NCBI GenBank assembly: GCA_945893075.1
Contig: CAMDDX010000020.1
Location: forward strand, 1-40,667
DNA: 40,667 nucleotides
Direction: 5' to 3'
Source: Planctomyces sp. SH-PL62
Lineage (GTDB): Bacteria; Planctomycetota; Planctomycetia; Planctomycetales; Planctomycetaceae
A program made the translations under genes and the position numbers. Below the pieces are notes generated by a model. It was not told the DNA's origin. It saw only the letters and a list, made by a program, of their open reading frames with translations, and ran no database searches. The first letter of the stretch is position 1; each line of letters starts with the position of its first letter. Positions 1-40,667 of this stretch are shown piece by piece.

Positions 1-675
1 ACGTTAAAGACGTATGCGACGATGGTGAGCATCTCCCGCACGGATTTAATCAACGATGATCTTGATGCGTTTTCGTCGTTGCCGAAGTCCATTGGACGAC
101 TGGCCGCTGTCCGACTTGAAAAAGAGGTTTACCGATTGCTGCTCGCGAACGCTGGATCGTTCTTCCACGCCAACAACTCCAACCTTTTGACTGGCGGCGG
201 TAGTGCATTGAGCATCGCCGCACTAACAGCGGCGGAGCGGCTGTTCTTGCTGCGTACCGACGCCAACGGCGATCCGGTTATGCTGATGCCGAGCGTCTTG
301 TTGTGTCCGCCATCGCTATCGGTCACAGCCAACCAACTAACCCGCGACACACAAATCGTCGCGGTCGGAGTTGGAGCATCCGCCAGCACAGTCCCAAGTG
401 GCAATCCGCACTCTGGCAGATTTCAGCCGGTTGTTTCGCCATTTCTTGAGAACGCGAACCTCACCGGCTACAGCGCAACGGGTTGGTATCTGATGGCGTC
501 GCCGCAAGGTTCCAGCGGTCTGATCGAAGTCGGTTTCTTGAACGGTCAAACGAAACCGACGATTGAATCCGGCGAACTCGACTTCTCAATGCTCGGCATG
601 AGTCTGCGAGGCTATTGGGACTTCGGCGTTGCTCAGCAAGACAGTCGCTTCGGTGTGTTGAATGCCGGAGCGTAA
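1..675 (+). CDS. Phage major capsid protein, gpT-like (C-terminal part)
   Basis: The frame is open from base 1, so this is the 3' portion of a longer gene; the ATG at 22 is internal (residues TLKTYAT precede it in frame). The segment ISRTDLINDDLDAF, the EKEVYRLLL stretch and FFHANNSNLL match the order of motifs in Mu-like major head subunit gpT and in protease-capsid fusions of the HK97 fold, where 'LINDDL' and 'lFHANHGNL' are hallmarks. The role would be to form the icosahedral shell. The C-terminal residues end in a Gly/Ala tail. It is followed by a strong hairpin region, consistent with the end of a phage head operon. No other structural phage gene is visible because the window starts here. 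Family assignment is by motif recall. It could belong to a prophage remnant, a gene transfer agent or a free phage fused in assembly. Confidence 0.8.
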   Translation, partial: TLKTYATMVSISRTDLINDDLDAFSSLPKSIGRLAAVRLEKEVYRLLLANAGSFFHANNSNLLTGGGSALSIAALTAAERLFLLRTDANGDPVMLMPSVLLCPPSLSVTANQLTRDTQIVAVGVGASASTVPSGNPHSGRFQPVVSPFLENANLTGYSATGWYLMASPQGSSGLIEVGFLNGQTKPTIESGELDFSMLGMSLRGYWDFGVAQQDSRFGVLNAGA

Positions 676-741
676 ACGAAACAACTCGCCGCCAAGATCA
701 TGACCGGAATCCTTTCAACCGAGTCATTGAGGCGGCGAGGT

Positions 742-777
742 TTGTTCGCTGACGTCCGAGATTACGTCAGCGAGCAA
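742..777 (+). other. 14-bp-stem hairpin downstream of the capsid gene
   Basis: TCGCTGACGT at 746-755 pairs perfectly with ACGTCAGCGA at 764-773. The stem extends outward by TTGT/GCAA (one G-U pair) to about 14 bp with an 8-base loop. It lies 66 bases after the capsid stop and just ahead of a second hairpin that looks like an intrinsic terminator. There is no U-tract directly behind it, so it may be an RNA-stabilising or processing hairpin. Confidence 0.6.
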
Positions 778-784
778 CAGCAAG

Positions 785-825
785 CCCTCACGGTGGCACC
801 TGACGCCGTGAGGGTATTTTCTTTT
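785..825 (+). terminator. Rho-independent terminator after the capsid gene
   Basis: CCCTCACGG at 785-793 is perfectly complementary to CCGTGAGGG at 806-814 with a 12-base loop, and is followed by TATTTTCTTTTC. Stem plus T-tract on the plus strand fit an intrinsic terminator for the capsid transcript. It also argues against a gene being read across 700-909. Confidence 0.75.
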
Positions 826-838
826 CTGGAGCACGATC

Positions 839-1102
839 TTGATTCTCACCCGACTCTCCGCCGATTCGACCGACACCATGCCGACTCATCAGCCGACCCG
901 GTTCGCTGATCCCCGCCTTGAGCATTGCGAAGCCAGCGACCAGCAACGGATTACAGCGGCCCTGGAGCAGCTCAACGCCTTGATCCGTCGAGCGGCTCAT
1001 TCACTCGGTAAACATTCTGATCACATCGAGCTGCAACGCTCGTTTGCAAAGCTGGTCGGACAACGCGACCAACTGGAGCTGCACCTAGCTCGGTTGCTGT
1101 GA
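839..1102 (+). CDS. Small hypothetical protein of the phage-like segment
   Basis: This is an 87-residue reading frame. I chose the TTG at 839 because GGAG lies at 828-831 with a 7-base spacer; an in-frame ATG at 878 is the alternative start (74 residues). The C-terminal half (ALEQLNALIRRAAHSLG, then QRSFAKLVGQRDQLEL) reads as an amphipathic helical, possibly coiled-coil, protein. I recognise no family. It begins directly behind the terminator hairpin and converges on the secreted protein at 1186-1776. Size and position fit a small phage accessory gene. It could also be a chance ORF. Confidence 0.45.
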   Translation: MILTRLSADSTDTMPTHQPTRFADPRLEHCEASDQQRITAALEQLNALIRRAAHSLGKHSDHIELQRSFAKLVGQRDQLELHLARLL

Positions 1103-1185
1103 GCGTCTGCCGCGTCGATCCGCAGGACGTACTATCTGCCAGCCTCAGACGTCCGCGTCGATCCTGCGCAATCGTCGGCGGTCGC

Positions 1186-1776
1186 TCATTTCTTCGCTTT
1201 CTTCTTCGCCGCCGCAACCTTCGCGACGCACACTGAAAGCGGCTCGACAACGAACGTCGTCTTCATCCCAGCGCCGACAGTGCTGTAGCTGTAGCGGCCA
1301 GTGACGAGCATCGGCATCGTGATTCGGATGCCATCGCCGTCAACAAACTTGTTCGCACCGGGAACACCACGAAAGAGCCACGGCGGAGACTCCACGAAGT
1401 CATCCCACCAACCGCCGAGGAACGCATCGTCACCGACGACTTGGCGAATCTTGATTCCTGTCTCAAACAGTCGTCCACAATCACCAACTCTCGCCGATCC
1501 TTTGAGAACGCGGAACGTCACTTCACCCGCGAAGACCTGCTCGCGAATCTCTTGCAGCTTGGCCTGCTTCTCTTTCTTGCTGAGCGGCTTCTTGCCGAAC
1601 AGCATCACCGACTCGCCGGGCTTCAACTTGTCCTTCTCGAATCGCTCGCTGATCGCGTCGAACTCTTTCACTTCCGCAGCAATCGCCGCCTCGACCAGCG
1701 TTTTCAAATCGTCCGCACCGCTCGCATTCGAGCACAGCATCACAACGCAAACCGTGGCAAGAATAGTTCGTCGCAT
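1186..1776 (-). CDS. Secreted hypothetical protein, lysine-rich tail
   Basis: The start is the ATG at 1776, preceded by a strong ribosome binding site (AAGGGGGAG, three bases before the ATG); the frame runs further upstream, but nothing supports an earlier start. The 196-residue product begins MRRTILATVCVVMLCSNASG, a typical signal peptide with a likely cut after the Ala-Ser-Gly-Ala region, so it is probably exported. The mature part has a charged helical stretch (about residues 25-75), a Trp/aromatic segment GGWWDDFVESPPWLF, and a C-terminal tail KVAAAKKKAKK. I recognise no family. It lies between the phage-like genes and the truncated kinase, so it may belong to the inserted segment or be a displaced host gene. 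Confidence 0.7.
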   Translation of the reverse strand: MRRTILATVCVVMLCSNASGADDLKTLVEAAIAAEVKEFDAISERFEKDKLKPGESVMLFGKKPLSKKEKQAKLQEIREQVFAGEVTFRVLKGSARVGDCGRLFETGIKIRQVVGDDAFLGGWWDDFVESPPWLFRGVPGANKFVDGDGIRITMPMLVTGRYSYSTVGAGMKTTFVVEPLSVCVAKVAAAKKKAKK

Positions 1777-1974
1777 GGCTCCCCCTTTTGAAGTGACGTG
1801 TGCAGACAGCAACCAGCCATTCAATCAGCCACAGCACGATCACGCCAGCAACCGCCGTGGCCGTGCGCTCGAGGCATCGTTGGCGGCGACCTGGAAGTCA
1901 TCCGCGTTTGACTTCCATCGGCATGTGCAGACCTGGCTCATCGCCACCACTTTCAATCGTGGAACTGTTCCACG

Positions 1975-2742
1975 TTATCGCCCGAAAACCACACCTAACC
2001 TCAACAGAATGAGACGAGATGATACTTGACGAGAGAGACGTGAAATCGCAGAAACACCGAGGAACAGGCACTTTTCAGAGTTTCGAGTGTGTTTTTTTAC
2101 CGTCTCCGGCGACATGTACGCGGGCGAGCCGATCAACATGCCCGCTTGAGTGGCTCTTCCGTCACCAACAGAGTCGGCTCGGCGAGCCAAGCCGAAATCC
2201 ATCAGGATCGGTTCGCCACGCTCGTTGACCAGAATGTTCGCTGGCTTGAGATCGCGATGGATGATCCCCTTCGCGTGAGCCTCCACCAACGCGGAGGCCA
2301 GCTTGCGGACCAAGTCCACGCTCAGCCGCTCGTTTTGAAAGTGGCCGGGCGCGATGTAGTCGGACAGCGGACGACCTTCGATGAACTGCATCGCAATGAA
2401 GGCGGTCCCCGCTTCGTTGCCCACGTCATACACGCGGCAGATATGCGGATGATCGAGGCTCGCCGCCGCCTTGGCTTCACGCAGCAAGCGATACACAACG
2501 TCGGAATCTTCCGCGCCTGTGAGCCTCGGCACCTTCAACGCGACCACACGCTCAAGCTGCGTGTCCCACGCGAAGTAGACCGCCCCCATCGCGCCTTGCC
2601 CCAGCAGACGTTCGACGCGAAATCGCCCGAACTGCGCCGGCAATGTGACAAAGGGGACTGATGAGACCGATGCGGAATCCGTCGCTCCTCGCGGAGGAAT
2701 TGTCTCCGCGCTGCGCAACGATTGTTTGGCGGACGGGTCCAT
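1975..2742 (-). pseudogene. Ser/Thr protein kinase, truncated after the activation segment
   Basis: Hanks-type (PknB-like) kinase N-lobe and half of the C-lobe. Visible are the glycine loop LLGQGAMGAVYFAWD, the VALKV lysine, the catalytic loop HRDLKPANILV, MDFGLAR and GSPAYMSPE. Directly after SPE the sequence changes to TVKKHTRNSEKCLFLG and ends without subdomains IX-XI (no DxxSLG motif, no conserved late Arg). The break lies at 2103/2104, where the phage-containing segment begins. Nearly all family members continue another 60-100 residues plus a juxtamembrane or sensor part, so the fragment is probably inactive. The start is uncertain: ATG at 2742 (AAAGG upstream) or GTG at 2781. The last ~43 residues are read from foreign DNA. 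Confidence 0.85.
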
Positions 2743-2917
2743 GACCAAGCCTTTGGACTCTGAGGCGGGGGCCGAGGTCACGATTAGAACGGCTCATCCG
2801 CCGGAATCCAAAGGCTGCACTGATCCCGGCGCTGGCTCGTGAGCAAGTCTCGTCGCAGGAGCCGGGGCGGAAAAAGGAGACGCAATTCTGATCGTCGCCA
2901 ATGAAGAACGCGGCCGT

Positions 2918-3964
2918 CTAACTGCACCAATGCAGTGTGGTCTCCGGAACCGGATTGACGAACGCGCGCTGCTCGGTCTGTGACTGCTGAAATTCTTTTT
3001 TGAGTTGGTAGTACCAGCGGGCCGGTCGGTCGGCGTCGTTGATGAGCATGAGTTGCGGGTCTTCGTTGAGACCTTGCTGTTGCTTGTCCACGACGTCGCG
3101 ATCTTGCTCGATGAAGGTCCGGACGAACGGACGCATGAGTGGGCGAAAGATCGTCAGCCAGGGGATCGTCCAGTAGAAGACTTGATGCAACTCGACCTGC
3201 TTGTCGGCGAGCGGAGTCAGCGTTGTCAGTCCGCAGATGTGGTGCCGGCCCGCGACGATGGATTCGATGCGCGTGCTGGGTAACTCGAACCGAATCTCGG
3301 TCGAGACTTCGCCGCCGAGCAGCTTGTAAGCCTTCGAGTTGGACGAAGGCTTGTGCCGGACCATCGTGAAGCCCAGATGCGACGGGGCGAAGGCTTTCGA
3401 CTTCTGGTGCATCGAGCGACGCGAGCGCCACCACCAGGAGCGATGCACGAACGGGCCGTGGGCCGGGTCCATCAGGCCGACGACGGCATGGTCGATCGAG
3501 CAGGGAAAGAGGGCTCGCTCGACCAGCCGATAGTGACACGCTTCAACGCCGGGCACGATGGGAATCTCTGGCAGTGGATCGGGAACGTGGCGTTCGTCTT
3601 CAGGGAAGAAGACCCAGACGTTGCCTTGGACTTCGCGGCAGGGATAGCGCGTGACGAACACACGGTCGAGATCAAACTTCTGATTGGGAAGCAACGAAGG
3701 AATGTGCGTGCAACCGCCACCGCAGTTAAACCGCCAACCGTGATAGCAGCACTCGATCTCGCGGCCATCGAATTGACCGTGACTCAGGGGGATGCCGCGA
3801 TGCGGGCAGATGTCGCGGAGTGCAAAGACCTCGCCGTTGGCGTCACGGCCCAACACCAGCGATTGACCGAGCAGAATTTTTCCCAGCATCTGCCCGCGCT
3901 TGAGTTGCTGGCCTGGCACCGCCATGTACCACAGGTCGCGAAGAATCTCCGACTCAGGCATCAT
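2918..3964 (-). CDS. Rieske [2Fe-2S] non-heme iron oxygenase
   Basis: A 348-residue oxygenase alpha subunit of the aromatic ring-hydroxylating or PaO/vanillate-demethylase-like type. The Rieske cluster site is complete: CPHRG at about residue 53 and CCYHGW about 19 residues later, giving the Cys/His pairs. The catalytic domain has the mononuclear iron site in the form D-H-x7-D-P-A-H-x3-V-H (DHAVVGLMDPAHGPFVH). The start ATG at 3964 has GAGGAG five bases upstream. It follows the membrane-anchored protein by 57 bases and is probably in one transcript with it and the toroid protein. No reductase or ferredoxin gene is nearby, so its electron donor is unknown. The substrate cannot be read from the sequence; membrane lipids or hopanoid/sterol-like compounds are conceivable but unproven. 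Confidence 0.9.
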   Translation of the reverse strand: MMPESEILRDLWYMAVPGQQLKRGQMLGKILLGQSLVLGRDANGEVFALRDICPHRGIPLSHGQFDGREIECCYHGWRFNCGGGCTHIPSLLPNQKFDLDRVFVTRYPCREVQGNVWVFFPEDERHVPDPLPEIPIVPGVEACHYRLVERALFPCSIDHAVVGLMDPAHGPFVHRSWWWRSRRSMHQKSKAFAPSHLGFTMVRHKPSSNSKAYKLLGGEVSTEIRFELPSTRIESIVAGRHHICGLTTLTPLADKQVELHQVFYWTIPWLTIFRPLMRPFVRTFIEQDRDVVDKQQQGLNEDPQLMLINDADRPARWYYQLKKEFQQSQTEQRAFVNPVPETTLHWCS

Positions 3965-4022
3965 CGCCGCTCCTCAAGGGTGACTTCCTTGTTCCCTGCT
4001 CGATCGGCCCGCTCGCGTGGGC

Positions 4023-4988
4023 CTACTTCAACTCGGTCTGGCTGGTGATCGTGAACTCAAAGCCTTCCTTGGCGGAGCGGACGGAGAAGTAGGTGCGTTT
4101 GATTTGGTTGGCTTTGCGATTCTTGTATTGCTGCTCCAAGACGGCCAACTGGTTTTCCGTTTGCGGCGGGTAGAAGTGCATGACGAGCGCATTGGTCGCG
4201 TCGATGCCCGCCTTCTGCAGGATTTGCAGATCGACCCCTTTGCGGAGGCCGCTTTTCCAAGTGAAGTACAGCCGCTTTTCTTCCTGGCCGTTGGTCACTG
4301 TGCGAACCGTCGGCTTCGGGGCTGTGAGCTTGCTGACCAGGATCAGCTTGCCGTCAGGCATGAGCGCACCCAACTCGATGCCGAAGAATTCCAATTGCGA
4401 GGCGTAATCTTCGAGCGTTCCGCGTTCGGTGAACTTGATGAACCACCGCATCTCGCGTGGGAAGCCCCCTCCTTTGCCTTTGCCGTACCCTAACATGGGA
4501 CGGCCAGTCCCCCCCTCTTTGCCGTACGGACTTCCGGGGCGACGGGGAACCAGGGAAGCGGTCACGAATTGTTGATTGGGTGCTTGAGAATCGGCCGAGT
4601 CCGAAGTGTTCATCTCAGTGGCATCGGACACATCGGCAACCGCGTCGAGCGATTCGGCCGAAGCATCGGCCGTGTCCGGCAGCGCTTCCGCTTCGGCCAT
4701 CACGGGGTCGTTCGCGTCGGCATCCGGCGAGCCGAGCGCCAATGTTTCGTCGGGGTTGCCGTCGATATAGCCGTCCGGATTGCCGCCGGGATCTTCCTCC
4801 AACAACGTCACCGGCGGTGGCAGCCTGGGAGACGGCAGCATGTTGGCGATCCACGCCGTGACCAGCAAAACCGTCAGCGTGCCGAGCAACATGCAGACGG
4901 CCAGCAACCCCGACGACACTTTGTCGTGCTGCGACAACGCGATCTGCGGTGGACGTGTGCGGGTCGAATTGTCGGCGGCGGTGCTCAC
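4023..4988 (-). CDS. Membrane-anchored hypothetical protein
   Basis: I set the start at the GTG at 4988 (GAGAGAGAA upstream), because a start at 5099 would overlap the preceding gene by about 50 bases. The 321-residue product has a short cytosolic N-terminus and one transmembrane helix (about residues 24-50, SSGLLAVCMLLGTLTVLL). It then has a low-complexity acidic linker rich in Asp, Ala, Glu and Pro with GNPDGYIDGNPDE, and a glycine-rich patch GYGKGKGGGF. The C-terminal globular domain of about 130 residues starts at REMRWFIKFTERGTLEDYA. I recognise no family. Its position, 59 bases behind the toroid/HEAT gene and 58 before the oxygenase gene, suggests a shared envelope function. Confidence 0.75.
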   Translation of the reverse strand: MSTAADNSTRTRPPQIALSQHDKVSSGLLAVCMLLGTLTVLLVTAWIANMLPSPRLPPPVTLLEEDPGGNPDGYIDGNPDETLALGSPDADANDPVMAEAEALPDTADASAESLDAVADVSDATEMNTSDSADSQAPNQQFVTASLVPRRPGSPYGKEGGTGRPMLGYGKGKGGGFPREMRWFIKFTERGTLEDYASQLEFFGIELGALMPDGKLILVSKLTAPKPTVRTVTNGQEEKRLYFTWKSGLRKGVDLQILQKAGIDATNALVMHFYPPQTENQLAVLEQQYKNRKANQIKRTYFSVRSAKEGFEFTITSQTELK

Positions 4989-5047
4989 GGTGGGAATTCT
5001 CTCTCTCAATGGACGACCCGCGCATCGCGCGTCGGGCGAGTCCTCGT

Positions 5048-6817
5048 TCAATCGGGTAACTTGTCCCGTTCGGAGTACGGTCGGACGCTTTGATACCACT
5101 CACGCCATTTGCGGAGGTCGTTGTCACGCCACTTCTCGAAGGCGGCCTCTTTCTCGGCGGGAGTCGAATCCGCAGCGAGCTTGGCGTCCACATCGTCCGG
5201 CAGTCCGAATCCACGCGGACGACGGCTGAGCACGCACAAGGCATTGCGAGCTTCCACGGCCGCATCGTAATCAGCGTCCTCCAGACCTTTGATCAACACC
5301 GGGGCGACGAGCAGATCATTGCAGCGTCCCAACGCCCAAAACGCCGTCCGGCGGACTTCGACCCGCGAATCCTTCGCCAGTTTCAGCAACAAGGGTTTTT
5401 GACCGATCAGTTCTTGCCGCTGCCCAACCTGGATCGCATCCACCAGTGCCTTCTGAGCGGCTTCGACTCGGTCGGACTTCGGATCACCCAGTTCCGCCAG
5501 CACCTTGTCGAGTTCCGTGTCCGGCAGCTTCTTTTCCGATAGTTGTCCGCCTTGCTTATCGACCTTCGCCAAGTCTTTGGGCAGGCCGCGTCCCCCTTCC
5601 TGAAGACCACCGGCAAACGTTGCGGCCCGCACGCGAGCGACTTGCTGAGAGACGGGGACCAGTTTCTCGGTGGCACGAGTCATGAACAAGATCGCGAAAC
5701 ACGTCGACGCTGTGGTACCACCCAAATCTGAGTAACTCCCATCGGATAGCTGACTCTTGATGAGGTGCGCACAGCCCTCCTTATACCAGTCGTGTTTGGC
5801 GATCGTGTCCGAGCTCGTCAGCGACCCGACCCGTTCGAGTCCATACAGGTAATACAAGCCCCAACCGGACGGCTTGTCGATGGTATAAAAGCGACTCAGC
5901 CAACCCAGTCCACCGCCGATGCTCCGATCCAACTCCGCGCGCGAGGTCTTCGGCTTGTAATTCGTATCCAGCGGCGAGCTCGCGGCGGCAGGTGTATCGG
6001 TCGGTTCCTGGGGAGTGACTCGTTCCAGGACGCCAAACGCCTTATCGTTTTTCTTGGTCTTCGGCTCCGCGCCCGTTGTCGCAGTTGGCTCCGATTCCGG
6101 CAACTTCGACAACATGAGCTTGATGACGGACAAGGTGCCGACTCCAGCCACAGTCATGCTGTGCTTGGCGGCCGCATCCCCGCCCAAAGGTTGATATCCG
6201 AAAGCCCCTTCTTTGAGCTGCGTCCGGATGTGCCACTGCGCCGCATCATCCCACACTTTGGTGGGGACTTGAACTCCCGCGCGGGAGGCTGCCCACAGGC
6301 CCAAGATTCCATACTGGGAAATGCTCGTGTCTCCCTTACTATCGCCGACACCATAATCCCAGGCACCATGTGACTTCTGCTCACGGATCAAGAACTCGCC
6401 GATCATCTGAATTTGAGGCTTGAACTTCTCGCGGTCGGCGGCCACCAAACCCATCGCGTCCACGCCCGCTTCGTAATTGTGGTGCAGGACCGGCTTATAG
6501 AAGCTGGAGCACTTTTTCAGAATGATATCCGTTTGGCTTTTGACAATCGGGCTGTCGGCCGATTCCCCCGCGGACATGCAGGCATACACGACCAAGCCCG
6601 CTTCCGTGTCAATGAGGGTTTTACTGCCGGAGAGATATTTCACCCCGCGTTGAATGGCCGCTTCCACTTCGGGTGGGCGATCCGCGCACCAGCCTGGCGA
6701 ACCGCACACAGCCACCGCCGCGACAGTCATCGCGAACAGCAACAATCGACGTCCAAGCGACGGTCGAACGCAGTCCGGAACACAACGCTGCGGAGAGAAA
6801 TCGCGATCTTCTGACAT
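5048..6817 (-). CDS. Secreted alpha/alpha-toroid (prenyltransferase/squalene-cyclase-like) protein with HEAT repeats
   Basis: I chose the ATG at 6817 (MSEDRDFSPQ); the frame is open upstream to 7054, but that stretch overlaps yjbQ and reads as Arg-rich non-coding sequence. The 589-residue product has an N-terminal export signal (about residues 22-45, LLLFAMTVAAVAVCGSPGWC). Next come toroid repeats: EVEAAIQRGVKYL, QYGILGLWAASRAG, AELDRSIGGGLGWL, LIKSQLSDGSYSDLGG and TASTCFAILFMTRA. A HEAT-repeat section follows (LLKLAKDSRVEVRRTAFWALG, then VLIKGLEDADYDAAVEARNAL). No DxDD cyclase motif is seen, so it is unlikely to be an active terpene cyclase; a binding or scaffold role is more plausible. It leads the set continuing into the anchored protein and the oxygenase. 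Confidence 0.8.
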   Translation of the reverse strand: MSEDRDFSPQRCVPDCVRPSLGRRLLLFAMTVAAVAVCGSPGWCADRPPEVEAAIQRGVKYLSGSKTLIDTEAGLVVYACMSAGESADSPIVKSQTDIILKKCSSFYKPVLHHNYEAGVDAMGLVAADREKFKPQIQMIGEFLIREQKSHGAWDYGVGDSKGDTSISQYGILGLWAASRAGVQVPTKVWDDAAQWHIRTQLKEGAFGYQPLGGDAAAKHSMTVAGVGTLSVIKLMLSKLPESEPTATTGAEPKTKKNDKAFGVLERVTPQEPTDTPAAASSPLDTNYKPKTSRAELDRSIGGGLGWLSRFYTIDKPSGWGLYYLYGLERVGSLTSSDTIAKHDWYKEGCAHLIKSQLSDGSYSDLGGTTASTCFAILFMTRATEKLVPVSQQVARVRAATFAGGLQEGGRGLPKDLAKVDKQGGQLSEKKLPDTELDKVLAELGDPKSDRVEAAQKALVDAIQVGQRQELIGQKPLLLKLAKDSRVEVRRTAFWALGRCNDLLVAPVLIKGLEDADYDAAVEARNALCVLSRRPRGFGLPDDVDAKLAADSTPAEKEAAFEKWRDNDLRKWREWYQSVRPYSERDKLPD

Positions 6818-6966
6818 GGTTAGGTCCGTCCGGTTAAGACCCCGCAAAACAGTGGTCAGGATGCTAGACCTGCTCCGAGAGGGTGTCAACGTGCCCGATT
6901 TCATCAACGGTCGATTACGGGCCCAGGCAGTTCGATGCTGTCCCACGCGCGGTCGTCTTGACGGCT

Positions 6967-7395
6967 CTATCCCGGCCACTCGCCTTGCAACGTCAGCACC
7001 AGTCGGCGCGAGCCGCCGTGATTGCGGTGCTCGCACAAGTAAATTCCTTGCCACGTCCCCAAACAGAGTCGCCCGTCGGCCACCGGCACCCAGACTGAGC
7101 TCCCCAGCATCGCGGCCTTCACATGAGCCGGCATGTCATCCGGTCCCTCGACCGTGTGACGATACGGAAATCGCTCCGGCGCGAGATGATTGAACGACGC
7201 TTCGAGGTCGGCGGGGACATCCGCATCCGCGTTCTCGTTGATCGTGATCGATGCGGAGGTGTGCTGAATAAAGACATGCAACAACCCGACTTTGACTTGC
7301 GGCAGTTCGGGCAATGCGCCGAGCACATGTTCCGTCACGATGTGAAAACCGCGTGGAAACTCTGGCAATCGCAGTTGTTTCTGAAGCCAAGGCAT
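6967..7395 (-). CDS. yjbQ: YjbQ family (UPF0047) protein, secondary thiamine-phosphate synthase-like
   Basis: 142 residues, full length for the family. Diagnostic motifs are present: HTSASITINENADADVPAD, then FPYRHTVEGPDDMPAHVKAA and the C-terminal LCLGTWQGIYLCEHRNHGG. The trio of conserved His residues is intact. Members form small beta-barrel trimers; E. coli YjbQ has weak thiamine-phosphate synthase activity in genetic tests, but its main role is unsettled. It begins 27 bases after the aroC stop, and the gap consists of the GAGATTTGAGATTT-type repeat, so it is probably co-transcribed with aroC. No strong ribosome binding site is visible. Confidence 0.95.
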   Translation of the reverse strand: MPWLQKQLRLPEFPRGFHIVTEHVLGALPELPQVKVGLLHVFIQHTSASITINENADADVPADLEASFNHLAPERFPYRHTVEGPDDMPAHVKAAMLGSSVWVPVADGRLCLGTWQGIYLCEHRNHGGSRRLVLTLQGEWPG

Positions 7396-7401
7396 GGGGA
7401 G

Positions 7402-7434
7402 TTAAATCTCAAATCCGAAATCTCAAATCTCTTG
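7402..7434 (-). repeat. ATTTGAGATTTGA-type repeat overlapping the aroC stop codon
   Basis: Read on the minus strand the sequence is GAGATTTGAGATTTCGGATT followed by another TGAGATTT unit. The aroC stop codon TGA lies inside the first unit (GAG ATT TGA). The same family occurs at 10166-10236, 18901-18931, 28285-28366 and 37657-37704. Confidence 0.75.
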
Positions 7435-8562
7435 CGATTGGCCTTTCCAGCGGAGCCAGTGGTCGGCGAGCACAATCGCGATCATCGCCTCGGCCATCGG
7501 GACGAAGCGCGGCAACAGACAAGGATCGTGGCGGCCTTTCGTTTTGATGGTGGTCGGCTCGCCATCGCTCGTCACCGTGGCTTGCTCAATCGGCAAGCTG
7601 CTGGTCGGCTTCACCGCCGCGCGGAGCACGATCGGCAGGCCGGTCGAAATTCCGCCGAGCATTCCGCCGTGACGGTTGCTGGATGTGGTGACGAGGTCGC
7701 TGGGGGATGCAGGCGAGCCGCCCGCACCACGATTGGGTACGAACAGATCGTTGTTTTGACTGCCGCGCAGCGTGACGCAACCGAAGCCGATGCCGTACTC
7801 GACTCCCAGAACCGCCGGCAGGCTGAACAGCGCTTTGGCGAGGTCGGCTTTGAGTTTGTCGAAGACTGGCTCACCGAGTCCGGCGGGAATGTGTGTGGCG
7901 ACGATCTCCGCCGCGCCGCCGATCGAATCGCCATCTTTGCGGACCGCTTCGATCAACTCGATCATCCGCGTCGCCGCATCGGCGTCGGGGCAGCGCACGA
8001 TGTTGGGTTCGCCATTGGGCAGCGTTTCGACTTGAGACAAAGTGACGGCGGCCGGATCCGGAATGTTGGCTTTGATGTCCCCGACTTGCACGACGTAGCC
8101 GATCACCTCGCCGCCAAACGCCTCGCGCAGAATCTTCTTGGCCACGACCCCGGCGGCGACTCGCACGGTCGTCTCGCGAGCACTGGATCGTCCGCCGCCG
8201 CGGTAATCTCGGAATCCATACTTCGCATCGAAGCTGAAGTCGGCGTGGCCGGGGCGATATTTGTCTTTGATGTCTTCGTAGTCGCGGCTGCGCTGATCGC
8301 TGTTACGGACCAGAATGGCCAAGCTAGTTCCGGTCGTGCGACCCTCGAAGACGCCGGCGAGAATCTCCGGCAGGTCGTCTTCCTGCCGCTGAGTCACGAT
8401 CTTGCTCTGCCCCGGCCGGCGACGCCGTAAATCGACCAACAGGTCTTCAACGCAGAGTGGGATACCGGACGGCACGCCGTCGATGATGACGACATTGCCT
8501 GGCCCGTGACTTTCTCCCGCTGTCGTGATCCGCAACGCTTGTCCGAATGAGTTTCCTGCCAT
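7423..8562 (-). CDS. aroC: Chorismate synthase
   Basis: 379 residues. It makes chorismate from 5-enolpyruvylshikimate-3-phosphate, the last common step to aromatic amino acids and folate, using reduced FMN in the cytosol. Signatures in order: SFGQALRITTAGESHGPGN at the N-terminus, RRRPGQSKIVTQRQEDD, RPGHADF, GGGRSSARETTVRVAAG, GSQNND, and the C-terminal KTKGRHDPCLLPRFVPMAEAM. All conserved regions are present, so it should be active. The terminal residues QSQEI and the stop codon are encoded by the ATTTGAG repeat, suggesting the original C-terminus was trimmed or extended when the repeat arrived. It is isolated from other shikimate genes. Confidence 0.97.
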   Translation of the reverse strand: MAGNSFGQALRITTAGESHGPGNVVIIDGVPSGIPLCVEDLLVDLRRRRPGQSKIVTQRQEDDLPEILAGVFEGRTTGTSLAILVRNSDQRSRDYEDIKDKYRPGHADFSFDAKYGFRDYRGGGRSSARETTVRVAAGVVAKKILREAFGGEVIGYVVQVGDIKANIPDPAAVTLSQVETLPNGEPNIVRCPDADAATRMIELIEAVRKDGDSIGGAAEIVATHIPAGLGEPVFDKLKADLAKALFSLPAVLGVEYGIGFGCVTLRGSQNNDLFVPNRGAGGSPASPSDLVTTSSNRHGGMLGGISTGLPIVLRAAVKPTSSLPIEQATVTSDGEPTTIKTKGRHDPCLLPRFVPMAEAMIAIVLADHWLRWKGQSQEI

Positions 8563-8574
8563 GATGCGGCCAGT

Positions 8575-8605
8575 GTAGGACGGGCACTCCTGCCCGTCAT
8601 CTACA
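8575..8605. repeat. GACGGGCA palindrome, intergenic
   Basis: Self-complementary GACGGGCA-CTCC-TGCCCGTC at 8579-8598, flanked by GTAG/CTAC. The same core occurs twice at 36125-36174 and in a degenerate form at 29053-29115. It lies between the 8614-10248 gene and aroC, both on the minus strand. Confidence 0.7.
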
Positions 8606-8613
8606 AGACCTGC

Positions 8614-10248
8614 TCATTGCACGGCCACGACCTTGGCAGTGCCCCGCTGGTTTTGGCGTTCGACCGTGATCATGTACCTGACGGTCGTGCCATCGCGATA
8701 CGTCCAGGTCTCGGTGATTCGTCCGGCGGTCGCGACGCGCGTGAGCGATTGCGGCGACCCCAGACACTTCAACAACTCGGCCGATGTCATCTCAACGGTG
8801 GGGACGCCTAAGCGAATGTTGCGTTCGCGATCCGTCTCTTCCCCGACCGGCTTGGGTGAGTTCGGCGTCAGCGGAGCCGCCTGCGGTTGGACCCATTGGT
8901 CATTGACCTTTTGGTAGCCCAGCTTCGTGAGTCGTTCGTGAATGTCCTCATTCGTCGGCGCGAGTTTCATTGCTTCGAGCAGCAGCGCACCGGCTCCCGG
9001 TTGATCCTGCAACAGAGCCAGGCGTTCGTCGGCCAACTGGATTAAGCCGGTGACGCCATCCTTGCGCAACGACTGTTCGCGGCGTGTGAGCCAGAGGGTG
9101 ATCGCCTCTTTGGCGAGCGCTTCCTGTTTGCGGTCACGGCAGCGTTGCACCAGTTCGCCGAGCCGATTGCGCGACAGCGTGGCCGAGTTCTTGGAGAGGA
9201 ACGCCAGTTCGCGATCCCGATGTTGCTCGGCGGTGTCGTGCAGTTCGGGGAGGAATTCGTCGAGTCGATTGGCGACCTCGCCGCCGTTGCTGTCGTCGGG
9301 TTGCGTGATCCGCCGGATCGCCGCCGTCGCGACTTCGACATGGAACAATCGCTCGAACTTGCGCCGGAGCGAATCGTTGGCGTTCCGGTAAGTCAGCACT
9401 GAATTCCGACGGTACTCGTTGACCTCCAGCGGCAAGACGTTGTCCGCGCGAGTCATCGCGCCGGGCAAATCTTTGTCGAGCCGTTGCAAGAATTGAAACA
9501 ACGGATCTTTCGTCGTGTCGAATTCGTCCGCGGTGAGATCGGGCTTCGGAGCGGACTTTTGCAAGCTCTCCCATTCCAGCGACAGCGACTCGTGCAGCCA
9601 GTCCAACCGCAGCGCATCATCCAAACCCAACTCCGGCACACGTGCCGACAGTTGCCGCAGCGCTTGCGGGGTGAGTTCTTTCAACTCCTGCCGTTCGAGT
9701 TTCAGTCCATTGCGATTGATGACCTTGGCACGCTCCAGCAGTTCGTCGTCGTTGTAGAACTTGCCGCGAGCCGCAGCCCATTCCGCCAACTCATACCACT
9801 GTTTGGCCGCGCCGCGCGAGATGGTTCGTTCGCGTTCCGACAGCGATTGCAGATCGGTGGGCAGAAAACGAATCTGGTCGATTTCAAAGTACAGCTTGCC
9901 GCTGGTGGCCTCTTTCGCCAACCGCCCTGAGACCTCGATCACTTTGGAAGTGCCCGACGCCTTCGGGAGTTGCATGGACTTAAACGGCAGGTCGCAGTTC
10001 CTCATCCGCAAGGATTCGCGAGTGAGGATGGCGTAACGTCCTTCGATGCGAAACGTGGAGTCAACCAGTTCGGGCCACTGGGGCTTGAGCGCGATGAAGC
10101 TCTCCAAAGACTGCGCGCCGGCAGCTTGCGTGGTGACTGGGAAGATCAGTGCGAGAATCAGAAGGGCATTGCAAATTGCAAATTGCAGTTTGAGATTTGC
10201 AATCTGAGATTTGCAATTTGAGATTTGAAATTGGCGGTTCGGCATCAT
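8614..10248 (-). CDS. Secreted hypothetical planctomycete-type protein
   Basis: 544 residues. The start ATG at 10248 overlaps the stop of the upstream gene as ATGA, a sign of translational coupling. The N-terminus carries an odd, long n-region (QFQISNCKSQIANLK) encoded by the ATTTGAG/ATTTGCAA repeat. A signal-peptide core ALLILALIFPVT follows, with a likely cut near AAGAQS, so the protein is probably exported. Much of the mature part is helical and charged. The end, from about residue 480 (VPTVEMTSAELLKCLGSP, then TETWTYRDGTTVRYMI), resembles small beta domains that read out a 'W-x-Y' pattern. I recognise no named family. It works presumably with the zinc-ribbon membrane protein encoded just upstream. 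Confidence 0.75.
   Translation of the reverse strand: MMPNRQFQISNCKSQIANLKLQFAICNALLILALIFPVTTQAAGAQSLESFIALKPQWPELVDSTFRIEGRYAILTRESLRMRNCDLPFKSMQLPKASGTSKVIEVSGRLAKEATSGKLYFEIDQIRFLPTDLQSLSERERTISRGAAKQWYELAEWAAARGKFYNDDELLERAKVINRNGLKLERQELKELTPQALRQLSARVPELGLDDALRLDWLHESLSLEWESLQKSAPKPDLTADEFDTTKDPLFQFLQRLDKDLPGAMTRADNVLPLEVNEYRRNSVLTYRNANDSLRRKFERLFHVEVATAAIRRITQPDDSNGGEVANRLDEFLPELHDTAEQHRDRELAFLSKNSATLSRNRLGELVQRCRDRKQEALAKEAITLWLTRREQSLRKDGVTGLIQLADERLALLQDQPGAGALLLEAMKLAPTNEDIHERLTKLGYQKVNDQWVQPQAAPLTPNSPKPVGEETDRERNIRLGVPTVEMTSAELLKCLGSPQSLTRVATAGRITETWTYRDGTTVRYMITVERQNQRGTAKVVAVQ
10166..10236. repeat. ATTTGCAA/ATTTGAG repeat tract inside a gene start
   Basis: Plus-strand units such as GCAAATTGCAAATTGCAGTT and GAGATTTGCAATTTGAGATT alternate over about 70 bases. 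The minus-strand reading encodes the first ~27 residues of the secreted protein at 8614-10248, so here the usually intergenic repeat is translated. Confidence 0.75.
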
Positions 10249-11453
10249 TCGGCGACTCCGATCCAGCGGCTTTGTTCCAGCAGCAGCGCGCGCACCTGCG
10301 GTTCACTGCGCAGATTCGGTTCGGTGGGTCGTTCATCGGGCTGCAATCCGGTCGGCTGCAGCAAGTCGTAGTCGGTCCACAGGAAGCCGGACGAAGACTT
10401 GAGCGTCAGCACCCAGACGGATTGCGCCGCGTTCCATTTCAGCGATTCGACTTGAGCGGCAAACAGAACTTCGCGTTGGCCGAGATCGTTGAGTGCGAAC
10501 ATGAATTGCGGCTGAGCATCGGGAGCGGCATTTCCATCGGGAGCCGAGAGAGGCGACGGCGGAGCGAGGACTTTCGCGAAGATTGACAGCGAGCCAGTGA
10601 GCACGAGCGCTTCTCCGTCGAATTGAACGCGCTGTTCCCACACGCTCACCGTCGCTGGATCGGAGGGACTGGACGCGGGAGTGACCTCGCTTTCCAGGAC
10701 GACCCAGCGGCCGGCGTGCAGGCTGGCGAATTCTGATTCGACGGCGGCGAATTCTCCCTTCTGCCGTCCGTCCTTCGCCGCTTTCAGCACTTCGACCAGC
10801 GAGCGTTGCAGCAGCGAGTTGATCGCGGTTAGTTGCCGAAAGCGCTGTCGCGCTTGCTCGGCGGACACGTCGTGTCGCTGCAACAGATCCACCGCGTTGG
10901 CCGCACGAGCAAACTGCTGCGCGGCTTCGACGAAGTCTTTCTTTTGGATCGCGGCCAGTCCCGCTTCGTTGGCGGTTTTGAAATCAAACTCCGCGCCGGA
11001 TCGCGCCGCACGAGTCCACTGCCACCAACCGGTCAGGCCGATCACGGCCAGCAGGCTCAGCACCATCAACCGCAGCGGCGTGAACTGTCGGCGCACTCGG
11101 CCACCAACGATCGACAGATCTTTCCGCAGGTCGATGCTCGGCCGAGTCGGAGCCGTCGCGGTCTTGGGGTCAGGCTGGGCGGGTGGCGACTTCGTTCCAG
11201 CGGCGGGCTTCTTTTTGAGGTCGGGCTTAGGCGGTTTGACCTTGCGGACCTTCATGACCGGGCGCGGGTAGACGTCCAGCGGCAGCAGAAAGAATGGCTC
11301 GCCACAGTTTTTGCAGAGGACTCGCTGAAAGTCGCGACGACGCAGGGCTTCGACTTTGCGGCCGCAGGGGCAGGCGATCTCGATCGGTTCGGGACTGATT
11401 TCAGCCTCACGACCGCCGAATGCGCCTTTTGCTCGCGAGAGCCACCCCGACAT
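10245..11453 (-). CDS. Zinc-ribbon, single-pass membrane protein
   Basis: I chose the ATG at 11453 (MSGWLSRAKG) because GAGGA lies eight bases upstream; an in-frame ATG at 11477 has no good site. The 402-residue product has a zinc-ribbon-like N-terminus (IACPCGRKVEAL, then VLCKNCGEPFFLLP: two CxC/CxxC knuckles). A Lys/Pro-rich linker and one transmembrane helix (LRLMVLSLLAVIGLTGWWQW, about residues 130-150) follow. The outer region has a helical repeat-like part (AGLAAIQKKDFVEAAQQFARAAN resembles a TPR) and a C-terminal beta-rich part. No known family. Its stop overlaps the start of the next gene, so the two proteins are made together and probably act together at the envelope. Confidence 0.75.
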   Translation of the reverse strand: MSGWLSRAKGAFGGREAEISPEPIEIACPCGRKVEALRRRDFQRVLCKNCGEPFFLLPLDVYPRPVMKVRKVKPPKPDLKKKPAAGTKSPPAQPDPKTATAPTRPSIDLRKDLSIVGGRVRRQFTPLRLMVLSLLAVIGLTGWWQWTRAARSGAEFDFKTANEAGLAAIQKKDFVEAAQQFARAANAVDLLQRHDVSAEQARQRFRQLTAINSLLQRSLVEVLKAAKDGRQKGEFAAVESEFASLHAGRWVVLESEVTPASSPSDPATVSVWEQRVQFDGEALVLTGSLSIFAKVLAPPSPLSAPDGNAAPDAQPQFMFALNDLGQREVLFAAQVESLKWNAAQSVWVLTLKSSSGFLWTDYDLLQPTGLQPDERPTEPNLRSEPQVRALLLEQSRWIGVAE

Positions 11454-11547
11454 GGCATTGATCCTCAATTCGGCCATGAGTCCGACCGGCCGTTGGACGA
11501 TTATGGAGAGGTGGAATTCGGACGGTCAATGAGACCGAGAAGGGCAC

Positions 11548-14500
11548 ATGGCCGCGATAACCGATTTGATTCCTCCAAGCAGTGCGACCCGCAAGGTTGA
11601 AACCCTGATGGTTTTGTCTCCGCTGACGACATCACTTCCGAAGCTGCTGTTGAAGCCCGGTCGTTGGACCGTCGGCTCGGCGGCGACGTGTAGTTATCGG
11701 ATCGTGGCCGAAGGGGTGCGACCACGTCATGCGTTGCTGCTGTGCGGAGCTCAGACGACGCTGCTCAAGGCGTGGGACAGCCACACTTGGCACAACGGTC
11801 AGCCCGTGCGTGGCGAAGTGCGTCTGCAAGCGGGCGACCGCGTGACCGTCGGCTCGGTCGAGTTTTCCGTCGAGCACGAACCCGGCCCGATGATCGTTGC
11901 TCGTGCGCAGTCCGCAATCACAACGCCGCCAGAGCCGGACGGCTGGGACTTGGAACGCCTGCGCGGTCAAATCCAAAACTTGCGTGACGAACTGTCGCAG
12001 CGAGTGAGTCGGCGAACGACAGCCATCCCGGCAGCACGACCGCCCAGCGCGGCAACTCATCCGGATGTCGAGAGAATGTCCGCTCGAGTCGCGGAGTTGG
12101 AACAATCGGCGGACGATGCCCGGCGACTCGCGGAACAAACTCAGCAAGAACTCTTCGCTCTGCGCGCGGAGCAAGCCCGGCGCGACGCGGAATGGCAACA
12201 CGCTCGCGAGCAACTCTTGGCCGAAAGCGCCGAGCGAGAACAAGCCTGGCAGCAGCAAGCCGACGCTTGGGTCGTCGAGCACGAGCAATGGCAGGACGAA
12301 TTGCTGTCGCTCGCGAATGCGCGGCAGCAGTTGGCAACAAAACTTGAACAACGGCAATCCGAACTGCAAACCGAATTGACGCGCTGGCAGACCGAATGCG
12401 AAGAACTCCGCGCCGACTGGCAGCAGCAAGCCGCCGCTCAAGAAGTTGAACGCGAACGCTGGCAGCAGGAATTGGAGTCGCTCACCAACGCGAGACAGCA
12501 GTTGGCGGCGGAATTTGAGCAACGGCACGCCGAGCGACAAACCGCCGCGACACGCTGGCAATCGAAATGCGAAGCGTTGCACGCGGATCTGCAACGGCAA
12601 CAAGCCGTCTGGGCGGACGAGCGCACGCGGTTGCTGGTCGAATCGCTGCGGCACAAAGACGATGTGGCTCAGCAAGTCTTGCAAGCCGCGACACAGCGCG
12701 AGCAGGAACTGGCTGAACAATCGCAGCAGTTGCTCGCGGAGCGTCAGCAGATCGAAGCGGAACGGACGCCGCTTCAGGCCGCACGGCTGGATTCAGAGCA
12801 AGCGCTGGCGGAGTTGTCGGCGGAGCGGCAGCGTGTCGAAGACTTCGCTGCGGAGGTGCGGTCCAAGTCCGAAGAACACGCGCGACGCATGGCTGAGTTC
12901 GAGCAACAACAAGCCCAGCTCATTCGCGATCAACAGGTGCTGGAGCATTCTCAGAACTGGGTGCAATCCGATCGCCGCAAGCTTGTCGAAGAGAAAACAG
13001 AATGGCAGCAGCAATGTGCCGAGCGGCAGACCGAACGCGCAGGCTGGGAGGCTGAGCGCGAACAACAGCAACTCCTCCGCGACGAGTTTGAGAAAGCTCG
13101 CGGACTGTGCCGCGACGAACGCGACGTGACCCAGCAGCTTGCGGCTGAACGTTAGCAATTCGCCGCGGAACGCGCGGCCTGGAGCCAGCAGCGCGAGCAG
13201 TTGGAGACCGAACAGCAAGCCAACGTCACGCAGTTGGAAGCCGCTTACGCGGAACTGCAAACTCAACACCAAACGCTTCACGACGAACAGAACCAGTTGC
13301 AAACGCTGCGTGCCGATTGGGACGCCCGCGCCGCCACAGTCCAGACCGAGCGTCAAGCAGCGGCCCCCGAACCTCAGACGTTTTCGGAAGACCACCGTAC
13401 TTGGGAAGACGATCGCACGGGCTGGGAAACCGACTTGTCACCAGCAGGGGGTCAGGCACCGCAGAATTCAGAATTGGCGGAAGAAAGCTCCCTTCGTCCG
13501 CCAAGCCTCGATCCGCCAATTCTGAATTCTGCATTGCCTGACCCCGGCTGGGGCCATCAGCCCACTCACGCCGAGGAACCGTTGCAGTCACTGACCGATG
13601 ATTGGAGCATCGGTGTCGATCTGACCGCGCCGCGCGAGATGCCAGTGACCGAGCCACTGTTTGAGCCTGCGGCCATCTCCGACTGGCCGACAACTTCGGC
13701 GACTCATTCGCTGACGGAAGCGACAGCACTGGACCAAGTCAGCGCGAGCGAAGCCTCCGCACCCGCAGCCGATTGGGACATCCCCGCGCATGCCAGTGAG
13801 CTCACCAGCTTCGTCGACGGGGAGGTGCCTCAGGCCCCCGCTTCGGAAAGTCCGCCGGCGAAAGCGGCAGACCGTTGGCCGTCCGCAATGGAAACCCTCG
13901 ATGACGAAGTGGCGGCCTTGCGCGCGGAGCTCGCTGAGAAGTTTCATCTGCCGGGCCTGCGCGAAACGCTGCCGGAGACTTCGGTCGTCGACGAACCAAC
14001 TGACGACGAACCAACTCTCACTGAACTGGCCGACGCCGCACCGACCGTTCCCGAACCGGTCGCCGACGAACCGACTGTCGCGGAGCCAGTCGAAAGTCCG
14101 AGTGCCGGGGCGTCCCTCAACGTCCTCGGATCGCTGGCGTTCGCCGAGGATGAGCATATCGATGATTCGGTGTCGCGCTACATGCAGCACTTGCTGGCCC
14201 GGTCGCAAAAACCTGGTGAAAATGGAGGCGAGCGATTCGCGCCGACCGACACTCACAAGGCACCGGTCACAGAGCCGACGCGACCAACTCCCGTGGTCTC
14301 ACCAATCTCGATGGCCGAAATCGACATCACTGCCGAGTCGGATTCGTCCGGCGTCGAAACCCCCTCCAGCGCCAAGCTGCGGGCGCTGCAAGCCGAGCCG
14401 GCTCACAAGCAGGACAAAGACGCGATCCGCGCGGCGACCGAGCGGATGCGTCAAGTCGCCAATCAGCAAACGCTCACCAACGTGCAAGCCTCCAATTCGG

Positions 14501-14724
14501 TCCGCCTGAAGCGGTCGCTCAAAATGAAGTCGTGTCTCGCGGCGTTCTCGTTCGTGCTCAGTGCCGGGCTACTGACTCTGGGCTACTCCTACCAGCAGGA
14601 CTTCCTGGTGCTGGGCGTGTGCGCGGCGGGGCTAGGTGTGATGACGTGGGTGGACCTGTTCATCGCCATTCGCGAAGCCCGCCGCCGCACCGCGCAGCTC
14701 TCTGGACGCAAGAAGAAGACGTGA
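11548..14724 (+). pseudogene. FHA-domain / long coiled-coil / membrane protein, interrupted by an amber codon
   Basis: One reading frame of 1,059 codons with a single internal stop: TAG at 13153-13155 (codon 536), after AAERQ-like coiled coil and before QFAAERAAW. The same frame and the same composition continue on both sides. The start ATG at 11548 has AGAAGG five bases upstream. Domains: FHA at about residues 37-109 (GRWTVGSAATCSYRI, RPRHALLL, WHNGQ), which normally binds phosphothreonine; then about 500 residues of Gln/Glu/Arg-rich coiled coil; an acidic Pro/Thr/Glu linker; and two transmembrane helices near codons 990-1040 (CLAAFSFVLSAGLLTLGY; LVLGVCAAGLGVMTW). The parts could be 11548-13155 alone (soluble FHA protein), a readthrough product, or a recent null mutation. 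A palindromic cassette lies in frame at 13448-13545. Confidence 0.8.
13448..13545. repeat. In-frame palindromic cassette in the FHA gene
   Basis: Left arm 13448-13481 and right arm 13512-13545 are inverted copies of 34 bases with two mismatches and a 30-base spacer. The outer ends read GGGGTCAGGCA / TGCCTGACCCC. The cassette keeps the reading frame and encodes the residues from about GGQAPQNSELA to ILNSALPDPGW, unlike the surrounding acidic linker. Confidence 0.9.
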
Positions 14725-14737
14725 CCGAGTCGCAATG

Positions 14738-14796
14738 AGCCGCAGGGCGCTAGCCCCGGTTCGATCGAGGCAAACCGGGGCTAGCGCCCTGCGGCT
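14738..14796. terminator. Perfect 24-bp hairpin between convergent genes
   Basis: AGCCGCAGGGCGCTAGCCCC (14738 on, 24 bases) pairs perfectly with 14773-14796 around an 11-base loop. It lies between the FHA gene (plus) and the small basic protein gene (minus), so it could stop or stabilise transcripts from both sides. No T-tract is present, so it may rather be a mobile palindromic repeat. Confidence 0.8.
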
Positions 14797-14827
14797 GATC
14801 CCGAAGAAGTGATTGCGACCTCGTTTC

Positions 14828-15013
14828 TTAACGCCGCCCCTTCGCCGCACGCTTCGCGCGAGCTTTCACCTTCGCTGGACCTTTTGCCGTTCCACTAACG
14901 GCCGTCTTCTTGGCGTTGCCTTTGGCGGACTTCGCGGCACGCTCTTCAAAGATGCGGTCCCAGCCTTCCGAAAACTTGATCGTCGTCCCCGAGTGAACCG
15001 TGTATCCGGTCAT
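14828..15013 (-). CDS. Small basic hypothetical protein
   Basis: The 61-residue product starts at the ATG at 15013, which has AAAGGAA upstream; the longer frame to 15172 runs into repeat DNA and is not used. It begins MTGYTVHSGTTIKFSEGWDR and continues FEERAAKSAKGN, then a tail of Lys/Ala/Arg repeats (KVKARAKRAAKGRR). From memory, short planctomycete proteins with a similar MTGYTVHTG-like start and KFSEGWD motif exist without known function; this could not be checked. The basic tail suggests nucleic-acid or ribosome binding. Confidence 0.75.
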   Translation of the reverse strand: MTGYTVHSGTTIKFSEGWDRIFEERAAKSAKGNAKKTAVSGTAKGPAKVKARAKRAAKGRR

Positions 15014-15268
15014 GTTGCGTTCCTTTCGATGATTTGAACTACTTTTGTTACAGGGGGAGGCGTGATTTTTCAGCAACAAATCCGAAACACCAAATCCGAA
15101 ATCCGAAAGAAACCCGAAGCCCGAAGCACCAAATTCGAAACCCCTGCAATGGAACATCCATCGAAACGCCACGCGGTAACGCTGTGGAGTTCGTTCGGCC
15201 TTTATTGATTTCTGATTTGGTGCATCTTTCGGATTTCGACATTTGGATTTCGGATTTTCCGCTCCGCC
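15014..15268. repeat. Repeat-rich intergenic region (CCGAAATCCGAAA type)
   Basis: 255 bases without a credible gene. About 15069-15140 holds units such as CCAAATCCGAAATCCGAAAG. About 15206-15264 holds the inverted counterpart (TTTCGGATTTCGACATTTGG, ATTTCGGATTTT). Together they form an imperfect large inverted repeat. Confidence 0.65.
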
Positions 15269-16201
15269 TTATCTCCCGCCGCGCCGGCCGCGAGACCGCG
15301 AATCAAGATACTCGCCCAACGCCCGGTCGTAGGGATCGGTCGTCTTCAGCTTGAAGTAATCGCAGCCCAGTGCTCCGCAGCCTGCCGCCAGCGCCGCGCA
15401 GAACCGGCGGTAGTTTTCCAAGTAATGCTTCCGCAGTCGATGCGGATCGACGAGCACGCGGTTAGTCAGCCGTTCGAGATTGCGAAACTGCGTCGGCCGT
15501 GCAAAGGGAAACTCTTCTTCCTCCGGCGCGATCACATGCAGCAGCACAACCTCGTGCCGCGAGTGCCGCAGTTCCTTCATCGCCGCCAGCACCTTTTCGA
15601 CCTCATCGAACATGTCACTGACAACGAACACGAGGCTCCGCCGCTTGAGCGTCGGCACAATGCTGGCCAGCACGTCGCCGAGGCTCGTCTCTCCACCCGG
15701 TTCGCGTTCTTCGAGCAACGCCGCAATGCGTTGAAAACTGTGCGCCGCCGTGGAGGGGTGAGCAATGTCGCGCACGGCCGTGTCGAACGTCATCAGCCCC
15801 ACCGAGTCGCGCTGCGACAACAACAGATAACCCATCGCCGCCGCCACCTGCCGAGCGTAATGCCACTTGCTCAGCGTCTTCCCGGCGTAGCCCATGCTGC
15901 CGGACACATCGACCAGCAAGTACGCCCGCAGGTTGGTTTCGTCCTCGAACTCTTTGATGTAGTAATGGCCGGTCTTGCCGAACGCTCGCCAGTCGATGTG
16001 CCGAATCTCGTCGCCGGGGTAATACTGCCGATGCTCGACGAACTCGACGCTGGCCCCTTTGAACGGACTCTTGTGCTGACCGATCAAGTAGCCCTCGACG
16101 ACCAGCTTGGCGACGACCTCCAACTTGCCGAACTTAGCTAACGCCGTCGGGTCCGACAGCGGCACATCGTCGCGAGCATTCTTACCGAAGGTCGTTTGCA
16201 T
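15269..16201 (-). CDS. DUF58 domain protein with vWA-like fold
   Basis: I chose the ATG at 16201 (MQTTFGKNARDD); the frame is open further upstream, but that stretch overlaps the CopZ-like gene and a palindromic repeat. The 310-residue product matches DUF58: GASVEFVEHRQYYPGDEIRHIDWRAFGKTG is the diagnostic segment. AYLLVDVSGSMGYAG follows, a metal-binding MIDAS motif (DxSxS) of a von Willebrand A-like domain. The family usually sits beside MoxR AAA-ATPase genes and acts in protein-complex assembly or envelope metal chaperoning; no moxR is present in this window. The C-terminus is short and basic (SRSRGRRGGR). Confidence 0.93.
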   Translation of the reverse strand: MQTTFGKNARDDVPLSDPTALAKFGKLEVVAKLVVEGYLIGQHKSPFKGASVEFVEHRQYYPGDEIRHIDWRAFGKTGHYYIKEFEDETNLRAYLLVDVSGSMGYAGKTLSKWHYARQVAAAMGYLLLSQRDSVGLMTFDTAVRDIAHPSTAAHSFQRIAALLEEREPGGETSLGDVLASIVPTLKRRSLVFVVSDMFDEVEKVLAAMKELRHSRHEVVLLHVIAPEEEEFPFARPTQFRNLERLTNRVLVDPHRLRKHYLENYRRFCAALAAGCGALGCDYFKLKTTDPYDRALGEYLDSRSRGRRGGR

Positions 16202-16211
16202 GTTTTCCAAA

Positions 16212-16264
16212 GTAGGTTGGGATTCCATCCCGACCCGATCGGTCGGGATGGAATCCCAACCTAC
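16212..16264. repeat. Perfect 24-bp palindromic repeat between two genes
   Basis: GTAGGTTGGGATTCCATCCC at 16212 on (24 bases) pairs perfectly with 16241-16264 around a 5-base loop. Its right arm contains the TAG stop codon of the CopZ-like gene (16261-16263) and its left arm lies 10 bases upstream of the DUF58 start. It could form an RNA hairpin between the two genes. Confidence 0.9.
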
Positions 16265-16704
16265 ATCCCGCCTTTGCATTTGAAATAGTACCGTTGAATC
16301 TCCGCCACGCACGGCTGCCCGTTGGCCGACATCATCGAACAGCGCGCCTCCGGCGTCTTGGCTCGTGCGACCGCCGCCCGTGTGCGAGCGACGCTCTCTT
16401 CGGCGACGTCCGCTTCGATTTCGCCGCACATCAGCCCGAAGCAACCGCAGATCGGCGCGTCCGCCGATTTGGGATACGCCGGCCGAGTCAGCTTGTCGAT
16501 CGTCACGACCCGCTCGAACGAGTCGAAGTAAGCGACTTCGCATTCCGGTTGGATGCAGAACATCGCAGTCTCGCCGATCTGCCCGCGAGCCTCCGGCTTC
16601 AGCCAAGCATCGAGCGTGATCCGCTCGACCGCCTGCCCCAGCGAGCCGCAAAACGGGCAGTGCCGCACATCAGAATCAGGTTCGCGAACGAATGCCTTAT
16701 TCAT
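16261..16704 (-). CDS. CopZ N-terminal-like zinc / [2Fe-2S] protein
   Basis: 147 residues. The Cys pattern matches the N-terminal domain of archaeal-type CopZ (zf_CopZ): CPFCGS, then MFCIQPECEVAYFDS, then ICGCFGLMCGEI, and Cys residues near the end (RCSMM...QPC...YFKCKGGM). In that family the domain binds a zinc ion and a [2Fe-2S] cluster and may reduce copper before transfer by an HMA domain; no HMA domain is fused here. The start is the ATG at 16704. A decayed copy of its 5' half lies 300 bases upstream. Metal type and role are inferred from recall of the motif. Confidence 0.75.
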   Translation of the reverse strand: MNKAFVREPDSDVRHCPFCGSLGQAVERITLDAWLKPEARGQIGETAMFCIQPECEVAYFDSFERVVTIDKLTRPAYPKSADAPICGCFGLMCGEIEADVAEESVARTRAAVARAKTPEARCSMMSANGQPCVAEIQRYYFKCKGGM

Positions 16705-16764
16705 GGGTGAGCAGCTTATGGACTGCGACGACCACAGTCACCGCTCTTCAAGCTGCGTGAGCGG

Positions 16765-16975
16765 CGGTTCAACCTGGAGGGTTGTCAGCGATTAGCCGGT
16801 GGTCGCCGCAGACGCACCACTGGATGGCGGAGAAAATATGTTCGTCATCCTGGAGGGATGCCAGCCGAGCGTCGCTGGCATCCCTCCGGGATGCGATCTC
16901 GCCAGCGAACGACGACCGGTGGTATCGCTTCGCTCAACCACCGGCTAATGGCTGAGAACCCTCCGGGTTCAACCG
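16765..16975. repeat. Nested inverted-repeat element, MITE-like
   Basis: Outer arms: CGGTTCAACCTGGAGGGTTG at 16765 on (41 bases) and its near-complement at about 16935-16975. Inside is a second palindrome, 16846-16893 (CATCCTGGAGGGATGCCAGC / GCTGGCATCCCTCCGGGATG). A third inner match is 16915-16943 (CCGGTGGT / ACCACCGG). No ORF of note. This 545-base gap (16705-17250) contains only this element and the pseudogene behind it. Confidence 0.8.
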
Positions 16976-17004
16976 CAAGAAGCGGCCAACCCACTCGGCA
17001 ACGA

Positions 17005-17155
17005 ACAGAACATCGCCGACTCGCCGATCTGCCCCCGAAACTCCGGCTTCAGTCACGCATCGAGCGTGACTCGCCCGACCGCCTGCCCCAGCGAGCCGCA
17101 AAACAGACCGTGCCGCACGTCGTGATCAGATTCGCGAACGAATGCTTTGTGCATT
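17005..17155 (-). pseudogene. Decayed copy of the CopZ-like gene, 5' half
   Basis: Read on the minus strand from an ATG at 17155 the sequence gives MHKAFVRESDHDVRHGLFCG, then SLGQAVGRVTLDA, a TGA stop, then LKPEFRGQIGESAMFC. This aligns with residues 1-49 of the protein at 16261-16704 (MNKAFVREPDSDVRHCPFCG...). The first Cys of the zinc motif is lost (CPFCG to GLFCG), a stop has appeared, and similarity ends after MFC, where the MITE-like repeat lies close by. Confidence 0.85.
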
Positions 17156-17250
17156 GCTCAATTTGCCGATGGATGATTTGGACTTGCCTCGTTTTGACGC
17201 GAGTGGTCCGCCATTGTGACGAATCCGTTTTTTTTGCTACACGTTCTCAC

Positions 17251-17586
17251 ATGAAAGCAACGAGCCTACGGACTGTCGCCGTCCTTGGATTCTCAGTCGT
17301 TGGGACTGCTGGATGCGGCACAATCAACAACATGATTGTGGGCACGCCACCGGCTGTGGGGACTTGCGAGCCATCGTTGGAAGTTTATGGCGGTGTCCGC
17401 AGTGACCTTCGCGACGTGCTCCAACTTCTCACTCCGCCGTATTCGGAATCGCCTGTCGAAAACATCGGGCGCACGGTAGGAGCGGGCGGCGCATTGGTCG
17501 ATGTCCCGCTTTCGGCAATTGCGGATACTCTGACACTTGGAAAAACAATTCCGGCCGCGATCAAACGTAAGAGAGAAGCCCCTTGA
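17251..17586 (+). CDS. YceK/YidQ-like (DUF1375) lipoprotein
   Basis: The start is the ATG at 17251 (MKATSLRTVAVLGF); the longer upstream frame reads through repeat DNA. The 111-residue product has a lipoprotein signal with cleavage before Cys in VVGTAGCGT. It also has the family's motif set: CGTINNMI, then YGGVRSDL, and VDVPLSAIADTLTLGKTIP near the end. Family members are small outer-membrane lipoproteins of unknown role in Gram-negatives. The gene sits alone, between repeat DNA and a convergent membrane protein gene. No strong ribosome binding site is visible. Confidence 0.85.
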   Translation: MKATSLRTVAVLGFSVVGTAGCGTINNMIVGTPPAVGTCEPSLEVYGGVRSDLRDVLQLLTPPYSESPVENIGRTVGAGGALVDVPLSAIADTLTLGKTIPAAIKRKREAP

Positions 17587-17658
17587 GATTCTGCAAGCGT
17601 TCAATCCTCGCCCTCTGTGCGATGAAACGGTCAATGACTTGACGGCCCGCTCACGGCT

Positions 17659-18045
17659 TCATGCAAAGGGCGGAGTCTGGGAACATCGGCGTACAAATGG
17701 GCGACGACCGAAGTGCCAGGCAAATGCGGCAAGTAAGCCCCACGCGACGGGTGGAAGAAAGAACTGACGCTCGAAAAGAGCGCTCGCCCAATCGAACTCG
17801 CCAGCGGCTACGGCTGCGGTGAGGTAAATGGAAGGCCAAGGCGTGGCCAACCACGGGTCGAACACCACCGCATAGACCGGTGCGATAAAGAGCATGACAG
17901 CAATCCCAACCACGGCTGCGCGCCACCTTGGGGCGCGTCGCAGCGGTCTTGAGATGACAACAACGCACGCGGTAGCCAAAGAGCCGACAACCCACAGAGC
18001 CGCCGTGTTGGACTTGGCAACGTCAACTAACCAAAAAGGATTCAT
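17659..18045 (-). CDS. Small membrane protein, hypothetical
   Basis: I chose the ATG at 18045 (MNPFWLVDVAK). The 128-residue product shows about three hydrophobic helices: ALWVVGSLATACVVVI, AAVVGIAVMLFIAPVYAVVF and PPVAWGLLAAFAWHF. No charged catalytic motif and no family recognised. The ribosome binding site is weak. It converges on the YceK-like gene. Confidence 0.6.
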   Translation of the reverse strand: MNPFWLVDVAKSNTAALWVVGSLATACVVVISRPLRRAPRWRAAVVGIAVMLFIAPVYAVVFDPWLATPWPSIYLTAAVAAGEFDWASALFERQFFLPPVAWGLLAAFAWHFGRRPFVRRCSQTPPFA

Positions 18046-18154
18046 ACTCGTGACGTGCTCGCAACGACGAATTGGTTTGTAGCCCGCTTGATCGCGGAGA
18101 AAACAAGCCACGGATTATCCGCGATGAGCGTACGATTCAATGAACGGTACGGGC

Positions 18155-18880
18155 TCAATAACTCGATGACGAAACAGCCTTGGTGGCCGACGTGATCGGC
18201 GATAATCCCAATCGCTGGCGGCACTCGTTCAGAATCTCGGCTGTCTTGCTGGCTCCGCAGCGGGTGATGAAGGGGCGGGCTTCGAGGAGTTGGTCCAGCG
18301 TGCGGATGCCTCCCGCCGCTTTGACTTGGACGTGCGGAGGCGAGTGCTCGCGCATCAGCTTCAAGTCGGCGAGCGTCGCGCCGCCGGTGCCGTAACCGGT
18401 CGAGGTTTTGACCCAGTCGCAATTCAGCTCGCCGCAGATTTCGCAGAGGCGCAGCTTGTGCGAGTCCTGCAAGTAGCAGTTCTCGAAGATGATTTTTATT
18501 TTCTGCCCGGCCGAGTGCGCGGCACCGGTGATCTCTTGGATCTCTTGCCGGACGTAGTCCCATTGGCCGCTGAGCACTTGGCTGATGTTGACGACCATGT
18601 CGAGTTCCTGGCAGCCGTCTTTCAACGCCTGCAACGCCTCGGCGACTTTGATCGCGGTGGTGTGGCCACCGTGTGGAAAGCCGATCGTCGTGCTGGCTTT
18701 GACCGTGCTGCCGGCGAGGATCTCGGCGCAGCGCTTCACGGAGTACGGCAGGATGCAGACGCTGGCCGCGTCGTAGTCGCGTGCGAGTTTGCAGCCGGCT
18801 TCGAGTTCATTCGCCGTCAGCATCGGTTGCAGCAAGGAGTGGTCGATCATCTTGGCGATGTCGGAGTAGGTGTAGGGCAT
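18155..18880 (-). CDS. deoC: Deoxyribose-phosphate aldolase
   Basis: 241 residues, class I aldolase that splits 2-deoxyribose-5-phosphate into glyceraldehyde-3-phosphate and acetaldehyde in nucleoside salvage. Key motifs: VKASTTIGFPHGG, ELDMVVNIS (catalytic Asp region), DWVKTSTGYGTGG with the Schiff-base Lys at about residue 158, and VQVKAAGGIRT with the second Lys at about 187. The usual GFPLG is GFPHG here. AAGGA lies seven bases before the ATG. It follows the permease gene by 49 bases, with an ATTTGAAATTTG repeat in the gap. Confidence 0.95.
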   Translation of the reverse strand: MPYTYSDIAKMIDHSLLQPMLTANELEAGCKLARDYDAASVCILPYSVKRCAEILAGSTVKASTTIGFPHGGHTTAIKVAEALQALKDGCQELDMVVNISQVLSGQWDYVRQEIQEITGAAHSAGQKIKIIFENCYLQDSHKLRLCEICGELNCDWVKTSTGYGTGGATLADLKLMREHSPPHVQVKAAGGIRTLDQLLEARPFITRCGASKTAEILNECRQRLGLSPITSATKAVSSSSY

Positions 18881-18900
18881 GGTGGAGTCCTTGTTTTGTG

Positions 18901-18931
18901 ATCTCGAATCTCAAATTTCAAATTTCAAATC
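18901..18931 (-). repeat. ATTTGAAATTTG repeat between permease and deoC
   Basis: Minus-strand reading TGATTTGAAATTTGAAATTTGAGATTCGAGATC directly follows the permease's last codons (its TGA stop lies in the first unit) and precedes the deoC ribosome binding site. Same family as the tracts at 7402, 10166, 28285 and 37657. Confidence 0.7.
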
Positions 18932-21296
18932 ATTCGCGTGTCTTCAACACGGCGATCAAATCCAAATGGTCTAACCGGCGTCGGACCAACAGGCCCGACA
19001 AGATAGCGGCGATGAGCACGACGGTCGTGGCAAACGAGTACGTCGCCGGTTCGATGATCAGCGGGATGCGGTATAGCTCGGTGTCCATGAACCAGCAGAC
19101 CAGTTTCGCCAGACGGTTGCCGATGAACAGCCCCACCGGAATTGCGGCACACGTCAGGATGGCCAGTTCGCCCAGCAGGATGCGTGAGATCTCGGCGCGA
19201 GTCAGGCCAAGCACCCGCAGGCTCGCCAGTTCGCGGCCCCGTTCCGACAGAGCCACGCGCGCGGTGTTGTAGACCACGCCGAAAGCGATGATGCAGGCGA
19301 AGACGACGTTGAAGGCTTGCATGGTCAACAGGTTGTTCATCACGGTGTCTCGGAAGCCTTGAATCGCCGCCCCTTTGAGCATCACGCTGCCGACGCGCGG
19401 AGTTCCCTTCAATCGGCGGTACAGATCATCGACGGCGGCCGGATCGGCGGTGATCGCGATGTTCGTCACCGCCGGTCCTTCGCCTACCAGGCGATTCAAG
19501 GCCCGTACCTCCATGTAACAGACGGTGCCGAGATACTCCTGACTGAGCGCCGCGATCCGCACCGGACGAACGCGCCGGCTCCCCTCCATGATTTCCAGCG
19601 TGAGTGTATCCCCGATGCGCACGCCCAGCACTTGCGCCAGCTTTTGATTAAGCACGATCCCTTCCGGCGGCACAGCGACCGGTTCGTCGTTGTCGTCGAT
19701 CAAATGATTCAGCGTCGCGTTCTGGTCGATGCCCAACAGATAGGTCCGCTTCTCAACTTGATCGTTGAAGATTTTGACGCCCACTCCGCGCCGCGGTTCG
19801 GCCAGAATCACGCCGGGAAGCTGTTGAATCTCATGCAGCGCCTTGCGTGACGTCGGCTCATTGAGCGTCACGTCGATGTCGTGCCGATTGATGTACTCGA
19901 ACTGCATCCGCACCAGATATTCGAGCGAGTCCGCCGAGAATCTGCCGAGCACCAGAATCGCCGCGGCCATCGCGATGCCGCAGACCGACAGCAGCGCTTT
20001 GACCGGCCGCCGCTCGATGTTGCGAATCACGATGCGGCCGATTTGAGAGAGCCAATTAGCGAAACCCAACCGCTCGAAGATCGTCGGCCGAAATTCACCG
20101 GGAGCTTCCGGCCGCATCGCCTCGGCCGGCGGCAGCGTCACTGCGCGGCGCACGACGTTTAACGTGCCGAGCATCGACGCCACCACGCAAACTCCGAACG
20201 CTCCTGCGATGACTTGCGGAGGGAGCTGATAGTGCAGTTCCGGGTAACGGTAGAACTCGGCATAGATGCCCATCATCTTGCGGCCGATGAACGCTCCGGC
20301 GATCGTCCCCGCGATGCCGCCGATCACGCAGATCAGCAGCACCAACTTCAAGTAGTGCCGGCCGACCGCCCAGTCCGAATAGCCGAACGCCTTGAGCGCC
20401 GCAATCTGATCGCGCTGCAACGCGATGATCCGCGACAGCACGACGTTCAACAGAAACGCCGCGACGCCCAGAAAGATCGACGGCACGATCATGCCCATGC
20501 GTTTGAGGTTACTGATCTCGTCGTTGAGGAACCGATGCGAGATTTGATCCGCGCGCGCGTGCGAACCGAACCCGCCATGCTTTTCGATGATCTGGTCCAG
20601 CCGCCGCACGACCTCACCTTCCGACGCTCCCGGCAGCAGTTCGATGAGCACGTCGTTAAACGCTCCCTTCATGTCGAACGCCGCTTCGAGCGCCTCGCGG
20701 CTCATCCACAGAATCCCGAACCGCTTGTCATCCGGCACGAGCTGTCCGTACTTGATTTGGTAGACGTACTCCGGCGACAGCGCGACGCCGACGATCCGCA
20801 GCTTCTTCTTCTTGCCGTTAATGACCGCCGAAATCTGGTCGTTGAGTTCCAGCTTGTGAGCTTTCACAAACCCTTCACTGGCGAGCACCTCATCGTCGCG
20901 TCGCGGTTCGATGAAGCGTCCCTTGCGCAGGAACAGCGAACAGAGATCGGTCGATTCGGGATGCTCCGGGATCGACACCAGCCGTCCGGCGACCGGCTCC
21001 GGAAACGACGGCACGTCCAGCGTCACATCCTCGACCACGCGCGTCTGAATCCGTGCGACTCCCGGAATCTCTTCCATCCGCTCGGCCACCGACTGCGGAG
21101 CACGCTTGATCCGAGCGAACACCTGCGGGAACCGATTCGACTCGTAGAAGCCATCCATCGTCCCCTGCAACGAAACCATCGCGCTGGAGGACATCACAAA
21201 CGTCGCGACCCCGCACGCCATGACCGCGCAGATCGCCAGCACCTGCCCCTTCATCAGCAGCACGTCGCGAACCAGTTTGCGATCAATCGCCCGCAT
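18930..21296 (-). CDS. FtsX-type ABC transporter permease (two FtsX domains)
   Basis: I chose the ATG at 21296 (MRAIDRKLVRDVLLMKGQV); residues in frame before it derive from a palindromic repeat. The 788-residue product has an N-terminal helix, a MacB-like periplasmic domain, and a first FtsX domain (about residues 265-400, IVPSIFLGVAAFLLNVVLSR ... RDQIAALKAFGYSDWAVG). A second hydrophobic helix (LLSVCGIAMAAAILVLG), a second periplasmic domain and a second FtsX domain near the end (LSERGRELASLRVLGLTRAE) follow. This layout fits permeases of lipid, lipoprotein or peptide export. The usual ATPase and adaptor genes are not next to it, so it is orphaned here. Confidence 0.9.
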   Translation of the reverse strand: MRAIDRKLVRDVLLMKGQVLAICAVMACGVATFVMSSSAMVSLQGTMDGFYESNRFPQVFARIKRAPQSVAERMEEIPGVARIQTRVVEDVTLDVPSFPEPVAGRLVSIPEHPESTDLCSLFLRKGRFIEPRRDDEVLASEGFVKAHKLELNDQISAVINGKKKKLRIVGVALSPEYVYQIKYGQLVPDDKRFGILWMSREALEAAFDMKGAFNDVLIELLPGASEGEVVRRLDQIIEKHGGFGSHARADQISHRFLNDEISNLKRMGMIVPSIFLGVAAFLLNVVLSRIIALQRDQIAALKAFGYSDWAVGRHYLKLVLLICVIGGIAGTIAGAFIGRKMMGIYAEFYRYPELHYQLPPQVIAGAFGVCVVASMLGTLNVVRRAVTLPPAEAMRPEAPGEFRPTIFERLGFANWLSQIGRIVIRNIERRPVKALLSVCGIAMAAAILVLGRFSADSLEYLVRMQFEYINRHDIDVTLNEPTSRKALHEIQQLPGVILAEPRRGVGVKIFNDQVEKRTYLLGIDQNATLNHLIDDNDEPVAVPPEGIVLNQKLAQVLGVRIGDTLTLEIMEGSRRVRPVRIAALSQEYLGTVCYMEVRALNRLVGEGPAVTNIAITADPAAVDDLYRRLKGTPRVGSVMLKGAAIQGFRDTVMNNLLTMQAFNVVFACIIAFGVVYNTARVALSERGRELASLRVLGLTRAEISRILLGELAILTCAAIPVGLFIGNRLAKLVCWFMDTELYRIPLIIEPATYSFATTVVLIAAILSGLLVRRRLDHLDLIAVLKTRE

Positions 21297-21303
21297 GACA
21301 ATC

Positions 21304-21459
21304 CCTGGAGTGCTGCGGCTCGATGCAGCCCTCCATCCATTTGAAAGAGCGACGCCATTCTCTGCGAAACCGACTTTCGATCTCTCGCCGCGGTCTTTGA
21401 ATTGTGAACGCCGCGATTCCAATCGAATGGAGGGCTGCGTCGAGCCGCAGCACTCCAGG
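21304..21459. repeat. Palindromic cassette upstream of the permease gene
   Basis: Arms 21304-21336 (CCTGGAGTGCTGCGGCTCGA...) and 21427-21459 are inverted with one mismatch in 33 bases and a 90-base spacer. It starts eight bases upstream of the permease ATG and ends 33 bases short of the helicase stop codon. It belongs to the same family as 23010-23178 and 29456-29598 (GGAGTGCGG ... CCTCCAT ends). Confidence 0.92.
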
Positions 21460-21492
21460 GGCCATCATCGCGTCCGCGAATGCCAACCGCCA

Positions 21493-24400
21493 TTAACGTC
21501 GTGCGGTTTGTCGGGGAGTTCTTGCCAACGGTGCCAACCGCGACGACGACGATTCTCGATCGCGTGGCCTGGGGGCCGCCGTGGGCGGCTCACACCCAGC
21601 CTTTCCGCGTTGCAGGAGATCTTCGACACGGCTCCGCACTTCAGCGGTGAGTGTCGGCGACAGCCAGGCGTCGTCGGCGATCTTTGTCCCCACACAACGA
21701 CCATCGAGATACACCAGCCGATGAGAAGCGACGCTCGGCACGCGCGGCTGATCGTCCAGGACGCCGACCAAGTTCAACGGATCGGCCGCGGAGACCAGAA
21801 TGAATTCGCGTCCCGCAGCCTGACTCTCCGAGTCGGGGGCCGATCCTTGTGATCGATCGCGCAACAACCGCAGTTGCCGAATCGACTCGCTCATCGAGAA
21901 CTGCTCGCCCGCCACGCCGGAGATGAATCGCCCACCACGAATCTCGCCGCGAGCCTCCAACCGGCGATAGACCTGCAACAACTCCCACCACGACGGCGCA
22001 CTGGATTCGCGTGCCAACAAATCTTTGAACATGACGCCCCAACGTCGCAACAATTGCCACGCCCATTGCTCGACGACTTCGTCGCGGCGAAGGGCTGCGC
22101 TCGGCGCGGGTCTCCCGACCCCGCCGCTGGCTGGACCGCAGGTCTCCCTTATCGGAGTTTCGGCAAGTTGACGCAGATCACTGCTCCGGGAGACCTGCGG
22201 TCGTTCGAGCGGCGGGGTCAGGAGGCCCGCGCCGAGCGCCGGCACATCGCGCCACAACGACCAACGTCCCGCCGACCCCATGACGCCACGCTGGCGCAGC
22301 AATCCCGGCCGACCACGGCTTGCGCCGCGAGACGATGTGCGACTCGCATCACTGATGAGCTGCCGCAAACCGGAGAAGCCGTCCGCCGTCACCAGGCCGC
22401 GCGAGACGAGTTCGCCCAAACCATCTTCGACATGTGCCGGCAACAAGCGGCTCTCGCGGAGTAGGTCTGTCAGGAACATCGCTCCCCGCGTTCGCAGCAA
22501 GGCCGCGAGATCTTCGGACGAGGAACTCAGTTGTTTGTGGGGCAGGTTTTCAACCTGCCCGGACTTGGCTTCGGACAGGTTGGAAACCTGCCCCACGGCA
22601 TCCAGCCACGGCAAATCGCCACGCAAGAACAACGACACCGGCACCACACGAGTGACGCCCGACATCGGCTTGCCTTTGTCCGGATCGACGCGCGGCGGAT
22701 ACAGCCGGCCCCACGCAACCTCGCCGCCAAGACACAATTCGTCGAGCCACTCCGGCCGATAGTTGTCGACGCGCGCGGGCAGGATATCCCGCTCCCAAGC
22801 GATCGCCGGAAGATCGAGACCTTGCAGCATCGCGACGATTTCAAACAGACCATTCGAGCCGGCTCGCCGATCGGTTCCCGTGATTCCCTGCCGCCGCGCG
22901 AGATATCGCCAGTAAGTCGAAACATCGACCGGCTCAATCAACCGCCGCAAGCCCTCGATCGTCAGTCGATGAATGCGAGCCAACAATCGTCGATGGCACC
23001 ATTCCACTCTGGAGTGCGGTGTGACCCAGATGCTGGGTGCCCCAACACCGCCCTCCATTGAATGCGGTGGTTGACTCACGAAGTTTGATTCAGCTTGGTC
23101 GTGACGATCGACATTTTTGGTTCGGTCGGATTCGGTGGCCGATTGAATGGAGGGCGGTGTCGAGCCACCGCACTCCAAGGATCGAAAGACTCCGCGCAAG
23201 ACGACCCCTTCGCCTTCGAGGGCTTCCAATGTCGCGGAGACCTGCGACTCGGTGAAAGTCGTCTGCTCTGCCAACTCCACCGCCGTGATCGGCCCGCAGA
23301 CCTCCAACCAGCCGCGCAGAACAGCGGTTCGCGCGTCGGTCGTTTCCCATTCGGTGCGAACGCCAGTAGGAGCTTCGATGACGGGATCGATCACCTGGTT
23401 GGGAAAGAGCACCTTGATCGCCGGCAACCGCTCGGCCGCGACCCACGCGGTTTGTCCATTCGGCAACGTGAGCCTCGTCGCTCGGAGGTCGGTCATGAGC
23501 TCGGCGAATTCACTCTCGTGGCCGACGCTGCTAGCGTCGGCACGGACGCTAGCAGCGTCCGCCACGCCGTGCGGCAAGAAGAACAAGCTCAGCAGCGCGT
23601 CATGCAGTTCGTCGGCATTGCGAATCAGCGGCTGAGCTTCCCGCACGACTTGCTCGATCGCCGCAGGGTCGAGCTTTGCCAAGTCACGCACATCATCGGG
23701 ATTCAGCGTGCGGCGATTCGCGACCGCTCGTGCTCGGCGTTCTTGCAACTCGCCGCCGTCGAGGAACGCATACGGGTTCGCGTTGAGCAACTCGTAACAA
23801 AACGGCGAAGGCTCGCGCGTGTCGCGAGCGATCAACTCGATCCGTCCGGCCTCGATGTCTTCAAGCACTCGATGCAAACCGGCGAGGTCCATGGCTTCGG
23901 TCAGGCAGTCGTGCATCGTCTGCTGAACCAGCGGATGATCGGGGAGTTCCTGGTCGCCGACGATGTTCTCTTGGCAGCCGGTCAGCTTGGGAAAAACGGC
24001 CGTCAGCAAATCATCCGAACGGAACCGTTGCAGGGCAGGGGGGACTTTCTGGCCGTTCCGCATTCGCAGCACTAAGAGCGCTCGGTTCATGTTCCAACGC
24101 CAGCGCGTTTGAAACAGCGGGGTTTGCAGAATCGCTTGCTCCAGCAAGTTGCGAGCATTCTCGCGGGTCAGCATCGGGAACATGCTCTCCAACGGAAAAG
24201 AATGCTGCGGGCCGAGCGACAAGATGAAGCCGTCATCATCGGCCGTCGCCTGTAATTCAAAATCAAAAGAGCGGCAGAACCGCTTCCGCATCGCCAGTCC
24301 CCACGCCTTGCAGACCCGCGCTCCGAACGGAGCATGCACGACCATCTGCATCCCGCCCGACTCATCGAAGAAGCGTTCAAAGACGATTTTCTTCTGACTC

Positions 24401-26484
24401 GGGATCACGCCAATCGCGGCCTTCTGCGATTCGGCATAGTTGGCGATTTGTTGCGCCGCCCATTCGGAGCAGTACGTTTCAGATTGCAGCCAATCGATCA
24501 ACGAGGGGTCGGGTGTACGATTTTTCGGAATTGGCCGCCCTTCCGTTTCGGAAGTAGGCAGCGGCTCGTCGGCCAATTCCGAAAAATCGTACACCCGACC
24601 CCGGCTCTCAAGATCTTCGCGCAGCCGCGACACTTCTTCCGACAACTCCCACGACCGCCCCGGCGCTTCGCCCCGCCAGAACGGCACCGTCGGAGGCGCT
24701 CCGCCGGCATCAGTCACGACCACGTCCAATTTACGAATGCCTTGAAACCGCCACGACGTCGAACCCAACAAGAAGATGTCGCCGCGTTGGCTCTCGACCG
24801 CGAAGTCTTCGTCGATCGTGCCGACCACGACCCCATCGGGATCGGCAACGACGCGGTACGAGCCGATGTCCGGGATCGCTCCGGCGTTCATCGTCGCCGC
24901 GATCCGCGCGGCCGGCCGGGCTCTGATCCGGCGTTTGACGCGGTCGTGATGCAGATAGACCTTGCCGCGACCAGACGTGTCGGTGATCCCCTCGGCCATG
25001 ATCTGCACGACGGAATCAAACTGCTCGCGAGTCAGATCGCGATACGGGTACGCTCGGCGAAACGTCGCGAACAGTTCATCCGACGAACAATCTTCGGACG
25101 CGGCGACCTCAGCGACGATCTGCTGAGCGAGCACGTCCAGCGGCGCGACCGGAATCTGAATCACATCGAGCCGCCCCGCGCGAACCGCTCGCATCAGGGC
25201 CATCGCTTCCACCAACTCATCGCGAGTCATCGCGAACAGCCGGCCTTTCGGAGTCGCCTTGACCGCGTGACCCGCTCGGCCGATGCGTTGCAGAAACGTT
25301 GCGATCGCACCCGGCGAGCCAAGCTGAATCACGAGGTCGATGTAGCCAATGTCGATCCCCAGTTCGAGCGACGCCGTCGCCACGACGCACTTCAGCTCGC
25401 CGTCCTTCAACCGCCGCTCTGTTCGCAGTCGCAATTCGGCCGACAGCGATCCGTGATGACTGCTGACTTTGTCCTCGCCCAGCAACTCGGTCAGTTGATG
25501 GGCGACCCGCTCGGCCATACGCCGCGTGTTGACGAAAATCAGCGTGCTGCGGTGCGAGTTGACGAGTTCCACCACGCGAGCATTGATCTGCCCCCAATGC
25601 TCGTGAGAACAAACCGCTCCGAGTTCCAGTTCCGGGACTTCAATCGCCAGGTCGAGATGCCGCGAATGTCCCACATCGATAATCGTCGCCGTTCTGGCTG
25701 ATGGCTGATGGCTGTCGGCTGTTGGCTGTAATCCCAACTCTTCACGCAAAAATGGCAACGCCAGTTGTTCCGGTGAGTTGAGATGACGGCCAACAGCCGA
25801 CAGCCGACAGCCATCAGCCGAACCGACGAGAAAATCCGCCATGCGTTCGATCGGGCGCTGCGTGGCTGACAGTCCGATGCGTTGCAGCGGCTTCTTGCAC
25901 AACGCTTGCAGACGTTCGAGGCTCAGCGAGAGATGCGAGCCGCGTTTGTCGCGGACGAGGGCGTGGATTTCATCGACGATGACCACTTCGGTCTTGCGGA
26001 GCGCGGCGCGGCCTTTCACCGAAGTCAGCAGCAGGTACAACGATTCCGGCGTCGTCACCAAAATGTGCGGCGGCTTGCGGACGAGCGTTGCTCGCTGCGA
26101 TGACGAAGTGTCGCCGGTGCGCAGGCCAACGCGGATCGGAGCGGGTTGCTCGCCGTGAATGGTGCGCAGGCCCGATTGTTCGACCAGTTCGGTGATCTCA
26201 CGCAGCGGTTCGTCGAGATTGCGGTGCATGTCGTTCGACAACGCTCGCAGCGGCGAGACATACACGACGCGAATCCCGTCGCCGAGCTTCTCTCTCAGCG
26301 AGCGTCGCAACAGCCGGTCGATCACGGCGAGAAATGCCGTCAGCGTTTTGCCGCTGCCGGTCGGAGCGGCGATCAGCACATGCTCGCCATTCGCGATCGC
26401 CGGCCAGCCGAGCCGCTGCGGTTCCGTCGGCGCGGGAAACCGCGACGCAAACCACTGTTCGATGATCGGGTGAAACTGCGACAT
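21493..26484 (-). CDS. lhr: Lhr-type ATP-dependent helicase, enlarged by palindromic insertions
   Basis: 1,663 residues. Superfamily 2 helicase: Walker A APTGSGKT at 40-47, DEIH at 171-174, SATQRP at 206-211, the second RecA domain (TLIFVNTRRMAERVAHQL about 314-331, GSPGAIATFLQRIGRAGH about 389-406), then the Lhr-specific winged-helix and DEAD/H-associated region (ERFFDESGGMQMVVHAPFG ... KAWGLAMRKRFCR ... LSLGPQHSFPLE). Lhr unwinds DNA:RNA or DNA substrates and is linked to repair. Six inverted-repeat cassettes lie in frame and add about 200 residues, for example residues 222-266 between FLVGSA and TIIDVGHSR. The catalytic motifs are intact, so it could be active if the loops are tolerated. 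It starts 164 bases downstream of the SGNH gene. Confidence 0.95.
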   Translation of the reverse strand: MSQFHPIIEQWFASRFPAPTEPQRLGWPAIANGEHVLIAAPTGSGKTLTAFLAVIDRLLRRSLREKLGDGIRVVYVSPLRALSNDMHRNLDEPLREITELVEQSGLRTIHGEQPAPIRVGLRTGDTSSSQRATLVRKPPHILVTTPESLYLLLTSVKGRAALRKTEVVIVDEIHALVRDKRGSHLSLSLERLQALCKKPLQRIGLSATQRPIERMADFLVGSADGCRLSAVGRHLNSPEQLALPFLREELGLQPTADSHQPSARTATIIDVGHSRHLDLAIEVPELELGAVCSHEHWGQINARVVELVNSHRSTLIFVNTRRMAERVAHQLTELLGEDKVSSHHGSLSAELRLRTERRLKDGELKCVVATASLELGIDIGYIDLVIQLGSPGAIATFLQRIGRAGHAVKATPKGRLFAMTRDELVEAMALMRAVRAGRLDVIQIPVAPLDVLAQQIVAEVAASEDCSSDELFATFRRAYPYRDLTREQFDSVVQIMAEGITDTSGRGKVYLHHDRVKRRIRARPAARIAATMNAGAIPDIGSYRVVADPDGVVVGTIDEDFAVESQRGDIFLLGSTSWRFQGIRKLDVVVTDAGGAPPTVPFWRGEAPGRSWELSEEVSRLREDLESRGRVYDFSELADEPLPTSETEGRPIPKNRTPDPSLIDWLQSETYCSEWAAQQIANYAESQKAAIGVIPSQKKIVFERFFDESGGMQMVVHAPFGARVCKAWGLAMRKRFCRSFDFELQATADDDGFILSLGPQHSFPLESMFPMLTRENARNLLEQAILQTPLFQTRWRWNMNRALLVLRMRNGQKVPPALQRFRSDDLLTAVFPKLTGCQENIVGDQELPDHPLVQQTMHDCLTEAMDLAGLHRVLEDIEAGRIELIARDTREPSPFCYELLNANPYAFLDGGELQERRARAVANRRTLNPDDVRDLAKLDPAAIEQVVREAQPLIRNADELHDALLSLFFLPHGVADAASVRADASSVGHESEFAELMTDLRATRLTLPNGQTAWVAAERLPAIKVLFPNQVIDPVIEAPTGVRTEWETTDARTAVLRGWLEVCGPITAVELAEQTTFTESQVSATLEALEGEGVVLRGVFRSLECGGSTPPSIQSATESDRTKNVDRHDQAESNFVSQPPHSMEGGVGAPSIWVTPHSRVEWCHRRLLARIHRLTIEGLRRLIEPVDVSTYWRYLARRQGITGTDRRAGSNGLFEIVAMLQGLDLPAIAWERDILPARVDNYRPEWLDELCLGGEVAWGRLYPPRVDPDKGKPMSGVTRVVPVSLFLRGDLPWLDAVGQVSNLSEAKSGQVENLPHKQLSSSSEDLAALLRTRGAMFLTDLLRESRLLPAHVEDGLGELVSRGLVTADGFSGLRQLISDASRTSSRGASRGRPGLLRQRGVMGSAGRWSLWRDVPALGAGLLTPPLERPQVSRSSDLRQLAETPIRETCGPASGGVGRPAPSAALRRDEVVEQWAWQLLRRWGVMFKDLLARESSAPSWWELLQVYRRLEARGEIRGGRFISGVAGEQFSMSESIRQLRLLRDRSQGSAPDSESQAAGREFILVSAADPLNLVGVLDDQPRVPSVASHRLVYLDGRCVGTKIADDAWLSPTLTAEVRSRVEDLLQRGKAGCEPPTAAPRPRDRESSSSRLAPLARTPRQTARR
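22101..22235. repeat. In-frame palindromic cassette in lhr (1)
   Basis: Arms 22101-22148 and 22188-22235, 48 bases each, about 85% complementary, ends GGCGCGGGTCTCC / GGAGGCCCGCGCC. Encodes the GAGLLTPPLERPQVS ... ASGGVGRPAPSAAL region of the helicase C-terminal part. Confidence 0.85.
22537..22596. repeat. In-frame palindromic cassette in lhr (2)
   Basis: GTGGGGCAGGTTTTCAACCTG at 22537-22557 pairs with 22576-22596, one mismatch in 21. Encodes VGQVSNLSEAKSGQVENLPH. Confidence 0.88.
23010..23178. repeat. In-frame palindromic cassette in lhr (3), GGAGTGCGG family
   Basis: Left part GGAGTGCGGTG (23011 on) and ACACCGCCCTCCATTGAATG (23045-23064). Right arm 23142-23178 (CATTCAAT-type reverse, AGGGCGGTGTCGAGCCACCG). 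The left arm is split by a further small palindrome, GACCCAGATGCTGGGTGC. In frame it encodes LECGGSTPPSIQSA ... PPHSMEGGVGAPSIW. Confidence 0.9.
23524..23559. repeat. In-frame short palindrome in lhr (4)
   Basis: GACGCTGCTAGCGTC at 23524-23538 and GACGCTAGCAGCGTC at 23545-23559 are perfect inverted 15-mers with a 6-base spacer. They encode ADAASVRADASSVG. Confidence 0.8.
24505..24602. repeat. In-frame palindromic cassette in lhr (5), perfect 33-bp arms
   Basis: Arms 24505-24537 and 24570-24602 are exact reverse complements over 33 bases with a 32-base spacer; the outer ends are GGGGTCGGG / CCCGACCCC. Encodes RVYDFSELADEP ... RPIPKNRTPDP. The perfect match suggests recent arrival or gene conversion between arms. 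Confidence 0.93.
25696..25820. repeat. In-frame palindromic cassette in lhr (6)
   Basis: GGCTGATGGCTGATGGCTGT (25696 on) against the ACGGCCAACAGCCGACAGCC-type arm ending at 25820, with internal GGCTG(A/T) repetition. It encodes residues about 222-266, between SAT-motif III and the segment TIIDVGHSR that other Lhr proteins have almost adjacent. Confidence 0.88.
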
Positions 26485-26519
26485 GCAAGCGACCCTGGTT
26501 CGAGACTGGCGATGAAGCG

Positions 26520-26601
26520 ATCCGTGTTTTCCGCGTAATCCGTGTTCGTTCTCGCCGACGATTCCCTGATGCAGAACACGGATGACACGGAAAACGCGGA
26601 T
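26520..26601. repeat. Palindromic repeat between SGNH and helicase genes
   Basis: ATCCGTGTTTTCCGCGTAAT (26520-26547 arm) is complementary with three mismatches in 28 to 26574-26601. The intergenic stretch 26485-26648 holds nothing else recognisable. Confidence 0.82.
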
Positions 26602-26648
26602 GAATTTTGTAGGAACTGGCCGGCACTACTTTGATGGCTGAGTTTTCC

Positions 26649-27419
26649 TCAGTACAGCCACAGGGAGGATTCGTCCGATTCGCGCAGAACTGGTTGAGCC
26701 ACTCGCTGCTCGCGGCTGAACCAGCGTCGTTCGCTCGGCCGTTGCCGCCAGAGATGTAACGAGTCATTCGGGCTGACAGCTCGGAATTCGGCAACTTGTG
26801 GATGGTCGAACCACGAGGCCAGCAATTCTTGCCAAGCCGCGCCGCGATGTCGGCGAAGGATGTGAATCGGGTCGAAGCCGTACCACTCGCCGCGCAGTTC
26901 GGGAGTTGGGATGTCGAACTGATGGCCGAGGTCGACGACGAGCTGATTGAGCCGTGTCGTCTTGGCTTCGAGTTCCTCGAACTGAATTTGGCTGTTCGGA
27001 AAAAACAGCTTGCGAAAGAACTGAAACCGCGCACGACCTAGCGTCCGCGCACTGGCGAGCGGCAGTTGAGTCAGCACGATTCGCGCTCGCATGGCTCGCA
27101 ACCGCTCGAGACAGATCGCGACCCAAGCGGCGATCTGGTCCGGCTCGATCCCGTACATCAAATCGTTGCCGATGTCGGTGATCAGCGTTCGCGGCGGATC
27201 TTCGGACGTCGGCTGCGCGGCGAGGTCGTCCCATAAGCGACAAGGCACGATGCCAGGCAGCTCGCGCGGTCCAATGCGATTCCAAATCCCAAACGAGCGA
27301 CCGTGACCGTGCGCGGCGAAGATTTCCAGCGGATCAGGAAACGCTCGATGTAATCCGCGAACCAAACGCGGAAACGAAAGCGTCACGTTGCTGGCACCAA
27401 GCAGAATAATTCGCGGCAT
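26649..27419 (-). CDS. SGNH/GDSL-like hydrolase
   Basis: I chose the ATG at 27419 (MPRIILLGASNVTLSF). The 256-residue product shows the SGNH blocks in variant form: block I GASN (catalytic Ser, in place of GDS), block II HGHGRSFG, block III TDIGNDLMYG with the oxyanion Asn, and block V FDPIHILRRH with the Asp-His pair. No signal peptide, so it would act in the cytosol on an ester or acyl group not identifiable from sequence. It lies between the HpaI aldolase and the helicase genes, all on the minus strand. Confidence 0.75.
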   Translation of the reverse strand: MPRIILLGASNVTLSFPRLVRGLHRAFPDPLEIFAAHGHGRSFGIWNRIGPRELPGIVPCRLWDDLAAQPTSEDPPRTLITDIGNDLMYGIEPDQIAAWVAICLERLRAMRARIVLTQLPLASARTLGRARFQFFRKLFFPNSQIQFEELEAKTTRLNQLVVDLGHQFDIPTPELRGEWYGFDPIHILRRHRGAAWQELLASWFDHPQVAEFRAVSPNDSLHLWRQRPSERRWFSREQRVAQPVLRESDESSLWLY

Positions 27420-27445
27420 CGTTCGTCCCTGAGTAGCCACGCTCG

Positions 27446-27484
27446 CCAGAGCGTGGGTGTGTTGTTCCAAGACCCACGTTCTGG
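27446..27484. repeat. CCACGCTC-type partial palindrome
   Basis: CCAGAGCGTGGGT near 27446-27458 and ACCCACGTTCTGG at 27472-27484 are inverted with one mismatch. The flank GTAGCCACGCTCGCC matches one arm of the hairpin at 34321-34387, so this looks like a degraded copy of it. Confidence 0.65.
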
Positions 27485-27501
27485 TCCGCCGCGGCGGATG
27501 A

Positions 27502-28272
27502 CTACGCTTCGGCAACACCCTCTAAAAACTTTCGCGACTCGGACATCACGTATTGCTCGGCACCGCCGAAGCCGATCAGGCGGTAGCCTTGCTGAGCCGC
27601 TCGACGACCTTCTTCGAGGCTGCGTGCGGGATAACCGCAGGCAATGTTGTTCTTCCGACACGCGGCGAGGATTCGTTCGGCGGCTTTCTGAACGATCGGA
27701 TGATCGCGATTCGCGCCGACTCCGTAGCCCAGCGCGAGATCGCCGGTGCCGACCCACAAGCCATCGAGGCCACCAGCGGCGATCGCTTCCACATTTTCGA
27801 CCCCTTCCGGGTCTTCGATCAACGCCAGCAGCACGACTTCCTCATTCGCAGAGTTCACGAAGTCGGTCCCGCCGATACGTCCCCACATTGCTCCGCGACC
27901 AGGACCGAAGCCACGAATCCCGCGCGGTGGATACATCGCGGCGGACACGAGCCTCCGCTCGTCCTCAACGGTGCGGCAATGCGGAATCAGGATGCCTTGT
28001 GCTCCGAGATCCAGCGCGTGCATGACCGCTTCAGGATCGTTCGGCCGCAGCACTCGCACGATCGGCGTCGTGTTGCCGGCGTAGCAGCCGATGATGAGGC
28101 TCTCCAGCGTCGAGGCATCGACCGCGCCGTGCTCGCCATCCAGCAGCACGAAGTCCCAGCCGGCATAGCCGAGCAACTCGCAGAGGCCCGGTTCCGGCAA
28201 TCGAACCGAACTCGACCAGACGATTTCGCCGGCTTTGAGTTTTTGTTTGACGCGATTAGGTCGGATCGTCAT
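27502..28272 (-). CDS. HpcH/HpaI family aldolase
   Basis: 256 residues of the pyruvate-dependent class II aldolase family (2-dehydro-3-deoxy-sugar acid or 4-hydroxy-2-oxoheptanedioate type). Motifs: VLLDGEHGAVD, IVRVLRPND, ALDLGAQGILIPHCRT, YPPRGIRGFGPGRG, ALIEDPEGVENVEAI (metal Glu) and LDGLWVGTGDLALGYG (metal Asp). AGAGG lies eight bases before the ATG. Family enzymes split or form 2-keto-3-deoxy sugar acids with Mg or Mn; the substrate is not decidable. The gap to the next upstream gene is filled by an ATTTGAG repeat. Confidence 0.93.
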   Translation of the reverse strand: MTIRPNRVKQKLKAGEIVWSSSVRLPEPGLCELLGYAGWDFVLLDGEHGAVDASTLESLIIGCYAGNTTPIVRVLRPNDPEAVMHALDLGAQGILIPHCRTVEDERRLVSAAMYPPRGIRGFGPGRGAMWGRIGGTDFVNSANEEVVLLALIEDPEGVENVEAIAAGGLDGLWVGTGDLALGYGVGANRDHPIVQKAAERILAACRKNNIACGYPARSLEEGRRAAQQGYRLIGFGGAEQYVMSESRKFLEGVAEA

Positions 28273-28284
28273 GAGTGCCGCCTC

Positions 28285-28366
28285 TTAGAGATTTCAAATT
28301 TCAAATTTGAGATTTGAGATTTGAGATTTGAGATTTGAGATTTGAGATTTGAGATTTGAGATTTTT
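28285..28366. repeat. ATTTGAG heptamer tract
   Basis: After a GAGATTTCAAATTTCAAATT prefix, GAGATTT is repeated head to tail at least eight times. It fills the 100-base gap between two minus-strand genes. Purely 7-base periodicity, so it can change length by slippage. Confidence 0.92.
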
Positions 28367-28372
28367 GAAACG

Positions 28373-28864
28373 TCACCGCTTCCCTGCAATTGCCGCCGCG
28401 AGCGGCAGTCCCTCGCTGAGTGCCGCTCGCAACGCGACGCACAAGTCGAGGATGACTTCATCTCCTTCAGGCACTTGCCGCAACCGCACCGCTTCACCGA
28501 GGTCGATCGCCTGCAACAGCAGCCTCAGCCACGAACACGCCTGCACGCGAAACGCGGCCAGTTCGCTGTCGTCGAGATCGTGACGGACGAGTTGCGTTTC
28601 CTCAGTCGTGCGGTTGCGTTGCAGGCGAGCCAGCGTGCTCCCTTGAGTGCGAAACAAAAAGCCCTCGAAGAACGCGCGCCGCAAACACCCGGCCGGATCG
28701 AATTGCAAAACCGGCTCGGCTCCGAAGTAAACGGAGCAGGCTCCGTTCTTCTTGAACCCCGCGACAACCGGATCGGAAACGAACGGCACTTGCCACTCGA
28801 CTCGGCGAGAGAGGCCAGTCGCTTCCTGCATCAAGTCTTCGCGGTCGGATTCGTGTTGAGCCAT
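28373..28864 (-). CDS. Hypothetical protein
   Basis: 163 residues with no signal peptide. Two visible segments look like a domain: RRVEWQVPFVSDPVVAGFKK with CSVYFGAEPVLQFDPAGCLRRAFFEGFLF, and a helical C-terminal half (LVRHDLDDSELAAFRVQACS, LRLLLQAIDLGEAVRLRQVP). From memory, planctomycete proteins with an 'YFG..PV.QFD..G.LRRAF..G.L' pattern exist without function; unverified. The start at 28864 has a weak site; an ATG at residue 12 is the alternative. It is divergent from the gene at 29152, with repeats between. Confidence 0.7.
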   Translation of the reverse strand: MAQHESDREDLMQEATGLSRRVEWQVPFVSDPVVAGFKKNGACSVYFGAEPVLQFDPAGCLRRAFFEGFLFRTQGSTLARLQRNRTTEETQLVRHDLDDSELAAFRVQACSWLRLLLQAIDLGEAVRLRQVPEGDEVILDLCVALRAALSEGLPLAAAIAGKR

Positions 28865-28904
28865 GAGGGACGCAGGATACGAGATGAAGTCCGACGGAGA
28901 AGGG

Positions 28905-29115
28905 GTCGGGAATCTTTTTCAGGCCGCCGGTTCGCGACACATTGATTCTCCGGCTCAACCTCGGCGGCCTGAAAAAGACTCCCGACGCCGTATCGCCGCA
29001 AAGCCCTGCTTGAATTTGAACTCCCGCAGGTTGACACTGTGGTCGTAAAAGGAGGATGAGCACTCTCCCTGTCCCCAATCGTCTCAAACACGACGGGCAA
29101 GAGTGCTCGTCCTAC
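28905..29115. repeat. Two palindromic repeats in the divergent intergenic region
   Basis: The 287-base gap 28865-29151 holds two elements. First: 28905-28929 with 28962-28986, one mismatch in 25 (GTCGGGAATCTTTTTCAGGC). Second: about 29053-29073 with 29092-29115 (AGGATGAGCACTCT / AGAGTGCTCGTCCT). I see no additional ORF; promoters for both flanking genes must lie around these. Confidence 0.8.
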
Positions 29116-29151
29116 GAATCGCCCCGCCCGCAAATTGCCCGGAGTCCTGCC

Positions 29152-29454
29152 ATGATCGCCGCCATCCAAACCGCTCCCGAAGTTTTCGAGCAGACGTTTC
29201 TGTTGGTCCGCGCCAAGATCCTGGAAGTCGCCGCAACGCTCGACCGCCTGGACCGGGCCGAGTCCGCTGAATCGGTCCGCTCCGACCCTCGCTTTGGACA
29301 AATCCGCCAAGGACTCGAAATCCTCTTGAGCGACGGCTTCCACCGTGCCGCTCAGATTCAAGAGGTCTTCAGCGATCAATACGACCCGACTTGGATGAAG
29401 AAGTATCTCTCGACCGGGGAGCGACCGGCTCTGTCTCCGAGCGTTCCGCATTAG
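29152..29454 (+). CDS. Small hypothetical protein
   Basis: I chose the ATG at 29152, with GGAG eight bases upstream; the frame extends to 29056 through repeat DNA. The 100-residue product starts MIAAIQTAPEVFEQTFLLVR and is largely helical (AKILEVAATLDRLDRAE, DPRFGQIRQGLEILLSDG), ending with a Trp-Met-Lys-Lys-Tyr segment. No family recognised. Its stop is one base from a palindromic cassette and the TatD-like gene follows it, so the two may be co-transcribed. Confidence 0.75.
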   Translation: MIAAIQTAPEVFEQTFLLVRAKILEVAATLDRLDRAESAESVRSDPRFGQIRQGLEILLSDGFHRAAQIQEVFSDQYDPTWMKKYLSTGERPALSPSVPH

Positions 29455-29455
29455 C

Positions 29456-29598
29456 CCTGGAGTGCGGTGGCTCGACACCGCCCTCCATTCAATGTGCAAC
29501 AACCGCCCATTCGCGAACACAGCATCGACCGCGTTTCACTCTCCGAAAGTTCTGCCCTTCATTGATGGAGGGCGGTGTCGAGCCACCGCACTCCAAGG
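29456..29598. repeat. GGAGTGCGG palindromic cassette abutting a stop codon and an RBS
   Basis: Left arm 29456-29495 (CCTGGAGTGCGGTGGCTCGA...) and right arm 29560-29598 are inverted with one-base indels and about 64 bases between. It begins right after the upstream TAG. Its right end, CACTCCAAGG, runs into the AAGGAG ribosome binding site (29595-29600) of the next gene. Confidence 0.93.
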
Positions 29599-29605
29599 AG
29601 ATGAC

Positions 29606-30481
29606 ATGTACTACATCGACCCCCACATCCACATGGTTTCCCGCGTGACCGACGACTACGAGCGGATCGCCCGCATGGGCTGCGTGGCCGTCAGCGAGCC
29701 GGCCTTCTGGGCTGGGTTTGATCGCGGCAGCGTGGACGGCTTCCGCGACTACTTCCGGCAGCTCACGGAATTCGAGCCGAAGCGCGCCGGTTGGAGCGGA
29801 ATCCAGCATTACACATGGCTCTGCATCAACGCCAAGGAAGCCGAGAACGTCGAACTCTCACGCGAGGTCATCAAGATGATCCCGGAGTTCATCAACAATC
29901 CAGGAGTGCTCGGCATCGGCGAGATCGGGCTCAACAAGAACACGAAGAACGAGTCGATCATCTTCCAAGAGCACGTCCAGTTGGCGATGCAGCTCGACGA
30001 GCTGATTCTGATTCACACGCCGCACCTGCAAGACAAGCTGAAGGGAACGCGGATGATCATCGACATGCTGATGTCCGACCGCCGTGTGCAGCCGGAGCGA
30101 GTGCTGATCGACCACGTCGAGGAGCACACCGTCGGTCTGGCGAAGGAAGAGGGCTTTTGGTGTGCGATGACGCTGTACCCGATCACGAAATGTACGCCCT
30201 CGCGAGCCGCCGACATCATCGAAGCCTACGGCGACGACCGCATCATGGTGAACTCCGCCGGCGACTGGGGCCCGTCCAACCCAATCGCCGTCCCCGACTT
30301 CATCCAAGAACTCCGCAAACGCGGCCACCCCGAATCGAAGATCAAGAAAATCGTCTACGACAACCCGCTCGAGTTCTTCCGCCAATGCCGCAGGTTCCAG
30401 TTCACTCCGCCGGATACACTGGCAGGGGAGCTGACGAACAACGAAGTCCCTAATTCCGAGAAATTGATCAAGGCCGAATGA
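29606..30481 (+). CDS. TatD family metal-dependent hydrolase, EboB-like
   Basis: I chose the ATG at 29606 (MYYIDPHIHMVSR) with AAGGAG five bases upstream; the longer frame reads the repeat. The 291-residue TIM-barrel hydrolase has the metal motif DPHIH at the N-terminus, VLGIGEIGLN, LILIHTPHLQDK, LIDHVEEHT and VNSAGDWG. The whole pattern, including SRVTDDYERIARMG and AVSEPAFWAG, resembles EboB of the ebo locus, which in cyanobacteria helps export of metabolite precursors to the periplasm; no other ebo gene lies in the window. Its last ~41 codons are present a second time at 31501. The tail after that point (ELTNNEVPNSEKLIKAE) differs between copies. Confidence 0.85.
   Translation: MYYIDPHIHMVSRVTDDYERIARMGCVAVSEPAFWAGFDRGSVDGFRDYFRQLTEFEPKRAGWSGIQHYTWLCINAKEAENVELSREVIKMIPEFINNPGVLGIGEIGLNKNTKNESIIFQEHVQLAMQLDELILIHTPHLQDKLKGTRMIIDMLMSDRRVQPERVLIDHVEEHTVGLAKEEGFWCAMTLYPITKCTPSRAADIIEAYGDDRIMVNSAGDWGPSNPIAVPDFIQELRKRGHPESKIKKIVYDNPLEFFRQCRRFQFTPPDTLAGELTNNEVPNSEKLIKAE
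30302..30423 (+). repeat. Direct repeat, copy 1 (hydrolase 3' end)
   Basis: 122 bases matched at 31501-31622 with 10 differences. Nine fall at third codon positions without changing the residue; one gives Gln to Glu. Confidence 0.95.
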
Positions 30482-30496
30482 CGAAGGACAACCATC

Positions 30497-30766
30497 ATGG
30501 CATATCGAACTTTGGAATCCGTCTTGCATCCCGACAGCCATCTCACGCTGTCGGCAGCCGAGTTGCCGTCGCACCCAGTTCGTGTGATCGTGACGATTCT
30601 GGAAGACGACGAGACAGAATCGCTGACGGAAATTGGTGACTATCAGAAGACGCTACTGTCGGCTCGTGAACCAGCCAGAATGCGAAGTCCGCGATTGGTC
30701 CATCCCGAACAAGCGGTTGACTTCGTCAAGGAGGTCATCGAGGTGACAGACGATGCCCGCGTATGA
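30497..30766 (+). CDS. Small hypothetical protein paired with the protease gene
   Basis: 89 residues, start ATG at 30497 with AAGGA eight bases upstream, 15 bases after the hydrolase stop. Sequence MAYRTLESVLHPDSHLTLSA ... PVRVIVTILEDDETESLTEI suggests a short beta-hairpin N-terminus (like small DNA-binding antitoxins or linker proteins) and a helical C-terminus. It overlaps the following protease gene by 14 bases, so the two are translationally linked. No family recognised; an antitoxin or protease-substrate role is a guess from the layout. Confidence 0.75.
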   Translation: MAYRTLESVLHPDSHLTLSAAELPSHPVRVIVTILEDDETESLTEIGDYQKTLLSAREPARMRSPRLVHPEQAVDFVKEVIEVTDDARV

Positions 30767-31130
30767 CCAAAGCTATTCGCCACCGGCTCCAATCGCTGTG
30801 ACAACCTGGCGAAATTCGGAAACTAGCGAGGCAGTCGCGAACATTTCCATGCTGCTCGATACCGGAGCCGACGCGACGATTGTCCCGAGAGTTGTTGCTG
30901 ATCAGTTGGGTGTGTCGCCGATTCCTGATCAACAGTATGAATTGATGGGATTTGACGGAAACCGTTCATTCTCGCGAGTCGCCATTCTGGATTTACTTTT
31001 TTACGGAAAGGCGTTTCGTGGGAGCTATCTGCTCACCGAAGATTCTGTGGGAGTCATTGGGCGAGATGTTCTCAATCACCTGATTTTCAAATTCGATGGC
31101 GTAGCCTTGGAATGGACAGTCAGCAAATGA
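30753..31130 (+). CDS. Retropepsin-like aspartic protease
   Basis: 125 residues, the length of a single retropepsin domain. It has the active-site motif LLDTGADATIV, followed by a flap-like GFDGNR, and the late IGRDVLNHLIFKFDG that fits the family's Ile-Gly-Arg-Asp-xLeu motif. Such proteins work as homodimers with one Asp from each chain. No signal peptide, so cytosolic. It overlaps the small upstream gene by 14 bases and is followed 14 bases later by an antitoxin-like gene. Base composition is lower in GC than the flanks, fitting acquired DNA. Confidence 0.9.
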   Translation: MPAYDQSYSPPAPIAVTTWRNSETSEAVANISMLLDTGADATIVPRVVADQLGVSPIPDQQYELMGFDGNRSFSRVAILDLLFYGKAFRGSYLLTEDSVGVIGRDVLNHLIFKFDGVALEWTVSK

Positions 31131-31143
31131 AGCCGATGGACTC

Positions 31144-31494
31144 ATGAATGACAAACCTATGAACGACGACGACCTTCTCGACCACTACGACATCGACTTC
31201 AGTAAGGCCAAACCCAATCGGTTCGCCGCCCTATTTGGTCCACTCAAGCCCGGTGGTCGCGTCGTTTATCTTGATCCGGAAATCGCCGAGCGATTCGCGA
31301 CTTCCGAGGACGTGAATCGAGTGCTCAAGATGCTCGTCGAAGTCATGCAGCCGCCGACTACGGTGGGTGATCTAATTGGAGACGTCTCGAACCCTGTCTT
31401 GTCTCCCGAAGATCGCTTGCCAGAGAAGCCACGGCCGATCGAAACCCACGCGGCAAAACAACCCGGAAAGCAAAAGAAGCCCGCGAAAGCTTAG
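31144..31494 (+). CDS. Antitoxin-like small protein
   Basis: 116 residues. The pattern DHYDIDFSKAKPNRFAA, then GGRVVYLDPEIAERFATSED and VNRVLKMLVEVM resembles the small 'YDFSKxxxxR ... V(Y/F)L(D/E)P(E/D)(I/V)A' antitoxin-like proteins seen next to toxins in cyanobacteria and planctomycetes. No toxin gene is adjacent. The C-terminal tail is Pro/Lys-rich. The ATG at 31144 has a weak site; 31159 is an alternative. The stop runs straight into the second copy of the hydrolase end. Confidence 0.7.
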   Translation: MNDKPMNDDDLLDHYDIDFSKAKPNRFAALFGPLKPGGRVVYLDPEIAERFATSEDVNRVLKMLVEVMQPPTTVGDLIGDVSNPVLSPEDRLPEKPRPIETHAAKQPGKQKKPAKA

Positions 31495-31665
31495 TTCGCC
31501 ATCCAAGAACTCCGCAAACGCGGCCACCCCGAATCGAAGATCAAGAAGATCGTCTACGACAACCCACTCGAATTCTTCCGACAATGCCGCAGGTTTGAGT
31601 TCACTCCGCCAGACACGCTGGCGGATGTAGTGCCGGAATCGATGGTGCAAAGGAGCGAACCGTGA
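31495..31665 (+). pseudogene. Displaced 3' end of the TatD-like hydrolase gene
   Basis: Reading FAIQELRKRGHPESKIKKIV on to PPDTLADVVPESMVQRSEP and a TGA stop, it matches the hydrolase's last ~41 codons (bases 31501-31622 versus 30302-30423) and then has its own tail. It has no start; the frame is preceded by the TAG of the antitoxin-like gene. The near-absence of amino-acid changes shows it was functional coding sequence until recently. Confidence 0.92.
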
Positions 31666-31715
31666 GTCGGCGTTACATGCTTTTCGTCAGTTCGCCGTTC
31701 CTCGTTATGAGGCGG

Positions 31716-33050
31716 TCATTTGTCCGATGTTGAATCATCCGTCGTTGGCGACGAACGATCCGGAGCGGTGCCGGTTGACGGCTCTCGGTTGGCGGGTGGA
31801 CCAGGCTCATCCTCGGAGCTCGACGACGTCGCTTTTGTCGGATCGTGAATTCGTTCCCATTCAGCCAGCAGCTTGTTGAAGGTGATTTCGGGTTTGGTGC
31901 TTCGCTGGCGAGGGTTTTTCAACATCGGACGCAAACAATCCTGGCCCATCCAGAGCAGCCATTGCGATTCGGGCCGATTGGGCGATGCTCGCCTCTCGAG
32001 CACAGGGATCAACTGATCCAACTTCGCTTGCGAGCGTTGCACGAAATCCTCCATTCCCGTCTTGTCGTTCGGACGTTCTCGGAGTTCTCGCAGTTCGTCG
32101 TACATCGCGCGAAACGTCCGGCCCACGTTTCCGGATGACTCTGGCCAGAGCCACCAGACGGCCAACGGCAGGATCAACAGTACGAGCGCGGCTTTGCCAT
32201 CTGGCAACGATCGCTTCCAACGATCGAGCGTCAATTTCCAAGACTCTGGTGGCGGCGAGAAATGTTTGGGGGGCGTCTCGATGGGCGACTTGGTTGCCGA
32301 CTCGCTTTCGTCTTCGGCAGTCGCTGTTTCTTGCGAGGCGGCGTTGTTCGCGGATTCGGCCTGTGCCAATGCTGCCTCGCGGGCAGCGGTTTCACGATCG
32401 GCCACGATTTTCAGCAATCGGTCGAGCCGCTCTGTTCGCTCTTGCTTCCAGGAGTTCAACATCGCGAAGTCGCCATCCGTGGGCATGGCACTGCCGATCA
32501 CGTCGGTCGCGGACGGAGCCCCAGGGGAATCGTCGGGCGATCCTGTGTTCGCCTTGTTGGACACAATCTCGAACGAGGTGCCTTCAATCGTGTTTGCTGA
32601 CGACACGACGTCGTTCGGCTGGTCCTGGTCTTCGAGCACCAAGCGAGGATGTGCGACAAACGGACGCGGTTCCGTGGACTCGGGAACCCAGTAATTCGAC
32701 CAACCCGGCAGCGCGCCGCCACGATGTTTGCTCGGAGTCGGTTGTTCTGGAAATTGTGGCGCTGGATCGAGATCTGTCTCGTCCTCTGACGGTTGCGTGA
32801 GAGAGTCATCCTCAGTCTGCGGTTCCTCGGCAGCGGCTTCATCAGCGTTGGCTGCGAGCGGGTCCGGGCGAAGTTGGTCAATCACAGTCTGAATCGGCTG
32901 CCAGTCGGCCGCGACGTCAACGCGGGCCAGGTCGTCACGAGCCAAGTCTCCATTGTCCGCCATTTCAAGCAGCGTGTCAGAGGACATCGGCCCCCATTCG
33001 GCACCGAAGCTCGCTTTCACATACCAAGTCTCGAGTCGTTCGTCCGCCAT
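31716..33050 (-). CDS. GYF/DUF4339-domain membrane protein
   Basis: I chose the ATG at 33050 (MADERLETWYVK), with GGAATGAG upstream. The 444-residue product has an N-terminal GYF_2 domain (TWYVKASFGAEWGPMSSDTL ... ADWQPI, about residues 9-60) that usually binds proline-rich peptides. A long acidic, Ser/Pro-rich linker with a coiled stretch (TERLDRLLKIVADRETAARE) and one transmembrane helix at about 283-302 (AALVLLILPLAVWWLW) follow. The C-terminal domain ends in a low-complexity Ser/Asp tail. It faces the divergent DUF1559 gene. Confidence 0.85.
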   Translation of the reverse strand: MADERLETWYVKASFGAEWGPMSSDTLLEMADNGDLARDDLARVDVAADWQPIQTVIDQLRPDPLAANADEAAAEEPQTEDDSLTQPSEDETDLDPAPQFPEQPTPSKHRGGALPGWSNYWVPESTEPRPFVAHPRLVLEDQDQPNDVVSSANTIEGTSFEIVSNKANTGSPDDSPGAPSATDVIGSAMPTDGDFAMLNSWKQERTERLDRLLKIVADRETAAREAALAQAESANNAASQETATAEDESESATKSPIETPPKHFSPPPESWKLTLDRWKRSLPDGKAALVLLILPLAVWWLWPESSGNVGRTFRAMYDELRELRERPNDKTGMEDFVQRSQAKLDQLIPVLERRASPNRPESQWLLWMGQDCLRPMLKNPRQRSTKPEITFNKLLAEWERIHDPTKATSSSSEDEPGPPANREPSTGTAPDRSSPTTDDSTSDK

Positions 33051-33218
33051 GCACTCATTCCTCGCAGATCGGAGCACCTGCAGCACAATATCCGGACGAA
33101 TCGGTGATGCAAGTCGTTGCTGAGTATTTGCGTTTCCGTTTGGAAGGCGCGAAGAGTAGAGTATTTTCCGCAAGCCCTTCCCGGGTTCTGTCACGTCCTC
33201 GCTTAGAGAAAGAATCCC

Positions 33219-34304
33219 ATGTTGACTCGCTCATTTCGAGATCGGTCCGGGTTCACGCTGATCGAACTGCTGGTGGTCATCACGATCATCTCCATCTTGA
33301 TGGCGTTGCTGTTGCCAGCGGTGCAGAGCGCGCGGGAAGCGGCGCGCCGGGCACAGTGCAAGAACAACCTCAAACAGTTGGGACTCGCTCTGCAAAACTA
33401 CGCCGAAACGCATCAACTACTGCCGCCTGGAGTCGGCGGTGTGGATGCGAGCGGTGCCGGCTCCGGTGGCAATCCTCACGATCAACGATTGAGCGGCGTT
33501 GTCTTTCTGATGCCGTACCTGGAGCAGACCGCGTTGTGGAAGAAGATCAAGCTAGCTCCGCTTCAGGGAGGGCCGCCGAACTCGGCCGGCTTCCCTCATC
33601 CACCGACCGATCTCGCGTTGCTGTTGTGTCCGACCAACTCGCTGCCGGAAAAAACTCTGTCGCGCAGCGCACGACGTGCCTATGTGTTCTGCGCGGGAGA
33701 TGCGGCCGTGTCTTTTGAAGCGTTGACTCCGATCCACTTGGATACGCGCGGCGCGTTTGGTTGGCGAGCCTGTCGTAGCTTTCGAGACATTCAAGATGGA
33801 ACCAGCAACACCATCTTCATGGCCGAACGAGCGATAGGAAACATCAACAATCGCAGGATTCAAGGACTGATGGCCGTCATGGTTCCAACGCCCCCGATTT
33901 ATTCACCCGCTGTGTGTGCCAGCCTTGTGGCTGACGGCAGATATCGCGCCAACGACCCGACTATCTTCCCTTCGATCACAGCACCGGAAATGGGACAGTA
34001 TTGGGCCAGCGGCGAACCAGAACACAACAATTTCGCGACGGCGGCCTCCCCCAACGGGGCCTCGTGCGATTTCCGCTTGAACGCGATGGGGACGGGAGGT
34101 TCCGCACGCTTGCCGGCCGCGAGCAGTTATCATACGGGCGGAGTGCATGTCGTCATGGGCGACGGCACGGTTCGGTTCATCAATGAGAACATCAACGCGG
34201 GAAATGTCACGGCCGATGTGACGACGGTTTCCGGCGAAAGCCCATTCGGCGTCTGGGGAGCGTTAGGCACGATCGCGGGCGAAGAAAACATCGGCGACTT
34301 CTGA
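33219..34304 (+). CDS. DUF1559 protein with prepilin-type N-terminus
   Basis: 361 residues. N-terminus [20 protein letters not shown] is a type IV prepilin/pseudopilin signal cut after Gly. [21 protein letters not shown] and the C-terminal [20 protein letters not shown] are hallmarks of DUF1559, a family massively expanded in planctomycetes with unknown role (probably surface or pseudopilus-like). Length is typical. It ends before a long hairpin and a terminator. Confidence 0.95.
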
Positions 34305-34320
34305 TCGCATTGAGGATGCT

Positions 34321-34387
34321 GTAGCCACGCTCGCCAAGAGCGTGGGTTTTCCGTGAGTCCGCCCACGCTCTTGGCGAGCGTGGCTAC
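34321..34387. repeat. Perfect 26-bp palindromic repeat
   Basis: GTAGCCACGCTCGCCAAGAG (34321-34346 arm) is exactly complementary to 34362-34387 around 15 bases. A partial copy lies at about 27433-27484. It sits in front of the terminator between the convergent DUF1559 and fba genes. Confidence 0.92.
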
Positions 34388-34406
34388 CAAGCGATGAGCC
34401 AACACA

Positions 34407-34439
34407 AAAGGCCCGGCTTCTCCAAGAAGCCGGGCCTTT
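34407..34439. terminator. Bidirectional terminator, DUF1559 / fba
   Basis: AAAGGCCCGGCTTCT (34407-34421) and AGAAGCCGGGCCTTT (34425-34439) form a perfect 15-bp stem with a 3-base loop, A-rich on one side and T-rich on the other. It can end transcripts of both convergent genes. Confidence 0.9.
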
Positions 34440-34471
34440 GTCGTTGTGAACAACAATCCGCGAATGCGAGG

Positions 34472-35491
34472 CTATTTCACTCGCCCTGCCGCACGCATCT
34501 TGCTGGCGTTGCCGGCTTGGCCAAAGGCGATCATGCGAGCCACGCAGATTTCCTTCATGGCGGCGCGAGCCGGCTTCATGTAATCGCGTGGATCAAACTT
34601 CTCAGGAGTGGTGATCAGCACCTTGCGAACTGCGGCGCACATGGCGATGCGGTTGTCGGTGTCGACGTTGATCTTTCGCACGCCCGACTTGATGCCTCGC
34701 TGAATCTCTTCGATCGGCACGCCCCAAGTTTGATTCATCTTGCCGCCGAATTCGCGAAAGAGATTCTGAACTTCCTGCGGCACCGAAGAACTGCCGTGCA
34801 TCACCAAGTGCGTGTTGGGCAGCCGCGCGTGAATCTCTTCGATGCGCTTCATGGCCAGCACTTCGCCGTCCGGCTTGCGAGTGAACTTGTACGCGCCGTG
34901 ACTGGTGCCGATCGCAACCGCCAGCGCATCCACGCCGGTCTGTTTGACGAACTCTTCCGCTTCGTTGGGATCGGTCAGCAACTGGTCGTGCGAGAGTTTG
35001 CCGGTCGCGCCGTGACCGTCTTCTTCCTCACCCATTCCCGATTCCAGCGAGCCGAGGCAACCCAATTCGCCTTCGACCGACACGTCCATCATGTGGGCGA
35101 CCTTCGTGACGAACGCTGTGGCTTGCGCGTTGTATTCGAAGGTTGAGGGGGTCTTGCCGTCTTCCGTCAGCGAGCCGTCCATCATCACCGACGTGAAGCC
35201 GTTCTTCATGGCGCTCAGGCAGGTGGCGGGGCTGTTGCCGTGGTCCTGGTGCATGACCACGGGGATGTGCGGATACAACTCCACGGCGGCGAGGATCAAA
35301 TGCCGCAGGTAGACGTCTTGCGTGTAGGCTCGCGAACCGCGTGAGGCTTGAATGATGGCGGGCGAATCGGTTTCGTTGGCGGCCTCCATGATCGCCTGGA
35401 TTTGTTCCATGTTGTTGACGTTCAAAGCGGCGACGCCGTAGTTGTTTTCCGCGGCGTGATCCAGCACGAGACGCATTGGGACTAATGGCAT
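34472..35491 (-). CDS. fba: Class II fructose-bisphosphate aldolase
   Basis: 339 residues, zinc-dependent aldolase that joins glyceraldehyde-3-phosphate and dihydroxyacetone phosphate to fructose-1,6-bisphosphate. Motifs: [14 protein letters not shown] at the N-terminus, [10 protein letters not shown] with the catalytic Asp83 and zinc His, [42 protein letters not shown] and [14 protein letters not shown]. Length and motifs match the Calvin-cycle-type subgroup. GGGGAG lies seven bases before the ATG. The 209-base gap to the VOC gene shows only a short imperfect hairpin (about 35562-35596). Confidence 0.97.
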
Positions 35492-35700
35492 TGGAGATCT
35501 CCCCGGTGACGGCGGTCAAAGCAGTCCGTCCGCAGCCCAAAAGCACTCGGCGATTCTGCGGCGGCGAAGGAGTTCTACAAGAACCCTCCGCCGAGAACTT
35601 CGGAGTCGAGTGACCCAGTTCCCCGTCATTGACCGACGCGGCGGATTATCGGGACGCAGGTGTTAGCTGGCAACCACGCGGGCGTTTTCGCCCAAGTCGC

Positions 35701-36108
35701 TCAACGCGCGGGCGAACACAACTCGACGACGTGCCCGTCCGGGTCGTTCAGAAAGACTTGCACGAATCCATCCGGCCGAGCCTTCGGAGGTGAGACGATT
35801 TTCAGCCCGAGTTCCTGTGCCCGCGCGTAGGAGGCGGTCACGTCTTCCACCAGAAAAGCGAAGTGATGCGAACGCGACGTGCGGAATTGTTCTGGCAACG
35901 GATTGCCGGCCGGCGATCCACCGGCATGCTCGCCGATCAGATGAATCTGCGTCGCGCCCGCTTGGAACCACAGACCTGGAAACGAGAAGCCTGGCCGAGG
36001 AACTTCGAGCATGCCGAGTCCCGCGACATAAAACTCTCGCGAGCGGTCGAGGTCTTTCACGACGATCGTCACGTGATCGAGCGACTTCACTTGAATGGGA
36101 GCGGCCAT
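35701..36108 (-). CDS. VOC (glyoxalase/dioxygenase) family protein
   Basis: 135 residues with two beta-alpha-beta modules: SLDHVTIVVKDLDRSREFYV, IHLIGE, HHFAFLVEDVTASYARAQEL and VFLNDPDGHVVELCSP. His and Glu metal ligand positions (H in LDHV, E in HLIGE, H in HHFAF, E in VVELCS) are conserved. Family members bind metals and act as isomerases, lyases or resistance proteins; the substrate cannot be told. AAAGGGA precedes the ATG. It replaces the usual pheT position after pheS. Confidence 0.9.
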   Translation of the reverse strand: MAAPIQVKSLDHVTIVVKDLDRSREFYVAGLGMLEVPRPGFSFPGLWFQAGATQIHLIGEHAGGSPAGNPLPEQFRTSRSHHFAFLVEDVTASYARAQELGLKIVSPPKARPDGFVQVFLNDPDGHVVELCSPAR

Positions 36109-36124
36109 GTGATCCCTTTCGTTG

Positions 36125-36174
36125 GACGGGCACTCTTGCCCGTCTTTCTAATGCGACGGGCAAGAGTGCCCGTC
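36125..36174. repeat. Double GACGGGCA palindrome
   Basis: GACGGGCACTCTTGCCCGTC (36125-36144) and GACGGGCAAGAGTGCCCGTC (36155-36174) are exact complements, and each is self-complementary. Same family as 8579-8598. Lies between VOC and pheS genes. Confidence 0.9.
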
Positions 36175-36186
36175 CTGCTGTCACAC

Positions 36187-37188
36187 TTAAAATTGGCTCA
36201 GGAACCGCACGTCGTTTTCGGTGAAGCGGCGGATGTCTTTGATGTTGTGCCGTCTCATGCAGAAGCGTTCGATGCCGAAGCCGAACGCGAAGCCGCTGAC
36301 TTCTTCGGGATCAAAGCCAACCGCTCGAAGCACGTTGGGATCGACCATCCCCGCGCCGCCGATTTCCATCCAGCCTTGGCCCCAGCTCATGTCGACTTCG
36401 ACGGACGGCTCGGTGAACGGGAAGAAGCTGGGGCGGAAGCGGATCGTCACGTCGCGGCCGAGATACGTGGTCGCAAACAGCCGCAGAGTTGTCTTGAGCT
36501 GCGCCATTGTGACGTCGCTGCCGATCATCAGGCCTTCCATTTGATGAAACATACAACTGTGCGTGGCGTCGATCGTATCGGGGCGATAGACGCGACCGAG
36601 CGACACGATCCGAATCGGCGGCTTTGATTTTTCCATCACACGGATTTGCACGGTCGAAGTTTGACTGCGCAGCAACACCGGCCCGCCGGACACGGCTTGG
36701 GCAGTCGCCAGATAAAAGTTTTCCAGCGGATCGCGAGCGGGATGATCGGCCGGGATATTCAGCGCTTCGAAGTTGTGCCACTCGTCTTCGAGTTCCGGGC
36801 CGTAGGCGACGGTGAATCCCATGCGACCGATGATGTCTCGGAACTCGTCCATCGTTTGTGTCAGCGGATGTCGCCGCCCCAAACGAATTTGCTCGCCGGG
36901 AAGCGAGATGTCGATGCCGGTGAGCGACGCTTTTGGCTTCGCAAGTTCCTGCTGCCGAGCTTCGAGGGCGGCGGTGACTCGCTGCCGCACTTCGTTGAAC
37001 TTGGCACCAAGGGCGGGGCGCTGTTCCGCAGTCGCCTTGCCGAGCAAGTCCTGCAAGGTCTTGATTCGTCCGCTCTTCTTGCCGAGGAACTCGATGCGAG
37101 CCGCTTCGACCGCCGCTGTATCCGTCGCCGCTGATAGTGCGGTCAGCGCGGCGTTCGCGAAATCCTCGTACTGTTGCAGCGGGTCCAT
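36187..37188 (-). CDS. pheS: Phenylalanine--tRNA ligase, alpha subunit
   Basis: 333 residues. Class II motifs: [14 protein letters not shown] (motif 1 region), [20 protein letters not shown] (motif 2) and [20 protein letters not shown] (motif 3), with [19 protein letters not shown] between. The N-terminal coiled arm is present. Charges tRNA-Phe with the beta subunit; pheT is not in the window, which is uncommon as the two usually adjoin. The 5' region contains an inverted repeat that could form a leader hairpin. Confidence 0.97.
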
Positions 37189-37204
37189 GTGTCATCCAAC
37201 GCTG

Positions 37205-37254
37205 AAGGGCGAAACTCACGTTGAGCAATTTGGCTCAGCGCTGGTTTCGCCCTT
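37205..37254 (-). promoter_or_regulatory. Hairpin in the pheS leader
   Basis: AAGGGCGAAAC at 37205-37215 pairs with GTTTCGCCCTT at 37244-37254, and inside it TTGAGC pairs with GCTCA(G). On the minus strand it ends 16 bases before the pheS ATG, near the ribosome binding site. It could attenuate or mask pheS, or be another palindromic repeat. Confidence 0.6.
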
Positions 37255-37284
37255 GAGTATTCTCGATCAGTGATCGGCCGAGGT

Positions 37285-37647
37285 TCAGGCCGCCTGCGCG
37301 AGTGCTCCCTTCACCAGGGCGATGATTTCATCAAACACCTGCGGTTCGCGGATCGCCAGTTCGCTGAGCGTGCGGCGATTCAATTCGATTTTCCCGACCT
37401 TCAAGCCGTGAATGAACCGCGAGTACGACAGGCCGCGCATTCCGCAGGCTGCGTTCAAACGCGTGATCCACAACGCACGGATGTCGCGTTTCTTGATCTT
37501 GCGGCCCTTGTAGGCGTAGACGCGGCCTTTGACGATTCCGTCCAAGACTGTCCGCCACAAACGGCGACGACCGCCGACTCGGCCTTCAGCTTCCTTGAAG
37601 ATCCGCTTCTTCTTGCGGTGACGAATCGAACCCGACTTGATACGCAT
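37285..37647 (-). CDS. rplT: Ribosomal protein bL20
   Basis: 120 residues, the normal length. Conserved [20 protein letters not shown], then [20 protein letters not shown], then [20 protein letters not shown] and [19 protein letters not shown]. bL20 binds 23S rRNA early in 50S assembly and in many bacteria represses its own operon. It lies in the classic order infC-rpmI-rplT-pheS. Confidence 0.97.
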
Positions 37648-37656
37648 GGCTGACTT

Positions 37657-37704
37657 TCAAATTTCAAATCTCATCCGCCGCAGCGGATCAAATCTCAAAT
37701 CAAA
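37657..37704. repeat. ATTTGAGATTTG repeat between rpmI and rplT
   Basis: Minus-strand reading: GATTTGAGATTTGATCCGCT ... GATGAGATTTGAAATTTGAA, with a small CCGCTGCGG palindrome inside. It has inserted into the 74-base spacer of an otherwise universal operon. Confidence 0.8.
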
Positions 37705-37721
37705 CAACAGTCTGAAATGAG

Positions 37722-37922
37722 CTACAGAATGGGTCTCAACGCCTCGACGATGCGGTCGGCTTGATAGTTATCGAGCACGCCGTCCTTACGGAGTTGCCGC
37801 TTACGCTTGCCCGTTTTCTTGCTGAGCAAGTGGCCGCGAGACGCATTGCGGTGCTTGGCCTTGCCATTCGCCGTCACCGTAAAACGTTTCTTGATTCCCT
37901 TATGAGTCTTCTGCTTGGTCAT
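37722..37922 (-). CDS. rpmI: Ribosomal protein bL35
   Basis: 66 residues from the ATG at 37922 (MTKQKTHKGIKKRF); a TTG two codons upstream is less likely. Motifs KTHKGIKKRFTVTANGKAKH, SRGHLLSKKTGKRKRQLR are diagnostic. Part of the 50S subunit, expressed with IF-3 and bL20. Confidence 0.97.
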   Translation of the reverse strand: MTKQKTHKGIKKRFTVTANGKAKHRNASRGHLLSKKTGKRKRQLRKDGVLDNYQADRIVEALRPIL

Positions 37923-38062
37923 GATCAACTCGATGGTCGCGAGGTCGGCAATTTCACAAATTTGACGGTCGCCTTTAGTCCGGGCAGCCGAAAGAGCGGG
38001 GCACTATAGGGATCGTCCCGGATCGTTGCCACTGATCCGTCTCGTTCGGTTTGGCAAACCGA

Positions 38063-38572
38063 TTATTTCGGAGCCAAGACCACGGACATGTTCTTGGCAC
38101 CGTCCATTTTGGCCATTTGCTCGACCTTGGAGATGTCTTCCAAGCCGGCCACGAAGTGATTCAGCACTTCGCGTCCGCGGTCATGGTGAGCGTTCTCTCG
38201 GCCTTTGAACTGGACGTTGACTTTGACTTTGTCCTTGTGCTCCAAAAACGTCCGAGCCTGCTTGACCTTGAATTCGATGTCGTGTTCGCCGGTTTTGGGG
38301 CGCAGCCGGATTTCTTTGAGCTGTGTCTGGTGCGTCTTGGTGTTGGCGGCGTGCTTCTTTTTCTGTTCGTACTTGAACTTGCCAAAGTCCATGATGCGGC
38401 AGACCGGCGGCCGCTCATTGGGACTGACTTCGACTAAATCCATGCCCGCCTCGCGAGCCATTGTCAGGGCATCCAGGGTGGGGATGACGCCGTGCATGTG
38501 ACCGGCGTGGTCCACGACGCGGATGGGCGTGATGCGAATCTGCTCGTTGATCCTCTGAGACTTGTTGTCGAT
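38063..38572 (-). CDS. infC: Translation initiation factor IF-3
   Basis: IF-3 N-domain ([40 protein letters not shown]) and C-domain ([40 protein letters not shown]). It keeps 30S subunits apart and checks the start codon. I set the start at the ATC at 38572, because GAGGA lies eight bases upstream and infC genes often use rare start codons for self-control. A TTG at 38590, six codons upstream with its own GAGG, is the alternative (175 instead of 169 residues). First gene of the translation cluster. Confidence 0.95.
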
Positions 38573-38719
38573 TGCTACGTTCCTCGGCAATTGGGTGCCT
38601 CATGCGGAGCAGCGAACCGTTCGCGGCGTTCGACGAGGTGGCGGAGACTTGTAGTAGCGGCCCGGAGAGTCGTCAAGAAACGCCGGTTTCTGCGGGAGAT
38701 TTCGGGGTGAAAGCGGCGT

Positions 38720-39652
38720 TCACTGAGCATTCGCCGCTGTTGTCAAGCGAATGGCTTTGTGGCCGTCGATGGTGCCGGCTGCGGCGTGAAATCGCAACCG
38801 GCCATCCAGGAGCACTCGCAGAGACTGATCCGTCGCGGAGTCCAGCAGCAAGACATCGCCGACCGCGAGCGATTGCAGATCGTCGTCGGAGAGAGAAGTC
38901 GGTGCGAATTGCGCGACGACAGTGGATCGCCGCGCGGACGTGGAGTTCGATTCGAGCGGCCGCGGCGGGAACGGTGTCGGCGGCAGTGAGTCTGCGAGTG
39001 GTTCATCTGCTAAGACGTCGGCGACTTCCAGCGGCAGCAGCAGGTCGAGCGATCCGCCGCCTTGCACGAACTGAAGCTCAAATGACAGCCGGAGCAGCGA
39101 GCAATCAGGCAGCCAAGCATCCGCGAAAGAGGTTGCGTGGGGGAGTTCCGTCAGTTCCCAGTTGCTGCCCGGCGCAACCTGCTCGATCACGCTCAGACGG
39201 ACGGCTTCGGTCAATCGGGCCACGAGCCGGTGATCGACGTCGGTCAGTAGCCGATGCAGGTCCGGTGGCTCGCAATTTGGAGTGCAACGTCCGCCGAGCA
39301 ACCGATCCACGAACGTGGCGACCAGCGGCGGAGACAACACAGTCGCAAGTGGCTCCAGTGAGCCGCGCGTTTGCCAGACGCTGACGATCGAGCGGGTTTC
39401 GTGTGACGTGATGGAGGCTTCGGCGGTCAGCGTGACGCTTACGTGGGGTGTCACTCGCACAGCCGCCCGGATCAGCGATCGCAGCCGAGCTGTCAACGAG
39501 CGTGCGAATCCGTCGGCGAATTTGGTCCAGCGCGCCTCTGGCACGTTCGTCTGCGGCGGCGGTTCAGCGGTTGGCGTCACTACCGGGCCGAGCAGCGCGG
39601 CGAGCTCAGACGGAGTCAACGAGGGATGGGTGTTTCGGGGTTCGGAATTCAT
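38720..39652 (-). CDS. FliM/FliN-like (SpoA-domain) protein
   Basis: I chose the ATG at 39652; its first four bases ATGA overlap the proA stop. The 310-residue product has a FliM-like N-terminus ([14 protein letters not shown]), a CheC-like middle part ([18 protein letters not shown]) and a C-terminal SpoA domain ([20 protein letters not shown], then [20 protein letters not shown]) as in the flagellar switch proteins FliM and FliN or secretion-ring SctQ. It has no flagellar or secretion genes around it. Possibly a stray copy. Confidence 0.8.
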
Positions 39653-40667
39653 CCTCGTATTTGTCCTTGTCCGTGGACGACCCATTTGTAGCTGGTGAGT
39701 TCACGCAGCCCACAGGGACCGCGTGCGTGAAACTTGTCGGTGCTGATGCCGATCTCGGCTCCGAGTCCATATTCGTTGCCGTCGTTGAAGCGCGTGCTGC
39801 AATTGACGTGCGTCGCGGCGGAATCGACTTCGCGGCAGAACCGCTCGGCCGAGATCAAGTCGTTGGTCACGATGGCGTCGGTGTGGTGCGAGCCGTACTC
39901 GTTGATGTGCCGGATCGCCTCGTCCAGCGAGTGGACGATCTTCACCGACATCTTGAGTTCGAGGTATTCGGTGCGGAAATCCTGCTCGGTGGCCGGGATG
40001 CCGTGTTGGACGAACGTCAGCGAGCGCGGGCAGCAACGAAGTTCCACGCCGTGCAACCCCAGAGCTTCGGCAGCGTGTGGCAGGAAGGCTTTGGCGATGC
40101 CGACATGGACCAGCAGCGTTTCCGCCGCGTTGCAGACGCCGGGGCGTTGGCATTTGCTGTTGACGAGGATCGCTTCCGCCATCGAGATGTCGGCAGAGTG
40201 ATCGACGTAGACGTGACAGACGCCATCGAAGTGCTTCATCACCGGCATGGTGGCCTCGGCGCAGACCAGTTCGATCAGCGACTTGCCGCCGCGTGGAATG
40301 GTCAGGTCGATCCATTCGCGCAGTTTGAGGAAGTGGCTGACCAACTCGCGGTCAGTCGTCGTGACCAGTTGAACCGCGTGCGAGGGGAGTCCGGTATCGC
40401 GGAGCGCGTCGGTCAGAATTTGATGCAAGGCGATGTTGCTGTGGAGCGCTTCCTTGCCGCCGCGCAGGATGACGGCGTTGCCGCTTTTGACGCACAGCGC
40501 CGCCGCGTCGACGGTGACGTTGGGCCGTGATTCGTAGATGAAGAAGATGACTCCCAGCGGCACGCGGACGCGTGAGACCCGCAGGCCATTCGGCCGGACG
40601 TGGCCGTCGATGATCTCGCCGACCGGATCGGGCAGCAGCACGACCTCAGCCAACGCATCGGCGATGG
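39649..40667 (-). CDS. proA: Gamma-glutamyl phosphate reductase (N-terminus outside window)
   Basis: The frame is open at 40667, so the N-terminus (about 80-90 of ~420 residues) is missing. ProA reduces glutamyl-5-phosphate to the semialdehyde in proline synthesis with NADPH. Motifs: [46 protein letters not shown], then [17 protein letters not shown] with the catalytic Cys, and [19 protein letters not shown] with [19 protein letters not shown]. The end overlaps the FliM-like gene by four bases. Confidence 0.97.

Follow-up and report, generated by a model that had tools for sequence, protein, structure and literature searches.

Background

REPINs, whose unit consists of two inverted REPs, are known mostly as extragenic elements, and the original work on Rickettsia palindromic elements (RPEs) reportedly described in-frame palindromes inside Rickettsia genes.

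The closest described systems come from a small set of papers. According to the available text of PMC3733652 (BMC Genomics 2013), GTAG/CGTC REPs carry GTAG feet (GTGG in some families), often form inverted dimers and lie in frame inside genes in several phyla; such intragenic REPs are frequent in repair and replication genes (uvrA, DnaE2, recBCD), linkers are suggested as their location, and in two Xanthomonas species recB carries distinct REPs at nearly the same position. The same text notes that some TIRs of TIRYT (Y1) transposases share a GGGGWSAS motif. As far as the available part of PMC6006769 goes, REPs also occur in frame within tnpA-REP genes, and one TnpA-Y1 class is found mainly in Planctomycetes. 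The accessible portion of PMC3767692 places RPEs in coding genes at solvent-exposed positions with the frame intact, and reports that one site can hold distinct RPE groups in different orthologues; its comparison of orthologues, the widest in the available text of these papers, spans five genomes. That of PMC2759123 describes the enterobacterial RU, MITE-like repeats that lie inside genes with the frame kept. In the open-access literature searched, we found no precedent for planctomycete coding palindromes closer than PMC3733652 and PMC6006769.

Here we present an analysis of an Lhr-type DNA helicase gene on a planctomycete contig of 40,667 nt (the window, that is, the whole stretch of DNA analysed), which is contig C20 of a genome of 7.57 Mb in 484 contigs (G000). 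We consider it probable that mobile palindromes of REP and TIR type insert widely and, within Lhr, survive only in frame in tolerant linkers.

The Lhr gene and its six inverted repeats

The sequence-only reading had located six in-frame inverted repeats in a single Lhr frame, and our search recovered all of them at coordinates that agree within 0 to 26 bases. The 1663-aa frame has no internal stop and runs through all six elements, here termed cassettes C1 to C6.

21493..26484, reverse strand: Lhr-type DNA helicase gene; ORF of 1663 aa with Pfam domains DEAD (aa 20-210), Helicase_C (304-406), WH_Lhr (432-598), DEAD_assoc (694-896), WH3_Lhr (1188-1259) and WH4_Lhr (1468-1547); best solved-structure match 7lhl
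22097..22239, reverse strand: C1 (aa 1416-1463), just before WH4_Lhr; long palindrome, arms partly self-complementary; inverted-repeat arms at 22097-22239, 52 nt, 88%
22537..22596, reverse strand: C2 (aa 1297-1316), between WH3 and WH4; 60-nt REP dimer with GTGG feet; arms at 22537-22596, 25 nt, 92%
23010..23178, reverse strand: C3 (aa 1103-1159), before WH3_Lhr; dimer of TGGAGTGCGGTGG... arms; inverted-repeat arms at 23036-23169, 28 nt, 86%
23517..23566, reverse strand: C4 (aa 973-990), after DEAD_assoc; 48-nt REP dimer with GTGG feet; arms at 23517-23566, 22 nt, 95%
24505..24602, reverse strand: C5 (aa 628-660), between WH_Lhr and DEAD_assoc; GGGGTC...GACCCC palindrome with perfect 33-nt arms; arms at 24505-24602, 33 nt, 100%
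25696..25819, reverse strand: C6 (aa 222-263), between DEAD and Helicase_C; two inverted arms of a GGCTGTC-like heptamer around a conserved host segment; arms at 25686-25829, 55 nt, 84%
25750..25767, reverse strand: Q-L-A-L-P-F (aa 240-245), a Q..LPF motif in the loop of C6
21303..21460, no strand assigned: intergenic palindrome of the C3 family downstream of the Lhr gene, from the inverted-repeat search
26520..26601, no strand assigned: inverted repeat just upstream of the Lhr start; 28-nt arms, 89%

The whole window contains 18 inverted repeats scoring at least 14, where 20 dinucleotide shuffles average 0.05, and RNA folding compared with shuffles gave z values of -12.3, -8.7, -5.4, -7.8, -12.6 and -14.0 for C1 to C6. 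Lhr is an outlier in its own genome, with six repeats where 0.30 are expected for its length (Poisson P 7.5e-7, or about 4.5e-4 when multiplied by 603 genes, for a gene that was selected because of its repeats).

All six cassettes lie outside the domains recognized by the Pfam scan. The solved Lhr 7lhl, which we take to be from M. smegmatis, is nearly contiguous at two cassette sites and much shorter at a third: it has 2 residues between query residues 223 and 267, 15 between 630 and 676 and 4 between 1101 and 1159. The earlier claim that the cassettes are missing from other Lhr proteins thus holds at these three sites, except that the middle of C6 proved to be conserved host sequence. An AlphaFold model of moderate quality covers residues 1-930 with a mean pLDDT of 62; it shows residues 224-263 and 634-658 mostly as coil with pLDDT below 50, a value shared by 17 other listed segments of the model. 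One stretch of the Lhr protein at a cassette border reads GRVYDFSELADEP.

Cassette families in the genome

Searches of the genome with each cassette found many copies of all six: with matches on both strands included, each search gave 56 to 91 from the 40 best of its 66 to 223 candidates. They bore out the proposal that several families are present at once. C1 alone has at least 91 matches on both strands, with the best 40 of 89 candidates scored. C2 (60 nt) and C4 (48 nt) each run from GTGG to CCAC, the foot arrangement of REPs and REPINs, and the element that relatives G010 and G003 carry at the C4 site runs from GTAG to CTAC. By eye, no GT[AG]G foot with an inverted copy was seen in C1, C3, C5 or C6. 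Palindromes tagged GTRG..CYAC number 98 in 1.24 Mb from three genomes, which is the high copy number expected of REPs and REPINs.

The arms of C3, as seen in its sequence, are partly self-complementary and make a long palindrome like C1. C5 starts with GGGGTCGG, one base off the GGGGWSAS motif. Repeats on contig C147 and at window position 13448 read GGGGTCAG; the palindrome of this type in the window (13448-13545) lies inside a called 507-aa gene (13201-14724) that has no Pfam hit. Copies of the C6 arms are present elsewhere in the genome, and the arm types recur at many loci.

The same linkers in related genomes

The Lhr protein (query P0001) matched at E of 1e-50 or better in 40 of 59 genomes, its own included. 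We fetched 20 regions and aligned their ORFs to the window protein; nine congeners and ten more distant orthologues entered the repeat count. Cores of the congeners are 85-96% identical to that of the window, giving 10 species with G000. Those congener records that carry names come from metagenome bins, and contig ends interrupt G003 and G005. One of the nearest named planctomycete bins comes from Lac Pavin, and isolate names suggest lakes as the habitat of the genus.

Sites are named here by the first cassette residue: 222 (C6), 628 (C5), 973 (C4), 1103 (C3), 1297 (C2) and 1416 (C1). Congener repeats scoring at least 14 fall at the same six linkers in 21 of 23 cases overall and in 21 of 21 inside the ORF; the two set aside are one in G007 that precedes the start codon and one in G003 at the end of a contig. 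Eight of the nine congeners have repeats at these sites, G004 having none, and three of the four repeats among the ten more distant orthologues also lie there.

The occupants of these sites change, also between species whose cores are 94-96% identical. Site 973 holds C4 in G000, a decayed C4 in G007, a GTAG dimer in G010 and G003 and a C2-type dimer in G006; G005 has there a single C2-type repeat of 27 nt, against 60 nt in G006, so that the same element occurs at this site both singly and as a dimer, and nothing clear was found at this site in G004 and G009. At site 1416, G000 and G009 both carry C1 with middles unrelated by eye, and G010, G003 and G004 carry heptamer arrays. The C3 site has single-arm versions in G009, G010 and G004 (by eye). 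A dimer matching C2 occupies site 1297 in G010, G007, G006 and G003, with a diverged dimer in G001. Both C6 and C2 are common to G000 and G010.

On the core tree, hand-assigned states at the six sites in the 10 species require at least 35 changes (minima of 7, 7, 6, 7, 2 and 6). The tree has full support at only 4 of its 10 inner branches, and the splitting of variants inflates the count. Most sites lack a simple filled/empty pair, as relatives hold another repeat there.

Between G000 and G010 the Lhr core has dN 0.024 and dS 0.446 (dN/dS about 0.05), and the linkers have dN 0.343 and dS 0.486. The core is therefore under strong purifying selection and the linkers are much freer. This selection, together with repeated turnover in shared linkers, agrees with the suggestion of the sequence-only reading that selection keeps the frame.

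Extra segments at the same places without inverted repeats in distant orthologues, which that reading had named as evidence against insertion, were found in part. Long linkers without an inverted repeat, unrelated by eye, occur in G013 (sites 222, 628 and 1103) and G029 (site 1103), whereas others have almost no linker, with 6-13 residues at site 222. At that site G013, G014 and G036 share the Q..L(P)F core in the form Q..LF, which is absent from the other orthologues compared there. One distant orthologue, G019 (L053, G019:C171), has a TGA in its site-222 linker, for which truncation, sequencing error and recoding are candidate readings, and the other aligned orthologues keep the frame.

Heptamer arrays and partly matched changes in their arms

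All 10 genus sequences covering site 222 have Q..LPF, which resembles a sliding-clamp-binding motif and is a candidate for one. The C6 arms change type among relatives while the host segment between them is kept. G001 lacks an inverted repeat at this site and has a slightly longer region. Because its middle is conserved host protein, C6 reads as two arms around a host segment and not as one discrete insert.

Two pairs of relatives differ in their arrays. At site 1103, G005 and G006 are 79% identical with one 3-nt gap; one base differs in each of three left heptamers, and its complement in each of four right heptamers. At site 222, G007 and G009 show a G/C difference in four left heptamers and the complement in four right ones, with Q..LPF unchanged. 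In both pairs, however, every right-arm heptamer has a second difference without a left counterpart, and in one member of each pair the arms are no longer fully complementary. The arrays are thus homogenised along their length, with the two arms only partly in step. Furthermore, the site-1297 arrays of G004 and G009 differ in length by 21 nt, or three heptamers. Among the C2 dimers of six species at site 1297, two-sided changes affect 6 of 25 long-stem pairs, mostly in G003 and G001; they fill 8 cells against a shuffle mean of 1.8, with 0 of 500 shuffles as high, in a set of six related sequences from which the structure itself was drawn. Two readings fit these data alike: one arm of C2 or of a heptamer array served as template for the other, or copies elsewhere in the genome converted entire arms.

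These patterns raise the alternative that the heptamer palindromes (C6, and those at sites 222, 1103 and 1416 in congeners) grow in place and are not inserted, tandem slippage building one array and hairpin-templated copying making or correcting the opposite arm. The complement-matched differences in the two pairs and the three-heptamer step at site 1297 are in its favor, as is yeast, where the available text of PMC8604942 reports that template switching homogenises the arms of coding inverted repeats. Against it stand the right-arm differences unmatched on the left, because of which we slightly lowered our estimate of this alternative; moreover, C6 arm types recur at many loci, so copying from elsewhere could serve as well, and the REP and TIR families are left unexplained. 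Altogether we regard growth in place as rather doubtful, and hold only tentatively the more specific proposal that some palindromes are grown and rewritten in place, at site 222 around Q..LPF and at site 1103 around an inner segment related to it. If it were true, linkers would act over long periods as palindrome nurseries: each arm would be re-templated on the other, and selection would protect the motif between them.

Y1 transposases as candidate mobilisers

For insertion of mobile elements, the reading we prefer, a mobiliser may be sought among the Y1 transposases. The genome has seven Y1_Tnp hits above the Pfam cut-off and one below. On contig C203, a Y1 open frame (C203:11012-12181, stop to stop) starts in one C5 element and ends in another, so that the inverted repeat C5 flanks a Y1 transposase gene as TIRs of TIRYT transposases do.

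C203, 10923-11021 and 12096-12194: the C5 elements bounding the Y1 frame

A third C5 element inside this frame is read through in frame, and a fourth lies at 8826. The peptide GRVYDFSDLAG of the C203 frame recurs as GRVYDFSELAD in cassette C5 of Lhr. A likely mobiliser of C5 would be the Y1 transposase encoded by the frame that C5 elements bound, as judged from this arrangement.

Four of the eight Y1 hits have a palindrome (score at least 16) within 150 bp, and C203 is the only one of the eight with a member of one of the six cassette families in that range. C2 or C4 was found within 150 bp of Y1 at none of the eight loci, two of which are at contig ends, and no transposase link was found for C1, C2, C3, C4 or C6 among the eight hits. 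A tie of C3 to the Y1 gene on contig C190 was considered and rejected: its flanks look C3-like by eye, yet gave no C3 BLAST hit at E 0.01.

Across the genus, C5 matches at E of 1e-10 or better occur in 6 of 12 genomes, most of them in the clade of G000, with at least 74 in G000, 24 in G003, 12 in G010, 9 in G007, 2 in G004 and 1 in G006 (both strands counted, best 40 or fewer candidates scored per genome). Among the Lhr linkers of the genus compared by eye, C5 is seen in G000 only.

Genome-wide census of palindromes

The census covered 840,667 bases of the genome, window included, with 603 genes from a simple codon-usage caller. Random placement of its 271 repeats would put 35 between genes, 186 inside genes and 51 at gene edges; the observed counts are 178, 47 and 46, respectively, and 29 of the 603 genes carry at least one. 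Palindromes are depleted from genes, yet not absent. Samples of 200 kb gave 58 repeats with 10 inside genes in G010, and 10 repeats with 1 inside genes in G002 (L160-L169). Among the census samples, genomes of the same genus show repeat densities of 0.05 and 0.32 per kb, a roughly six-fold difference.

Intergenic copies are open in 43% of six frames versus 49% when shuffled, and copies inside genes in 59% versus 59%. Intergenic copies are not unusually open, and the frames would therefore stem from selection after insertion and not from a coding design. Length modulo three was tried as a signature of in-frame insertion and is not distinctive: among GTRG-tagged palindromes it is divisible by three for 11 of 23 within genes, 7 of 24 at gene edges and 16 of 51 between genes. 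The GGGGTC elements inside genes measure 98, 98, 126 and 126 nt. In some carriers the Pfam match exceeds the covered profile stretch by about the length of the cassette, as in HATPase_c (match 296-430, cassette 332-354) and MlrC_C (match 277-484, cassette 387-414).

Purine-/pyrimidine-rich inverted arrays lie inside genes in 7 of 8 cases in the 840-kb sample. Pattern searches of the whole genome for such GA arrays gave 19 sites by grouping, namely the 7 known inside genes and 12 further contigs, of which 9 overlap a called gene (two near the called start) and 3, all at contig ends, do not; the array on contig C411 was judged by position. Reversed-pattern controls gave 32 hits against 30 for the pattern itself in the first search, the array being nearly symmetric, and 0 in the second, and most of the 12 further contigs have no inverted partner. 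Because the 16 of 19 sites in genes about match the coding density of 82%, these arrays are tolerated in genes and not aimed at them, and we rejected a gene-targeted class.

By our own reading of Pfam hits, DNA repair genes make up 6 of 29 carriers (5 of 29 at E 1e-6) and 0 of 20 non-carriers above 500 aa, taken from the top of a shuffled list of 102; the E thresholds are uneven, 0.001 versus 1e-6. The six encode Lhr, PolIII-alpha, an IMS/ImuB-like protein (below cut-off), a PDDEXK nuclease, a SMUBP2-like helicase and a double UvrA. In this small sample the enrichment is suggestive, and it agrees with the available text of PMC3733652. The double UvrA gene (L143:10515-17621, 2368 aa) has three in-frame inverted repeats in the census, of which two are octamer GA arrays, plus a weaker fourth. 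The PolIII-alpha gene (L126:1137-4310) and the nearby weak IMS, ImuB-like gene (L126:5384-7015) have two in-frame palindromes each, one of those in PolIII-alpha sitting between the NTPase and finger domains.

Discussion

We propose that several high-copy families, comprising REP/REPIN-like dimers, TIR-type dimers and inverted heptamer arrays, entered a conserved Lhr gene. Insertion itself would not be in-frame: copies would land widely, and purifying selection would retain only open, frame-preserving ones in six interdomain linkers. These linkers would serve as reusable slots, in which elements are lost, cut to one arm, converted or replaced, so that close relatives often carry different families there. 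Y1 transposases of the RAYT or TIRYT type may have moved C5 and the other families, and the cassette peptides would be translated and near-neutral to function.

Three further readings would dispense with insertion of mobile elements into a functional gene. It is very unlikely that the extra segments are ancient functional insertions of the Lhr lineage in which palindromes are incidental: a Q..L(P)F core is indeed kept at site 222 across the genus and in three distant orthologues, but outside that motif the idea is already contradicted by sequences that differ among cores 94-96% identical, by matching copies elsewhere in the genome and by the fast evolution of the linkers. Decay of the Lhr gene, or assembly error as the source of the palindromes, is scarcely credible; fragmented genomes and the TGA of G019 might suggest it, but it is contradicted by the core dN/dS of about 0.05, by repeats at these sites in eight of nine congeners and by the sharing of C6 and C2 between G000 and G010. 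That the cassettes remove themselves like introns or inteins, as their strong hairpins might hint, is most unlikely, given 0 Rfam matches in the window at gathering score and a frame kept in all aligned orthologues except G019 (protein-splicing motifs being covered by the Pfam scan only).

Mobile palindromes retained in frame, as we propose for Lhr, are of a known kind. The sequence-only reading had cited Rickettsia as the precedent and suggested a planctomycete process, but in-frame REP palindromes have been described for several phyla, even inside Y1 transposase genes, so RPEs are not the only precedent and the phenomenon is not planctomycete-specific. What is new is that several families share six slots of one gene and are rapidly recycled across a genus, and that the arms of heptamer arrays vary, in part together, on either side of a conserved Q-x-x-L-P-F segment. 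The 10 species, six slots and many families form a natural series in which to measure how palindromes become protein, with what turnover and within what limits, and the alignments permit tests of arm-to-arm correction in coding palindromes. They also carry a warning: with 29 of 603 called genes in the sample bearing a repeat, protein linkers in such genomes may be repeat-derived.

Compared with the RU small mobile sequences, judged by description, the Lhr cassettes likewise keep the frame within genes but differ in sequence and host. Like RPEs, to which they are likened by description and not by sequence, they are palindromes in a coding gene with its frame unbroken, with different groups at shared sites; unlike RPEs, one family here (C5) is linked to a Y1 transposase. 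Like the TIRs of TIRYT transposases, C5 elements flank a Y1 open frame, with a further copy read in frame within it, an arrangement on C203 that resembles the TIRtron in the available text of PMC3733652; unlike them, C5 also occurs in an unrelated helicase gene, and its start, GGGGTCGG, departs from GGGGWSAS by one base. The nearest likeness is to intragenic REPs, which are also short in-frame palindromes, and C2 and C4 follow the REP/REPIN plan of inverted dimers with GTGG feet. Unlike intragenic REPs as described, the Lhr gene holds six elements of several families, repeatedly replaced at six sites in 10 species.
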